56,453 bases of DNA, from the NCBI GenBank assembly GCA_022782605.1, contig JALFMW010000010.1, positions 1 to 56,453 of the forward strand, written 5' to 3'. The DNA is from Clostridium sp. GTDB lineage: Bacteria; Bacillota; Clostridia; Peptostreptococcales; Peptostreptococcaceae. The stretch's first letter is position 1; every line of letters starts with the position of its first letter. Shown here in pieces: positions 1 to 56,453 of this stretch. The position numbers and the translations under genes are program-made. The notes under the pieces were generated by a model. That model searched no databases. It was not told the origin of the DNA and saw only the letters and a list, made by a program, of their open reading frames with translations.

Positions 1-1
1 T

Positions 2-1051
2 TTAAGTGGAGAAATTTTTATAGATAATTACGATAAATTAATGATTGCTACTGGTGCAAGTAGTATTATGCCTTCTTTAGATAAATCTTATGATAATTTA
101 ACTACTTTAAAAGATATGAATGATGGTATAAAGCTTAAAGAATTAATAAGCAAAGAAGAAAATAAAAATATCGTAATTATTGGTGCTGGATTTATAGGAA
201 TAGAAACAATTGAAGCTGCAAAAAAACTAAATAAAAATATTCATCTAATTGGTAGAAGTAATAGAATTTTAAGTAAGGTATTTGATAAAGAGATTACTGA
301 TTTACTAGAAGAAGAATTAAGAAAAAATAATATACATCTACATCTTAATGAAACTATTCAAAAGTATATTGGTGAAGAAAATATAACAAAGGTTATAACT
401 AATAAATCTGAAATAGATTGTGATATTGTAGTTATGGCAATTGGAGTTAAACCAAATACATCTTTCTTAGAAAATACAAATATAAAAATGTTATCTAATG
501 GTGCTATAATAGTTGATGAGTGTGGTAGAACATCAGTTGAAGATATTTATGCTGCTGGAGATTGTGCAACTATAAAAAATTTAGTTACTAATGAGGATAT
601 GTATGTACCTTTAGCTACTGGCGCAAATAAATTAGGTAGAATAGTAGGTGAAAATTTAGGAGGAATTAACTCTTATTATCCTGGTTCTTTAGCTTCAAGT
701 TGTATAAAAGTTTTAGATATGGAAGCTGCTGTTACAGGACTTACCGAAGAAAGAGCTAAAGCTCTTAACCTTGATTTTAAAACTAAATGTATTACTAATT
801 ATAATCAGACTCATTACTATCCAGGTCGTGAAAAATTATTAATAAAGTTAATTTATGATGCCAAAACTAAAGTAATACTTGGAGGACAAATTGCTGGATA
901 CAAGGATGCAGTTCAAAGGGCTAATGTTTTAGCCACTGCTATAACAGCAAAAATGACTACTGAACAACTTGGTATGCTAGATTTATGTTATGCACCTCCT
1001 TTTGCTACTACATGGGATGCTTTAAATGTTGCAGGAAATGTAAGTAAATAA
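2..1051 (+). CDS. CoA-disulfide reductase / NADH oxidase-type flavoprotein, 5'-truncated
   Basis: Pyridine nucleotide-disulfide oxidoreductase of the CoA-disulfide reductase/NADH oxidase group, a cytosolic FAD enzyme using NAD(P)H. The frame is open to the left edge (13 residues precede the first internal ATG at 41), so the N-terminus is missing. About 350 residues remain against roughly 445 for the family. The lost part holds the first FAD GxGxxG and the redox-active cysteine. Visible are the NAD(P)H-binding IIGAGFIGIE near fragment residue 58, the second FAD motif EDIYAAGDCA near 190, and the C-terminal dimerisation domain (PGSLASS onwards). A thioredoxin-like gene follows after 15 bases, suggesting a thiol-redox operon. 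Substrate (CoA disulfide, polysulfide, O2) cannot be decided without the missing cysteine region. Confidence 0.85.
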   Translation, partial: LSGEIFIDNYDKLMIATGASSIMPSLDKSYDNLTTLKDMNDGIKLKELISKEENKNIVIIGAGFIGIETIEAAKKLNKNIHLIGRSNRILSKVFDKEITDLLEEELRKNNIHLHLNETIQKYIGEENITKVITNKSEIDCDIVVMAIGVKPNTSFLENTNIKMLSNGAIIVDECGRTSVEDIYAAGDCATIKNLVTNEDMYVPLATGANKLGRIVGENLGGINSYYPGSLASSCIKVLDMEAAVTGLTEERAKALNLDFKTKCITNYNQTHYYPGREKLLIKLIYDAKTKVILGGQIAGYKDAVQRANVLATAITAKMTTEQLGMLDLCYAPPFATTWDALNVAGNVSK

Positions 1052-1066
1052 TTAAGGAGTAAAATT

Positions 1067-1570
1067 ATGAATCAAATGACATTGAAAGAATTATACGAAG
1101 TTGGTTGCTCTTTTGAATCTTCTGTTGGAGAAGGTACAAAAAGTGAAAGAGCTAGAATTCCCAAGAACTCATCAAGAATAACTTTTGATGAAGACTTAAC
1201 TAATAATATTATAAATTTTGAAAAAGAAGTTAAATTTTTAGTTGCCGGTGAAATCTGGTGCCCTGATTATCAATTAAATGGAGCTGTTTTAAAAAGATTT
1301 ATGGATTTAAATCCAAATTTTGATATGTCAGTAATAACAATGGCTAGAGGTAAAAAATATTTAGAAGCAATTTTAAATATAAAAGATGCAAAATATCCTT
1401 TAATAGTTGTTTTAGACAAAGACTTTAATATATTGGGTAATTTCCAAGAAAGACCGGAAATCGTAAAAAATGCTGCAAGTTTTGATGATATAAAACTAGA
1501 TTACTACAAAGGAAAATATTTAATTGATACTGCCAATGACATTTGGAATATAGTTAAAAATATTAAATAA
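1067..1570 (+). CDS. Thioredoxin-family protein with one-cysteine CPDY motif
   Basis: 167 residues with a thioredoxin-like fold resembling the Thioredoxin_9 type: strand, then WCPDY at residues 64-68, a helix, and later the cis-Pro region KYPLIVVLD. Relatives usually have a WCxDC active site. Here the second cysteine is replaced by Tyr, leaving C65 and a distant C14. A classical dithiol exchange is therefore not possible within the motif, and monothiol chemistry or mixed disulfides are more likely (inference). ATG is preceded by AAGGAG at good spacing. It is translationally close to the flavoprotein upstream and ends in a strong terminator, so the two probably form the end of one operon. No signal peptide, so cytosolic. 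Confidence 0.75.
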   Translation: MNQMTLKELYEVGCSFESSVGEGTKSERARIPKNSSRITFDEDLTNNIINFEKEVKFLVAGEIWCPDYQLNGAVLKRFMDLNPNFDMSVITMARGKKYLEAILNIKDAKYPLIVVLDKDFNILGNFQERPEIVKNAASFDDIKLDYYKGKYLIDTANDIWNIVKNIK

Positions 1571-1586
1571 TTAATACTTATAATCA

Positions 1587-1614
1587 AAAAGACTATCTTA
1601 ACGATAGTCTTTTC
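1587..1614 (+). terminator. Intrinsic terminator after the thioredoxin-like gene
   Basis: Perfect 7-bp stem GACTATC/GATAGTC, extended by A/T pairs, with loop TTAAC and a following TTTT. It closes the plus-strand redox operon just before the convergent ilvA. Confidence 0.85.
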
Positions 1615-1677
1615 ATATATATACATTAAATTCCCTAATTTTTATATTTATACTAAATCCCCTAATTTTTATATCTA

Positions 1678-2895
1678 TTATATTTCACTTACTACAAATC
1701 CTGCAGCTTCTATATCACTTTTTATTTTTGCTATATGATCATGATCAAATGTTTCAAGTATGAATTCAGCTGATTGTTTTCCTATAGCTCCACCAGATGA
1801 TAATCTAGTTTGGTTAGCATTTAATATGTTTGCATTATTTTCACTTATTATTTTTATTAATTCTAAGAATCCACCAGGCTTATCAGTCATTACTGTAGAG
1901 AATGAATATCTTCTTCCCTCTTTAGCTAAACCTACACCTATAACTCTATATAATGTATTAACATCAACATTACCACCAGAAACTATGCAGACAACCTTTT
2001 CCCCTGCAGCTGGTTGATATTTCTTAGATAATAAAGCCGCTGTTGAAACTGCTCCTGCACCTTCAGAAACTATTTTTTGATGTTCTAATAAGAATAACAT
2101 CCCTTGAGCTATCTCTTCTTCAGTTACAGTTATTATATCGTCAACTAATTCTTTTATTATTTCAAATGTAGCATCTCCTGGAGTTTTTACAGCTATACCA
2201 TCAGCTATTGTAGCAGCATGGAATGCAGTTGTAACTTCCCCATTTTTTACTGACTCTTGCATTGAAGGTATGTTGGCAGTTTGAACACCTATTACTTTTA
2301 CATTTGGGTTTAAAGCCTTTGCAGCAACTGCAACACCTGCTATTATTCCCCCACCACCAATTGGGCAAAGTATTGTATCAACTTCATTGTTTAATTGTTC
2401 AAATATTTCTAAAGATATTGTTCCTTGTCCTGCCATTACATGCTCATTATTGAATGGATGTATAAAAGTCGCACCAGTTTCTTTTTGTATCTCAACTGCT
2501 TTTGCATAAGCATCGTCATAAACTTCACCGTTTAATACAACTTCAGCTCCGTATCCCCTAGTTGCGGAAACCTTTGCAAGCGGTGCAGTAGCTGGCATTA
2601 CTATTGTAGCTTTTATACCTGTCATTTGTGCACCTAGTGCAACACCTTGAGCATGATTTCCAGCACTAGAAGCTATGACACCGTTTGCTTTTTCTTCATC
2701 AGTTAAGTTTGCTATAGTATTAACAGCCCCTCTTACTTTAAAAGAACCTGTTTTTTGTAAGTTTTCACATTTATAAAAAACGTTTGCTCCTGTCATTTCA
2801 CTTAACGTTTTACTTTCTAATACAGGTGTTTCTTTAACTACCCCTTTAATAGTTTCTTGAGCTTTTTTAACATCGTTTAAAGTAACTTTTAACAT
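1678..2895 (-). CDS. ilvA: Threonine ammonia-lyase with C-terminal ACT domain
   Basis: PLP enzyme that deaminates threonine to 2-oxobutanoate and ammonia. 405 residues, the length of the short form with a single ACT domain. The PLP lysine lies in the SFKVRG motif (K53) and the glycine-rich phosphate-binding loop GGGGI is near residue 184. The ACT domain covers about 330-405. No other isoleucine genes are adjacent, so a catabolic or redox-balancing role is as likely as biosynthesis. The ATG has GAGAGGG upstream. A sigma-A-type promoter lies about 100 bases upstream and I see no T-box or other leader in that UTR. It converges with the thioredoxin-like gene and appears monocistronic. Confidence 0.93.
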   Translation of the reverse strand: MLKVTLNDVKKAQETIKGVVKETPVLESKTLSEMTGANVFYKCENLQKTGSFKVRGAVNTIANLTDEEKANGVIASSAGNHAQGVALGAQMTGIKATIVMPATAPLAKVSATRGYGAEVVLNGEVYDDAYAKAVEIQKETGATFIHPFNNEHVMAGQGTISLEIFEQLNNEVDTILCPIGGGGIIAGVAVAAKALNPNVKVIGVQTANIPSMQESVKNGEVTTAFHAATIADGIAVKTPGDATFEIIKELVDDIITVTEEEIAQGMLFLLEHQKIVSEGAGAVSTAALLSKKYQPAAGEKVVCIVSGGNVDVNTLYRVIGVGLAKEGRRYSFSTVMTDKPGGFLELIKIISENNANILNANQTRLSSGGAIGKQSAEFILETFDHDHIAKIKSDIEAAGFVVSEI

Positions 2896-2999
2896 ATATA
2901 ATTCCCTCTCTTTTGTATATATATAAAATGTTTTATGTTAGTAAATCATTTTCCCACCCCATAAAAACATTTTCCCTGTTGATTTATTTCCTTGAGTTA

Positions 3000-3028
3000 A
3001 TTATACAATAACTATTTAAAAATATCAA
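3000..3028 (-). promoter_or_regulatory. Promoter of ilvA
   Basis: On the minus strand, TTGATA (3023-3028) and a perfect TATAAT (3000-3005) are separated by 17 bases, reading toward ilvA. The start would be near 2993, giving a leader of about 100 nt with no strong hairpin. The rest of the 2896-3230 gap holds only this promoter and the hairpin after the MerR gene. Confidence 0.6.
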
Positions 3029-3170
3029 ACAACTTTATTTTATATTTGTCAAGAAAACTATTTATATTATTTTTTTATTATATTTTGAATATTTAGTATC
3101 TTTTTTAAAGTTGGCTTTTTTACTTACATTCGGAAATACTTTCAATAATCTTATTCATTTTTTAATAAAT

Positions 3171-3219
3171 AAAACAAGAGAAAATTTCCTTAAATTACCA
3201 GTATATTTTATCTTGTTTT
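3171..3219 (-). terminator. Possible terminator after the MerR-family gene
   Basis: 9-bp inverted repeat AAAACAAGA/TCTTGTTTT with a long loop of about 31 bases, 12 bases beyond the MerR stop. T-rich sequence follows on the minus strand. The long loop keeps confidence low. Confidence 0.4.
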
Positions 3220-3230
3220 AGATTAATTTT

Positions 3231-3989
3231 TTATTCTTTTGTATATATATTTAATGCATTTCTAAAAAATTCTGACATTCCTTTTTTATTATCATCATAA
3301 TATTTTTTAAATCTTTCATCAGCTACATACATTTCTCCTAAATTTCTATGTGCCTCTTTTGTATAAAAATTCCACGTATATCCTAACCATTTTTTATGAA
3401 GCTCGCATGCTTTTTGTGCCTTTTCTCCCGATGGATTATTTTCTTCCATAGCATCTTTTAATGTTTCAATTATTTGCTTTTCTAACTCTTTAAATTCCTT
3501 AAATTCTTCTTCACTCATACCCATAATTTTAGCACTTGAATTGTCAACTTGTGAATCACCATATTTTTCGCGGATTTCTTCACCATATTTTTCTTCATTT
3601 TTATTAATTAAATCTTTCTTAAAAGCTTCAAATTTTTCTTTATTTGACATTTTAATTTCTCCTTTTTTATAATTTATAGTTTTTTCAACATTTTCAATTA
3701 ACAAATCTATCTCTTCTCTTCTCCTAATAAGTTCCTTCTTATGATTATTTAAAGCTGTCATTATATCAAATGATGGAGAATTTACTATATTTTTTATATC
3801 TTCTAATTTAAATCCCATTGATTTATAAAAAAGTATTTGTTGTAATTTATCAATTTCATATTCACCATATATTCTATAGCCAGATGAATTAATTCTCTTT
3901 GGCTCTAGCAAATTTATTTCATGATAATATCTTAATGTTCTTGTACTTATCTTTGCAATTTTACTCAATTCATTAATAGAGTACTCCAT
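3231..3989 (-). CDS. MerR-family regulator with TipAS ligand-binding domain
   Basis: TipA/Mta-type transcriptional activator of 252 residues. The N-terminal MerR winged helix (about 1-68) contains the typical run ISTRTLRYYHEINLL and GYRIYG. A dimerisation coiled coil (75-110) follows, then a C-terminal TipAS antibiotic-recognition domain (about 130-250, with HKKWLGYTWNFYTKEAH). Known relatives bind structurally diverse drugs and activate multidrug genes. I chose the ATG at 3989 because AGAAGGTG lies 5-7 bases upstream; the GTG three codons earlier is part of that SD. No efflux pump is adjacent, so the regulon is not visible here. Confidence 0.88.
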   Translation of the reverse strand: MEYSINELSKIAKISTRTLRYYHEINLLEPKRINSSGYRIYGEYEIDKLQQILFYKSMGFKLEDIKNIVNSPSFDIMTALNNHKKELIRRREEIDLLIENVEKTINYKKGEIKMSNKEKFEAFKKDLINKNEEKYGEEIREKYGDSQVDNSSAKIMGMSEEEFKEFKELEKQIIETLKDAMEENNPSGEKAQKACELHKKWLGYTWNFYTKEAHRNLGEMYVADERFKKYYDDNKKGMSEFFRNALNIYTKE

Positions 3990-4088
3990 TTTTATCACCT
4001 TCTACTTATATTTTGTTAATATCTAATGTTTAAGTAAATTATAAAGTTTTACGTAATGTTAATGTCAACAATATTTTATAAAAAAATA

Positions 4089-4110
4089 AAAGGAACTAAA
4101 AAGTCCCTTT
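4089..4110 (-). terminator. Terminator after the BFD-like gene
   Basis: 9-bp stem (one G-U pair on the minus strand) with an AAAA/TTTT loop, followed on the minus strand by a T-rich tail. It lies downstream of the 56-residue BFD-like gene. Confidence 0.65.
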
Positions 4111-4185
4111 TATCTAAGATCAAATATTTAATCAATAATATATTTTAATATTTAAAATACATTATATAATTTTTCTATGTATTTA

Positions 4186-4356
4186 TTATAATACTTCGTG
4201 AAGAGTTGTTTCTAATTCACAGTCGCATCCACAGCAAACTGTTCCAGCTTCTGTAGCTTCCTTAATATCTTCTACTGTTTTAGCTCCATTAGCTACTGCA
4301 ACCTTTATATCTTCAACTGTTGTTCCCATGCAATCACATACTATTTTATCTGACAT
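4186..4356 (-). CDS. BFD-like [2Fe-2S]-binding mini-protein
   Basis: 56 residues, starting MSDKIVCDCMG and ending TTLHEVL. It carries the bacterioferritin-associated ferredoxin pattern: C-x-C near residues 7-9, about 32 residues of two short helices (TVEDIKVAV, TVEDIKEAT), then the C-x2-C run CCGC. Known BFD domains ligate one 2Fe-2S cluster and act in iron or electron transfer. No bacterioferritin is nearby. Two ATGs are possible. The one at 4356 sits 8 bases from AGGAGG, whereas the one at 4362 is only 2 bases away, so 4356 is preferred. A terminator follows, so it is probably monocistronic. Confidence 0.85.
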   Translation of the reverse strand: MSDKIVCDCMGTTVEDIKVAVANGAKTVEDIKEATEAGTVCCGCDCELETTLHEVL

Positions 4357-4505
4357 CTTCATTTCCTCCTAATAATTTTATATTAAATATATACCCCCAT
4401 AATTTATCAATTAAACACATTTTGTTACTTTTTTTCCCATGTATGTTAATTCATATGATACAAAAAATATTTATTAATATTAAATAACTAAAAGGAGTAA
4501 ATCAT

Positions 4506-4931
4506 ATGCAAAATTTAAATAATATCTTAAAATATTTCACTCTTTTTATAATTGGTGGTATTTCATACTACTTTATTGAGATTATTTATAGAGGATATTC
4601 ACATTTTTCAATGATAATTGTTGGAGGTATTTGCTTTGTATTAATAGGTGCTATTAACGAATTTTCAAATAAGGAAGTACCTTTATTGCTTCAAATGATA
4701 CTTGCTGTACTTATTGTTGATACAATAGAATTAATTTCAGGAATTATTATAAATAAAGTACTACTATTAAATGTGTGGGATTACTCTAATTTAAGATTTA
4801 ATCTTTTAGGTCAAATTTCTTTGAGAAGCTCTATTGCTTGGTTCTTCTTATCTCTTTTAGCAATTTATATGGATGATTTATTAAGATATTTACTTTTTAG
4901 TGAGCAAATTCCAAAGTATAAATTTTTTTAG
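4506..4931 (+). CDS. Integral membrane protein, ABC-transporter type IV / PF06541-like
   Basis: 141 residues with four hydrophobic segments (about 9-28, 36-50, 60-82 and 108-130) and the signature-like stretch GGISYYFIEIIYRGYSHFSM. This resembles the family annotated as putative ABC-transporter type IV (PF06541), found as a stand-alone membrane protein in Clostridia. The activity is unknown, and no ATPase is adjacent. ATG at 4506 with AAAGGAG upstream. Its stop abuts the T-tract of a minus-strand terminator, so it converges with the candidate small RNA at 4932-5004. Confidence 0.65.
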   Translation: MQNLNNILKYFTLFIIGGISYYFIEIIYRGYSHFSMIIVGGICFVLIGAINEFSNKEVPLLLQMILAVLIVDTIELISGIIINKVLLLNVWDYSNLRFNLLGQISLRSSIAWFFLSLLAIYMDDLLRYLLFSEQIPKYKFF

Positions 4932-5004
4932 AAAAAAATTAAGCCCTGCTACGAGGATACAGGGCTTAAAATTCATAATGATAGATAAAAAGTGTGAGGG
5001 AATC
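4932..5004 (-). ncRNA. Candidate small RNA with two anti-Shine-Dalgarno segments
   Basis: No gene explains a very good minus-strand terminator here: a 10-bp stem TTAAGCCCTG/CAGGGCTTAA (4939-4948 and 4960-4969) followed by seven Ts (4938-4932). Upstream on the minus strand is a perfect TATAAT (5014-5009) with TTAATA 17 bases before it (5037-5032). Transcription would start near 5004 and give an RNA of about 73 nt. Its 5' end carries UCCCUCAC and the terminator loop carries UAUCCUCG, both able to pair with SD sequences. If transcription starts further upstream, a 12-bp stem (4975-4986 with 5002-5013) would present UCCCUCAC in a loop. The rest of the 4932-5238 gap holds only the LysR promoter. 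Confidence 0.5.
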
Positions 5005-5008
5005 TATC

Positions 5009-5037
5009 ATTATACGGGTATTTAAGTAAATTATTAA
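5009..5037 (-). promoter_or_regulatory. Promoter of the candidate small RNA
   Basis: Minus-strand TTAATA (5032-5037), 17-base spacer, TATAAT (5009-5014). The -10 is perfect and the -35 matches 4 of 6. Confidence 0.45.
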
Positions 5038-5148
5038 GCTAGTCTTTCTATGCTTTAATAATACATTATTAATGTGAATTTAATGTAAATTTTTTATGAA
5101 CCAAAGTGGAATTTTATATATTTTATTTGTACATATATCTTCTTAATA

Positions 5149-5177
5149 TTGTAAATAAATCCATCTTAATATAAGAT
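5149..5177 (+). promoter_or_regulatory. Possible promoter of the LysR-family gene
   Basis: TTGTAA (5149-5154), 17-base spacer, TAAGAT (5172-5177). It gives a leader of about 55 nt to the LysR start. A weak match in AT-rich sequence. Confidence 0.3.
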
Positions 5178-5238
5178 TTAATTATGTCAATTTAACAAAA
5201 CTTTATTTTACTTATAGTTAGGATGTGATTTCTACTTT

Positions 5239-6138
5239 ATGATAGATTATAGATTAAAAACTTTTCTTACTCTTTGTGAGCTTAAAAATTATACCAAAAC
5301 AGCAAAAAAGTTATTTATAACTCAACCAGCTGTAACTCAACAAATTAAATATCTAGAAAAATATTACGGAGTTACACTATTTAAATATGAAGGTAAAAAT
5401 TTAATCTTAACCCCTGCAGGAAAAGAACTCCAATCTTTTGCTCTTACTTTATCTAAAGATTGTGAAAAAATAGTTCAAAAACTATCTACTAATAAGGAAA
5501 ATATAACTTATAAATTTGGTGCTACTTTGACCATTGGCCAGTATATTATGCCAGATATAATTGAATATATTTTAAAAGAAAATCCTGATACTTCTGTCTC
5601 CATGATAGTTGATAATACCTCTGAATTATTAAAATTATTAAATAAAGGTAAAATCGATTTTGCCATTATTGAAGGAAACTTTAACAAATCCCAATATAGC
5701 TATGAATTATTTTCTATGGAAGATTACATAGGTATTTGTGCTAATAATCATCTTTATAAAGATAATGAATACACTTTAGAAGATTTATCTAAAGAAACTT
5801 TAATACTAAGAGAAAAAGGTTCAGGAACACGAGATGTATTTGAGCAATTACTTTATGAGCAAAATCTCTGTATAGAAAGTTTTAACTCCATCTGTGAAAT
5901 AGGAAGCTTACCTGCAATCTTATCTCTTGTAGCTAATAATTGTGGAATATCATTTATGTACAAAATTGCTGCTGAATCTTATATAAATAATAATTTAGTT
6001 TCACCAATTAATATTAAAGGCTTACCTATGAAAAGAGAATTTAATTTCGTTTGGTTAAAAAATAGCAGATTTGCTTCTTTATACAATGAGTTTTTCAAAA
6101 TTTGTAGAGATTTCAATAATAAAAAAATACCACTATAA
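5239..6138 (+). CDS. LysR-family transcriptional regulator
   Basis: 299 residues, normal for the family. An N-terminal winged helix (1-60) with the classic KLFITQPAVTQQIKYLE recognition region is followed by a periplasmic-binding-like effector domain (about 90-295). Sequence flavour is of the CysL/CbbR type, but no target is identifiable: neither neighbour is divergently arranged with it. The SD is weak and rather distant (AGGATGTGA, about 12 bases before the ATG), so initiation may be poor or regulated. It ends within the shared terminator at 6126-6166, converging with the replication-relaxation-like gene. Confidence 0.88.
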   Translation: MIDYRLKTFLTLCELKNYTKTAKKLFITQPAVTQQIKYLEKYYGVTLFKYEGKNLILTPAGKELQSFALTLSKDCEKIVQKLSTNKENITYKFGATLTIGQYIMPDIIEYILKENPDTSVSMIVDNTSELLKLLNKGKIDFAIIEGNFNKSQYSYELFSMEDYIGICANNHLYKDNEYTLEDLSKETLILREKGSGTRDVFEQLLYEQNLCIESFNSICEIGSLPAILSLVANNCGISFMYKIAAESYINNNLVSPINIKGLPMKREFNFVWLKNSRFASLYNEFFKICRDFNNKKIPL

Positions 6139-6166
6139 ATAAATTATTTTTATCTATAGTGGTATT
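6126..6166. terminator. Bidirectional terminator between convergent genes
   Basis: Perfect 12-bp stem AATACCACTATA/TATAGTGGTATT with T-runs on both strands. It includes the LysR stop codon and serves both the LysR gene and the minus-strand gene ending at 6176. Confidence 0.85.
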
Positions 6167-6175
6167 TTCTAATTA

Positions 6176-7141
6176 TTATCTAAATAAAAATGAAAATATA
6201 TTCTTTTTACTTTGCTTTTCTTCAATTGAGAAAAATGCATCCTCTAAGTTATATAGCAATATTCTATCGTAAGTATAAATAATGTCTATATTTAATTCTT
6301 CATAATTTTCTTTAATCATACTCATAATTTCTATCATATGATCATAAGATTCACCTTGTATTATTAGTGTTGGTTTTTCCTTGAATTTTATATTTAAGTT
6401 GTCATAATGTTCTATAACATTCTCATATCTACTTAACTTATTTAAAAATTCGCCTTTCCATCCATCTACTTTTCTAACAACCTCAACTAAGAAGCTCTTA
6501 TTGTTACAAGTTATTATTGATTGTGGTCTTACTATACAGTCTCTAATACTTTCATTAAGAATTATTTTTGATACTTTATACTCTGTATCTAAGTCCATTA
6601 TTTGTGTTAATAATTGATTAGCTGCTAATAAACACTTGATTTTTGCTGTTTTAATCTCGCTTACATATCCTTGTGAATATGTCTTTCTGTCTAGTGCTCT
6701 TAATAAACCTATACCATGGTATCCTAAATAGTATGCCTTATACGAGCTTGTGCTATTTTCTGATACAAATTCAATTTGTTTTATAAAACTTTTTTCTTTT
6801 AATCTAGTTAATTTTCTTGCTACAGATTTAGATTCTACATTAACTCCATTTTTATTAAGATATGTAGTAAGCTGTAACGAAGTTGCAAAAACTAAATTAT
6901 TTATTGCAAATAATATCATTTTCTCAATTTCACCTATGTGACCTTTTTCTAATAAGAAATCTACTTCAGATTTTGATGTAGTTCTCTTTGGCCTATTGAT
7001 CTTATGATTGTCCCCTTTATAAGATGCAAATGGCGATAGTTTTGTCTCAAAATATTCTTCACTTGGATTTTTCAAATCCACCGCTGTGCAATATTTTCCA
7101 ATTGGTGAAATTAGTTCTGTGTTTTTTCTTTTGTTCCTCAT
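6176..7141 (-). CDS. Replication-relaxation-like winged-helix protein
   Basis: 321 residues. A poorly ordered basic N-terminus (1-65) is followed by a winged-helix region (about 70-135; KMILFAINNLVFATSLQLTT, then SVARKLTRLKEKSFI) and a C-terminal alpha/beta domain. The latter has RPQS near residue 205, the strand FLVEVVRKVDG, and LNKLSRYENVIE. This order resembles the Replic_Relax family (PF13814), plasmid or ICE relaxation proteins with a nuclease-like domain, whose motif is RPDg...EvDrgte...KlxxY. Here the Asp is Gln, so catalysis is doubtful. The SD is an unusual run of seven Gs close to the ATG. No replication or mobilisation gene is adjacent. The family call is tentative. Confidence 0.55.
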   Translation of the reverse strand: MRNKRKNTELISPIGKYCTAVDLKNPSEEYFETKLSPFASYKGDNHKINRPKRTTSKSEVDFLLEKGHIGEIEKMILFAINNLVFATSLQLTTYLNKNGVNVESKSVARKLTRLKEKSFIKQIEFVSENSTSSYKAYYLGYHGIGLLRALDRKTYSQGYVSEIKTAKIKCLLAANQLLTQIMDLDTEYKVSKIILNESIRDCIVRPQSIITCNNKSFLVEVVRKVDGWKGEFLNKLSRYENVIEHYDNLNIKFKEKPTLIIQGESYDHMIEIMSMIKENYEELNIDIIYTYDRILLYNLEDAFFSIEEKQSKKNIFSFLFR

Positions 7142-7320
7142 AATACTCCCCCCCCGATGTGTCTAGGAAACATAATTAATACTTCCATTAAATAGCATAT
7201 TTATATTATAATATTTTTTCATATATTTTACATTTATAATTATTTAAATTTAAATAAAAATTTTATTTTTTGTTTATTTTAGTAAGATATATTATTATTT
7301 ATTCTTAAAATTAAAAAAGA

Positions 7321-7345
7321 TATAAGCTAAATTATATAGCTTATA
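7321..7345 (-). terminator. Terminator of the PspA-SPFH operon
   Basis: 9-bp perfect stem TATAAGCTA/TAGCTTATA with a 7-base loop. On the minus strand it is followed by TCTTTTTT. Confidence 0.75.
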
Positions 7346-7365
7346 CCTTTTTAATATAAAATATT

Positions 7366-8331
7366 TTAATTCAATTTAGTTCCACAATTTGGACAAAAAT
7401 TTGAACCTTCATTTTTAGTTCCACAGTTTGGGCAGAAATTGGCTACTTTTTGTGTAGATGAATTTTGTTGATTTTCATTATTTTGTGGCTTATTATTCAT
7501 ATTATTTATTATTTGTTGTCCCATCATCATACCCATTTGTATGCTAGCCATATCTCCTGCAACAGATCCTCCAGAATTGCCCTTTGATAGGGAATCTGCC
7601 ATAGCAACTTGCGTATATTTGTTCATATCTCCAATCATGCTATGTGATGCAGCCTTTGTAGCCATTTCTTGAATTTCTTTTGGATAAGAAACACTAGATA
7701 TTGTAAAGTTAGTTATGGCTATACCTATTTTCTCCATTTCCATATCTAAGTCTTCTTGAATTCCTTTAGATATTTCATAAGCATTTGCTTGTAAGTTAAA
7801 TAAATCCTTGCCTTCTCTAACTATCCACTTCATTATTACTTGATCAAGCATAGACATAATACGTTCTTTAACATCATCTATGGTAAATTGCTTTTTAACA
7901 CCTGCAATTTTATCAATTAACACTTGATAATCTGATATCTTGCAACAAAATGTACCAAAAGATTTTATTGGCATTCCTCCTGGAAGATTTGGTGAAGGTA
8001 TATTTATAGCATTTTTTGTACCCCATTTTACTGTTAACTCTTTAGTATTAACAAATAAAACTTCAGCTCTAATTCCACTATTAAATCCAAATTTAAATCC
8101 TTTTAATGTTGATAAAAAAGGAATTATTTGTGATTCAATATCAAAACTTCCTTCATCTTTAAATATGCCTTCAATTTTGCCATTATACATAAATATGGCA
8201 TCTTGGCCCATTCTTACTATTAATTTACTGCCTTTTTTTATTTCTTTATTATCCCACTTCCAAAATAACATGTCATCTCTAAACTCTTCCCACTCTATTA
8301 CATTGGAAAATTGGTTGCTAAATAGTCCCAT
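7366..8331 (-). CDS. SPFH-domain protein with C-terminal zinc ribbon (YdjI-like)
   Basis: 321 residues. The SPFH/virion-core-like domain spans about 20-230. A Gly/Met/Asn-rich linker follows, with MASIQMGMMMGQQIINNMNN near residue 265. The end is a double CPNCGTK repeat forming a zinc ribbon (CPNCGTKNEGSNFCPNCGTK). It corresponds to B. subtilis YdjI, last gene of the sigma-W-linked ydjFGHI operon, a flotillin-like scaffold acting with PspA at the membrane (family knowledge). The ATG has TTAGGAGG upstream, and that SD overlaps the stop of the preceding gene, so translation is probably coupled. Confidence 0.85.
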   Translation of the reverse strand: MGLFSNQFSNVIEWEEFRDDMLFWKWDNKEIKKGSKLIVRMGQDAIFMYNGKIEGIFKDEGSFDIESQIIPFLSTLKGFKFGFNSGIRAEVLFVNTKELTVKWGTKNAINIPSPNLPGGMPIKSFGTFCCKISDYQVLIDKIAGVKKQFTIDDVKERIMSMLDQVIMKWIVREGKDLFNLQANAYEISKGIQEDLDMEMEKIGIAITNFTISSVSYPKEIQEMATKAASHSMIGDMNKYTQVAMADSLSKGNSGGSVAGDMASIQMGMMMGQQIINNMNNKPQNNENQQNSSTQKVANFCPNCGTKNEGSNFCPNCGTKLN

Positions 8332-8343
8332 AACATTAACCTC

Positions 8344-9498
8344 CTAAAACATTTCTTCTTCAAAGTAAGAAACAAAAGTTTTGTAATCTATCAACTCACT
8401 CTGTTGTGTATTTTCTATTTCATCATTATAAGATATATCTTCATTATTAGAAGATGCTAAATAAATACCAAATAATATACCTATTATTACTATAATTATA
8501 GCTGCAATTTTAACAGGACTCTTTGGATATTCTCCTTTAATTTTCCCAGTTTCTCCATTTATTAAAACATTATAGTGATTACCTTTATATGTATAAGCTG
8601 TTGAATATACAGGTATAAAAATATGCTTGTAAGTTTCATCATAATATGAGGTATTAAGCCTTACTGAACGAACTCTATCATAACGCATTAATACATCTCT
8701 TTCAGCCATATAATGTATATCTCTACTCATTTTGTGCATTGCATCATTGTGAGCATCTTTCAAATCTATGGTATATATTTCTGAACAAAAACCTGACATA
8801 TAATCTGGTGAATAAGATGCCACTTCTTTTGTATTATAAGGTTCTATCCAACCTAAAAGAGTATCGCTTAGTTTATTGGATGCTCTTACTAATACATCGT
8901 CAAAGAAATGATTTATATGCCCTCTAGTAGGATACCATTTTGTTTCTATTCTTGTGTGAACTTCACCTTTTTCATCTTTATATTCAACTTGATAATCTAT
9001 ACCACCCATTGCAGTATAATCGGTACTTGTGTCTGCATCAAATGTCCAATATGGCATATAAATACCTTGTACCTTATCTTTTTGATATAGTGTTTTTAAA
9101 ACATTTGGTGCAAGCCATCTTCTTTTTATCCATTTAGTAAAAATAGCTTCAACATCCTTCTTATCAATTTTGAATGGAATTACGCCATCTGGTATAATTG
9201 ATTCCACTTGTTTTTTAGATAAAACATAATGGGAGCCACAATATGGACAAGTTGTTGCAGTACTTGTTGCATCAACTTCTACCATAGCTCCACAACCTTC
9301 ACATTCCATACTTGTAGAAGTTTTTTCTTCTACTTTTATTGTTCTAATCGCATGAACATCAAGATTATGTTCTACTACATCTTCTGGATTATTTTCTATT
9401 TTAACTTCTATACCACAGTTTGGGCATTTTAGAGCTTGTACTGTGGCATTAAATTCCATAATTCCTCCACAACTTTCACAATAGTAAGATTTACTTAT
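8344..9498 (-). CDS. Zinc-ribbon, single-pass membrane protein of the PspA operon (YdjG-like), AUA start
   Basis: About 384 residues. Two TFIIB-like zinc ribbons lie at the N-terminus (CESCGG...CPNCG near 6-30; CEGCGA...CPYCG near 67-90). A central globular domain follows with KWIKRRWLAPN and GIYMPYWTFD, and a transmembrane helix lies near 332-354 (KIAAIIIVIIGILFGIYLAS). It is the partner of PspA and the SPFH protein in this conserved operon (B. subtilis ydjG context). Start choice is unusual. The only upstream standard in-frame start is TTG at 9513, which has no SD. A near-perfect extended SD, GGGGGGTGATC, lies 7 bases before an ATA at 9498. I therefore place the start at AUA; if wrong, the protein gains five residues. 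Confidence 0.8.
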   Translation of the reverse strand: MSKSYYCESCGGIMEFNATVQALKCPNCGIEVKIENNPEDVVEHNLDVHAIRTIKVEEKTSTSMECEGCGAMVEVDATSTATTCPYCGSHYVLSKKQVESIIPDGVIPFKIDKKDVEAIFTKWIKRRWLAPNVLKTLYQKDKVQGIYMPYWTFDADTSTDYTAMGGIDYQVEYKDEKGEVHTRIETKWYPTRGHINHFFDDVLVRASNKLSDTLLGWIEPYNTKEVASYSPDYMSGFCSEIYTIDLKDAHNDAMHKMSRDIHYMAERDVLMRYDRVRSVRLNTSYYDETYKHIFIPVYSTAYTYKGNHYNVLINGETGKIKGEYPKSPVKIAAIIIVIIGILFGIYLASSNNEDISYNDEIENTQQSELIDYKTFVSYFEEEMF

Positions 9499-9536
9499 AA
9501 GATCACCCCCCAATAAATCATACTTTTTATCTATAA

Positions 9537-10226
9537 TTATAATCCTAATTTATTTTTTAATGCTTGCAATTCGTCCTCTACTTGAGAATTACTACCTTTA
9601 TTATCATTATATTTACTCATTAAATCTTCTATGCTATTTTCTTCTTTAGATGAATTTAATTCAGCCATTGCATTGGCTTCATCTAATTGTCTATTTATTT
9701 TATCTTCCATTTTATCAAAAGCAGATAAATTTCCTTTTGCTCCATCTACACTAGCACCTATTTTATTTAATCTTTCTTGTGTTTTTGCTACTGCAAGTTT
9801 AGCCTTTAATTGGTCTCTTCTTGCATTTAATTCTCCTATATCTTTTACAAGTTTATCATGCATACTTCTCATTTTATATGCATTATCTGCTGCCATCTCA
9901 TAAGATTGTTGAAGAGATTGTTGATTTTGTGATAATTGATTTTTCTTTTCTAAAAATAACTTAGCATCAGATTCATTTCCTGCTATTAATGCTTTTTCTG
10001 CATATCTTTGCATTTTATCTATTTGCTCATTTAATTCATCTAGTTCACGTTTAGCTCTTTTTTCTTCTGCCATAACAGAAGCCGTTTCGGCTTTAACCTT
10101 TCCTAAATCACTTTCTAAATTTCTTAAATATTGATCTATCATTTTTGATGGATCTTCTGCCTTATCTAATAATGCATTAATATTTGATGACATTATGTCT
10201 TTGAATCTAGTTATTATCCCTGCCAT
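9537..10226 (-). CDS. pspA: PspA/IM30 family membrane-stress protein
   Basis: 229 residues, almost entirely alpha-helical coiled coil, starting MAGIITRFKDIMSSNINALL as in PspA/LiaH/YdjF/Vipp1. Such proteins form ESCRT-III-like oligomers on the inner face of the membrane and protect it under stress. First gene of a three-gene operon with a 38-base gap to the next start. ATG preceded by AGGAGG and seven Ts. I cannot see a clear sigma-W-type promoter; a TATACT -10 with a poor -35 lies upstream, so regulation is uncertain. Confidence 0.93.
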   Translation of the reverse strand: MAGIITRFKDIMSSNINALLDKAEDPSKMIDQYLRNLESDLGKVKAETASVMAEEKRAKRELDELNEQIDKMQRYAEKALIAGNESDAKLFLEKKNQLSQNQQSLQQSYEMAADNAYKMRSMHDKLVKDIGELNARRDQLKAKLAVAKTQERLNKIGASVDGAKGNLSAFDKMEDKINRQLDEANAMAELNSSKEENSIEDLMSKYNDNKGSNSQVEDELQALKNKLGL

Positions 10227-10351
10227 AAAAAAACCTCCTATTTATATTTTTTATATAGTAAATTCTAATAATATATTAATTATTCCTAAATATTATTGAT
10301 ATAAAAAGTATATCATATTGATCTTAATACTTTATAAGTTTAAACAAAAAA

Positions 10352-10374
10352 ATTGAACTCTATAAGAGTTCAAT
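10352..10374 (-). terminator. Terminator after the CapA-family gene
   Basis: 10-bp perfect stem ATTGAACTCT/AGAGTTCAAT with a 3-base loop. TTTTTTT follows on the minus strand. Confidence 0.85.
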
Positions 10375-10423
10375 TAAAATATTTATAAAAAAATAAGTCC
10401 ATATATCATGTTTATTTTTTATA

Positions 10424-11896
10424 CTATTTATTTTTTAATTCATTATAAGATGTTATCTCTGGTATAGTTCCATTTACTACTGTTTTAATTCTTAAATAAG
10501 CTTCATTTAATTCATAATTTTCTATTCCACCATTAAAATCTTTTGATACTGGAACTACTAAATAAGGTATTTCATTATAACTTTTAAATACATGACATGG
10601 TATATATCCCTTACTTACTAAATAAACTTTTCCATTTTCATCTCTTTTTAAATTTAATGTTAATATAAAGTTATCCTTTGTTACTGTTTTATACTGATGA
10701 GAAACAAAGTTACCTAAAGAATATACAACAGGAACTTGTCTATTATCTGATGTTGTTAATATATCTGATGTTTGAAGGGCATGAGGGTGGGAACCTATTA
10801 TAAAGTCAACACCTGCCTCTGCCATTTCCTGAGCGCTTTTAGCTTGATCTTCATTATAATCATTTGTGTATTCCACACCCCAATGATTATATGCAATAAT
10901 ATATTCTGCTCCCATGGCCTTTGCATCTTTTACATCTTTTTCTAAAGCTTCTTTCGTATATCTATTAATCATAATTTCTCTTACATCTTCATCTAATGTT
11001 ATATCTTTTCCATTGAACTTTTCGCTATATGACATAAGAGCTATTTTAATACCATTAACATTCACTATAAGAAATCTTTGTTCTTCTTTATTTCTAAAAG
11101 AACCTGTATATGCAAATTTATATTTTTCTAATAAATCAAGAGTTTGTAATAATCCTCTCTCTCCATTATCCGTTATATGATTATTTGCATTGACTAAAGC
11201 ATCAAATCCAGCATATTTTAATGCATCTAAATAAGTTGATGGCCCATTACAATGAGGTTCTCCTCCCAAGGCCTTTTCTTCACTCATATATGGTGATGTA
11301 TTAGATAATAAAGATTCTAAATTACCTGCCACAAAATCAGCATGTGAAAATACATTTTTTACTATGTTGAAACTATCATTAAATACATAAGTTCCATCTT
11401 CCGTTTTGGCTGCTTCTTGCTGTCTTGTTTGACACATTAAATCACCAGTAAACATTAATAATGCTTCATTTGTTTCTTTAGCATCCTCATTTAAATATAC
11501 ACCGTCTTTTAAAGTAAATCTTGGTTTTGATATTTCACTTAATGGCTCTAATAAATCTCTATAAACAATTACTATTGTTTCTAATTTATCTCCATCACGT
11601 TCTTCACCTACAATAGTTGTGCTACCTATTCTCTTAGCTGTAATATTTCCCTTTGAATCTATAACAGCTACTTCTCTATTGTCTGAGTAATATTTTTTAT
11701 CATCACTTCTATTTGAAGTATAATTTATATTTGTAGTCTGATTTAATTTCAAAGACACTATTCTCTTTTGTATTGTTAAATCTTCATATTTATTTTTTGC
11801 TTCAACTTTTACTGCATTTCCTAATAAAAATATAATAAAAGTTAAAGCAAATAAATTTTTAGTAAATTTATTTCTCTTTTTTCTCTTAGTATTCAC
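10424..11896 (-). CDS. CapA-family metallophosphatase-like surface protein with Ig-like domain
   Basis: 490 residues. A basic N-terminus with a hydrophobic signal segment (about 13-30, then VEA) implies export. A Big_2-type bacterial Ig domain (about 45-112, with GNITAKRIGSTTI) is followed by the CapA/PgsA metallophosphatase-like domain (about 145-430). Its motifs are TGDLMCQ, GNLES, NANNHITDNGERGL, NHWGVEY, GSHPHALQ and SLGNFVSHQ. The family includes poly-gamma-glutamate synthesis proteins and many surface proteins of unknown substrate. No capB/capC genes are here. GTG start at 11896 with AGGAGG seven bases upstream. It lies between two terminators, so it is probably monocistronic. Confidence 0.88.
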   Translation of the reverse strand: MNTKRKKRNKFTKNLFALTFIIFLLGNAVKVEAKNKYEDLTIQKRIVSLKLNQTTNINYTSNRSDDKKYYSDNREVAVIDSKGNITAKRIGSTTIVGEERDGDKLETIVIVYRDLLEPLSEISKPRFTLKDGVYLNEDAKETNEALLMFTGDLMCQTRQQEAAKTEDGTYVFNDSFNIVKNVFSHADFVAGNLESLLSNTSPYMSEEKALGGEPHCNGPSTYLDALKYAGFDALVNANNHITDNGERGLLQTLDLLEKYKFAYTGSFRNKEEQRFLIVNVNGIKIALMSYSEKFNGKDITLDEDVREIMINRYTKEALEKDVKDAKAMGAEYIIAYNHWGVEYTNDYNEDQAKSAQEMAEAGVDFIIGSHPHALQTSDILTTSDNRQVPVVYSLGNFVSHQYKTVTKDNFILTLNLKRDENGKVYLVSKGYIPCHVFKSYNEIPYLVVPVSKDFNGGIENYELNEAYLRIKTVVNGTIPEITSYNELKNK

Positions 11897-12023
11897 TCAT
11901 TCTCCTCCTAAATATAAATTTTTATATTCAAAAATACTTTCTGATTATATCAGATATATTTGTGGCTTTTCAATAATCCATATATTACCTAACACATATA
12001 TCAAATAGCTTTATATAGAAAAT

Positions 12024-12056
12024 AAAAGTAGTAATTAATTGAAAATTACTACTTTT
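12024..12056 (-). terminator. Terminator after fhs
   Basis: Perfect 13-bp stem AAAAGTAGTAATT/AATTACTACTTTT. On the minus strand a T-rich tail (ATTTTC) follows. Confidence 0.75.
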
Positions 12057-12110
12057 CTATACTTATTATATTTTTACTATATTTTGTGTTATTTAAATTA
12101 ATCTAATTTA

Positions 12111-13787
12111 TTAGAATAATCCTGATATTACACCATTTTCATCTACATCTATTCTTTCAGCTGCTGGTAGCTTAGGTAGTCCAGGCATTTTCATTATATC
12201 ACCAGTTAAAGCTATTATAAATCCAGCACCTGCACTTATATTTATTTTTCTAACTGTAATTCTAAAATTAGTAGGCCTTCCTAATTTAGAAGGATCATCA
12301 GTTAAAGAATATTGTGTTTTTGCCATACAAATTGGAAGGTTAGAGTATCCTAATTTCTCTAAGTTAGCTATTTCTTTTTCTGCCTCTTTAGTAAAATCTA
12401 CTCCATCAGCTCCATATATTTTTGTTGCTATGGCATTTATTTTTTCTTTTATTGTACTTTCCAGCGGATAAGCATATTCAAAATTATTTTCTTCTTCACA
12501 AAGTCTTACAACTTCTTTTGCAAGCTCAACTCCACCTTCTCCACCTTTGGCCCAAACTTGTGATAAAACTACATTTACACCTAAGTCATTACATTTTTCT
12601 TTTATTAAATTTATTTCTTCCTCTGTATCCGTAGGGAATTCATTTATTGCAACAACTGCAGGTAATTTAAACACACCAGTTATATTTTCCACATGTTTTA
12701 ATAAGTTTGGAAGACCTGCTTCTAAGGCTTCTAAATTAGTTTCATTTAAATTAGCTTTATCTACTCCACCATTATATTTTAATGCTCTAACAGTAACTAC
12801 TATTATTACTGCATCTGGTTTTATATCAGCCATTCTACATTTTATATCTAAGAATTTTTCCGCCCCTAAATCGGCTCCAAATCCACCTTCTGTAACAACA
12901 TAATCTGCAAAATTCATACCTATTTTAGTAGCTATTACAGAGTTGCAGCCATGAGCTATATTAGCAAAAGGACCACCGTGAACTATGGCCGGAGTACCTT
13001 CTAATGTTTGTACTAAATTAGGTTTTAAGGCATCCTTTAATAAAGCTGCCATTGCTCCATTTGCATTAAGCTCTTTGGCTCTTACAGGTATATTCTCATA
13101 AGTATAACCTATGATTATATTACCTAGCTTTTCTTTTAAGTCTGATATATCATTTGCTAAACAAAATGCTGCCATAACTTCTGATGCTACAGTTATATCA
13201 AATCCGTCTTCTCTAACGATACCATCAACTTTTCTACCCATTCCACAAACTATATTTCTTAATTGTCTATCATTCATGTCAACACATCTTCTCCAAGTTA
13301 TAGTTCTTGGATCAATATTTAATTTATTACCTTGATGTATATGATTATCTATCATAGCTGCTAATAAATTATTTGCGGCTCCTATAGCATGAAAATCTCC
13401 TGTAAAATGTAGATTTATATCTTCCATTGGTATAACTTGAGCATATCCTCCGCCAGCTGCTCCACCTTTTATTCCAAACACTGGTCCTAAAGATGGTTCT
13501 CTAAGAGTAACTATAGTATTTTTTCCTATTTTCTGTAATCCATCAGCTACACCAATTGTTGTTGTAGTTTTTCCTTCTCCTGCTGGAGTTGGATTTATTG
13601 CTGTAGTTAAAATTAACTTAGCTTTTTTATCTCTTTTATGTGTTTTTAATAAATTATAATCAATTTTTGCTTTGTATTTTCCATAAAGCTCTAAATCATC
13701 TTCACTTAACCCTAATTTTTTACCTATCTCTCTAATATGTAAAGGTTTTGATTCCTGGGCTATTTCTATATCCGATTTAAATGTCAT
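12111..13787 (-). CDS. fhs: Formate--tetrahydrofolate ligase
   Basis: ATP-dependent ligation of formate to THF giving 10-formyl-THF, a cytosolic C1 enzyme of purine synthesis and of the Wood-Ljungdahl methyl branch. 558 residues, full length. The nucleotide-binding motif [11 protein letters not shown] is at residues 67-77, and the glycine-rich [13 protein letters not shown] and [12 protein letters not shown] follow. folD, the next C1 enzyme, is in this window but 11 kb away in another transcription unit. ATG with GGAGG upstream. No THF riboswitch is visible in the upstream 237 bases. Confidence 0.97.
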
Positions 13788-13988
13788 ATTATATATCCTC
13801 CAATATATTACAATTATTCTTTTATTATAAATTAATTTGCTAAAATAGTATATATAAAAAAATATTTTTCCGAATATTATTTTTATTTTTATATATTTAG
13901 TACGTTATGTATAAAACATTAATTATAAATCCATATAGTGATGTCTTTTTTAACACTCTATAGTTACTTTTTATTCTAAGTAATTAAA

Positions 13989-14018
13989 AAAGGCATAGAG
14001 TTTTCACCCTATACCTTT
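13989..14018 (-). terminator. Terminator after the PTS permease gene
   Basis: 13-bp stem AAAGGTATAGGGT/ACTCTATGCCTTT on the minus strand (with G-U pairs), GAAA loop, and a T-run after it. Confidence 0.85.
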
Positions 14019-14024
14019 TAAAAA

Positions 14025-16133
14025 TTATCTAACTGATACTAATTTGTCTTTTTCTTTTACTTTACCTTTTACTACAACTTCTACATCACTATAATTATCA
14101 GTATTAGTTACTATTATAGGTGTAACAGTTGGGTATCCAGCTTCTTTTATCTTTTCTATATCAAATTCTACTAAAAGATCTCCTGCCTTAACTTTATCAC
14201 CTGGTTTAACATGAGCATTAAAATGTTCACCATTTAATTTAACTGTATCTATACCTATATGTATTAATACTTCAGCTCCATCATCCGAAGTTAAACCTAC
14301 TGCATGTTTTGTATCAAATACAGTTGAAACTGTTCCATTTACTGGAGATACTGCTCTACCTACAGATGGTTGTATTGCAACACCTTTACCTAATATTCCT
14401 TCAGAGAATACTCCATCTCCTACTTCTGATAAATCTATTGCATTACCTTCTATTGGAGCTACTATTAAACAAGAATTTTCAGACTTAGCTTCTTCTTTAA
14501 CTTCTTTCTTTTCTTCTACAGATATATTTTCATCTATATCTATTTTAGCACCACTTGCTATGAATTCTTCTAAATTAGCTTTTATAACTGTAACCTTTGG
14601 TCCATATATAACTTGTACACCATTACCTTTAATTATAACACCAGCAGCTCCACTTGATTTTAATAATGCTTCACTAACTTTTGATGAATCTTTAACAGTT
14701 ATACGAAGTCTTGTTGCACAGCAGTCAACATCACTTAAGTTATCAGCTCCACCTAAACCTTTTAAAATAAGTGCTGATACTTGATCATTTTGATTTGCTC
14801 CACCTGCTTCATTTTTAGCATTAACATCTGCTCTAGTATATAATTTAACTTCTTCTGTATCATCTCTACCTGGAGTTTTAAAATCAAATTTCTTAATCAA
14901 GAATGAGAATAAGAAGTAATAAACTGCAAAGTATATTAATCCAACCCAAATTATATTTACCCAATGCGTTTTAGCATTTCCTTGCATAATTCCGAATAAT
15001 GTTAAGTCTATTAATCCTCCAGAGAAAGTCATACCAACTCCAACATTTAACATGTGCATTAGCATATATGCAGCTCCGGCAAATACTGAATGTATAAAAT
15101 ATAATACTGGCGCAACAAATAAGAATGTAAATTCTATTGGTTCAGTTATTCCTGTTAACATTGCTGTTAATGCTGCTGATAATAATAATCCTCCAGCAAC
15201 TTTACGTTTTTCAGGTTTAGCACATTTATACATTGCTAAAGCTGCCCCTGGTAAACCAAATATCATTAATGGGAATTTACCAGCCATAAATCTAGTAGCA
15301 CTTACACTAAATTCAGTTATTCCTGGAGTTGCAAGTTCTGCAAAGAATATATTTTGAGCACCTTCTACAAGTTGCCCTCCAACCATAGCAGTTCCACCAA
15401 CAGCTGTTTGCCAGAATGGTAGATAGAATACATGGTGAAGACCAAATGGTATTAATGCTCTTTCCATAAATCCATATAGCCAAGTTCCTGCATATCCTGA
15501 AGTTTGAACAAGATCACCTACTGAATATATAAATCCTTGTATTGGTTGCCATATATAAAACATCGCTATACCAACAAATAAATAAGTTATTGCAGATATA
15601 ATTGGAACAAATCTAGTTCCACCAAAAAATGATAAAACTTGTGGTAATTCAATTTTATAGAAACGGTTATGTAGCGCTGCCACTCCAAGTCCAACTATCA
15701 TACCTCCAAAAACACCCATTTGAAGAGATGTTATACCTAATACATCTGCTGTTGATCCAGAAAGCATTGATTCTGCACCACCATTAATATTTATCATAGC
15801 CCCTATAGATGCATGCATTATTAAGAATGCTATAGCTCCTGATAAAGCCGCAACATCTTTTTCTTTTTTAGCCATACCAATTGCAACACCCATTGCAAAT
15901 AATAATGGTAAATTGGCAAATACTATATTTCCAGCATCATTTAATACAGATAAAAATGCATTCATTGGAGTTCCTGGTCCCATAAGTCCCATTAGTCCAT
16001 AGGCATTTAGCATTGTTTCATTAGTGAATGATCCACCAATTCCTAAAAATAAACCTGCTACTGGTAAAATAGCAATCGGTAACATGAAGGATCTACCTAC
16101 ACGTTGTAAAACACCAAATATTTTGTCTTTCAT
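14025..16133 (-). CDS. ptsG: PTS glucose-type permease, EIICBA
   Basis: 702 residues. The EIIC membrane domain (about 1-415, starting with VGRSFMLPIAILPVAGLFL and including GITEPIEFTFLFVAP) is followed by EIIB (about 450-530, active cysteine in CCATRLRITV) and EIIA (about 550-695, catalytic histidine in VLIHIGIDTVKLNG). It imports and phosphorylates glucose or a related hexose using HPr-P. A single gene for all three domains matches the Gram-positive PtsG form, though N-acetylglucosamine specificity cannot be excluded. The promoter with an adjacent CcpA cre site implies carbon-catabolite control. There is no LicT/SacY-type antiterminator site in the short leader. Confidence 0.92.
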   Translation of the reverse strand: MKDKIFGVLQRVGRSFMLPIAILPVAGLFLGIGGSFTNETMLNAYGLMGLMGPGTPMNAFLSVLNDAGNIVFANLPLLFAMGVAIGMAKKEKDVAALSGAIAFLIMHASIGAMININGGAESMLSGSTADVLGITSLQMGVFGGMIVGLGVAALHNRFYKIELPQVLSFFGGTRFVPIISAITYLFVGIAMFYIWQPIQGFIYSVGDLVQTSGYAGTWLYGFMERALIPFGLHHVFYLPFWQTAVGGTAMVGGQLVEGAQNIFFAELATPGITEFSVSATRFMAGKFPLMIFGLPGAALAMYKCAKPEKRKVAGGLLLSAALTAMLTGITEPIEFTFLFVAPVLYFIHSVFAGAAYMLMHMLNVGVGMTFSGGLIDLTLFGIMQGNAKTHWVNIIWVGLIYFAVYYFLFSFLIKKFDFKTPGRDDTEEVKLYTRADVNAKNEAGGANQNDQVSALILKGLGGADNLSDVDCCATRLRITVKDSSKVSEALLKSSGAAGVIIKGNGVQVIYGPKVTVIKANLEEFIASGAKIDIDENISVEEKKEVKEEAKSENSCLIVAPIEGNAIDLSEVGDGVFSEGILGKGVAIQPSVGRAVSPVNGTVSTVFDTKHAVGLTSDDGAEVLIHIGIDTVKLNGEHFNAHVKPGDKVKAGDLLVEFDIEKIKEAGYPTVTPIIVTNTDNYSDVEVVVKGKVKEKDKLVSVR

Positions 16134-16197
16134 TAACTTACTCCCTCTCCCTCTTTTTATTTTTATAAATGTATAATTTATATCTTTTTCTAAAAAA

Positions 16198-16227
16198 ATA
16201 CTATCACAGTATAAATATGTATGTCAA
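16198..16227 (-). promoter_or_regulatory. Promoter of the PTS permease gene
   Basis: Minus-strand consensus TTGACA (16222-16227), 18-base spacer, TAGTAT (16198-16203), about 65 bases before the start codon. Confidence 0.6.
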
Positions 16228-16235
16228 CAATTTAA

Positions 16236-16250
16236 CGCAAGCGTTTGCAT
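16236..16250 (-). promoter_or_regulatory. cre site (CcpA operator) upstream of the PTS promoter
   Basis: ATGCAAACGCTTGCG on the minus strand fits the cre consensus WTGNAANCGNWNNCW at all but the last position. It lies 8 bases upstream of the -35. Upstream placement often means activation by CcpA, although interference is also possible. Confidence 0.65.
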
Positions 16251-16301
16251 TATTATTTTTTGTTTTATATTTATTTTTTTGTTCATAAAGTTTCCCCTTA
16301 T

Positions 16302-16340
16302 AATAATATAAACACCTTATAAAAAGGTGTTTATATTATT
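16302..16340. terminator. Long perfect hairpin after the unknown gene at 16347
   Basis: 17-bp perfect inverted repeat AATAATATAAACACCTT/AAGGTGTTTATATTATT with a 5-base loop, six bases past the stop. It lacks a clear T-tract on either strand. It may terminate, stabilise the 3' end or be an operator; terminator is the default. Confidence 0.5.
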
Positions 16341-16346
16341 TATATA

Positions 16347-17102
16347 TTAATTTGATAATAGCTCCAATAAATCTTCTAATTCATCATAAGGCATTTTATT
16401 TAATGACATATTATTATATAATAATGTTCCAATTCCTTGAACTTTGATTTCAGAAGGATTGATTTGTACTATATCTAGTACTATTTTACCACTTGCATTT
16501 AATACGGATTTTTGTATCATATCTAAAGTATCTTGTAATATACCTAGTAATTTATAATCTTTAATTCCCGTCTTTGTATAATTTTCTCTTTTTAGTATTG
16601 GAACTTGAATACTTTGTGATATAACATACATATTAATTAATTTAATTTTAGAATAAGATAAGTTTCTTGATGTTATTATTAATCTATTACATTCATCTAT
16701 ATCTAAATCTTCCTTAAACATGATGTTTCCAAGTAAATAGCCATAATATTTTAATTTTCTTTCTTCATGCTCATTTCTTGCAGAAATTAATATACCTTCT
16801 GTTATTTCTTCTGATAAAGATTTTCCATCTTCAGTATTTATTAAGAAGGCATCTTTCCTAATATTATTATTCCCATTTAAATTTTCATATATTGTTTTTA
16901 GTGAATATTGTAAAACAGTTAGTATTTTTCTACTTTCTCTAAATGTATATATACTTTCATATACTTCACTTATAAAACCTTCATATAATTTTTCTATTTC
17001 ACCACTGTAGTCTTTATCTTGAATCTTTTTTAATAAACTTCTTATATCTGTTACTATTTTATCATTTGAATCAGATAAATATTTAACTCCTAAATCCCCC
17101 AT
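16347..17102 (-). CDS. Protein of unknown function, 251 aa
   Basis: I do not recognise this protein. It has 251 residues, no signal peptide, transmembrane segment or cysteine motif, and predicted mostly alpha-helical content, with two hydrophobic helical patches (KLINMYVISQSIQ and KLLGILQDTLDMIQKSVL). A repeated LLE pattern (YDELEDLLELLSN) forms the C-terminus. ATG at 17102 with AAAGGGGAT upstream. It lies between a SASP gene with its own terminators and the PTS promoter, so it is probably monocistronic. Nothing in the context reveals a role. Confidence 0.75.
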   Translation of the reverse strand: MGDLGVKYLSDSNDKIVTDIRSLLKKIQDKDYSGEIEKLYEGFISEVYESIYTFRESRKILTVLQYSLKTIYENLNGNNNIRKDAFLINTEDGKSLSEEITEGILISARNEHEERKLKYYGYLLGNIMFKEDLDIDECNRLIITSRNLSYSKIKLINMYVISQSIQVPILKRENYTKTGIKDYKLLGILQDTLDMIQKSVLNASGKIVLDIVQINPSEIKVQGIGTLLYNNMSLNKMPYDELEDLLELLSN

Positions 17103-17193
17103 ATCACTATCCCCTTTAATTATTATTTAACAAACTTCTAATTTAATTGTAGCAAAATATAGTAGTATAAAAATATTAAACTAAAAAATTAAA

Positions 17194-17224
17194 ACTTCCT
17201 AAAAAATACAATTTTTTAGGAAGT
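17194..17224 (-). terminator. Second terminator downstream of the SASP gene
   Basis: 14-bp perfect stem ACTTCCTAAAAAAT/ATTTTTTAGGAAGT with a 3-base loop and TTTTAATTTTTT after it on the minus strand. With the hairpin at 17272-17311 it makes a tandem pair. Confidence 0.75.
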
Positions 17225-17271
17225 CTCTTATTAAGCACCTTTAAAGAAAGTACATATTCTTACAATTTAAA

Positions 17272-17311
17272 ACACCCCAATCGTTAGATTTTGATCCAAC
17301 AATTGGGATGT
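17272..17311 (-). terminator. Terminator of the SASP gene
   Basis: 18-bp stem on the minus strand (ACATCCCAAT...ATTGGGGTGT, several G-U pairs), loop CAAA, then TTTTAAAT. Confidence 0.75.
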
Positions 17312-17326
17312 ACTACTATTTCTAGC

Positions 17327-17545
17327 CTATTTATTTTTATAATATTGTCTAATCAACTCATCTTTTCCCATATCAACTAATTGTTTACTCATTAATCCCC
17401 CTAAATATCCACCTTTTTTGCCATTTTCATATGAACTTTTATCTGAACCATTTATATTATTTTCTATACCTAATTCATTTGCAATTTCCATCTTCATTTG
17501 ATTTAAAGCTTCTCTTGCGTTTGGATTTACAATTCTATTAGTCAT
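17327..17545 (-). CDS. Alpha/beta-type small acid-soluble spore protein
   Basis: 72 residues. Conserved SASP features are all visible: the MKMEIANELGI segment, which contains the GPR protease recognition region (normally E-[IL]-A-x-E-x-G), and the C-terminal GKKGGYLGGLMSKQLVDMG DNA-binding segment. It coats spore DNA and protects it from UV and peroxide, which implies that the organism sporulates. ATG at 17545 lies 5 bases after GGAGG; the TTG four codons upstream overlaps that SD and is rejected. It should be transcribed by sigma-G in the forespore, but I could not pick a convincing sigma-G promoter. Confidence 0.93.
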   Translation of the reverse strand: MTNRIVNPNAREALNQMKMEIANELGIENNINGSDKSSYENGKKGGYLGGLMSKQLVDMGKDELIRQYYKNK

Positions 17546-17674
17546 AAAAACCTCCAATTATATTTTTATTTATTTTAGACATTTTATAAAACTATTATTT
17601 TGTTAATATTTACATGTATGTAAGTATTAAACTCTAGTAAATCCTATAAATAATATTATTTTGGAGGTGCTCTT

Positions 17675-18046
17675 ATGAATTATTTACACCTAAGTGACGA
17701 TGAGCTAATTGAAAATTTCGAAAGTGCCAGTCCTTGGTTTGTTGGTTTGTATATGGAGACATTTTTAAATAATTTAAGTTTTCTCTCTAACAGACAATCC
17801 AAAAACGAATTTACATATGATATACATAGATATGACCCTATTTTAATTGATGAAAGTATATTAGATATTTACAATCGAGTTGAATCATTATTAAAAATTA
17901 TTAAAGGAAATAGAGTTCTTGATGCATTAAAAATGGTTTTAGAATATGATACAGATACAATTTATGATATTTATGCTCGTGAAGAGGCAATTTATTTATT
18001 ATCTTTAATAAAAAACGGAAATATAATATTACCAGAATTAAATTAA
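17675..18046 (+). CDS. Protein of unknown function, 123 aa
   Basis: Not recognised. It is an acidic, helical protein starting MNYLHLSDDELIENFESASP with no cysteines, signal or membrane segment. The strong SD GGAGGTG before the ATG and a good terminator after the stop support a real gene. It is divergent from the SASP gene and convergent with the Nif11-type peptide gene. No functional inference is possible. Confidence 0.7.
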   Translation: MNYLHLSDDELIENFESASPWFVGLYMETFLNNLSFLSNRQSKNEFTYDIHRYDPILIDESILDIYNRVESLLKIIKGNRVLDALKMVLEYDTDTIYDIYAREEAIYLLSLIKNGNIILPELN

Positions 18047-18055
18047 GAAAAAATT

Positions 18056-18090
18056 AATGCTCCTAATAATTTTTAATTATTAAGAGCATT
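18056..18090. terminator. Bidirectional terminator
   Basis: 16-bp stem with one mismatch or G-U pair, core AATGCTC/GAGCATT, with T-runs on both sides. It sits between the unknown plus-strand gene and the convergent Nif11-type gene. Confidence 0.8.
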
Positions 18091-18094
18091 TTTA

Positions 18095-18370
18095 TTAATT
18101 AAAATTCAATGATATGAAAAAATCTTCATACCAATCTGACCATTCATCCATAGGATAAACAGCTCCCCCATTACAACTTTTTAAAAGATTTGATGAATAT
18201 TCTTCACCAATAGCAAAAAGTTCTCCTACTGTCATTTCATAACCCATATCTGTGGCAACCTTGCAAAATTCCTCCATTGGATCCTCTGCATTTCTTGTTT
18301 CAAGAAATTTTTCCTTCACTTTAGGATTATTTCTTGCTGCTTCTAGAATTTTTACTAGTTTCTCATTCAT
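18095..18370 (-). CDS. Nif11-like leader peptide, putative RiPP precursor
   Basis: 91 residues. The first ~65 fit the Nif11 leader domain (PF07862): MNEKLVKILEAARNNPKVKE, then EEFCKVATDMGYEMTVGEL. A double-glycine site (SCNGGAVYP) follows, then a 22-residue acidic and aromatic tail rich in W, Y, F and D. In known systems the leader guides modification and the tail after GG is the product. Here no LanM, radical-SAM, YcaO or peptidase-transporter gene is adjacent, and the tail lacks cysteine, so lanthipeptide chemistry is unlikely. ATG at 18370 follows GGGGTGG; the GTG three codons upstream overlaps that SD. It might instead be a Nif11-domain protein without a RiPP role. Confidence 0.7.
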   Translation of the reverse strand: MNEKLVKILEAARNNPKVKEKFLETRNAEDPMEEFCKVATDMGYEMTVGELFAIGEEYSSNLLKSCNGGAVYPMDEWSDWYEDFFISLNFN

Positions 18371-18463
18371 AGTAGCCACCCCACTTATTAAATATTAATA
18401 TTATTATTTATATTCCTTTTTATTTAAATATAATTTTTATTTAAATAATTGTCAATTTTATTA

Positions 18464-19993
18464 TTACATAAGTGGTGCAAATACCCTAAGTATTGCTTGC
18501 CATAAGGAATTTCTTCGTCCATCATTAATGTCTTTTTTAGAAAACTCCTTACTTTTTGAAATAGTTTCTAATGCATCTTGTTTAATATCACTTATACATT
18601 TACATTTATACATGTAAACTCCACATTCAAAATGTAAATATAAACTTCTATAATCCATATTTATTGTTCCAACAGTTGCAATTTCATCATCACATATAAA
18701 TACCTTTGCATGTATAAATCCTGGTGTATATTCATATATTTTTACACCGGCTTCTATCAACTGTCTATAATAGGATCTTGTAAGTTTAAACACTGTCTTC
18801 TTATCAGGAATTCCTGGTGTTACTATTTTTACATCTACACCCTTTTTAGCTGCTAAACAAAGAGCTGTCATCATTTCATTATCTATTATTAAATAAGGAG
18901 TAAATATATAAACATAATTTTTAGCAGTATTAATTATATTTAAATAAACATTCTCTCCTACTACCTCTTCATCTAAAGGTGAATCTCCATATGGTTGTAC
19001 ATATCCATCACTTAAGGTTGTTTCCCATTGATGAACTTCTGGTTTATATATTGAAAAATCAGCATCTGTTTGTCTATTAGAGTTCCACATTTCTAAAAAC
19101 ATCATAGTTAAATTCCATACTCCTTCTCCCTTTAACATGACACCTGTATCTTTCCAATGACCAAATCTTTCTTTTACATTTATGTATTCATCTGCCAAGT
19201 TTATTCCACCTGTAAATCCTGTATGACCATCTATGACAGTAATTTTTCTATGATCTCTATTATTCATAGCCAATGATAATAATGGCTTAAAAGGATTAAA
19301 TGCTATACATTGAATCCCCTTTTTCTCCAATTCTTTGTCATATCCATAAGGTAGGAGTGAAACACATCCCATGTCATCATACATTAGTCTAACATCTAGA
19401 CCTTCTTTAGCTTTTTGTTCTAATATTTCTAAAATTCCATTCCACATTTGGCCTTCTTCTATAATAAAGTATTCCATAAAAATATACTTCTTAGCTTTTT
19501 TTAATTCTTTTATTAAGTCTACGTAATTATCTTCTCCTAAACTATAGTACTTCACTTCTGTATTTTTATGCATTGGATATCCTGATGCATTATTAATATA
19601 ATTCATGTGACCATAAACAGTTTTATTTTTATTCTTAATTTCTTGTAAAATTTCTTCATCTTGCTTTAAATACTTACTCGTTTTTTGCTGTACTTTTTCT
19701 AAACGAAATCTCATATTTTTAGATGGCTTTTTATTTCCTAATATAAGATACAGTACTCCTCCTGCTATATTAAAAATTAATATAGGTATTATCCATGCTA
19801 ATTTATATGCAGGATTATCGCTTTTATTTATAATCCAAAGTACTACTAAAGCACTTATTATAGTACCTAAAAGTGATACTAATGCAGAATAATGACTAAA
19901 TTTTATTAGAAAAAATAAAAATACAACTAATTGAACAACTATCATTAACCCTACTATGACCATTCTACTAAATAAAAACCTTAATACTTTCAT
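18464..19993 (-). CDS. cls: Cardiolipin synthase (PLD superfamily)
   Basis: 509 residues. Two N-terminal transmembrane helices (about 8-30 and 35-58) precede a PLDc_N segment (AWIIPILIFNIAGGVLYLIL) and two HKD catalytic motifs: HRKITVIDGHTGFTGG near residue 247 and HAKVFICDDEIATVGT near 424. It condenses two phosphatidylglycerols to cardiolipin at the inner face of the membrane. It is full length for ClsA. ATG has GAAGGGAG upstream. It lies between its own 5' gap and the Nif11-type gene about 93 bases downstream, with no clear terminator between them. Confidence 0.95.
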   Translation of the reverse strand: MKVLRFLFSRMVIVGLMIVVQLVVFLFFLIKFSHYSALVSLLGTIISALVVLWIINKSDNPAYKLAWIIPILIFNIAGGVLYLILGNKKPSKNMRFRLEKVQQKTSKYLKQDEEILQEIKNKNKTVYGHMNYINNASGYPMHKNTEVKYYSLGEDNYVDLIKELKKAKKYIFMEYFIIEEGQMWNGILEILEQKAKEGLDVRLMYDDMGCVSLLPYGYDKELEKKGIQCIAFNPFKPLLSLAMNNRDHRKITVIDGHTGFTGGINLADEYINVKERFGHWKDTGVMLKGEGVWNLTMMFLEMWNSNRQTDADFSIYKPEVHQWETTLSDGYVQPYGDSPLDEEVVGENVYLNIINTAKNYVYIFTPYLIIDNEMMTALCLAAKKGVDVKIVTPGIPDKKTVFKLTRSYYRQLIEAGVKIYEYTPGFIHAKVFICDDEIATVGTINMDYRSLYLHFECGVYMYKCKCISDIKQDALETISKSKEFSKKDINDGRRNSLWQAILRVFAPLM

Positions 19994-20071
19994 TAACTTC
20001 TCCCTTCAAAATTAAATATTTTTAATCTATATCATAAGTACTTTCTTTATAAATTTTTTATTATATTTATA

Positions 20072-20099
20072 AAACTCAAGAACTATTGCCCTTGAGTTT
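20072..20099 (-). terminator. Terminator after the methyltransferase gene
   Basis: 9-bp stem AAACTCAAG/CTTGAGTTT with a 10-base loop, then TTTTAT on the minus strand. Confidence 0.7.
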
Positions 20100-20106
20100 A
20101 TTATGA

Positions 20107-21270
20107 TTAAATTAAATTGTCGTCTTTAAGTAAATTATATAAAGTTGGATTAAAATTAAATTCATTCATTAATTTTTCTACTTGATTTAATGATTTTTCT
20201 TTTTTATCCTTAGATAAATTTGCTTTTGATGCTCTTATTAAAATATTTTTAGGCGAATGAGATATATCTATAAACTCTAATAATTGAGTTTTATATCCTG
20301 CACATTCTAGTAGATTTCCTCTCACTGAATCTGTCATAAGAGCTGCCACTCTTTCTTGAATTATTCCGTACTTAGTTAATATATCTAAGTTTTCAGCTTT
20401 CATTTGATGATTAAATTCATGTTGGCAACATGGTACTGAGAATATCATTTTTGCATTCCATTTAATTGCATTATATAAAGCATAATCTGTAGCTGTATCA
20501 CAAGCATGTAATGTAATTACCATATCAACCTTATTGTTATATTTAAATCCATTTATATCTCCAAGTTCAAAATGTAAATTCTCAAATTTATATTTTTTAG
20601 CTATTTCATTACATTTTTTAATTACATCTTCTTTTAAATCAAGTCCTATCATTTTTACATTAATTTTTTTAATTTCTACAAAATAATAGTATAAAACAAA
20701 TGTTAAATAGGATTTTCCACATCCAAAATCTAATATTGTAAGTTCTTCGTAATTATTTTTCTTTATCTCATCATCAATTATTTCTATAAATCTGTTAATT
20801 TGCTTATATTTATCATATTTTGAATTTACAACTTTACCTTCTTTAGTAAATACACCTAAATCTATAAGTGGTTGTATTAACATTCCTTCTTTAAGTATAT
20901 AATTTTTTTCTTTATTATGTCCTTTATTAACTACTTTTTCATTATTACTTTTTTTCTTTCCTAAAAATACTTTTCCTTTTTTAGAAATTTTAACATTATA
21001 TGTAGTTGACATAGACCATGAATCTAATTGTTTAAATTCTTCTTTCATAAATTCAAGAATTCTTTCATTTAATTCGCTTTTTTCAATATTTTCATGAAAT
21101 ACTTGTTTATCTGTAAACTTTTCAATTTGGTAATATTGTTTATTATTTTTTTCCTTTAGTTGAAAAGTTACTTTATTATATTTAAATTCTTTATTTTTTT
21201 TATTACTTATAACTGCTTTTATAACTTCATCATTACATATTTCATCAATTGCTTTAATTATTTCTTCCAT
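20107..21270 (-). CDS. SAM-dependent methyltransferase, Methyltransf_32 family
   Basis: 387 residues. A variable basic N-terminal region (1-150) precedes a class I SAM-binding domain: LDFGCGKSYLTF (motif I, near 190), IGLDLKEDVIKKCN (motif II), then DMVITLHACDTATDYALY and FSVPCCQHEFNHQM. These match PF13679, a family including METTL25/RRNAD1 relatives thought to act on RNA or ribosome-associated substrates. The target here is unknown. ATG preceded by AGGTGAT. Probably monocistronic, with a terminator just past the stop. Confidence 0.85.
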   Translation of the reverse strand: MEEIIKAIDEICNDEVIKAVISNKKNKEFKYNKVTFQLKEKNNKQYYQIEKFTDKQVFHENIEKSELNERILEFMKEEFKQLDSWSMSTTYNVKISKKGKVFLGKKKSNNEKVVNKGHNKEKNYILKEGMLIQPLIDLGVFTKEGKVVNSKYDKYKQINRFIEIIDDEIKKNNYEELTILDFGCGKSYLTFVLYYYFVEIKKINVKMIGLDLKEDVIKKCNEIAKKYKFENLHFELGDINGFKYNNKVDMVITLHACDTATDYALYNAIKWNAKMIFSVPCCQHEFNHQMKAENLDILTKYGIIQERVAALMTDSVRGNLLECAGYKTQLLEFIDISHSPKNILIRASKANLSKDKKEKSLNQVEKLMNEFNFNPTLYNLLKDDNLI

Positions 21271-21476
21271 TTATATCACCTATCATTTATTTTCTTATTT
21301 GTATTACTTATTATACCATTAAGTATTGTTATATAATAATTTTTTTTATATACCTAATTACTTTATAAAAAATACAAAGTTTAATTATACTTCAATATTT
21401 AATAAAGATAATTTTTAGTTTTGTTATATTTTTTAGCATTTTTGCCATTAATAAGATTATAAGTAGGAGGTATTTT

Positions 21477-22451
21477 ATGAAAGAAATTTTTAATCCCAAT
21501 TTGTATCACGGAAAACACAAAAGTAAAAACTTCTTTGAAGGATGGTATTATAAAATTGTTGATAAAAAAAATAATTATAAATTAGCTATAATTCCAGGTA
21601 TTTCTTATGGTAATTCTCATGATGAACATCATTCATTTATTCAAATTTTTAATGGTAAAGACATTAAATTTGACTATTTATCTTATGATGTAGAAGATTT
21701 TAAATATAATAATAATAAATTCAGAATTTGTATAAATTCTAATATTTTCTCATTAGAAAATATTAATATATCCATAAATAATAAAGATATAAATATTAAC
21801 GGTAATATGATATTTAAAAATATAGTAAAATGGCCTGATAGTATTATTAATCCTGGCAGTATGGGATTTTATAATTATTTAAGATTTATGGAATGTTATT
21901 CACAAGTATGTGTAATGAACGGATCAATAGTTGGTGAATTAAATATTAATGGTATCAATGTGGATTTTACCGGTGGTAAAGTTTATATCGAAAAAAATTG
22001 GGGTAGTAGTTTCCCAAAATCTTGGATATGGATACAAAGTAATTTTTTTAAAAATAGAAATGCATCTGTTACTTGTTCTGTTGCAACTATTCCATTTCCA
22101 ATAAGAGATTTTACTGGTTTTCTAATAGGGGTAACCTTAGAAAACCAATTTTATAGTTTCACCACAATAAATCATAGTAAAATTAATATAAGTTCTTTAG
22201 GAGATGATGTAATTCTAACTGCAACAAAGAAAAATCTTAAATTAACTTTAAGAACATATTCTAATCCTGAGTATTTCTTAACTTTAAAGGCTCCTAATAA
22301 CGGTTCTATGACAGCATCAGTTAAAGAAACTATAAGTGGAAAAGTATATATGCTTTTAGAAGACACATATTTAAATAAAGTAATTTTCGAAGATACTGGT
22401 TTTGGTGTAGGCATTGAATATGGAGGAGATTTCAAAAAATTTTTTAATTAA
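21477..22451 (+). CDS. Tocopherol cyclase-family protein
   Basis: 324 residues with the conserved features of the tocopherol-cyclase/lipocalin-like family (PF14249): NPNLYHGKHKSKNFFEGWYY at the N-terminus, IIPGISYG, HSFIQIF, and the later YIEKNWGSSFPKSWIWIQSN. The plant enzyme closes the chromanol ring of vitamin E. Bacterial members occur in anaerobes that cannot make tocopherol, so the real substrate is unknown, possibly a lipid. No signal peptide is visible. Strong SD TAGGAGG. It converges with the patatin gene through a shared terminator. Confidence 0.85.
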   Translation: MKEIFNPNLYHGKHKSKNFFEGWYYKIVDKKNNYKLAIIPGISYGNSHDEHHSFIQIFNGKDIKFDYLSYDVEDFKYNNNKFRICINSNIFSLENINISINNKDININGNMIFKNIVKWPDSIINPGSMGFYNYLRFMECYSQVCVMNGSIVGELNINGINVDFTGGKVYIEKNWGSSFPKSWIWIQSNFFKNRNASVTCSVATIPFPIRDFTGFLIGVTLENQFYSFTTINHSKINISSLGDDVILTATKKNLKLTLRTYSNPEYFLTLKAPNNGSMTASVKETISGKVYMLLEDTYLNKVIFEDTGFGVGIEYGGDFKKFFN

Positions 22452-22489
22452 AAAATAGATAAGTTTGTTGTATCAAACTTATCTATTTT
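22452..22489. terminator. Bidirectional terminator
   Basis: Perfect 16-bp stem AAAATAGATAAGTTTG/CAAACTTATCTATTTT with a 6-base loop. It overlaps the 3' end of the patatin gene. Confidence 0.88.
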
Positions 22490-23696
22490 CTTGCTCTTCT
22501 TCACTTAATAAACTGATTAATTTTTCATTTAATAAATCTACATTAACTTGTGTAATATTTTCTATGGCTATTCTTTTTAATCCATTTAAACTAAGTTTTA
22601 TCTTACTATGAAAATTACTTTCTTTTTCATTATCTTTTATTAAATTTAAAAATTCTTCTAAAGTATATATCTTAAATTTTTCTATATGTCTTTCTTTTGC
22701 CATTATCTCTAATAATGCAATTATAATATCCTGATAATCATCTTCTTTACCTAGGTTCAAATATTTAGATACATTGGGTAATATAAATTCAAATAGCATT
22801 CTCTTTGGTGGAATATCATTTAACCCCATACTTTTTCCAATATCGATTATTAACTCATCTGGTAATTCTAGAAGTCTCTTCATAATTACTTCATCATCAA
22901 TCGGTTCTATATAGTATTCTCTACCTCTTAACTTTCTTATGGCTCTAATTGCATCATAGTATCCCAATTTAATATTTCTATGAGCTAAATCTTTTGTAAA
23001 AATAAATGTTCCTCCTAAATCCATTGATGGCTGAATTTCAACAACATTTATATTATCATCCACATATTTTAATTTTTTAGATGAATTTAACCTTATGGCT
23101 ATAATCTTGTCATAATTTTTTTTAGCTAGTAAACTTACAGGACAATTATCATAAATACCACCATCCAAATATACCTTTCCATCTAATGGTTCCATTTTTA
23201 ATCCAGGATATCTAGCACTAGCCATTATATAATCTTTTAATTTTCCATTTGGTATATCTTCTTTAAACATTTCTATAGGACTTATTGGTCCAAGCTCCAC
23301 TGTCACAAGACCAAAATCAATATTACTTTTTCTTAACTTGTCCTCATCTATCAACTGATCCACTACTTTTCTCAAATTCTCTGTATCTATACCTCTATTA
23401 GATATAATCTTTTTTGCTTCACTTGAAAAATAGGTAATAGTTTTTATATTAAGATTTTTTTTCAATATATTTGCCATATGCCTATCTTCTATATTAAATA
23501 ATTGTTTTGGACTTATATTACACCACATATCAAAACATTTTTCAAAGTCTCCTTGTGCAATCATAGCTGCATTAAATGCTCCTATTGAAGTTCCTACAAT
23601 TCCATCAATTTCATATCCTTCTTCTAACAAGGCTTTTATAGCTCCTACATGAAATGCACCTCTTGCTCCTCCTCCCTCTAAAGCTACCCCTAACAT
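22479..23696 (-). CDS. Patatin-like phospholipase
   Basis: 405 residues. A catalytic Ser-Asp dyad of the patatin/RssA type is visible: oxyanion motif GGGARGAFHVGAI (residues 8-20), nucleophile GTSIGAF (near 40), and DGGIYDNCPV holding the catalytic Asp (near 173). The C-terminal ~130 residues are helical and unassigned. It is presumably a lipid acyl hydrolase acting on membrane lipids. No signal peptide. ATG preceded by GAGGAGG. Its last codons lie inside the shared terminator stem. Confidence 0.92.
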   Translation of the reverse strand: MLGVALEGGGARGAFHVGAIKALLEEGYEIDGIVGTSIGAFNAAMIAQGDFEKCFDMWCNISPKQLFNIEDRHMANILKKNLNIKTITYFSSEAKKIISNRGIDTENLRKVVDQLIDEDKLRKSNIDFGLVTVELGPISPIEMFKEDIPNGKLKDYIMASARYPGLKMEPLDGKVYLDGGIYDNCPVSLLAKKNYDKIIAIRLNSSKKLKYVDDNINVVEIQPSMDLGGTFIFTKDLAHRNIKLGYYDAIRAIRKLRGREYYIEPIDDEVIMKRLLELPDELIIDIGKSMGLNDIPPKRMLFEFILPNVSKYLNLGKEDDYQDIIIALLEIMAKERHIEKFKIYTLEEFLNLIKDNEKESNFHSKIKLSLNGLKRIAIENITQVNVDLLNEKLISLLSEEEQENR

Positions 23697-23783
23697 GACA
23701 TATCAACCTCCTCATTAAATACTACTTCTTCCTTAATTTATATTATAGCAACTTGTTAGATTTATAATCATTATAATTAAAAA

Positions 23784-23812
23784 AGAAGCTATTAATTAAC
23801 CTAATAGCTTCT
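23784..23812 (-). terminator. Terminator after nrdG
   Basis: Perfect 11-bp stem AGAAGCTATTA/TAATAGCTTCT, then TTTTAATT on the minus strand. It closes the nrdD-folD-thyX-nrdG unit. Confidence 0.8.
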
Positions 23813-23828
23813 CTTAATATATAATTTT

Positions 23829-24338
23829 TTATTTATTTTTTAAATCAAATAATACCAATTTATTCTCTTTAAATGTTTCTTTTACATCAATAATTCTTTG
23901 ATTTGATGATCCTCTTAATGTTAGGGTTATATTCTTCTTATCTTCTTCAAACTTTCCATCTACTAAAATATCTGCATATTTAAATATTTCTTTTTGAAGT
24001 TCATTAAAGTTTTCAACTGTATACCCTGTCCAAATATATATCTTCTTTTGAGGATATTTTTCTTTAAATGTTTGGCAAACTTGAAGAACACCTTCAATAT
24101 TTTCATCACAAAGAGGCTCTCCTCCTAAAATAGATAAATCTCTTTTTACATTATGCTTATCAATATTATCAATAATGTAATTTAAATTTTCTTCAGTAAA
24201 TTCTTCACCATCTGTAAAATTCCAAGTTTCTTTATTGAAACATCCTTTACAATGATGAGGACAACCTTGAGTCCAAAGAGACATAGTTATACCAAATCCA
24301 TTTGCTATATCATTATCTTTTATTCTATTAATTCTCAC
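23829..24338 (-). CDS. nrdG: Anaerobic ribonucleotide reductase activase
   Basis: 169 residues, a radical-SAM activase that installs the glycyl radical on NrdD. The cluster motif is CPHHCKGC (near residues 26-33), followed by the SAM-contact run LGGEPLCDEN. GTG start at 24338 with AAGGAG ten bases upstream; there is no in-frame ATG alternative. Last gene of the nucleotide cluster, 44 bases behind thyX, although its partner nrdD is the first gene. This split order is unusual compared with directly adjacent nrdDG. Confidence 0.95.
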   Translation of the reverse strand: MRINRIKDNDIANGFGITMSLWTQGCPHHCKGCFNKETWNFTDGEEFTEENLNYIIDNIDKHNVKRDLSILGGEPLCDENIEGVLQVCQTFKEKYPQKKIYIWTGYTVENFNELQKEIFKYADILVDGKFEEDKKNITLTLRGSSNQRIIDVKETFKENKLVLFDLKNK

Positions 24339-24382
24339 TTTATTTGTACTCCTTTTTAGTACATGTAATTTAAAAATTCATA

Positions 24383-25246
24383 TTATTTATTCTTTTTTTC
24401 ATAAGGCATCATACAGCACATATCACCTTCTGGGCATGGACCAAATTGACATGAAGCACCTAAACTTTTTGCAAGTAGTGGACTTACTTTTTCTATTTCT
24501 TCAACCATTGTCCATGCTAATTTATTAATTTCTTCTTGTGCTCTTCTACAGCATCTATGATGACAGAAGTTTATTAAACTTCTTAAGTTCATTGTACATA
24601 TTATTTTTGTTTCACAAGCATTAGGGAATATATATCTGGCATTTTCTATTGCTTTCTTTTCTAATGCTGAACATAATCTTTTATATGTTGATCTTAACGA
24701 TTCTACAAATGTATCACAAGATTTATTTTCTTTTTTCCAAACTTCAAATTCTTCTTTATCTATTTTGCATTTTTTTAATTGAATATCTACTAATTTTCCA
24801 TATTCTTTTTCATTATACACATAGTCATACATTAATTTATCAACTATTTCATCATATAATCTTTGGCTATCTTCCATATGTTTTTTATAACTTTGCTCTA
24901 ATATAGGGTTATTTTTTATATCCTGAGGCATTACATATTCAAATTGAGTCTCTTTAACATATCTTTGAGATTGTTGGCTATATGATGCTATTCTATGTCT
25001 AACAAGTTGATGAGTTAAACTTCTAGATACACCTTCTATACCAAATGTAAAACTTGTATGTTCTAATACACTTCCATGGCCTATAGAAGTTATCATGTTC
25101 ACAAATCTTTCTATGCTTTCATCTGTTTGTTTTTCCATTAAATCATCTATATTTGATGGTGAATAACAAAGTTTTCCTGCTGTAGCTATTACTAACTCTG
25201 GATTTAGAGTATGTGATATTAATTTTACTTTTAAATTTGTTTCCAT
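24383..25246 (-). CDS. thyX: Flavin-dependent thymidylate synthase
   Basis: Makes dTMP from dUMP with methylene-THF and FAD/NADPH. 287 residues from the ATG at 25246, with the ThyX signature [13 protein letters not shown] (RHRx7S type) near residues 80-92, and [13 protein letters not shown] upstream. A cysteine-rich C-terminal extension ([14 protein letters not shown]) is unusual and might bind metal or be redox-active. The start is chosen because GGGAGAG lies 8-9 bases upstream; the earlier in-frame TTG lacks an SD. One base separates it from the folD stop, so the two are almost certainly co-translated. FolD supplies its methylene-THF. Confidence 0.96.
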
Positions 25247-25247
25247 A

Positions 25248-26099
25248 TTATATTCTCTCCCTTTTTTCTGCAATTTCTATAGTTTGTTCTATTAATTCTA
25301 TTACTGTCATTTGACCTACCCCGTTTGGTACAGGAGTTAAATTACATTGTTTTTCATTTACTAAAACATCGTAATCTTCTTTAGCCACATCTCCGCACAT
25401 CTTTCCTAATTCATTAAAATTAATAGATACATCAATTATTGTTGTATTATTTTTAAAATCATCCGCTCTTAAGAAATTAGCTTTCCCTACTGCTGTTACA
25501 ACTATATCTGATAAAACAATTTTTTCTTTTAAATTTTTAGTTTTACTATGGGCAATAGTTACTGTAGCATTTTCTTTTAAAAATAATTGAGCTAGAGGTT
25601 TTCCAACTATATTTGAACGATTTATTATAAGTACATCTTGTCCTTCAATTTCTATATTAAATTCTTTTAAAAGAGTTATTATTCCTCTAGGAGTACATGC
25701 CACATTACTCTCTAATCCCAATGATAATTTTCCCATATTTCCTATAGTAAAACCATCTACATCTTTTTCATCTTCTATAAGATTAGTTAGATAATCCTCA
25801 TCTAAATGTTTTGGTATTGGTAATTGTAATAAAATTCCTGTAATATCTTCATCTTTATTTAAATTTAAAATAGTTTCTTCAACTACCTCTTGTTTAACAT
25901 CTCCATCAAAGTGAATTATTTTTGAATCTATTCCAACTTCATCACATTTTTTTATTTTATTTGCTACATATTTCCCACTGGCAAAATCATCCCCAACTCT
26001 AATAATTACTAAAGAAGGTTTTTTACTTAGCTTATCTACTCTACTTTTTAATTCATCTACCTTTTTTGAAACTAATTTTCTTGCATCTAATAATGTCAT
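25248..26099 (-). CDS. folD: Methylene-THF dehydrogenase / methenyl-THF cyclohydrolase
   Basis: Bifunctional C1 enzyme linking 5,10-methylene-THF and 10-formyl-THF. 283 residues, with the substrate lysine region [12 protein letters not shown] (near 50), [11 protein letters not shown] (near 94), the NAD(P) motif [12 protein letters not shown] (near 163), and [12 protein letters not shown] (near 261). The ATG at 26099 has GAAGG 7 bases upstream; the ATG six codons earlier lacks a good SD. It sits between nrdD and thyX, fitting a dTMP-supply role. Confidence 0.97.
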
Positions 26100-26131
26100 T
26101 ATTTTTCCTTCTTTCATGTTTATATATAATA

Positions 26132-26155
26132 GAAAAGGTGCTTATGCACCTTTTC
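26132..26155 (-). terminator. Hairpin between nrdD and folD
   Basis: Perfect 10-bp stem GAAAAGGTGC/GCACCTTTTC with a tetraloop but a poor T-tract on the minus strand. It may attenuate read-through from nrdD into folD or act as a processing stem. Confidence 0.5.
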
Positions 26156-26172
26156 ATTTTAATAAATCAATA

Positions 26173-28302
26173 CTATAAGTGTAGCACTCTTTCTCCTATT
26201 TCTTGAGTACGACCTTTACCCCACATATTTGATCCTATATATCCACAAGTTCTTCTCATAACTTGCATTTCTTCTTTATCTCTATTGCCACAATTTGGAC
26301 AATACCACTCTAAATTATCATCAAGTTTTATTTCTCCAGTATAATCACATTTGAAACAAACATCTGGTTTAGTATTTATTTCAGCATATTGTATATTATG
26401 GTAGATATAGTTTATTATTTGCTCAACTGCTGGTAAGTTCTTACTCATATCTGGAACTTCAACATAACTTATACATCCACCTAAACTTATATCATGGAAT
26501 TGACTCTCAAATTTTAATTTAGAGAAAGCATCTATTTCTTCAGATACATGAACATGATATGAGTTTGTATAATACATTCTATCTGTTACATTTTTTATTT
26601 CACCAAATTTTTGTTTATCTATTCTACAGAACCTTGAAGTTAAACTTTCTCCTGGAGTTCCATATAGTCCAAATCCAAGACCAGTTTCTTTCTTCCATTG
26701 ACTACATTTAGCATTTAAGTGATTCATAACTTCAAGAGCAAATTTCTCCCCTTCTTCAGTAGTATGAGATACACCAAGCATTGCTTGAGTCATTTCATAT
26801 ACACCAACATATCCTAAAGAAAGAGTTGAATATCCATTTTCTAATAATGAGTCTATTTTTTCACCTTTTTTAAGTCTTGATATTCCACCATGTTGCCAGT
26901 GTATTGGAGATATATCAGAAGAAGTTCCTTTTAATAAGTTATGTCTAACCATTAAAGCTTCTCTACAAAGTTCTAATCTTTCATCTAATATCTTCCAGAA
27001 TTTATTCATATCTTTTTCTGCTGTTAATGCAACTTGTACTAAGTTTAAAGATATAACTCCCTGATTAAACCTTCCATACCACTTATAATTTCCATTTTCA
27101 TCTTTCCAGTTACTTAAATGAGATCTACAACCCATAGGAGGGAATGTCTCTCCATCATAATTTTTTCTCATCATTTTAGCACTTTGATAATCAGGAACTA
27201 ATCTTTTTGTATTACATTTTGCTGCTAATTTTGTTATATAGTCATATTTTCCACCTTCTAAGCAGTTATGCTCATCAAGAAGGTAAACTAATTTAGGGAA
27301 TTCTTCTCCTATCACTTGACCTTTATAGTTTTTCATCCCCTCTAGTCTTTGTACTATCATTTCTTCACAGATTAAAGCCATTTCTCTTTCATATTCATGA
27401 CCTTCTTCTATTTCTAAATAAATCGTACAGAATGGTGATTGACCATTGCTTGTGTGAAGAGTTGATAACTGATATCTAATTGTTTGTATACCAGATTTTA
27501 GCTCTTCCATCATTCTTTCTTCTGCCAATTCCTTTGCCATTTCAAGAGAATATTTTTTACTATATTTACTTAAATATTTATCATATGACACTCTTAAAAA
27601 TGGTGCTATATGTCTTATTGTTATTGTATTTCCACCGTATTGAGCACTTGCTATTTGCGCTATAATTTGAGTTACTATAGTACAAGCTGTACCAAAAGAT
27701 TTTGGTGACTCAACTAATTTATTATTAATAACTGTTCCATTTGTTAACATATCTTCTAAATTAATTAACATACAGTTGTGTATTGGTTGCATTGCATAAT
27801 CCATGTCATGATAATGAAGAACACCTTCATCATGCGCATGCACTATATGAGCAGGTATTAATTTTCTTCTAGCCATATCCTTAGATACTTCACCTGCCAC
27901 TAAGTCTCTTTGAGTAGATGCTAATATACCATTTTTATTTGAATTTTCATTTAATACATCTTCATTACTTCTATCTAATAAACCTAAGATGCTATCGTCT
28001 GTTGTATTTATTGCTCTTTTAAATGATTGTACAGCTCTATATCCTTCATATGCTTTAGCTGTTAGTTTTTGTTTATAATCTATTAGTTTTGTGTATACCA
28101 TTTCTTCTACTTTATAAACTGTAGCTTTAGTATCACGTTCCATACATATATTTTCTATTTCTTCAGCTATTTCTTTTGCTATTTCAGGTATATAGACTCC
28201 ACTACCATATTTCATTGCTTTTAATATGGCATTTTCAATCTTATTTTTATCAAACTTTGCGACGTTTCCATCTCTTTTGATTATATTCAATTCTTTACTC
28301 AT
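26173..28302 (-). CDS. nrdD: Anaerobic ribonucleoside-triphosphate reductase
   Basis: Class III RNR of 709 residues reducing NTPs to dNTPs with a glycyl radical. The N-terminal ATP-cone allosteric domain covers about 1-95, the catalytic barrel has MGCRSHLSNW, and a C-terminal zinc site is formed by CFKCDYTG and CPNCGN. The glycyl-radical motif RRTCGYIGSNMWG lies near the end. The second ATG (28302) is eight bases from AGGAGG and is preferred over the one two codons upstream. The promoter is controlled by two NrdR boxes. It indicates strictly anaerobic dNTP synthesis. Confidence 0.97.
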   Translation of the reverse strand: MSKELNIIKRDGNVAKFDKNKIENAILKAMKYGSGVYIPEIAKEIAEEIENICMERDTKATVYKVEEMVYTKLIDYKQKLTAKAYEGYRAVQSFKRAINTTDDSILGLLDRSNEDVLNENSNKNGILASTQRDLVAGEVSKDMARRKLIPAHIVHAHDEGVLHYHDMDYAMQPIHNCMLINLEDMLTNGTVINNKLVESPKSFGTACTIVTQIIAQIASAQYGGNTITIRHIAPFLRVSYDKYLSKYSKKYSLEMAKELAEERMMEELKSGIQTIRYQLSTLHTSNGQSPFCTIYLEIEEGHEYEREMALICEEMIVQRLEGMKNYKGQVIGEEFPKLVYLLDEHNCLEGGKYDYITKLAAKCNTKRLVPDYQSAKMMRKNYDGETFPPMGCRSHLSNWKDENGNYKWYGRFNQGVISLNLVQVALTAEKDMNKFWKILDERLELCREALMVRHNLLKGTSSDISPIHWQHGGISRLKKGEKIDSLLENGYSTLSLGYVGVYEMTQAMLGVSHTTEEGEKFALEVMNHLNAKCSQWKKETGLGFGLYGTPGESLTSRFCRIDKQKFGEIKNVTDRMYYTNSYHVHVSEEIDAFSKLKFESQFHDISLGGCISYVEVPDMSKNLPAVEQIINYIYHNIQYAEINTKPDVCFKCDYTGEIKLDDNLEWYCPNCGNRDKEEMQVMRRTCGYIGSNMWGKGRTQEIGERVLHL

Positions 28303-28422
28303 AAGCATCTCCTCCTAAAGTTAAAATCTTCTATATTTAATTTCTATAAATTAAGTTTAATTATTTTATGTAAAAACTATTGACTTTTTTAGAAGTTTAT
28401 ACCCCATTTCCGTCCTTGCAAA

Positions 28423-28470
28423 ACACTACATGTAGTAATTACCTTGTATATTCTATACTACATATGGTAC
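28423..28470 (-). promoter_or_regulatory. Tandem NrdR boxes upstream of nrdD
   Basis: Two 16-bp imperfect palindromes resemble the NrdR box acaCwAtATaTwGtgt: 28423-28438 (ACACTACATGTAGTAA) and 28455-28470 (ATACTACATATGGTAC). Their centres are 32 bp apart, three helical turns, the usual spacing for cooperative NrdR binding. The distal box lies between the -35 and -10 of the nrdD promoter, so binding should repress. The remaining 28480-28749 gap contains only the deaminase terminator and otherwise nothing I can identify. Confidence 0.75.
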
Positions 28471-28479
28471 CTTAATCAA
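28450..28479 (-). promoter_or_regulatory. Promoter of nrdD
   Basis: Minus-strand TTGATT (28474-28479), 18-base spacer, TAGAAT (28450-28455). One NrdR box fills the spacer. The leader to the nrdD ATG is about 140 nt. Confidence 0.5.
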
Positions 28480-28699
28480 GTAATTTATTTATCTTTTTTT
28501 AAGTTTATTTTTGTCAATAGTATGTTTAATTTTTATCAATATGCTATAACCTAGCTATACAAATATATTGATTTTTTTACACATCTTTTTACATAATTTT
28601 ACAAAATATATTATTTTTTATCTAATTATATTTCTAACTATAAATTTTCTTATTGCTAAAATTTTCATGTTAATTTTTGTATTTTTTATTAATACAAAA

Positions 28700-28740
28700 A
28701 AAGAAATATAAAATGTCAGATAACATTAATATATTTCTTT
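28700..28740 (-). terminator. Terminator after the dCMP deaminase gene
   Basis: 11-bp stem AAAGAAATATA/TATATTTCTTT, with an inner AATGT/ACATT stem, followed by TTTTTTT on the minus strand. Confidence 0.75.
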
Positions 28741-28749
28741 TAATTTATA

Positions 28750-29232
28750 TTATTTAAAAACAATCTCAATTTTATTAACTTTAGGTTCTAATTTTATACA
28801 TTCAACTTTTGCCTTTTCAAACATATACTTTGATGCTTTTGTTGAATCAGTATCTGCATACTTATCATCTATATAGTATACTTTCTTAATTCCTGACTGA
28901 ATTATATTTCTTGCACAATCATGACAAGGAAATAAGTTAACATAAATGCTGCATCCTTCTAAAGACTTCCCTCTAGCATTTAAAATAGCATTTTGTTCTG
29001 CATGAACTACATATGGATATTTAGTTTCTAAAAATTCTCCTTCTCTTTCCCAAGGAAAATCTTCATCACTGCACCCATTTACAAAGCCATTATATCCAAT
29101 TGATACTATTCTATTATCTTTGTCTACTATACAGGCTCCAACTTGTGTAGAAGGGTCCTTACTTCTCATACCTGATAATAAAGATATCCCCATAAAATAA
29201 TCATCCCACGATATATAGTCTGTTCTTTTCAT
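28750..29232 (-). CDS. dCMP deaminase (ComEB-like)
   Basis: 160 residues of the zinc-dependent cytidine/deoxycytidylate deaminase family. The catalytic motif is HAEQNAI near residue 77, and PCHDC supplies the two zinc cysteines near 103. It converts dCMP to dUMP, the ThyX substrate, so it belongs metabolically with the nrdD-folD-thyX-nrdG unit, though a terminator and the NrdR-controlled promoter separate them. ATG preceded by AAAGGAGG. Confidence 0.92.
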   Translation of the reverse strand: MKRTDYISWDDYFMGISLLSGMRSKDPSTQVGACIVDKDNRIVSIGYNGFVNGCSDEDFPWEREGEFLETKYPYVVHAEQNAILNARGKSLEGCSIYVNLFPCHDCARNIIQSGIKKVYYIDDKYADTDSTKASKYMFEKAKVECIKLEPKVNKIEIVFK

Positions 29233-29403
29233 AGTTAACCTCCTTTACTTATCTATTAAATTAATTATATATTTACATTTTTTATAATATATCCTTTACT
29301 GCTTTTTTTCAAATATTTATTTTAATTTTTACATAAGTGTCAGAAAATATTATTAATTAATATTTGACTTTCCAAAAAGTAATTATTAGTTTTTCTTACT
29401 TAA

Positions 29404-29432
29404 TTGATTTTATAATAACAATCATATACACT
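29404..29432 (+). promoter_or_regulatory. Possible promoter of the polyferredoxin gene
   Basis: TTGATT (29404-29409), 17-base spacer, TACACT (29427-29432), about 60 bases before the TTG start. Confidence 0.4.
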
Positions 29433-29493
29433 GAAATTAGAGTACTTTATTTTCTGATAAATAAATTATCTACATATTAAGGGGGAAGAAAAA

Positions 29494-29883
29494 TTGAAAA
29501 AATTAGTTGTTAAGGACAAATCTCTATGTCAAGCTTGTTTAAGTTGTGAACTTGCTTGTTCAGAAGCCTTTTACAAAAAAGATGGTTTTTCTTGTATATC
29601 TATAGGAGTGAATAAAAAAGGTGCTTTAGATGTTAGCGCTTGTAATCAATGTGGTGTTTGTGCTAAAAAATGTCCAGAAGAAGCAATATCTAAAAATGCT
29701 AAAGGTGTTTACACTATTGACAAGAAAAAATGTACAGGATGTTTAACTTGCGTTGATGCATGTCCAAAAGGAATAATAGTAAAATCAGAAGAAAAGCCAG
29801 CTCCATCTAAGTGTATAGCTTGTGGAATTTGTGCTAAAGCATGTCCTCAAGAAATACTTGAAGTTGTGGAAGTTGCTGACTAA
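29494..29883 (+). CDS. Polyferredoxin with four 4Fe-4S motifs
   Basis: 129 residues with four CxxCxxCxxxC motifs: CQACLSCELAC, CNQCGVCAKKC, CTGCLTCVDAC and CIACGICAKAC. Such proteins shuttle electrons between oxidoreductases, as CooF- or HycB-like subunits do. No catalytic partner is adjacent, so the redox partner is unknown. TTG start at 29494, behind GGGGGAAG at normal spacing. The high lysine content (KKK runs) suggests an acidic partner. Ends in a clear terminator. Confidence 0.9.
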   Translation: MKKLVVKDKSLCQACLSCELACSEAFYKKDGFSCISIGVNKKGALDVSACNQCGVCAKKCPEEAISKNAKGVYTIDKKKCTGCLTCVDACPKGIIVKSEEKPAPSKCIACGICAKACPQEILEVVEVAD

Positions 29884-29905
29884 TGAAAATCTTATTTTAA
29901 ATATT

Positions 29906-29940
29906 AAGGATGTAACTAAAAATAGTTATATCCTTTTTTT
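29906..29940 (+). terminator. Terminator after the polyferredoxin gene
   Basis: 13-bp stem AAGGATGTAACTA/TAGTTATATCCTT (one G-U) with an AAAA loop, then TTTTT. Confidence 0.85.
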
Positions 29941-30078
29941 GTTTAAATCAAATTTTTTCATTATTGTTTTTATTTTTAGAACTTGCCAATTTATTCGATT
30001 TATTGTTTATTCTTCTTACCATATTTTTAGTCTTTTTATAACATACTATTAATGAGAAGTATCTTAAGGAGGTATTTT

Positions 30079-30309
30079 ATGACTAATAAAAATAATGATG
30101 CATATAGAAATACTCCTCAATTTGAAACTAATCAAGCACTTAATAAAGACATGACTCCTGATGTTCCTAAATTTAATTCTAACGCCATGGATAATCAAGG
30201 TTTTATGCCTCTAAATAATTGTTCTTGTGGTTGCCATTGTAACCATGATAAAGATCACAATGAACATTCTGATCATAAACACAAAGATTGTCATTGTAAC
30301 CACAAATAA
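30079..30309 (+). CDS. Small protein with Cys/His-rich metal-binding tail
   Basis: 76 residues, unrecognised. The N-terminal 47 residues are polar and probably disordered. The last ~30 are CSCGCHCNHDKDHNEH-like and hold six Cys and eight His, in CxCxCxC and CHC patterns. This composition suggests binding of zinc, nickel or copper, or a spore-coat or metal-storage role, which is inference. ATG at 30079 with AAGGAGG 7 bases upstream; an earlier in-frame ATG at 30052 is less likely. It has its own terminator. Confidence 0.7.
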   Translation: MTNKNNDAYRNTPQFETNQALNKDMTPDVPKFNSNAMDNQGFMPLNNCSCGCHCNHDKDHNEHSDHKHKDCHCNHK

Positions 30310-30356
30310 TTAGATACTTTTTCCCTTCAATACTTTGCTTCAAAAGTTAACTACTG

Positions 30357-30397
30357 GAAGTCCCTGTTTATAATCTTAAACAGAGACTTCTTTCTTT
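30357..30397 (+). terminator. Terminator after the Cys/His-rich gene
   Basis: 14-bp stem GAAGTCCCTGTTTA/TAAACAGAGACTTC with one mismatch, then TTTCTTT. Confidence 0.75.
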
Positions 30398-30448
30398 ATG
30401 ATTATAAGTTTATTATATGTGATATACTCATTATTATGAGGTGATTGA

Positions 30449-31144
30449 ATGGATAATAATATTGTTTATAAAGTTAGGGAGGAATTAATTAGTTTATCTG
30501 ATGAAAAATATAGAGATTTTCATAAAAACTTATGTCCTGGTGTAGAAAATATCCTTGGTGTAAGACTTCCCATTCTTAGAAAAATATCAAAGAATTTAGC
30601 AAAAGATAATTATATAGATTATTTAAATAATAAAGATCTGAAGTATTATGAAGAAATAATGATTAAAGGACTTATAATAGGTTATATAAAAGTTGATAAT
30701 GATACAAGGTTTAATTACATAAAAAATTTCATACCATATATAGATAACTGGGCTGTTTGTGATAGTTTTTGTAATAATTTAAAATTTACAAATAAAAATA
30801 TGAATGAAGTTTGGAATTTTTTAATGCCTTATTTATCTTCTTCTAATGAGTTTGAATTACGATTTGTAATTGTAATGATTCTTAATTATTTTTTAACTGA
30901 AGAGTTTATTGATGATGTGTTAAATATTTTCAATAATATTCATCATGAAGGTTACTATGTAAAAATGGCTGTAGCATGGGCTATCTCATTTGCTTATATA
31001 CATTTTCCCCAAAAAACTTTAGAGTTTCTAAAAAATAATAATTTAGATAAATTTACTTATAATAAATCGTTACAAAAAATTATAGAATCTAATCGTGTAA
31101 GTAAAGATGATAAAGATTTAATGAGAAGTATGAAAGTAAAATAA
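30449..31144 (+). CDS. DNA alkylation repair protein, AlkD-like
   Basis: 231 residues of HEAT-like helical repeats typical of AlkC/AlkD DNA glycosylases (PF08713). The family hallmarks are GVRLPILRKISKNLAK (near 33-48), EEIMIKGLIIGYIK, and the region DNWAVCDSFCNNLK holding the substrate-pocket Trp and Asp (near 107-115), then VKMAVAWAISF. It would excise N3/N7-alkylated purines. It faces nfo and ogt, giving three alkylation/AP-site repair genes within 2 kb. ATG preceded by GAGGTGAT. Confidence 0.9.
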   Translation: MDNNIVYKVREELISLSDEKYRDFHKNLCPGVENILGVRLPILRKISKNLAKDNYIDYLNNKDLKYYEEIMIKGLIIGYIKVDNDTRFNYIKNFIPYIDNWAVCDSFCNNLKFTNKNMNEVWNFLMPYLSSSNEFELRFVIVMILNYFLTEEFIDDVLNIFNNIHHEGYYVKMAVAWAISFAYIHFPQKTLEFLKNNNLDKFTYNKSLQKIIESNRVSKDDKDLMRSMKVK

Positions 31145-31154
31145 CTTTATATAT

Positions 31155-31185
31155 AAAAAGTGAGCTCAATATAAGCTCACTTTTT
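31155..31185. terminator. Bidirectional terminator between alkD-like gene and nfo
   Basis: Perfect 12-bp stem AAAAAGTGAGCT/AGCTCACTTTTT with a 7-base loop; T-runs on both strands. Confidence 0.88.
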
Positions 31186-31188
31186 AAT

Positions 31189-32022
31189 TTATCCATTATA
31201 TACACTTCTTAATAATTCTATTTCTTTAGCATATCCGTCTAATTCATTTGGTGTTTCAAGTAAAAATGGTAAATGTTTAAGTTTAGGATGATTTATTATT
31301 TTAGTTATAGCTTCTAATCCAATATTACCTTCTCCTATTTTTGCATGTCTATCTTTGTGGCTTCCACATACATTTAAACTATCATTTAAGTGAATTGCTT
31401 TTAATCTATCTAATCCTATTATTCTATCAAACTCTTCTAATACGCCATCTAAATCATTCACTATATCATATCCTGCATCGAAAACATGACATGTATCAAG
31501 ACATACACCCATCTTTTCTTTTAGTTCAACTTTATCTATTATAGCTCTTATTTCTTCAAAATTTCTTCCTACTTCAGTTCCTTTTCCTGCCATAGTTTCA
31601 AGTAGTACAGTTGTAGTATGCTCTGGTTTTAGAGCCTTATTTATCATATCCGCTATATAATCTATTCCAACTTCAACACCTTGCTTTACATGGCTTCCTG
31701 GATGGAAATTATATAAATTTCCTGGAACTGCTTCTAATCTCCTTAAATCATCTGCAAAAGTTTGTATTGCAAACTCTCTTTTACTTTCATCAGCAGCACA
31801 AGCATTTAAAGTATATGGTGCATGAGCTAATAATTTAGCAAATTTATTTTCTTTAGCAATTTCTAAGAAGGCTTGTATATCTTTATCATCTAAGTCCTTC
31901 GCTTTTCCACCTCTTGGATTACGAGTAAAAAACTGAAAAGTATTAGCATTTATACTTAAAGCTTCTTTACCCATATTTTCAAATCCTTTTGATACTGATA
32001 AATGACATCCTATATTTAACAT
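31189..32022 (-). CDS. nfo: Endonuclease IV
   Basis: 277 residues, an AP endonuclease of the xylose-isomerase-like TIM barrel family that cleaves 5' to abasic sites using a trinuclear zinc centre. Motifs visible are [10 protein letters not shown] at the start, [59 protein letters not shown] and LLETPN. It is full length. It lies 12 bases downstream of ogt and is presumably co-transcribed with it. ATG with AAAGGAG upstream. Confidence 0.97.
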
Positions 32023-32034
32023 TGTGATTCTCCT

Positions 32035-32499
32035 TTATTTTATGTCTATTTTTTCTATATTAAGTAGTTTTTCCTTTATATCAAGTCCACCACCATATCC
32101 TACAAGTTTTCCATTAGCTCCTATAACTCTGTGGCATGGAATTATTATGGATATGGGATTTCTATTATTAGCCATTCCAACTGCTCTACATGCTTTTTCA
32201 TTTCCAATAGCAATTGCAATTTCTTTATAAGTTCTAGTTTGGCCATAAGGAATATCCAAAAGTGCCTTCCAGACTTTCTTTTGAAATTCACTTCCTTCAG
32301 CTTCTATTGGTATAGTAAATTCTCTTCTTGTTCCTTGAAAATATTCTTTTAATTGATTAAAACATTCTCTTATTAAAGGGGTTTCTTTTAAATGATCATT
32401 TATTTTAGATTTTGAGTAAAATACTTCTGTTATTGCGTTATTATTATCCCTTATTCCGATAATACCTAAATCTGTTTCATAAAAAAATAAATTGCTCAT
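32035..32499 (-). CDS. ogt: Methylated-DNA--protein-cysteine methyltransferase
   Basis: 154 residues. The suicide cysteine is in IPCHRVIGANGKLVGYGGG (near 121), preceded by FQKKVWKALLDIPYGQTRTY. It repairs O6-alkylguanine by transferring the alkyl group to the cysteine. Initiation looks unusual: no SD lies directly before the ATG at 32499. The nearest one, GAGAGGAG, is about 35 bases upstream, separated from the ATG by a hairpin (32512-32532). It forms an operon with nfo. Confidence 0.93.
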   Translation of the reverse strand: MSNLFFYETDLGIIGIRDNNNAITEVFYSKSKINDHLKETPLIRECFNQLKEYFQGTRREFTIPIEAEGSEFQKKVWKALLDIPYGQTRTYKEIAIAIGNEKACRAVGMANNRNPISIIIPCHRVIGANGKLVGYGGGLDIKEKLLNIEKIDIK

Positions 32500-32511
32500 T
32501 TTATATAAGTA

Positions 32512-32532
32512 ATAAGCTAAAATTTAGCTTAT
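32512..32532 (-). promoter_or_regulatory. Hairpin between Shine-Dalgarno and start codon of ogt
   Basis: Perfect 9-bp stem ATAAGCTAA/TTAGCTTAT with a short loop lies between GAGAGGAG and the ogt ATG. Folding would bring the SD to about 14-15 nt from the start. It may be a structural spacer or a regulatory element. Confidence 0.4.
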
Positions 32533-32612
32533 ATCTCCTCTCATAAAACTTTAACATCATTTATATTATAAATATAATTTTCCCCTTTGTCATAATTATA
32601 TTTTGAATTGAT

Positions 32613-32661
32613 ATATATTTAGTACCCATTTAACTTTAAGTTAAAACTCTACTAAATATAT
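32613..32661. repeat. Two-part hairpin element in the ogt-aspS gap
   Basis: Outer perfect 12-bp stem ATATATTTAGTA/TACTAAATATAT, a 4/4 internal loop (CCCA/ACTC), an inner 6-bp stem TTTAAC/GTTAAA and a 5-base loop. It makes a symmetric 49-base structure without a T-tract. It could be an operator, cruciform or RNA fold; no gene uses it directly. Confidence 0.5.
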
Positions 32662-32719
32662 GTATAATTTTTATTATTACGATAAAATAAAATAATTTTA
32701 TATTAGTTTTTTAGATTTA

Positions 32720-32748
32720 TAGACAATATATTCCAAAAACTTTATAAT
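32720..32748 (+). promoter_or_regulatory. Promoter inside the ogt-aspS gap
   Basis: TAGACA (32720-32725), exactly 17 bases, perfect TATAAT (32743-32748), on the plus strand. There is no coding sequence downstream until the gap ends, so it would drive a non-coding RNA. Confidence 0.45.
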
Positions 32749-32754
32749 AAATAC

Positions 32755-32974
32755 ATAAATACTTTATTCTTCTTAAAACATAGTAGAAGACTCATGCTCT
32801 ATGTTTATAAATTTTTTCTTTAACTATAATAGTTTTATTCCATTTAGACATTAAAATATCTCTAGATGGTTTTCCTTTAATAATATTTTTATATTACTAA
32901 AGGACTAGCAATATAGCTTAATTTTCTTACTCTAAAATAGGCAGATTATAATTAGTTTATAATCTGCCTATTTT
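32755..32974 (+). ncRNA. Candidate structured non-coding RNA
   Basis: Downstream of the promoter lies a chain of hairpins with no ORF. They are AAACATAG/CTATGTTT (32776-32806, followed by a T-run at 32811-32816 that could give a ~65-nt product), CCATTTAGA/TCTAGATGG (32841-32869, one wobble), and a CCTTTA-TAATAT/ATATTA-TAAAGG stem (about 32872-32906). Last is an 18-bp terminator-quality stem (32934-32974). I do not recognise the fold; it is not a T-box or 6S RNA that I can identify. The strand is judged from the promoter. The 32500-33070 gap contains no gene. Confidence 0.4.
32934..32974. terminator. Strong bidirectional terminator with no associated gene
   Basis: Perfect 18-bp stem AAAATAGGCAGATTATAA and its complement, 5-base loop, T-runs on both strands. 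aspS already has its own terminator at 33023-33048, so this one needs another transcript. Confidence 0.75.
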
Positions 32975-33022
32975 CTATATATTATTACACTTAATGATAA
33001 GTTATAGAACACTTATACAATA

Positions 33023-33048
33023 TAAAAAACCTAGCTTAAATACTAGGC
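33023..33048 (-). terminator. Terminator after aspS
   Basis: Stem CCTAG/CTAGG with an 8-base loop, then TTTTTTATA on the minus strand. Confidence 0.7.
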
Positions 33049-33070
33049 TTCTAATTGTATTTATATAAAA

Positions 33071-34861
33071 TTATTCTGCATCATGTACATCTAATTTTAT
33101 GTTTAATTCATCTAATTGATCATTATCAGCAACACCTGGTGCATTTGTCATTGGACATATTGCATTTTGATTTTTAGGGAATGCTATTACTTCTCTTATG
33201 TTATCAGCTCCTGTAAGTAGCATCATTAATCTATCAAATCCGAAAGCTAATCCAGCATGTGGTGGTACACCGTATTTAAATGCTTCTAATAAGTATCCAA
33301 ATTTATCATTAGCTTCTTCATCACTTATTCCTATAGCATCGAACATTTTCTTTTGTATATCAGCATTAGATATTCTAACACTTCCTCCACCTAATTCATA
33401 TCCATTTAATACTATATCATAAGCTTTAGCTCTTAGGTTAGTTTTATCTTCAGCAGTTAAACCTTCTACGTCTTCATCTAATGGAGATGTGAAAGGATGG
33501 TGCATTGCTATCATTCTTCCTGTTTCTTCATCTTTTTCGAATAGCGGGAATTCAGTTACCCATAATAAGTTGTATTTATTTTTATCCATTAAATCTAGTT
33601 TTCTAGCAACTTCTAATCTAAGTTGTCCTAATGCATCATAAACTACTGCATTTTTATCAGCTATGAATAATAATAAATCTCCTGCTGTTGCTTCCATTTT
33701 TGTTAATATAGCATTCATTTCTTCTTCTGAGAAGAATTTAGCTATTGGTGATTCTATACCTTCTTCAGTTACTTTTATCCAAGCAAGACCTTTAGCTTTG
33801 TAAAGTTTAGCATGCTCTTCTAATTTCTTCATTCCTTTTTTAGAGAAAGCTTCTGCTCCACCTTTAACGTTTATACCTCTTACACTACCTTTTTCATCTG
33901 AAGCAGCATTAGCAAATACTCCAAATCCACAATCTTTAACTATATCAGATATATTTACAAATTCTAATCCAAATCTAGTGTCTGGTTTATCTGAACCGAA
34001 TCTATCCATAGCTTCTTTGTAAGTCATTCTTTGTATAGGTAATTGAATATCTACATCTAATACTTCTTTGAATATTTCTTGAAGCATTTTTTCCATTATT
34101 CCCATTACGTCCTCTTCATCAACAAATGACATTTCACAGTCTATTTGAGTGAATTCTGGTTGTCTATCAGCTCTTAAATCTTCATCTCTAAAGCATTTTA
34201 CTATTTGGAAGTATCTATCCATACCACTTACCATTAATAATTGTTTAAATAATTGTGGTGATTGTGGTAATGCGTAGAATTTACCTGGGTTAACTCTACT
34301 TGGTACTAAGTAATCTCTAGCTCCTTCTGGAGATGGTTTTATTAAAAATGGAGTTTCTATCTCTACAAAGTTATTATCTGTTAAGTAATTTCTTACTATT
34401 CTAGCTACCTTACTTCTAAGTACTAAGTTTCTTTGCATAGATGGTTTTCTTAAATCTAAATATCTATATTTTAATCTTAAATCTTCAGAAACATTGTCAT
34501 TATCTTTTATATATATTGGTGGAGTTTCTGATTTGCTTAATACTCTAAGCTCTGTTGCCTCTATTTCTATGTCTCCAGTTTCCATGTTAGGGTTTTTAGA
34601 TTGTCTTTCTCTAACTATACCTTTTACTGCAACTACATATTCAGAACCAAGTTTTTCAGCTTTATTAAATGCTTCTTCACTTACATTAGTATCAAATATT
34701 ATTTGGCTTATTCCTTTTATATCTCTTAAATCAACGAATACTAATCCACCTAAATTTCTTTTCTTTTGTACCCATCCATTTAAAACTACTTCTTCTCCCA
34801 CATTGGCAATTCTTAAATCACCACAGTAGTGAGTTCTTTTTAATCCATTTAAACTTTCCAT
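33071..34861 (-). CDS. aspS: Aspartyl-tRNA synthetase
   Basis: 596 residues, bacterial type. The anticodon-binding OB domain (1-105, with GWVQKKRNLGGLVFVDLRD) precedes the class II catalytic core: motif 2 FRDEDLRADRQPEFTQID near 220, the bacterial GAD insertion domain (about 290-415), and motif 3 GLAFGFDRLMMLL near 540. It charges tRNA-Asp, possibly also tRNA-Asn as non-discriminating forms do. No T-box lies upstream; the gap to hisS carries only a small hairpin. ATG with AAAGGAGG. Confidence 0.98.
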   Translation of the reverse strand: MESLNGLKRTHYCGDLRIANVGEEVVLNGWVQKKRNLGGLVFVDLRDIKGISQIIFDTNVSEEAFNKAEKLGSEYVVAVKGIVRERQSKNPNMETGDIEIEATELRVLSKSETPPIYIKDNDNVSEDLRLKYRYLDLRKPSMQRNLVLRSKVARIVRNYLTDNNFVEIETPFLIKPSPEGARDYLVPSRVNPGKFYALPQSPQLFKQLLMVSGMDRYFQIVKCFRDEDLRADRQPEFTQIDCEMSFVDEEDVMGIMEKMLQEIFKEVLDVDIQLPIQRMTYKEAMDRFGSDKPDTRFGLEFVNISDIVKDCGFGVFANAASDEKGSVRGINVKGGAEAFSKKGMKKLEEHAKLYKAKGLAWIKVTEEGIESPIAKFFSEEEMNAILTKMEATAGDLLLFIADKNAVVYDALGQLRLEVARKLDLMDKNKYNLLWVTEFPLFEKDEETGRMIAMHHPFTSPLDEDVEGLTAEDKTNLRAKAYDIVLNGYELGGGSVRISNADIQKKMFDAIGISDEEANDKFGYLLEAFKYGVPPHAGLAFGFDRLMMLLTGADNIREVIAFPKNQNAICPMTNAPGVADNDQLDELNIKLDVHDAE

Positions 34862-34887
34862 ATTTCCTCCTTTGTCAATTACGCACT

Positions 34888-34921
34888 ATAAGGTGAAAGA
34901 ATAAAAATTCTGCCACCTTAT
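34888..34921. other. Intercistronic hairpin between hisS and aspS
   Basis: Two-part stem ATAAGGTG/CACCTTAT plus AGAAT/ATTCT around an AAAA loop. T-rich sequence follows only on the plus strand, so it is not a minus-strand terminator. It may be an mRNA processing or stabilising element between the two synthetase genes. Confidence 0.4.
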
Positions 34922-34938
34922 TTTTATGTCAATTTTAA

Positions 34939-36201
34939 TTATAATCTTTTCTTTAACTCATCTACTAATTCACTAATTTTTACAGTAGTTTGTTCTGATG
35001 TACTCATATTTTTAAGAGTAGCCGAATCCCCAGCTAATTCATCATCACCTATTACTATTGTATATTTAGCATTTATTTTATCTGAGTATTTAAATTGAGC
35101 TTTTAAGCTTTTTCCTAAGTGATCTATATCTGTGCTTATGTGATTATCTCTTAGAGATTTTATTAAACCAAAGCTTTTAGTTTTTGCTGCATCACCAATT
35201 GTAGCTATGTATATATCTGTAGATTTTGGATTTTCTATTTCTATATTATTATTTTCTAATGTTAATAATAATCTTTCTGCTCCAAGTCCAAATCCTATAC
35301 CACTTATTCCTTTAGGTCCTCCTAGCTGTTCAACTAGACCATCATATCTTCCTCCACCACAAACTGTACTTTGTGAACCTATATCATTAGATATTATTTC
35401 AAAAGCAGTTTTTCTGTAGTAGTCAAGCCCTCTAACTATAGTTTTATCAACTACAAATTTTATATCCATTTCTCTTAAGTATTCTTGTAGTTTATTGAAG
35501 TGATCCTTACAATCATCACATAAATAATCTATCATAAATGGTATGTCATGTAAGTTTTCTTTACATGTAGGGTTTTTACAGTCTATAACCCTCATTGGAT
35601 TTTTTTCTTTTCTTTCTAAACAAGTTCCACATAATACATCAGATTTTGCATCTAAGTATTCTTTTAATTTTTTATTGTATTCTTCTCTACAGTGAGGACA
35701 TCCTACTGAATTTATATTTACTGATAAATCTTTTAATCCTAATTCACTAAAGAATTGAACTGCTAAAGATATAACCTCTGCATCTATAGATGGTTGGTCA
35801 CTTCCTAAAGCTTCTATTCCAAATTGATGGAATTGTCTTTGTCTTCCTGCTTGTGGTCTTTCATATCTGAAACATGGTGTTATGTAGAATAATTTTGTTG
35901 GTTGTGTATCAGCATATAATTTACTTTCTATAAATGCTCTTATAGTTCCAGCAGTTCCTTCTGGTTTTAAACTTATTTGTCTATCACCTTTATCTGTAAA
36001 AGTATACATTTCTTTTTGTACTATATCTGTAGTATCTCCTACACTTCTTGTGAAAACTTCTGTATGCTCAAATATAGGAGTTCTCATTTCTTCATATCCG
36101 TATAATGCACATATTTCTCTGAATTTTTTTTCGACATACTGCCATTTATATACTTCTTTTGGTAATATATCTCTTGTTCCTCTTGGCGCTTTACTTAGCA
36201 T
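34939..36201 (-). CDS. hisS: Histidyl-tRNA synthetase
   Basis: 420 residues. The class II core starts with APRGTRDILP. Motif 2 is FRYERPQAGRQRQFHQFG, the HisA motif is VRGLDYYRKTAFEI, and the C-terminal anticodon-binding domain covers about 325-420. An internal cysteine-rich stretch (CPHCREEY, CGTC, CDDC) matches bacterial HisRS of this group. It overlaps the end of hemZ by 11 bases, so the two are co-transcribed and probably translationally coupled. Confidence 0.98.
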   Translation of the reverse strand: MLSKAPRGTRDILPKEVYKWQYVEKKFREICALYGYEEMRTPIFEHTEVFTRSVGDTTDIVQKEMYTFTDKGDRQISLKPEGTAGTIRAFIESKLYADTQPTKLFYITPCFRYERPQAGRQRQFHQFGIEALGSDQPSIDAEVISLAVQFFSELGLKDLSVNINSVGCPHCREEYNKKLKEYLDAKSDVLCGTCLERKEKNPMRVIDCKNPTCKENLHDIPFMIDYLCDDCKDHFNKLQEYLREMDIKFVVDKTIVRGLDYYRKTAFEIISNDIGSQSTVCGGGRYDGLVEQLGGPKGISGIGFGLGAERLLLTLENNNIEIENPKSTDIYIATIGDAAKTKSFGLIKSLRDNHISTDIDHLGKSLKAQFKYSDKINAKYTIVIGDDELAGDSATLKNMSTSEQTTVKISELVDELKKRL

Positions 36202-37663
36202 TTTTCTCTACCTCCTCATACTTTCTTTTTATCATTTCGTCAACTCTGTTTATATATTGTTCAACATTTTTGACGTTTTCTACCCTTTCAATCCTATCTT
36301 CATCAGGATATACAAATTTAGTTATAGAACCTGCTCCTAATGCATAATTACTTTGTTTTTCTTCCATAATCTGCATATTATAAATACATTCATATCCTTC
36401 TTTAGCATAACCTATATTCTCAAGATTACCTAGCATATGTTTTTGTCTGTACATATAATAAGGATTTAATCCCATATCTTTTGCATATTCCTTAGCTAAA
36501 CTAATCATTTTAACCATTTCTTCATACTGCGCAAGTTCATAGTCTTGTAAATTTTCTTTTAGCTTTGATGTTCTTTTTACTGCTAAGGTATGAACAGTTA
36601 GACTTTCTGGAGATAGTTCTTTTATTTTATCTAAAGTATTTCTAACCATATCTAGATTTTCATCTACTAGTCCTAGTATTATATCCATATTTATATTATC
36701 AAATCCTATTTCTCTAGCTAAATGGAAACAGTCTATAATATCTTGTACATTATGATTTCTTCCTATTTTCTTTAAGGTTTCATCATTCATACTTTGTGGG
36801 TTAATACTAATTCTGTCCACATTATTTCTTTTTAAAACTTCTAACATTTCTCTATTTATAGTATCTGGTCTACCAGCTTCTACTGTAAACTCTTTTATTT
36901 CACTTAAATCAAATCTTTCAAATAATCCTTTGATTAATGTGTCCATTTCTTCTGGAGTTAAAGTAGTTGGCGTTCCTCCACCTATATATAATGTTTCTAT
37001 AGTTTTATTTTGTTCTCTCAATAACCTAGCTACACCTTCGACTTCTTCAAGTAATTTAGCTACATATGTAGGCTTTAAACCACCAAATTGCTTAAGAGAG
37101 TTAGCTGGGAATGAACAATAATAACATCTTGTAGGACAGAATGGAATACTAACGTATAAAGATACTTTATTTTCATCAATTGGGTAAATAAATTTTCTTT
37201 CTCTCTTTGCAATATCAAGAGCTAAATCAATTTTATCATCACTTATAAAATAATCATTTTTTAATTTTTCTTTTATTTGGTCATCACTAAAATTATTATC
37301 AAGTAATGAATGAACTATTTTTACAGGTCTTATTCCTGTAAGTATTCCCCATGGTGGAGTTATGTTAAATTTCTTTTCTAAAATTTTAAATATACTCCTT
37401 TTTATAGTTTCTTTTATAACCTTCTTATTCTCCCTTTCACATAGTCCTTCTAAGCTTCTATGTTCAACATGTTCATATATTACTCCATAATTTTCGCAAT
37501 ACATTGTTTTTGAAAAAACATTGTTATTATGGAAAAATACTGTATTTTCCACAACCATCATACAATCTCTTTCGTCAATAAATCTAAAGTCAGAAGTAAA
37601 TAATTTTATCAATTCACTTACTTCATATTTAAAGTCATGACCTTTTAATACAACACCTATCAT
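36191..37663 (-). CDS. hemZ: HemZ-type radical-SAM coproporphyrinogen dehydrogenase-like protein
   Basis: 490 residues. The N-terminal ~160-residue domain is specific to HemZ. The radical-SAM motif FCPTRCYYCSF (C-x3-C-x2-C, near 175) follows, then GGGTPTTLTPEEMD and the C-terminal HemN-like region with MYRQKHMLGNLENIGYA. The family oxidises coproporphyrinogen III or inserts heme, but many Clostridia with hemZ lack complete heme synthesis, so the true substrate is uncertain. Its fixed position next to hisS is common in the group. ATG with AGAAGGAG. Confidence 0.92.
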   Translation of the reverse strand: MIGVVLKGHDFKYEVSELIKLFTSDFRFIDERDCMMVVENTVFFHNNNVFSKTMYCENYGVIYEHVEHRSLEGLCERENKKVIKETIKRSIFKILEKKFNITPPWGILTGIRPVKIVHSLLDNNFSDDQIKEKLKNDYFISDDKIDLALDIAKRERKFIYPIDENKVSLYVSIPFCPTRCYYCSFPANSLKQFGGLKPTYVAKLLEEVEGVARLLREQNKTIETLYIGGGTPTTLTPEEMDTLIKGLFERFDLSEIKEFTVEAGRPDTINREMLEVLKRNNVDRISINPQSMNDETLKKIGRNHNVQDIIDCFHLAREIGFDNINMDIILGLVDENLDMVRNTLDKIKELSPESLTVHTLAVKRTSKLKENLQDYELAQYEEMVKMISLAKEYAKDMGLNPYYMYRQKHMLGNLENIGYAKEGYECIYNMQIMEEKQSNYALGAGSITKFVYPDEDRIERVENVKNVEQYINRVDEMIKRKYEEVEKNAK

Positions 37664-37699
37664 TTTTATAGCTCCTTCTGAAATCCTTGAAAGTGTTAA

Positions 37700-38317
37700 T
37701 TATCTCATAAAAGGATTTGTCATTTTTTCTATTTTAATATTAGAATTAGGGCCGTGACCTGGATAAATAGCTATATCATCATCTTGATTCTTTAATCTTT
37801 TTAATGATTTTTCCATTTTCTTAAAGTCACCACCATAAAAGTCAGTTCTTCCTATACTTCCTGCAAATAAAGTATCTCCTGTAAGCATATGTTTATCAAT
37901 TTTTATACACATGCTTCCTGGAGTATGACCTGGAGTATGGATAAACTTTAATTTCATGTCTCCAACTTTTAATGTGTCATTATCTTTCACATATATATCA
38001 GCATCAAGTTCCACAGTATTTGACGGAAGTGATGCACTTAAGTTTTTCTTTTTATCAAGTAGTATTTCCCTCTCATCTTGGTGAGCTACTACCTGAGCAT
38101 TTGTAGCTTCCTTTAATTTTAATACATTTGTTATATGGTCACCATGACCATGAGTTAAAACAATATATTCAATACTTAAATTCTTTCTTTTAACAAAGTT
38201 CATTATATCAATAAAGTTTGCTCCAGGATCCACAACAATACATTTTTTAGTACTTTCGTCTCCAACTACATAAGTATTTTCACCCATGCGACTTTCAACA
38301 ATTTTTTCTAATATCAT
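37700..38317 (-). CDS. MBL-fold metallo-hydrolase (glyoxalase II-like)
   Basis: 205 residues of the metallo-beta-lactamase fold: VLTHGHGDHITN (zinc site, near 54-65), HTPGHTPGSMC (near 132), TGDTLFAGSIGRTDF and YPGHGP. It resembles YcbL/YqgX-type hydroxyacylglutathione-hydrolase-like thioesterases. Clostridia lack glutathione, so another thioester is likely. It lies between dtd and hemZ in a compact minus-strand operon, 13 bases from dtd. ATG with GGAGGGGG. Confidence 0.92.
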   Translation of the reverse strand: MILEKIVESRMGENTYVVGDESTKKCIVVDPGANFIDIMNFVKRKNLSIEYIVLTHGHGDHITNVLKLKEATNAQVVAHQDEREILLDKKKNLSASLPSNTVELDADIYVKDNDTLKVGDMKLKFIHTPGHTPGSMCIKIDKHMLTGDTLFAGSIGRTDFYGGDFKKMEKSLKRLKNQDDDIAIYPGHGPNSNIKIEKMTNPFMR

Positions 38318-38330
38318 AGTTTGCCCCCTC

Positions 38331-38780
38331 CTAGAATTCTTTTCTTGATTCTAATAATATTGTCACAGGACCATCATTAGTTAAATTAACCATCATATGA
38401 GCCCCAAATTTTCCTGTACCAACATTAATTCCTTGTTTTTTTATTTTTTCAACAAATTCTTCATATAAAGGATTCGCCACTTCTGGTCTTGCAGCATCAG
38501 AAAAACTTGGTCTTCTTCCTCTTCTAGCATCTCCATAAAGGGTAAATTGAGAAACAGCTAGTATTTCTCCTCCTACGTCTTTTAAAGATAAATTCATTTT
38601 TTCATCTTCATCTTCAAATATTCTTAAATTAGTTACTTTATCTACCATATAATCTACATCTTTAGATGTATCATCATGAGTTACTCCAAGTAATACCAAT
38701 AAGCCATGATTAATTTGACCAATAACTTCTTCATCTACAGTAACCTTTGAAGATGAAACTTTTTGTACAACTGCTCTCAT
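38331..38780 (-). CDS. dtd: D-aminoacyl-tRNA deacylase
   Basis: 149 residues, full length. Start [15 protein letters not shown] and motifs [18 protein letters not shown] (catalytic SQF region, near 78-95) and [11 protein letters not shown] (the C-terminal NxGPxT motif). It removes D-amino acids from mischarged tRNA, notably D-Tyr. It sits directly downstream of relA (9 bases), the standard Firmicutes arrangement. ATG with TAGGAGG. Confidence 0.97.
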
Positions 38781-38789
38781 ATTTTCCTC

Positions 38790-41003
38790 CTAATTTCTCA
38801 CCCTGAAAACATCGTCAACTCCAGGTATAACTTTTAATTTTTTCATTAAATTTGTTAGCTCAGAAATGTCATTTACTTCTATTAATAAATTAATATGAGT
38901 TATCTCATCTTTTGATTTTCGTGCATTAACACCGTTTATGTTAAGTTTTTGCATTGCAATTGTATGAACAATATCATTTAACATGCTTTTTCTATCAGTT
39001 CCTACTATTCTAATTTCACCTTCGAACTTAGTTTTTTTCGGATTATCCCACTCAACATCTATTAGTCTCTGTTTGAAAACTTCATTATCCAATTTACAGT
39101 TTGGACAATCAGCTCTATGTATTGCAACACCTCTACCTTTTGTAACGTATCCTATTATTTCATCTCCAGGTAATGGGTTACAACATTTAGCAAACCTAAC
39201 TAATATATTATCAAGACCTTTTACAATTACTCCAGAGCTATTTTTCTTTCTTTTTTCTTTATATTCTTTATCACTTATTTTAAATTGTGATAAATCTTCA
39301 TTTTCAAGCTCTTTTTGTCTATTTTCTCTTTCTTTTTTCTTTTCTTCTTTAAGATAGAAATCTCTAACTTTTGGAACAACTTGGCTGGCTGTTATTCCAC
39401 CGTATCCTATAGTTGCGATTAAATCTTCCAAGCTTGGTTGATTAAATTTCTTCGAAATTTGTTCCATAAATTTTTCGATTGAAGAATCTTTTAGAGGAAT
39501 TCCATATCTTTTAAATTCTTTTTCTAATATTTCGTATCCTCGTTCAATATTTTCTTCTCTTCTTTCTTTTTTAAAGAACTGTCTTATTCTATTTCTTGCA
39601 TTTGGAGTTTTTACTATTTTAAGCCAATCTCTACTTGGTCCAGATGAGTTTGCAGAAGTTATAATTTCTACAATTTCTCCATTTTTCAATTTATAGTCAA
39701 TAGGTACTAATCTACCATTAATTTTAGCACCTACACATTTATTTCCCACCTTGGAATGAACTCTATATGCAAAATCTATTGGTGTAGATTCTGCAGGAAG
39801 TTCTATTACATCTCCCTTCGGTGTAAATACATAAACTTGACTATTGAATACATCTTCTTTTAATGAATCTAAAAATTCTTGTGGGTCTTTAACATCTTTT
39901 TCCCACTCCATCATTTGTCTTAGCCATTTAAGTTTTTCTTCCATCTTTCCATCATTACTCATTGTACCTTCTTTATATTTCCAGTGAGCTGCTATACCAT
40001 ATTCAGCAATGTTATGCATTTCATGAGTTCTTATTTGAATCTCAACTGGCTCACCTTCTGGTCCAATTACAGTTGTGTGAAGAGATTGATACATATTAGC
40101 CTTTGGCATTGCTATATAATCTTTAAATCTACCTGGCATTGGTACCCATAAAGTATGTACCATTCCAAGTACTGCATAGCAATCTTTGATTGTATCTACA
40201 ACTATTCTTACAGCTGTTAAATCAAAAATTTCTTCGAAAGTCTTATGTTTATTTTGCATCTTTTTATAAATACTATAAAAATGCTTAGGTCTTCCATAAA
40301 CTTCGCAATCTATATTAACTTCATTAAATTTAGCTTGTAATAATTTTACTATTTTATTTATATACTCTTCTCTTTTGCTTCTCTTCATAGAAACTTTATC
40401 AACTAAATCATAATATCCATCTGGATCAATATATCTTAGTGCTAAATCTTCAAGTTCCCACTTAATTTTAGATATTCCCAATCTATTAGCAATTCCACCA
40501 TAAATCTCCAAAGTTTCTTTTGCTTTATATTTTGCTTTTTCCTCAGGCATATATTTTAGAGTTCTCATATTATGTAATCTATCTGCTAATTTTATAAGAA
40601 TTACTCTAATATCTTTTGCCATTGCTAGAAACATTTTTCTTAAATTTTCAGCTTGAGTTTCCTCTTTTGATTGATATTTAATTTGACCAAGCTTTGTTAC
40701 TCCATCAACTAAATCTGCAATTTCTTTACTGAACATTTCTTTTATATCATCATAAGTATAATCCGTATCTTCTATAACATCATGTAAAAGACCTGCTGAT
40801 ATGGTTTCTATATCAAGTTGCATATCTACAAGAATATTTGCAACAGCTATTGGATGAATTATATAAGGTTCTCCTGACTTTCTAAGAACACCTTCATGAG
40901 CAGATTTGGCCAAATAGTAAGCTTTTTCTACAAGAGTAGTATCTGTATTAGGAGCATATTCTTTTATCTTATCTAGTATCTCCTGTAATTCCTTATCATG
41001 CAT
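38790..41003 (-). CDS. relA: Bifunctional (p)ppGpp synthetase/hydrolase (Rel)
   Basis: 737 residues, the long RSH form. The HD hydrolase domain (about 45-150) has LLHDVIEDTDYTYDD and ADRLHNMRTLKYM. The synthetase domain (about 240-350) has YGRPKHFYSIYKKM and YQSLHTTVIGPEG. TGS (about 390-450), a zinc-finger region (CCNPLPGDEI) and an ACT domain (about 663-737) follow. It makes the stringent-response alarmone on stalled ribosomes and also degrades it. Co-directional with apt, dtd and the synthetase genes. ATG with AGGTGG. Confidence 0.97.
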   Translation of the reverse strand: MHDKELQEILDKIKEYAPNTDTTLVEKAYYLAKSAHEGVLRKSGEPYIIHPIAVANILVDMQLDIETISAGLLHDVIEDTDYTYDDIKEMFSKEIADLVDGVTKLGQIKYQSKEETQAENLRKMFLAMAKDIRVILIKLADRLHNMRTLKYMPEEKAKYKAKETLEIYGGIANRLGISKIKWELEDLALRYIDPDGYYDLVDKVSMKRSKREEYINKIVKLLQAKFNEVNIDCEVYGRPKHFYSIYKKMQNKHKTFEEIFDLTAVRIVVDTIKDCYAVLGMVHTLWVPMPGRFKDYIAMPKANMYQSLHTTVIGPEGEPVEIQIRTHEMHNIAEYGIAAHWKYKEGTMSNDGKMEEKLKWLRQMMEWEKDVKDPQEFLDSLKEDVFNSQVYVFTPKGDVIELPAESTPIDFAYRVHSKVGNKCVGAKINGRLVPIDYKLKNGEIVEIITSANSSGPSRDWLKIVKTPNARNRIRQFFKKERREENIERGYEILEKEFKRYGIPLKDSSIEKFMEQISKKFNQPSLEDLIATIGYGGITASQVVPKVRDFYLKEEKKKERENRQKELENEDLSQFKISDKEYKEKRKKNSSGVIVKGLDNILVRFAKCCNPLPGDEIIGYVTKGRGVAIHRADCPNCKLDNEVFKQRLIDVEWDNPKKTKFEGEIRIVGTDRKSMLNDIVHTIAMQKLNINGVNARKSKDEITHINLLIEVNDISELTNLMKKLKVIPGVDDVFRVRN

Positions 41004-41046
41004 ATAACCACCTATTCTCCAAAGTATAAATTTTATTATATATGAA

Positions 41047-41070
41047 AATAGTTGGTAAAAACCAACTATT
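41047..41070 (-). terminator. Hairpin between apt and relA
   Basis: Perfect 10-bp stem AATAGTTGGT/ACCAACTATT with a 4-base loop, then TTTTCAT on the minus strand. Probably a partial terminator between apt and relA. Confidence 0.6.
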
Positions 41071-41078
41071 ATTATTGC

Positions 41079-41591
41079 CTAGTATTTTATAAGAGAATTA
41101 ACATTGTATTTTGATAATTTTTCTCTTCCGTTTAAGTCTTCTAATTCTATTAAAAATTGCATTGAAACTACTTCTCCACCTAACTTTTCTATAAGTTTAG
41201 CTGCAGCTTCCATAGTCCCTCCTGTAGCTAGTAAGTCGTCTACTATAGCAACTCTTTGACCTGGTTTAATAGCATCTTTGTGCATTTGTAATATATTAGA
41301 ACCATACTCTAAATCATATTCAAAACTTTCAACTTCCCATGGTAATTTACCTGGTTTTCTAACTGGTACAAAACCTATACCCATACCATAAGCAACTGGT
41401 GTTCCCATTAAGAACCCTCTAGCTTCTGGTCCTACTATTATATCTACATTTTTATCTTTTAAATCTGCTATAAATTCATCTATTGCAAATTTAAGTGCTT
41501 TACCATCTTGTAATAATGTTGTTATGTCCTTAAAGTCTATACCTTCTTTTGGGAAATCTTTAATTTCTCTTACTGTTTGTTTTAAATCCAT
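41079..41591 (-). CDS. apt: Adenine phosphoribosyltransferase
   Basis: 170 residues. Purine salvage enzyme making AMP from adenine and PRPP. Motifs: [15 protein letters not shown] at the N-terminus, [23 protein letters not shown], and the PRPP loop [17 protein letters not shown] (near 119). It lies 12 bases downstream of recJ, the typical Clostridia order recJ-apt-relA. ATG with AGGAGGAG. No purine riboswitch is seen. Confidence 0.97.
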
Positions 41592-41603
41592 TTAAAACTC
41601 CTC

Positions 41604-44063
41604 CTAATAGCTTTTTACATATTCTTGTTTTAACGCTTTTAAATTATTAAGTATTAAACTTTCATCTAAATTAAGTTTTTTATCTGGCTTTTGTAATAGG
41701 CATATAGTTACAGTATTATCTTCATAATTCATTTCAAAATTTAATAAATTTAACTCTTTAAAAACTTTAAGTATAATAAATGTTTTTAGAGGTAATATTT
41801 TAAATACTCTTTTTATTTCATCTAAGTTTAGATGTAATTCTTTACTCATAAGCATTTGCTTATAGATATTAATAAATTCTTCTCTACTTGGAACTATATT
41901 ATCTATTATATTTTTTAAATAAATTTTATCTTCTTCACCATAATACTTAATAATATTATCGCTATTTAAAATGTTCTTATTCAGATACGAATATTCTTCT
42001 TTATTATACAAATAATCATAGAGAATAACTCTATTATATCTTTTTAAGTCTATTTTATCAATATTAGGTGAAAATATAAGTTGTACTTTATTATTTTTTT
42101 CATTAATATAATTGAAATTTATTTCATATTCAACATCAGTTAGAGATATATCCGATAGTGCTCTATAAAAACCATTTAAAGTATTTGTTATAACTAATGT
42201 ATCTTCTTCTATATAGTCAAAAATATTTATATTTTTATCCCCATCTATATCAATTACTAAATCTTCTTCATTTGTATTTACAGAGTATAAGCTATCTTTA
42301 TTTTCTGGGCTTATTTTTTCAAATAATTTCATTGATAAATTATTAGTAACAGCTGATTTTGGATGTGATAGTCTTATATCTTTTAATAAAAATTGTACTT
42401 TTCTTTCATTATTATAATTATTTTCATCAACTTGGAATAAAATATCTACTTTATCTCCAAGTTGAAAATTATCAGCCAAGTATGCCATATTAAACCCTAC
42501 ACATTCATAAGATTTTTTATTTTCTACAATAATTTTAAGATGTTGTTTATTTTTACCCATCTTAAATATATTTGTTAAGAGTAAATCTCTCATTATAAAT
42601 CTTGGTGATGGATTGCTAAGTCCAAAAGGTTCTAATTTATGTAAATTATCAACTAAGTCTAATGTTGCACTATCTTCCTTTAATTCATATTCTACTTTAA
42701 TATTCTCAATTAAATCCTCTTTACTTAAGTTATAATCTGCAATTTCATTAATTCTCACTCTAAGCTCATCAATATTTTTTGCATCTAAAGCTAAACCTGC
42801 TGCCTGTTCATGACCTCCAAATTTATTCATTAAATCTTTACAACTGACTAATGCATCAAATATGCTAAAACCTTTAATCGATCTAGCTGAGCCTGTTGCT
42901 TCACCATCTTCTATCGTAAGTAAAATAGTCGGCTTATAGTATTTTTCTGTAAGTTTTGATGCAACTATACCAATTATTCCATGTTGCCAACCTTCTTTGG
43001 CAATAACTAGTACTTTATCATCTTTAAATCTTTCATCACTTGATAGAATTTCCTCTGCCTCTTTGTACATTTTACTTTCTATCATTTGCCTTTCAATATT
43101 TTTTCCTTCTAAAATATTGGCTATTTCTTTGGCTTCATCCTCATTATCTGTTGTAAATAGTTGTACTCCCAGATATGAATATCCAAGCCTTCCCGATGCA
43201 TTTATTCTAGGTCCTATAGAGAATCCTATATGAGATGAACCTATTTTATTTGTTTCAATTCCACAAACTTTAATTAATTCTCTTAGTCCTAAATTTTTGC
43301 CCTCTTTCATAAGTTTTAAACCATTTTTTACAATTATTCTATTTTCATCTATAAGAGGTACTATATCGCATATAGTTGCAAGAGTTACTATTTCTAAATA
43401 ATCAAACATTGATGTTTTAAACTCTTCTTCATCAGTTAATGCTTGTATCATTTTAAATGCCACTCCACATCCACATAACATATCAAATGGATAATTACAA
43501 TCTTCCTGCTTTGGATTAACTATGGCATAGGCATCTGGAATTTCACTTTGACATTCATGATGATCTGTTATTATGACATCTATACCTAACTCATTTGCTA
43601 ATTCAACTTCTTTTACTGAAGTTATACCACAGTCAACTGTTATAATAAGGTCACATCCATCATCATGTATTTTTTTTATGGCATCTTCATTTATTCCATA
43701 TCCCTCTTCCAATCTATTAGGTATATAATATTTAACTGGAAAGCCTATAGATTTAAAATATAGGTATAAGATTGATGTTGATGAAACTCCATCTACATCA
43801 TAATCGCCATATATATATATTCGTTCTTTATTTTCTATGGCTTTTTTTATTCTCTCAGTAGACTTTTTCATATCTTTCATTAAGAAAGGATCTCTTAAAT
43901 ATTCTAAGGAAGGATTCATAAATATTTCAGCATCTTTTTCATTTTCTATCCCTCTGTTATTTAGTATTTGACTAATTTCCGGGGAAATATTTATTTTTTT
44001 ACTTAAATTTGTCTCTTTAACTTCTCCTTTGTACTTTAATGTCCATTTTTTATTATATATCAA
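41604..44063 (-). CDS. recJ: Single-stranded-DNA-specific exonuclease RecJ
   Basis: 819 residues, the long Firmicutes form. The DHH catalytic domain has IYGDYDVDGVSSTSIL (near 78), the ITVDCG region and ITDHHE. DHHA1 has NKFGGHEQAAGLALD (near 405), an OB domain follows, and the C-terminal ~250 residues are diverged. It is a Mn-dependent 5'-3' ssDNA exonuclease of recombination and mismatch/base-excision repair. TTG start at 44063: GAGGTGA lies 6 bases upstream and the next in-frame ATG is far inside. Confidence 0.95.
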   Translation of the reverse strand: MIYNKKWTLKYKGEVKETNLSKKINISPEISQILNNRGIENEKDAEIFMNPSLEYLRDPFLMKDMKKSTERIKKAIENKERIYIYGDYDVDGVSSTSILYLYFKSIGFPVKYYIPNRLEEGYGINEDAIKKIHDDGCDLIITVDCGITSVKEVELANELGIDVIITDHHECQSEIPDAYAIVNPKQEDCNYPFDMLCGCGVAFKMIQALTDEEEFKTSMFDYLEIVTLATICDIVPLIDENRIIVKNGLKLMKEGKNLGLRELIKVCGIETNKIGSSHIGFSIGPRINASGRLGYSYLGVQLFTTDNEDEAKEIANILEGKNIERQMIESKMYKEAEEILSSDERFKDDKVLVIAKEGWQHGIIGIVASKLTEKYYKPTILLTIEDGEATGSARSIKGFSIFDALVSCKDLMNKFGGHEQAAGLALDAKNIDELRVRINEIADYNLSKEDLIENIKVEYELKEDSATLDLVDNLHKLEPFGLSNPSPRFIMRDLLLTNIFKMGKNKQHLKIIVENKKSYECVGFNMAYLADNFQLGDKVDILFQVDENNYNNERKVQFLLKDIRLSHPKSAVTNNLSMKLFEKISPENKDSLYSVNTNEEDLVIDIDGDKNINIFDYIEEDTLVITNTLNGFYRALSDISLTDVEYEINFNYINEKNNKVQLIFSPNIDKIDLKRYNRVILYDYLYNKEEYSYLNKNILNSDNIIKYYGEEDKIYLKNIIDNIVPSREEFINIYKQMLMSKELHLNLDEIKRVFKILPLKTFIILKVFKELNLLNFEMNYEDNTVTICLLQKPDKKLNLDESLILNNLKALKQEYVKSY

Positions 44064-44162
44064 AAGTTCTCACCTCATGTCCTCTTTATCATTACATTTA
44101 AATATTATAATATTATTAACTTATATGCTATAATCTAGTACCAAAAAAGTTTCATAATAATA

Positions 44163-44238
44163 AAAAAAGAGCAATTTCTGCCCTAAACCTCTATTTTTTA
44201 ACATTTTGGTCTAAATACATATTATATTGCTCTTTTTT
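44163..44238. terminator. Long-loop terminator hairpin
   Basis: 13-bp perfect stem AAAAAAGAGCAAT/ATTGCTCTTTTTT encloses about 50 bases. T-runs occur on both sides. It follows the gamma-carbonic-anhydrase-like gene. The long loop may hold extra structure. Confidence 0.6.
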
Positions 44239-44259
44239 ATTTAAAATAATTTTATTCCT

Positions 44260-44757
44260 TTACTTATGTTTTCTTCCTGTTTCGACATAATGTAAGGCTG
44301 ATGTTTTTAAACTTTCTTTTTCTTCATCTGTAAGTTCTCTTACAACCTTTGCTGGTGAACCTAGTAATAAAACTCCTGGTGGGAATTTTTTCCCTGTTAC
44401 TAGACTACCTGCTCCTATCATTGTAAACTCACCTATTTCCGCATTATCTAGAATTGTTGAACCCATTCCAATTAAGCTGTAATCTCCTATTTTACATCCA
44501 TGTATTATTGCTCCATGTCCAACAGTTACATTTTTTCCTATAATAGTTTGAGTTTTTTGTCCTGCGTGTACTATAGTTCCATCTTGCACATTTGAATTTT
44601 CTCCAACTATTATTTGACCATCATCACCTCTTAGAACAGATTGATACCAAATACTTGCATTTTTTTCAACAATTACATTACCTATTACATCTGCACTTTC
44701 TGCAACAAAAGCTGATTCATCAATATCAGGCATGATACCTTGGAATCCTTTAATCAT
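44260..44757 (-). CDS. Gamma-carbonic-anhydrase-family hexapeptide-repeat protein
   Basis: 165 residues of left-handed beta-helix hexapeptide repeats (IGNVIVEKNASIWYQSVLRG, then IIVGENSNVQDGTIVH). Zinc-ligand histidines are in VHAGQ, VTVGHGAIIHGC. It is of the YrdA/PaaY/Cam type; whether it is a carbonic anhydrase or an acyl/CoA-related enzyme is unsettled for the family. I place the start at the ATG at 44757, behind AAGGAGAAT, just 2 bases past the scfB stop. The conserved pairing with scfB suggests co-transcription rather than a known joint function. Confidence 0.88.
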   Translation of the reverse strand: MIKGFQGIMPDIDESAFVAESADVIGNVIVEKNASIWYQSVLRGDDGQIIVGENSNVQDGTIVHAGQKTQTIIGKNVTVGHGAIIHGCKIGDYSLIGMGSTILDNAEIGEFTMIGAGSLVTGKKFPPGVLLLGSPAKVVRELTDEEKESLKTSALHYVETGRKHK

Positions 44758-44759
44758 TT

Positions 44760-46133
44760 CTATTCTCCTTCCAACATTAATTTGGCTTGAATCATTATAG
44801 AGCATTCAGTTCTTTTCTTTTGCATTTCACAACCAAGCTCGTATGGCTTTCTTATATCATTATTAAAGTTGATTGCATTAGCATGACATCCACCTGAGCA
44901 GTAGAATTTATTCCAACAAGTTTTACAATCTTCTTTAGAGTAAACATGGGCATCTCTAAACATATCGCTTATTTCTTGTGGTATAACTACCTCTTCATCC
45001 ATTATATTAGCTAATTTAAAATCATCATTTCCAACAAATTGGTGACATGGGTATATATCTCCATTAGGAGTTACTGCTAGGTATTCATTACCTGCTCCAC
45101 ATCCAGTTATTCTTTTTATTACACATGGTCCTTGATTTAAATCAACAACAAAGTGGAAGAATGTAAAGTTTTCACCTTCTAGTTTTCTCTTAGCATATTT
45201 TTTTGCTAGTTTTTCATATTCAGCAAATACTTTTTCCATATCTTCTTTTCTTAAAGCATATGGATTACTTTCATCTCCAACAACTGGTTCAACTGAAGTT
45301 GAAGCAAATCCTTCATCTGCAAAATGTAGTACATCTTCACCAAAATCTAAATTATCTCTTGTAAATGTTCCTCTAATGTAATAATATTTATCTTTATCTC
45401 TTTTTTCTACTAATTTCTTAAACTTAGGCATGATAACATCATAACTACCTTTATCATTTACAGTAGGTCTCATATTATCATTAACTTCTTTTCTACCATC
45501 TAAACTTAATACAACATTGTGCATATGTTCATTTATATAATCAATTTTATCATCATCTAATAAAACTCCATTTGTAGTCATTGTAAATCTGATATTCTTA
45601 TTATGTTCTTTTTCAACTTTTCTACCATATTCAACCAATTCTTTAACCACATCAAAGTTCATTAGTGGCTCTCCACCAAAAAAGTCTATCTCTAAGTTTC
45701 TTCTGTTTCCTGAATTTGCTATAAGGTAATCTATTGCTTTTTTACCTACTTCAACACTCATCATTTCTTTTTCTCCACCAAAGTCTCCTTGTGAAGCAAA
45801 GCAATATTTACACTTTAAGTTACAATCATGTGAAACATGTAAACATAGAGCCTTTACTACTTTTTTTCTATTTACGAAGCTTGGGTGATCTTGATATGTA
45901 TCTTCTGTGAATAAAAGACCTTCTTCTTTTAACGTTTTTATTTCTTCATAAGCTTCTTCTATTTGTTCTTTAGTATATTCCTTGCTTAAAGCATCTACTA
46001 TTTCTTCCATAGATTTTTCTTCAAATAAATCTACAAGGTCATATGCAACATCATCTAAAACATGAACTCCTCCCCCGTTCACATCTAAAACAATATTATA
46101 TCCATCCATGGAAAATTTATGTATCATACTCAT
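44760..46133 (-). CDS. scfB: SCIFF peptide maturase, radical SAM/SPASM
   Basis: 457 residues. An N-terminal RRE/PqqD-like peptide-recognition domain (1-90) precedes the radical-SAM motif CNLKCKYC (near 105). The SPASM/twitch region near the C-terminus has CGAGNEYLAVTPNGDIYPCH, CKTCWNKFYCSGGCH and the final CEMQKKRTEC. It forms thioether cross-links in the SCIFF peptide encoded just upstream (established family role); the function of the product in the cell remains unknown. ATG with AGGAGG. A hairpin separates it from scfA, probably giving more peptide than enzyme. Confidence 0.97.
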   Translation of the reverse strand: MSMIHKFSMDGYNIVLDVNGGGVHVLDDVAYDLVDLFEEKSMEEIVDALSKEYTKEQIEEAYEEIKTLKEEGLLFTEDTYQDHPSFVNRKKVVKALCLHVSHDCNLKCKYCFASQGDFGGEKEMMSVEVGKKAIDYLIANSGNRRNLEIDFFGGEPLMNFDVVKELVEYGRKVEKEHNKNIRFTMTTNGVLLDDDKIDYINEHMHNVVLSLDGRKEVNDNMRPTVNDKGSYDVIMPKFKKLVEKRDKDKYYYIRGTFTRDNLDFGEDVLHFADEGFASTSVEPVVGDESNPYALRKEDMEKVFAEYEKLAKKYAKRKLEGENFTFFHFVVDLNQGPCVIKRITGCGAGNEYLAVTPNGDIYPCHQFVGNDDFKLANIMDEEVVIPQEISDMFRDAHVYSKEDCKTCWNKFYCSGGCHANAINFNNDIRKPYELGCEMQKKRTECSIMIQAKLMLEGE

Positions 46134-46225
46134 AGTTTGTCCTCCTAAAAATTTGTCTATCTTATTATATACCCATTATTAAATATATGTAAATTTTTTC
46201 TACAAAAACAATTTTTTCATAAATA

Positions 46226-46258
46226 AAGTGAGGGTATTAATAGATAATACCCTCACTT
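46226..46258 (-). terminator. Attenuating terminator between scfA and scfB
   Basis: Perfect 14-bp stem AAGTGAGGGTATTA/TAATACCCTCACTT with a 5-base loop, then TTTATTTATG on the minus strand. Partial read-through would set the peptide-to-maturase ratio. Confidence 0.75.
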
Positions 46259-46275
46259 AAAAATAATTTTTTAAA

Positions 46276-46419
46276 TTATCTTTCGCATTCTTGGTTTGCA
46301 ACTGTACAAGAAGTTTTGCAAGCAGATTGACAAGAAGTTTGACATTCTCCACATCCACCTTTAGCTGCACTTTCTTTTAAAGTAGCACTAGATAAAGTTT
46401 TTATATGTTTTTTAGCCAT
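46276..46419 (-). CDS. scfA: SCIFF (six cysteines in forty-five) ribosomal peptide
   Basis: 47 residues starting MAKKHIKTLSSATLKESAA, then a cysteine-rich core GGCGECQTSCQSACKTSCTV ending NQECER. Exactly six cysteines (23, 26, 30, 34, 38, 45). It is the precursor of the near-universal clostridial SCIFF RiPP, cross-linked by ScfB. The core contains Thr/Ser residues that can accept thioether bonds. ATG with AGGAGG. Confidence 0.97.
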   Translation of the reverse strand: MAKKHIKTLSSATLKESAAKGGCGECQTSCQSACKTSCTVANQECER

Positions 46420-46484
46420 TCGAACTACCTCCTATTTCTGATTAACTACTAATAATTATATCACAATTTTTCATAATATGGAAA

Positions 46485-46847
46485 TTATTTAAAATTAACT
46501 CCTAATACTCCTCCAATTCCTCCTGCCACAGAAACAAGTACAGCTTTATAAAGTATGGTAATATCAAAAATATAGTTTTCTTCAGCTAAATAAAACATAA
46601 CTATAAGCAACAATATGTATGTAATTCCAACTACAAAACCATATATAAGTCCCTTTTCTTGTATATGTTTACATGCATAAAACCCTCCAAAAGCAGAAGA
46701 TATGATAGTTATAAATGATGTAACCAAGGAAATTGAATCTGCTGATATGCTTGTATAAGTTAATAATAGATTATAAATTAATAAAACTATTAATGTTAGT
46801 ATATATGCATATCCTAAACCTTTTAATATGTGTATGGTTTTTGTCAT
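46485..46847 (-). CDS. TIGR04086-like membrane protein next to SCIFF
   Basis: 120 residues with four predicted transmembrane helices (about 8-30, 38-55, 68-86, 98-117). Its position between yajC and scfA and its size match the membrane protein family TIGR04086, which recurs beside SCIFF genes. Function unknown; a role in export or sensing of the peptide is only a guess. The SD (AGGGAGG) is embedded in a terminator-like hairpin and seven Ts lie directly before the ATG. Confidence 0.8.
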   Translation of the reverse strand: MTKTIHILKGLGYAYILTLIVLLIYNLLLTYTSISADSISLVTSFITIISSAFGGFYACKHIQEKGLIYGFVVGITYILLLIVMFYLAEENYIFDITILYKAVLVSVAGGIGGVLGVNFK

Positions 46848-46887
46848 AAAAAAACCTCCCTTCGAAATATATATATTCCTTAGGGAG
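46848..46887 (-). terminator. Terminator hairpin that contains the next gene's SD
   Basis: On the minus strand CTCCCT (46887-46882) pairs with AGGGAG (46861-46856), with an inner AATAT/ATATT stem, followed by seven Ts (46854-46848) that touch the ATG at 46847. The right arm is the SD of the membrane-protein gene, so termination and SD masking would coincide. Confidence 0.6.
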
Positions 46888-46902
46888 ATTTTAAATTACA
46901 AA

Positions 46903-47184
46903 TTATTTATTTTCTTTTTTCTCTTCAACAGAAGCTATAGCCCATTTTTTGAATGGCATTTTAGTTCTATTTGGTCCTACTTCTAGAACAACAAATTCTT
47001 CTTCAACTTTAGCTACTGTTGCTAACATTCCACCTATAGTAGTAACCATTTGTCCTACCTCTAGGCTTGATCTTAATTCCTCTAATTGTTTTTCTTTTTT
47101 TCTTTGAGGTCTTATAAATAAGAAATAGAAAATTGCAAATAGTGCAACCATATAAACAATAGATATTATCATGTTTGTATTCAT
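46903..47184 (-). CDS. yajC: Preprotein translocase accessory subunit YajC
   Basis: 93 residues with one N-terminal transmembrane helix (MIISIVYMVALFAIFYFLFI), then RPQRKKEKQLEEL and a conserved small domain with VGQMVTTIGGMLATVAKVEE. It associates with SecDF at the membrane. The ATG at 47184 is behind AAGGAG; an in-frame GTG three codons upstream overlaps the SD. Standard position downstream of tgt. Confidence 0.95.
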   Translation of the reverse strand: MNTNMIISIVYMVALFAIFYFLFIRPQRKKEKQLEELRSSLEVGQMVTTIGGMLATVAKVEEEFVVLEVGPNRTKMPFKKWAIASVEEKKENK

Positions 47185-47253
47185 AGTTTTCACTCCTTCA
47201 TATGTTTATTACTTATTTAATAAAAGTATAATAAACATTATAACTCATATTTC

Positions 47254-48399
<1,146 letters not shown>

Positions 48400-48433
48400 T
48401 TATAGTTTAAAATATTAAACTATTAATAATTAA

Positions 48434-48898
48434 TTATATTATTTCATCTTTATCTTCTTCAATCTTTGAAGACTTTAAATTATATATCCTACTAAGACTT
48501 ATTTCTCTTTCTTGAGGAGACATTAAATACTTTCTAATAGTAAATATTACTCCTATAGCAAGTATTCCTAATAATAAATCTCCCATACCTGAACTTTTAG
48601 GAAGTAAAATCAGTTTTCTAGCTATAGCATAAAGTAGTACTTCTAAAAGCACTCCTGGTATATGTAAAGATAACATAACTACCAATTCTACACCTATAAC
48701 TAATAACAATGCTTCTGCTAAAAAGCCATTTAATTGTGTATATTCAACTGGATTTGCAAAATCCACAATGTAAGCTTGATATACACTTCTTATTAGATCC
48801 ATCATTCCTAATAATACAAGTATCAAAAGAATTATTGATAAAGCTGTTTCAAATCTTTTAGATATTTTTAGTAATCTTTTATCATTTTTTTTTATCAT
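48434..48898 (-). CDS. PsiE-like multi-pass membrane protein
   Basis: 154 residues with four hydrophobic helices (about 18-38, 58-78, 80-95, 102-122). The segment LLVIGVELVVMLSLHIPGVL and the following LYAIARKLILLP resemble the phosphate-starvation-inducible PsiE family (PF06146). The C-terminus is charged and cytoplasmic (SSKIEEDKDEII). Function unknown; phosphate regulation is not evident here. It lies between queA and tgt in a tight minus-strand unit, with AAGGTGAG as SD. Confidence 0.6.
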   Translation of the reverse strand: MIKKNDKRLLKISKRFETALSIILLILVLLGMMDLIRSVYQAYIVDFANPVEYTQLNGFLAEALLLVIGVELVVMLSLHIPGVLLEVLLYAIARKLILLPKSSGMGDLLLGILAIGVIFTIRKYLMSPQEREISLSRIYNLKSSKIEEDKDEII

Positions 48899-48915
48899 AA
48901 ATTCTCACCTTATAT

Positions 48916-49941
48916 TTATTTTATGAACATTGCATCTCCAAAACTGAAAAATCTATATTTGTTTTCTACAGCACATTTATATGCATTAAGTACATTCTCT
49001 TTTCCTGCAAGAGCACTTACAAGCATTATTAATGTCGACTCTGGTAAATGGAAGTTAGTTATAAGATTATCTACAACTTTGAATTTATATCCAGGGTAGA
49101 TAAATATTTTAGTCCATCCTGAAGCTTCTTTCATTCTTCCATTTTCATCAGCTACAGACTCTATAGTTCTAGTACTTGTTGTACCTACTGTTATTACTCT
49201 GTGGCCATTTTCTTTTGCTCTATTAATTTTATCTGCTGCCTCTTGAGTTACCATATAATACTCAGAGTGCATATCATGTTCTAAAACATCATCAACTTTT
49301 ACTGGTCTAAATGTTCCAAGACCTACATGTAGAGTAACAAATGCTAAATCTACACCTTTATCTTTAATTTTTTCTAATAATTCATCAGTAAAATGTAAAC
49401 CAGCTGTAGGTGCTGCTGCTGAACCATTATGTTTAGAATATACAGTTTGATATCTTTCTCTTTCTTCCAATCTTTCTGTTATATATGGAGGTAATGGCAT
49501 ATTCCCTAATTCATCTAAAACTTCTTCAAATATACCTTCATATTCAAACTTTACTATTCTAGCTCCATCGTCTCCCATTCCTACAACTTCTGCTATAAGC
49601 TTTCCTTCTCCAAAAGAGAATCTTGTACCTATTTTGGCTCTTTTACCTGGTTTTACTAAAGTTTCCCAAGTATCATCTTCATTTCTTTTTAATAATAAAA
49701 ACTCTATCTTACCACCAGTTCCTTCTTTAGATCCGATAAGTCTTGCTGGAATAACTCTTGTATTATTTAATACAAGACAGTCTCCTGGATTTAAATAATC
49801 TATTATGTCTTTAAAAATCTTATGACTTATTTCACCAGTTTCTTTATCTAATACCATTAGTTTAGAACTTGATCTATCTAATATTGGTACTTGAGCAATT
49901 AATTCTTCCGGTAAGTCAAAATAAAAATCGCTTGTTTTCAA
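48916..49941 (-). CDS. queA: S-adenosylmethionine:tRNA ribosyltransferase-isomerase
   Basis: 341 residues. Transfers the ribosyl moiety of SAM to preQ1-tRNA giving epoxyqueuosine. Motifs: [12 protein letters not shown] at the start, [34 protein letters not shown] and STRTIES. TTG start at 49941 with GAAGG seven bases upstream; this yields the family N-terminus [11 protein letters not shown]. An in-frame TTG six codons earlier includes the SD and is rejected. Confidence 0.96.
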
Positions 49942-50066
49942 TGTTAAACCTTCTTTCAAAATATATTACCTTAAACATACAATTAACATAATAACAAAAA
50001 TTCTACTTTTTTTCTACTATAAAGAATGCTTATAACAACACCTTTACTACTTATAATATTATTATT

Positions 50067-51083
50067 CTATTTTGTTGGATAATTTATATTCAAATGTTTA
50101 TAAGCATTCGGCATAGCTATTCTTCCCCTTGGACTTCTATTAATAAATCCAAGCTGAAGTAAATATGGCTCATAAACATCTTCTATTGTATTTCTATCTT
50201 CTCCTATAGATGCTGCTAGTGTATCAAGTCCAACAGGACCACCTTTAAATTTATTAATTATTGTTAATAATAATTTTTCATCTACATAATCCAATCCTAA
50301 ACTATCTACACCTATCATTTCTAAAGCTTTATCTGCAACTTCTGAAGTTATATTTCCATTAGCTCTAACTTGTGCATAATCTCTAACTCTTTTTAGAAGT
50401 CTGTTTGCTATTCTTGGTGTTCCTCTAGAACGTTTAGCAATTTCCATAGCTCCTCTATGTTCTATTTCAGCACCTAATATATTGGCTGATCTTATTACTA
50501 TATTTGTAAGTTCATCAACTGTATAGTAATCAAGTTTACAAATAACTCCAAATCTATCTCTTAATGGATTTGTAAGCATACCTGCTCTAGTTGTCGCTCC
50601 TATTAAAGTGAATTTTGGTAAATCAAGTCTGATACTTCTTGCAGAAGGTCCTTTACCTATTACTATATCTATACAGTAATCTTCCATTGCAGGATATAAA
50701 ACTTCTTCTACACTTCTATTTATTCTGTGAATTTCGTCTATAAATAACACATCATTTTCATTTAGATTAGTTAATATTGCAGCTAAATCTCCTGCTCTTT
50801 CTATAGCTGGACCTGATGTTATTCTTAAATTAACACCCATTTCGCTGGCAATAATACCTGCTAATGTTGTTTTCCCAAGACCTGGAGGTCCATATAAAAG
50901 AACATGATCTAGTGGTTCATTTCTACTTTTAGCTGCTTCAATAAATATTGATAATTGCTCTTTTGCTTTTTCTTGACCTAAATAATCTGCTAAAAACTTA
51001 GGTCTTAAATTATTTTCTATATCAACGTCTTCATTTTGCATATTAGATGTAATTATTCTATCTTCATCTTCAAATCCGTACAA
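50067..51083 (-). CDS. ruvB: Holliday junction branch-migration ATPase RuvB
   Basis: 338 residues. Walker [12 protein letters not shown] near 67, Walker B LFIDEIHR, sensor 1 [10 protein letters not shown], then the C-terminal winged helix ending [15 protein letters not shown]. Hexameric motor acting with RuvA on Holliday junctions. TTG start at 51083 with AAGGGGGAAG upstream. Last of ruvCAB. Confidence 0.98.
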
Positions 51084-51103
51084 TTAACTTCCCCCTTATC
51101 TTA

Positions 51104-51706
51104 TTATCTTAATGATTTACTCATTAAATAGCTTAATGATTTTTTAATAATATCTTCTGTATTTAATCCGTCTTTTTTACATTTTTGTACTGCATCTTTT
51201 GATTCTTGTAGTGAATATCCTAATGCTACTAAAGCATCAACAGCTTCGTCTTGTGACACTACTGCTGGCTGACTAGTTAATAATGTAGCTTCAAATTCAA
51301 CATTATTTTTGTCTATTTTATCCTTAAGTTCTAGAACTATTCTTTCTGCTGTTTTCTTACCAACACCTGGAGCTTTTGATAATTTACCTATATCTTCACT
51401 TAAAATATATGCTCCTATTTGCTTTGGCGAAGCAAATGATAATATTCCAAGCCCAACTTTAGGACCTATTTTTGATATAGATGTTAGTAATTCAAACATC
51501 CTTAATTCCTCTTTATCATAAAATCCACAAAGACTCATGTCATCTTCTTTTACTATTAACTTTGTATAGATTTTACATTCACATCCCAATTGTAACTTCA
51601 TTATAGTATTTGCTGATGCATTAATTTTATATCCAATTCCATTATTATCAATTACAACATGATCTAAACTAATTTCTTCTATGATTCCTTTTATGTAACT
51701 ATACAT
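51104..51706 (-). CDS. ruvA: Holliday junction DNA-binding protein RuvA
   Basis: 200 residues: N-terminal OB domain (1-64), helix-hairpin-helix region with SKIGPKVGLGILS and APGVGKKTAERIVLELKDK (65-140), and C-terminal RuvB-interacting UBA-like domain (VDALVALGYSLQESKDAV). Binds four-way junctions and loads RuvB. ATG with GAAGGAG, 12 bases downstream of ruvC. Confidence 0.98.
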   Translation of the reverse strand: MYSYIKGIIEEISLDHVVIDNNGIGYKINASANTIMKLQLGCECKIYTKLIVKEDDMSLCGFYDKEELRMFELLTSISKIGPKVGLGILSFASPKQIGAYILSEDIGKLSKAPGVGKKTAERIVLELKDKIDKNNVEFEATLLTSQPAVVSQDEAVDALVALGYSLQESKDAVQKCKKDGLNTEDIIKKSLSYLMSKSLR

Positions 51707-51718
51707 AACTTTCTCCTT

Positions 51719-52222
51719 CTATTTCATACCTATATTTTTTAAGGTTTTTTCTAATTTATTTGCATGGGCATGACATATGGCTATAGCTAAAGCATCAGCA
51801 ACATCATCTGGTTTTGGTATTTCTTTTAAATTCAAGATAATCTCAACCATTTGTTGAACTTGTAATTTTTTTGCCCTACCATATCCAACTACACCTTGCT
51901 TAACTTGAAGAGGGGTATATTCATAAATTGGTTTGTCGTTATGCGAACATGCCAACAAAATTACTCCTCTCGCTTGTGCCACTGTAATAGCTGTTTTAAC
52001 ATTTTTATTAAAGAACAATTCTTCAATTCCAACTTCATCTATATTATAATTTTTTATTAGAATGTCTATACCTTTATATATTTTCTCTAATCGTTTTGTC
52101 GTACTTATGCTTGCTGGGGTAAATATTGCACCGTAGTCTATAACCTTAAATTTATTATTTTTATATTCAATTATTCCATATCCTACTATTGCTATCCCTG
52201 GATCTATTCCTAGTATTATCAT
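51719..52222 (-). CDS. ruvC: Crossover junction endodeoxyribonuclease RuvC
   Basis: 167 residues with the RNase H-like resolvase core: first catalytic Asp in ILGIDPGIAIVGYG, Glu in GIEELFF, and Asp pair in PKPDDVADALAIAICH. Cuts Holliday junctions. ATG with AGGGGAG. It begins the ruvCAB-queA unit and is separated from the BofC-like gene by a terminator. Confidence 0.98.
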   Translation of the reverse strand: MIILGIDPGIAIVGYGIIEYKNNKFKVIDYGAIFTPASISTTKRLEKIYKGIDILIKNYNIDEVGIEELFFNKNVKTAITVAQARGVILLACSHNDKPIYEYTPLQVKQGVVGYGRAKKLQVQQMVEIILNLKEIPKPDDVADALAIAICHAHANKLEKTLKNIGMK

Positions 52223-52346
52223 GAAATCAAATCACTCCCCTACAAAGTTTTTACACAAAACTTATGTTCTTTAATATTATACCATATGATTATATAATTA
52301 GAGTAAAATAGAGTCTCATAAAAGCTTCATACTTATTTTAAACAAT

Positions 52347-52387
52347 AAAATATCCCTACAGAATTTTTCCCATAGGGTTATTTTATA
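52347..52387 (-). terminator. Terminator after the BofC-like gene
   Basis: Stem centred on CCCTA/TAGGG with flanking A/T pairs (aaaata/tatttt) and a loop of about 14 bases, then T-rich sequence on the minus strand. Confidence 0.6.
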
Positions 52388-52409
52388 TTTATATGTAAAA
52401 TATCAAGGT

Positions 52410-52991
52410 CTAACTTTCGAAATTTTCTAGTCTAGAATATGCTTCATCTTCTGTATCTAATAATATTCCTGTTGAAACTTCTTTTTGTACTGATTTAGGA
52501 AGAGAATCTACTTGTATATCTGTTTTTTCTAACTCTTTTTTTGTTCCTACTTTATCGTATTTATATACATAAATATATCCATCTTTTTCTTCTATACAGT
52601 ATTTATTTGCTTTTGAAGGTTCCTTTTCTTTGGAATTAGATAATATAATTTCATATTGATTCATACTTTCAATTTCTTTGTTTGGATATTTAGATTTAAA
52701 GTATGCAACTATTTCATCTTTACTTTTATTCAATAAATCCTTTGGTATAGTTCCAATCATCTTAGGACTTTCATATGTTCCTTTACTTGTTATTTGTCCT
52801 TGAACCCAAATTTCACAATCTTCATTTAAGTTAAATACTTCTTTAGATTCTCTACTTGCTTGAAGAGCTTGTCTAGCTTGTTGTGTTTCTTTAACTTGAA
52901 TTCCAATACCAACTCCACATGCTAAAACAATTGCCCCTAGTAATACTAGTGTTGGTATCTTCCAAGAAAACTCTCTCTTCTTTTCGAACAT
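52410..52991 (-). CDS. Membrane-anchored BofC-C-terminal-domain protein
   Basis: 193 residues. A short cytosolic start and one transmembrane helix (about 12-30, IPTLVLLGAIVLACGVGIGI) precede an extracytoplasmic region. The C-terminal ~65 residues, YCIEEKDGYIYVYKYDKVG to YSRLENFES, fit the BofC C-terminal domain (bypass-of-forespore C), which in B. subtilis inhibits SpoIVB during sigma-K checkpoint signalling. Many Clostridia carry such proteins upstream of ruvC; whether they act in sporulation there is unproved. ATG with AGGAGG. Confidence 0.78.
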   Translation of the reverse strand: MFEKKREFSWKIPTLVLLGAIVLACGVGIGIQVKETQQARQALQASRESKEVFNLNEDCEIWVQGQITSKGTYESPKMIGTIPKDLLNKSKDEIVAYFKSKYPNKEIESMNQYEIILSNSKEKEPSKANKYCIEEKDGYIYVYKYDKVGTKKELEKTDIQVDSLPKSVQKEVSTGILLDTEDEAYSRLENFES

Positions 52992-53145
52992 AAAATAACC
53001 TCCTTACTTATGTTATTTCTATATGATTTTTCATTTCACTTAGGAAAAAAATAGTAACTTTTATTACTGTATTTTTGTCTCATTTACTTAGTTTTATACA
53101 TATTATAGAGTAATATTTTATTTTCAATACTTGGAGGTGTTTTAC

Positions 53146-53457
53146 TTGGACGATAACAATAATAATTTACTTGATAGACTTGATTTTTTAGAGTTTAAAC
53201 AAAATCTTATCTTTTTAAAACCTCCCCAACATAGCGCTCAGATTTTCTATGAACTTAGCTTGGAAGACTTTTTAAATATTAGAGATTTTACTAATGAATA
53301 TAAAATAAAAATAGAAAACAATGATATTACTTCATTGTCTGATTTCGAAAAAAAACTAATCAACATCTGGCAACCGGCTAAGTCTTATCCTTTATCAGCA
53401 ACATTGATAGCAAAAATTTTATTTGGGAAAAATTTGTATAATAAATTAATATCATAA
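53146..53457 (+). CDS. Protein of unknown function, 103 aa
   Basis: Not recognised. Soluble, mixed-charge small protein beginning MDDNNNNLLDRLDFLEFKQN and ending KILFGKNLYNKLIS. The start is a TTG at 53146 placed 6 bases after GGAGGTG; an upstream in-frame TTG includes the SD. It has its own terminator and is divergent from the BofC-like gene. No motif or cysteine. Confidence 0.65.
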   Translation: MDDNNNNLLDRLDFLEFKQNLIFLKPPQHSAQIFYELSLEDFLNIRDFTNEYKIKIENNDITSLSDFEKKLINIWQPAKSYPLSATLIAKILFGKNLYNKLIS

Positions 53458-53498
53458 AGATTAATTATAACTTTATAAATTTTTTTTAAGCCATCTCT

Positions 53499-53525
53499 TA
53501 AGCCCAAGTGTTGGCTTATATTTTT
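53499..53525 (+). terminator. Terminator after the 103-aa gene
   Basis: Short stem TAAGCC/GGCTTA with an 8-base loop, then TATTTTTAT. Confidence 0.6.
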
Positions 53526-53629
53526 ATATAAAAATATATAACTTAAATTTTTTAATTTATTTACATAATAATTTAATCAAGTTTTGTCCATACTAATTAT
53601 TGATTAATTAAATAAGGAGGTTGATAATT

Positions 53630-53953
53630 ATGCCAGCAATAAATTGTAATATTAATAATTGTGCTCATAATACAAATGGTACTTGTTATGCAAATAAAAT
53701 ATCTGTAAATGGTAAAAAAGCAAGAACTAGTAATAATACTTGTTGTAGTTCATTTGTAAATGAATCTGGATACTCTAATTTAACTAATAGTACTTTAGAT
53801 AGTAATCCTTGTAACTCACTAAATTGTACTGTAAAAACTTGTGTTAATAATGCAGGTAATATATGTGCTTTAAGAGATGTTTCTATCACATCTCATGCAG
53901 ATAATGCTAATTTATTATCAGAAACATACTGTGGAAGCTTTAGATGTAAATAA
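53630..53953 (+). CDS. DUF1540-type cysteine-rich protein (two repeats)
   Basis: 107 residues with two tandem DUF1540-like units, each of the form C-x3-N-C...C...C-C-x-F: CNINNCAHNTNGTC to CCSSF, and CTVKTCVNNAGNIC to YCGSF. These small Cys-rich proteins occur widely in spore-forming Clostridia and probably bind metal; a spore or coat role is suspected but unproved. ATG at 53630 with AAGGAGG eight bases upstream. Confidence 0.85.
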   Translation: MPAINCNINNCAHNTNGTCYANKISVNGKKARTSNNTCCSSFVNESGYSNLTNSTLDSNPCNSLNCTVKTCVNNAGNICALRDVSITSHADNANLLSETYCGSFRCK

Positions 53954-53979
53954 TTAAAAAACCTTACATAAAATTTTTA

Positions 53980-54020
53980 TACTAAAAAAGATTGGAACTA
54001 AGTTCCAATCTTTTTTAGTA
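53980..54020. terminator. Bidirectional terminator
   Basis: Near-perfect 20-bp inverted repeat TACTAAAAAAGATTGGAACT around 54000. It has T-runs on both strands and overlaps the stop of the minus-strand gene. Confidence 0.88.
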
Positions 54021-54485
54021 TTCTAACAAATCTTTATATAAATTTTTATCTTCTCTGTTTAAATATACATATCTAGTAATAATTTTTTCTTCATCTTCGT
54101 CTTTATCTATAACTTTAATACTATGATCATCTGTTGCAACAGTAATCATCTCATTTTCATATTCATCAAACATATTATTAATTATTTTTCTTAATTCTTT
54201 CATACTTCCTTCAAATAATTCTATGGAGTCTATACTTACATATTGTTCCTTCATCCCACCTTCAAAAGTTATCATCATAAAATAAACTTTCTTACAATGT
54301 TCACAGGATGCTATGATTTTTTCATTTCTCCAAATATAAGCTCCCATCATGCCTTGATCTGGTTTTACTCTAAGTTCTGATTCATCTACTTCTTTAAATA
54401 ATACCTTCAATTTTTCTTCATTTTCACAATCACATATTTTTCTTTTTAAATCTCTTTCTGTTAAATATTTTGTAACTGTAACCAT
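54015..54485 (-). CDS. Zinc-ribbon protein of unknown function, copy A
   Basis: 156 residues. Two cysteine pairs, CDC near 18-20 and CEHC near 61-64, flank about 40 residues and would form a zinc ribbon. A helical, acidic C-terminal half follows. It aligns with its upstream neighbour (54584-54994): KY-x-DL-x-IC-x-C, then a run to ASCEHCKKVYF against AVCSKCGSTYRF, then an F-x-GG/NG segment. The two are tandem paralogues. No DNA-binding or catalytic motif. ATG with AGGAGAG. Confidence 0.65.
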   Translation of the reverse strand: MVTVTKYLTERDLKRKICDCENEEKLKVLFKEVDESELRVKPDQGMMGAYIWRNEKIIASCEHCKKVYFMMITFEGGMKEQYVSIDSIELFEGSMKELRKIINNMFDEYENEMITVATDDHSIKVIDKDEDEEKIITRYVYLNREDKNLYKDLLEY

Positions 54486-54515
54486 ATAATTTCTCTCCTA
54501 TTTTATTTTATTCAG

Positions 54516-54544
54516 AAAAATAAAGGCTCATGGCCTTTATTTTT
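54516..54544 (-). terminator. Terminator between the zinc-ribbon paralogues
   Basis: 12-bp stem AAAAATAAAGGC/GCCTTTATTTTT with a 5-base loop; works on either strand. Confidence 0.75.
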
Positions 54545-54583
54545 AATATTCAATCATTACTTATCTACATATACAAGGTATTC

Positions 54584-54994
54584 TTACTTCTCCATAAATA
54601 CATATTCTGATTTTTGCAAATCTCCTTCTAAATCTTCTTTTATTAATTTAGTTAGGAAATTTTCTGACTTTATTTTTGATATAGCATCATAAGAATTATA
54701 ATTTTTTATTATGTTTTCTTTTACTTGAGGATATTTTTCTTCTATAAAAGCTACTCTTCCAACTTCATACTTATCTCCATTTTTAAATGATATATGTTTT
54801 AAATTAAATCTATATGTACTACCACATTTTGAACAAACTGCTATAATATCGCTATTCATTTCTTTAGTAGATTCTTTTTTGTTTTCAACCATATCTGTAT
54901 GACAATATAATATTCTATATTTTTTACATTCTGCACATTTACATATTGTTTTGTCTAAATCATTATTGTAAATATATTTCGGTGTGTATAACAT
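54584..54994 (-). CDS. Zinc-ribbon protein of unknown function, copy B
   Basis: 136 residues. Cysteines at CKCAEC (near 18-23) and CSKC (near 54-57) fit a zinc ribbon. It is a diverged paralogue of the 156-residue protein downstream, with the same order of KY, DL, ICxC, CxxCxxxY and FxxG elements. The C-terminal half is helical and charged. The ATG at 54994 follows AAAGGGGTG; an in-frame GTG three codons upstream lies in the SD. Each copy has its own terminator, so they may be regulated separately. Confidence 0.65.
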   Translation of the reverse strand: MLYTPKYIYNNDLDKTICKCAECKKYRILYCHTDMVENKKESTKEMNSDIIAVCSKCGSTYRFNLKHISFKNGDKYEVGRVAFIEEKYPQVKENIIKNYNSYDAISKIKSENFLTKLIKEDLEGDLQKSEYVFMEK

Positions 54995-55201
54995 AAGTTT
55001 CACCCCTTTCTATTTTCTCATGATTTTAGTTTTATATTCATAATTTATGTATATGTAGAATATCGATGTAAAAAATTTAATTTTTCACGTCACTTCCTCT
55101 TTATAATATTGTAACATCATATTTTTAATTTTAAGGCGATTTTTAAGAATTTTATTTTTATTTGCTAAGTTTTATTTTTATTAAAGTATCCTATTACATA
55201 A

Positions 55202-55232
55202 AAAGATTAGATATATTTTATACCTAATCTTT
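55202..55232 (-). terminator. Terminator after the Prok-RING-like gene
   Basis: 14-bp stem with one G-U pair, core AAAGATTAG/CTAATCTTT, followed on the minus strand by TTTATG. Confidence 0.75.
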
Positions 55233-55243
55233 CTTAGTTAATA

Positions 55244-55435
55244 TTATTTTTTAATATATTCATTGCTATTTTCCTTTTCTTTTATTTTATTATGGCAATA
55301 TATACACTCTTCTTTAATATCTTGCCAACATATTTTATGGTAAGTATTATTACAGTTTTCACAAACAGTTAAGTCTTCTTCACTCATTATTTTTCCTCCA
55401 CAAACACAACACCTAACATTACTTATTCTTTTCAT
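55244..55435 (-). CDS. Prok-RING-like small zinc-finger protein
   Basis: 63 residues built almost entirely of a treble-clef cross-brace: CCVCGGKI, CENCNNTYHKICW and CIYCHNK. The pattern C-x2-C...C-x2-C-x4-H-x2-C...C-x2-C is that of RING/PHD-type fingers and matches the prokaryotic RING finger family (PF14446). Prokaryotic members are proposed to act as adaptors in signalling or conflict systems, without proof of ligase activity. Here it stands alone, next to two zinc-ribbon paralogues. ATG with AAAGGTG. Confidence 0.72.
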   Translation of the reverse strand: MKRISNVRCCVCGGKIMSEEDLTVCENCNNTYHKICWQDIKEECIYCHNKIKEKENSNEYIKK

Positions 55436-55525
55436 ACAATCACACCTTTCTTTAATTAAATTATAATACTATTATTTACTTTTAATAATATATATGAGTT
55501 TCAATTTTATTTTAAACATAAAAAA

Positions 55526-55557
55526 AGACATATTGACTTTAAACAATCAATATGTCT
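55526..55557 (-). terminator. Terminator after the yebC remnant
   Basis: Perfect 11-bp stem AGACATATTGA/TCAATATGTCT, followed by TTTTTTATG on the minus strand; the original yebC terminator has survived. Confidence 0.75.
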
Positions 55558-55570
55558 TAGTTTTTAACTA

Positions 55571-55858
55571 TTATTCTTGTTCCCAGTTATGGAATACATT
55601 TTGTACATCATCATCATCTTCAAGTAAATCTATTAATTTTTCCATAGCTTTTACTTGAGCTTCATCAGATAATACTGTAGTTGTTTGAGGCACTAATTTT
55701 ACGTCAGCAGATACAAATTCATATCCTTTTTCTAAAAGTGCATCTTTAACAGCATTGAAATCTTCTGGAGTTGTTACAACTTCGAATCCATCTTCTTCTG
55801 TTATTATATCATCTGCTCCTGCTTCTAGAGCATCATCCATTAATTGCTCTTCACTTGC
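55571..55858 (-). pseudogene. C-terminal remnant of YebC/PmpR-family regulator
   Basis: The translation SEEQLMDDALEAGADDI, then FEVVTTPEDFNAVKDAL, VPQTTTVL, and LIDLLEDDDDVQNVFHNWEQ matches the last ~95 residues of YebC (about 240 aa), a translation-related or regulatory protein. The N-terminal ~150 residues are absent. The frame meets a TAA at 55886-55888, and the bases upstream to 56031 have no YebC-like reading in any frame. An ATG at 55840 would give 89 residues but has no convincing SD. In many Clostridia yebC lies near ruvC, so this is probably the ancestral locus after deletion of the 5' part. Confidence 0.8.
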
Positions 55859-56031
55859 ATTTTTTCTAATCTCATTTCGTACTATTTATATAACAAAATT
55901 ACAATGTATATCGTAATCTATAAATTCATCAATTAAACATAATCTCTTATGTCTAATTCTATATTAGCATTTTTCATAATTGTTGTAAATCGTAATTAAA
56001 AAATACATTTTATTATATCTTGATGTAAATA

Positions 56032-56453
56032 CTAGTAAATAGCATTATAAGTAAACATATTTTTATTTTCTATATACCAATTAATATCTATAGCTTTAGT
56101 ATTATAAATAATATTACAATAATGTCTTTTAACTCTTTGGCTATTAAGAATATTTGCTATAAATGCATCATCATTATTATATCTATCTATTCTTTGTTCA
56201 AAACCAGTTACAATAAAACTCCATTTTTCTTTTATATGGTCATATCTATCTTGTATACCTATTCCTATATCCCAAAATATCTTTATAAAGTCATGATTCT
56301 TAAATGACTCTGAATATCTAATACTCTCCTTCCACCAATAATACAAGTAATCAGATTTTGGTTTATTTAATATAATTTCTATTATATTTTTAACATCAGA
56401 TTTTCTTACTATCCCACCATATATAATAATTTCATTAACTATATATCTCCTTA
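56032..56453 (-). CDS. Unknown protein, runs off the right edge
   Basis: The frame is open from the stop at 56032 to the right edge (about 139 residues). The N-terminus is outside; within the window the only standard start is a TTG at 56346 with no SD. The visible part is rich in aromatic residues and charge: EIIIYGGIVRKSDVKN, YLYYWWKESIRYSESF, WDIGIGIQDRYDHIKE. No family recognised, no membrane segment. It sits directly behind the yebC break and could belong to DNA that replaced the 5' half of yebC. Confidence 0.55.
   Translation of the reverse strand, partial: RRYIVNEIIIYGGIVRKSDVKNIIEIILNKPKSDYLYYWWKESIRYSESFKNHDFIKIFWDIGIGIQDRYDHIKEKWSFIVTGFEQRIDRYNNDDAFIANILNSQRVKRHYCNIIYNTKAIDINWYIENKNMFTYNAIY

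Follow-up and report, generated by a model that had tools for sequence, protein, structure and literature searches.

The streptococcal csRNAs are controlled by CiaR, occur in several copies, carry anti-Shine-Dalgarno (anti-SD) loops and have a direct-repeat activator box about 10 bp before the -10 element. They differ from the RNA described here in their repeat, TTTAAG, and in their regulator, and were compared with it through Rfam only. In Bacillus and Staphylococcus, RoxS/RsaE and FsrA use C-rich motifs to pair with ribosome-binding sites, which is the mode of action also proposed here. LhrC1-5 of Listeria monocytogenes are multi-copy siblings with repeated CU-rich motifs, and all of them depend on LisRK (PMC4132741). 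The RNAs described below form a sibling family too, with six copies in genus g17 and a single one in Terrisporobacter, and they would resemble LhrC further if they were under the control of one two-component system, as their promoter box suggests. They differ from LhrC in that they occur in other genera and in that the regulator is encoded beside the small RNA (sRNA) in ten genera.

Further sRNAs that invite comparison have been described in C. difficile. SpoY (nc020) is captured by Hfq and blocks spo0A; the ribosome-binding sites to which it binds are G-rich (PMC10267692). It is reported to derive from the 5' UTR of CDIF630_00827, and we liken it to the present RNA by description only. RCd6 (CD630_n00170) lies next to blaR, has the promoter TATATA-17-TTAAAT and a length of 140 nt, and gives a Northern band of ~100 nt (PMC3649979). 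It is 12-fold higher in exponential phase, with a mapped start (PMC7438776), and a further study reports its association with Hfq and its repression in infected mice (PMC11651100). When RCd6 and SQ1498 were overexpressed in C. difficile, the predicted target mRNAs showed no detectable change (PMC3649979). In the literature both are isolated sRNAs of unknown function, and we found no description there of either as a family or together with siblings or a regulator.

The window is the whole stretch of DNA that was analysed, 56,453 nucleotides in length. A locus on its minus strand is a real small regulatory RNA gene and belongs to a previously unrecognised sRNA family of the Peptostreptococcaceae, the C. 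difficile group of gut bacteria. Judged from its sequence, the ~118-nt RNA is the window's single-copy member of a sibling family that is spread through these bacteria. With a probability of about 0.72, we read it as a trans-acting sRNA of a family activated by a response regulator, which would act on ribosome-binding sites.

The minus-strand RNA gene and its relatives

The preliminary description had placed an RNA of ~73 nt in a gap without a minus-strand gene. This gap was confirmed between a PF06541 gene (4506-4931, plus strand) and a LysR gene (5239-6138, plus strand). The RNA itself is longer than first read, since the conserved RNA comprises ~118 nt and its promoter lies further upstream. 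Its 5' end probably lies near 5051, within ~4 nt. Comparison between genera establishes the promoter, a covarying hairpin with the fixed loop UCCCUCACA, the terminator and a genomic link to a two-component system. The features of the locus are as follows.

About 4932-5051, minus strand: small RNA of ~118 nt, delimited by its conserved extent, a covariance match at 4965-5051 (model without Terrisporobacter) and the end of the T-run at 4932.
5073-5111, minus strand: proposed response-regulator box, predicted from sequence conservation, with 11-bp direct repeats TTCCACTTTGG (weak), TTCATAAAAAA, TTTACATTAAA and TTCACA.
5058-5063, minus strand: conserved -10 element TATTAT with no consensus -35, the same in all Terrisporobacter and Intestinibacter sequences and in almost every other member.
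5015-5050, minus strand: 5' segment AUAGAAAGACUAGCUUAAUAAUUUACUUAAAUACCCG, conserved and unpaired, ending in ACCC, the third C-rich motif.
5009-5037, minus strand: promoter of the preliminary description, now read as transcribed (5' segment plus one arm of hairpin 1) in view of its compensatory pairing with the opposite 3' arm.
4974-5014, minus strand: hairpin 1 (arms 5014-5002 and 4986-4974), with compensatory changes.
4987-5001, minus strand: loop 1, carrying the nearly invariant anti-SD motif UCCCUCACA.
4932-4969, minus strand: intrinsic terminator, a hairpin with the loop UAUCCUCGUAG followed by seven Us.

The terminator with seven Us had been correctly recognised. Its hairpin (4969-4939) is strong, with a 5' arm at 4969-4960 and a 3' arm at 4948-4939, and is followed by seven Ts at 4938-4932. 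Folding of a 76-nt RNA gave -18.6 kcal/mol (z -5.1), and none of 200 shuffled sequences folded as well; a 122-nt version reached -28.8 kcal/mol (z -5.1). The C-rich segments on the minus strand are UCCCUCAC at 5001-4994 and UAUCCUCG at 4959-4952. UCCCUCAC had been placed near the 5' end; the conserved RNA has it ~50 nt in, as the loop of a hairpin. Downstream of the sRNA, an ORF at 4186-4362 on the minus strand encodes a 58-aa BFD-like [2Fe-2S] protein (PF04324). In the window genome the LysR gene sits between the sRNA and a Replic_Relax gene; at the other Terrisporobacter and Intestinibacter loci the Replic_Relax gene directly adjoins the sRNA.

All six genomes of Terrisporobacter, the window's genus, carry the sRNA block once; of four Intestinibacter genomes, three have it. 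A covariance search across the Peptostreptococcaceae had been proposed as a check. Across 394 genomes of the order, a model built from the Terrisporobacter and Intestinibacter sequences detected no homologue beyond the family; within it, ten genera yielded full-length ones. Further homologues lie behind the shared kinase gene in four additional genera. In total, covariance models place the sRNA in 14 of the 23 genera of Peptostreptococcaceae. A second model, R2, was built only from other genera, without Terrisporobacter and Intestinibacter. Its sole match in the window genome was 4965-5051 on the minus strand (45.4 bits, E 0.0014). R2 found six copies in each of two g17 genomes, and a single copy in Terrisporobacter.

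The anti-SD segments proposed at the outset fared unequally. Only three divergent copies (L166, L167 and L168) among the 25 aligned depart from the loop UCCCUCACA, and UCCCUCAC hardly varies within the family. In contrast, the UAUCCUCG terminator loop is limited to Terrisporobacter and Intestinibacter, so that conservation in relatives is found for the first C-rich loop and only in part for the second. Most genera carry AUCCUC a few bases beyond UCCCUCACA, within loop 1. Terrisporobacter and Intestinibacter have no AUCCUC in loop 1, and instead their terminator loop bears AUCCUC or ACCCUC. One segment is thus ancient and the other lineage-specific. In the alignment of these two genera, the AUAGAAAGACUAGCUUAAUAAUUUACUUAAAUACCCG segment is invariant up to ACCC, and AGACUAGCUUA together with ACCC is common to most of the family. 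Deep conservation, covariation and changing gene neighbours all support the original proposal of a trans-acting sRNA with an anti-SD segment.

The repeat box and the two-component system

The aligned block of ~170 bp that is conserved between Terrisporobacter and Intestinibacter comprises the 11-bp direct repeats, TATTAT, the unchanged AUAGAAAGACUAGCUUAAUAAUUUACUUAAAUACCC and the terminator. At the start of the block the repeats read TTCATA-TTTACA-TTCATA. The box is kept 9 bp before the -10 element in 24 of 25 aligned family members, and by eye also in the remaining one (L158). Anchored on the last repeat, the sRNA promoters follow the pattern TTCAAATAnnn TTCATAnnAAA nTCAnATTAAA TTCATA, 9 bp, TATTAT. 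The window promoter has the same architecture of 11-bp repeats, 9 bp and TATTAT.

In ten genera (g14, g13, g3, g8, g9, g21, g2, g5, g11 and g18) the sRNA lies just downstream of genes for an OmpR-type response regulator, with the domains Response_reg and Trans_reg_C, and a histidine kinase. In most genera the response regulator gene is itself preceded by two such repeats, 9 bp before TATAAAAT-like elements, which suggests that the two-component operon is autoregulated. Within ~0.98 Mb of non-redundant sequence, sites combining box and -10 element were found 28 times before sRNAs, nine times before the response regulator and three times elsewhere. Among the latter, an sRNA accounts for one, and the other two lie before another two-component system. 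A Markov model predicts 2 such sites per Mb; the loci had been fetched around sRNAs and response regulators, so the counts are enriched by design and indicate specificity rather than a rate. In whole genomes, the box pattern with three mismatches allowed performed no better than a reversed control.

In Terrisporobacter the two-component system is unlinked to the sRNA and lies on contig C100 (response regulator at G000:C100:240-905). Its response regulator ortholog is 79% identical and its kinase 62%, and its promoter retains the repeats. Intestinibacter has lost the kinase, and it retains the response regulator as an orphan together with the sRNA. The gene after this orphan regulator (L268, L270-L272) encodes a small protein with a sequence pattern like that of the system's usual downstream protein. 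The response regulator or its kinase is present in all sRNA-bearing genera that were checked. All six genera without the response regulator also lack the sRNA, and three genera have the response regulator without a confident sRNA (Fisher p 8e-4 for co-occurrence, a statistic that ignores phylogeny).

Some neighbouring genes recur. A copper-type P-ATPase gene usually precedes the two-component system, and beyond the sRNA there is often a pair of ArsP_1-like permease genes with a small protein of 70-95 aa (both at L156-L161 and others). Elsewhere, a box-like site was seen at L069 and L102, in two Intestinibacter genomes, before another two-component operon (response regulator MFNILVIEDNKNM). This operon is divergent from an ABC-type transporter gene, and cross-regulation is possible. 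The pst promoters of Terrisporobacter (L046-L052) have PhoP-like repeats, TTAATA/TTAACA, with an 11-bp period and 9 bp before TATTAT. A Pho regulon sRNA with a Pho box was considered and rejected: the architecture equals that of the pst promoters, and the repeat sequence is a different one (TTCATA/TTTACA, not TTAACA).

The sRNA could still be real and its repeats be bound by another OmpR-family regulator, such as PhoP of the phosphate system, with the operon linkage being incidental. We consider this unlikely, even though the pst promoters of the same genomes share the whole arrangement of 11-bp repeats, 9 bp and TATTAT, and Intestinibacter has no kinase while its box-like site precedes a different two-component system. 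The pst repeats read TTAACA/TTAATA, in contrast to TTCATA/TTTACA at the sRNA. The sRNA box recurs before the linked response regulator gene in most genera, and response regulator and sRNA go together in their presence. Activation by the linked response regulator remains our preferred reading. On this comparative evidence, the OmpR-type regulator of the autoregulated system (contig C100 in the window genome) would bind the 11-bp repeats and, once bound, would recruit RNA polymerase to TATTAT, and in this way it may activate transcription of the sRNA.

Transcript start and hairpin 1

A shorter transcript was proposed in the preliminary description, namely an RsaE/RoxS-type regulator of ~73 nt starting from TATAAT at 5014-5009. 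We judge this version to be very unlikely. The sequence elements exist, with TTAATA at 5037-5032 as a fair -35, a spacing of 17 bp and TATAAT as a perfect -10 match, but they are not conserved as a promoter. The region around the sRNA is AT-rich, and a promoter match alone is not unusual there. Indeed, the TTAATA-17-TATAAT match is not above chance, with 47 promoter-like sites in the region compared to 51 +/- 8 expected. The TATAAT hexamer forms the 5' arm of hairpin 1. It is changed to GATAAT or GGTAAT in Intestinibacter and to TATAGT in one Terrisporobacter, and it is lost in other genera. Each of the changes in Intestinibacter and Terrisporobacter preserves the pairing with the 3' arm (U-G/U-A to G-C, A-U to G-U). 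Therefore, the segment is a transcribed hairpin and not a promoter. Moreover, conservation extends ~90 bp upstream of this hexamer. A ~73-nt RNA could nevertheless exist as a secondary start or a processed form, as RCd6 is annotated with 140 nt and gives a Northern band of ~100 nt.

The proposed RsaE/RoxS-type layout holds as a likeness in working style only, with the UCCC motif being present in the window RNA. The RsaE/RoxS model of Rfam gave no match at the gathering score and no weak match at E 10. The LhrC covariance model did not match either, and neither the window nor any of 16 relatives had a match to an Rfam family at the gathering score. The weak Rfam matches that were seen belong to unrelated families.

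Hairpin 1 is supported by covariation. In the other genera, all 13 pairs show double-sided compensatory changes. Paired cells amount to 93%, compared to 80% in shuffled alignments and at most 66% in slid versions, and the covariation score is 0.551, compared to 0.290 for shuffled and at most 0.327 for slid versions. These pair counts were made without Terrisporobacter and Intestinibacter, because MAFFT misaligned their 3' arm against the rest. Within these two genera there is one double-sided change (UG/UA to GC).

The same substitutions bear on the idea that the RNA encodes, or acts through, a tiny peptide starting in the stem, whose sequence would be MIDSLTLFYLSL in Terrisporobacter and MATLPHIL elsewhere. 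Most members do have a short ORF across the loop that opens with AUG or GUG. However, the substitutions track base pairing, the frame is shifted by one base between the two groups, a one-base deletion in the window alters the peptide, a start codon or an ORF is missing from several members, and no SD sequence lies upstream. Thus the peptide is hardly credible, and the small ORF was rejected on the differing reading frame of the groups. Equally implausible is a local cis element that serves the convergent PF06541 gene as its terminator or antisense: the sRNA terminator does abut the stop codon of that gene (4506-4931), but the neighbours are wholly different between genera while the RNA persists with its own promoter.

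Proposed mode of action and the probable Clostridioides copies

For the trans-acting sRNA, a mechanism can be proposed by analogy with LhrC (PMC4132741) and RoxS (PMC8216469). The exposed C-rich motifs UCCCUCAC, AUCCUC and ACCC would base-pair with target mRNAs at their ribosome-binding sites, and this would block their translation, possibly with the help of Hfq. A search for the exact 9-mer complement TGTGAGGGA revealed no conserved ribosome-binding-site target in eight genomes. The matches were mostly in-frame coding sequence, plus the sRNA copies themselves. The pairing is therefore probably shorter or bipartite.

We take genus g17 to be Clostridioides. Its sRNA copies adjoin dapF, a small zinc-ribbon gene (two copies) and, nearby, the parent two-component system; of the other copies, one follows another two-component system and precedes a D,D-carboxypeptidase gene, and one sits between blaI-blaR1 and a MecA-like penicillin-binding protein (PBP) gene. 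In one g17 genome (G021; loci L162, L163, L228, L229 and L230), with six copies, a tandem sRNA pair flanks a 73-aa zinc-ribbon ORF. The published promoter of RCd6 is exactly that of g17 copy C, and the copy next to blaR1 (copy D) is one change off. The lengths of RCd6 and the family fit. In contrast to copy D, which has the PBP gene on its other side, RCd6 of strain 630 is reported with a PTS gene there. From gene context and promoter, rather than from the strain 630 sequence, RCd6 is probably a member of the sRNA family. SQ1498 sits between a histidine kinase gene and a conserved hypothetical gene, and a degenerate g17 copy lies there, at the parent two-component locus. SQ1498 is possibly this degenerate copy.

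The recurring neighbours (copper-type P-ATPase, ArsP_1 permeases, BlaI-BlaR1 and PBPs) hint weakly at envelope or metal stress. Somewhat short of even odds, we consider that the ancestor of the Peptostreptococcaceae had response regulator, histidine kinase and sRNA as one module, with the sRNA as the main output of the two-component system. A response to cell-envelope or metal stress would then run mainly through anti-SD sRNAs. On this reading, the sRNA gene and its promoter would have moved or multiplied in several genera and would have outlived the kinase in Intestinibacter.

The sRNA family is new and of a kind already known, that of C-rich sRNAs under two-component control. Among the Firmicutes it is another, apparently independent, example of C-rich anti-SD sRNAs driven by two-component systems. 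RCd6, which had been named but unexplained, can now be placed beside probable siblings, and it acquires a fixed seed as well as a likely regulator whose binding box is defined. The six-copy redundancy could explain why shifting the level of RCd6 or SQ1498 alone gave no clear effect in 2013. In this way, one predicted sRNA becomes a family-wide testable regulon that groups orphan sRNAs of C. difficile.
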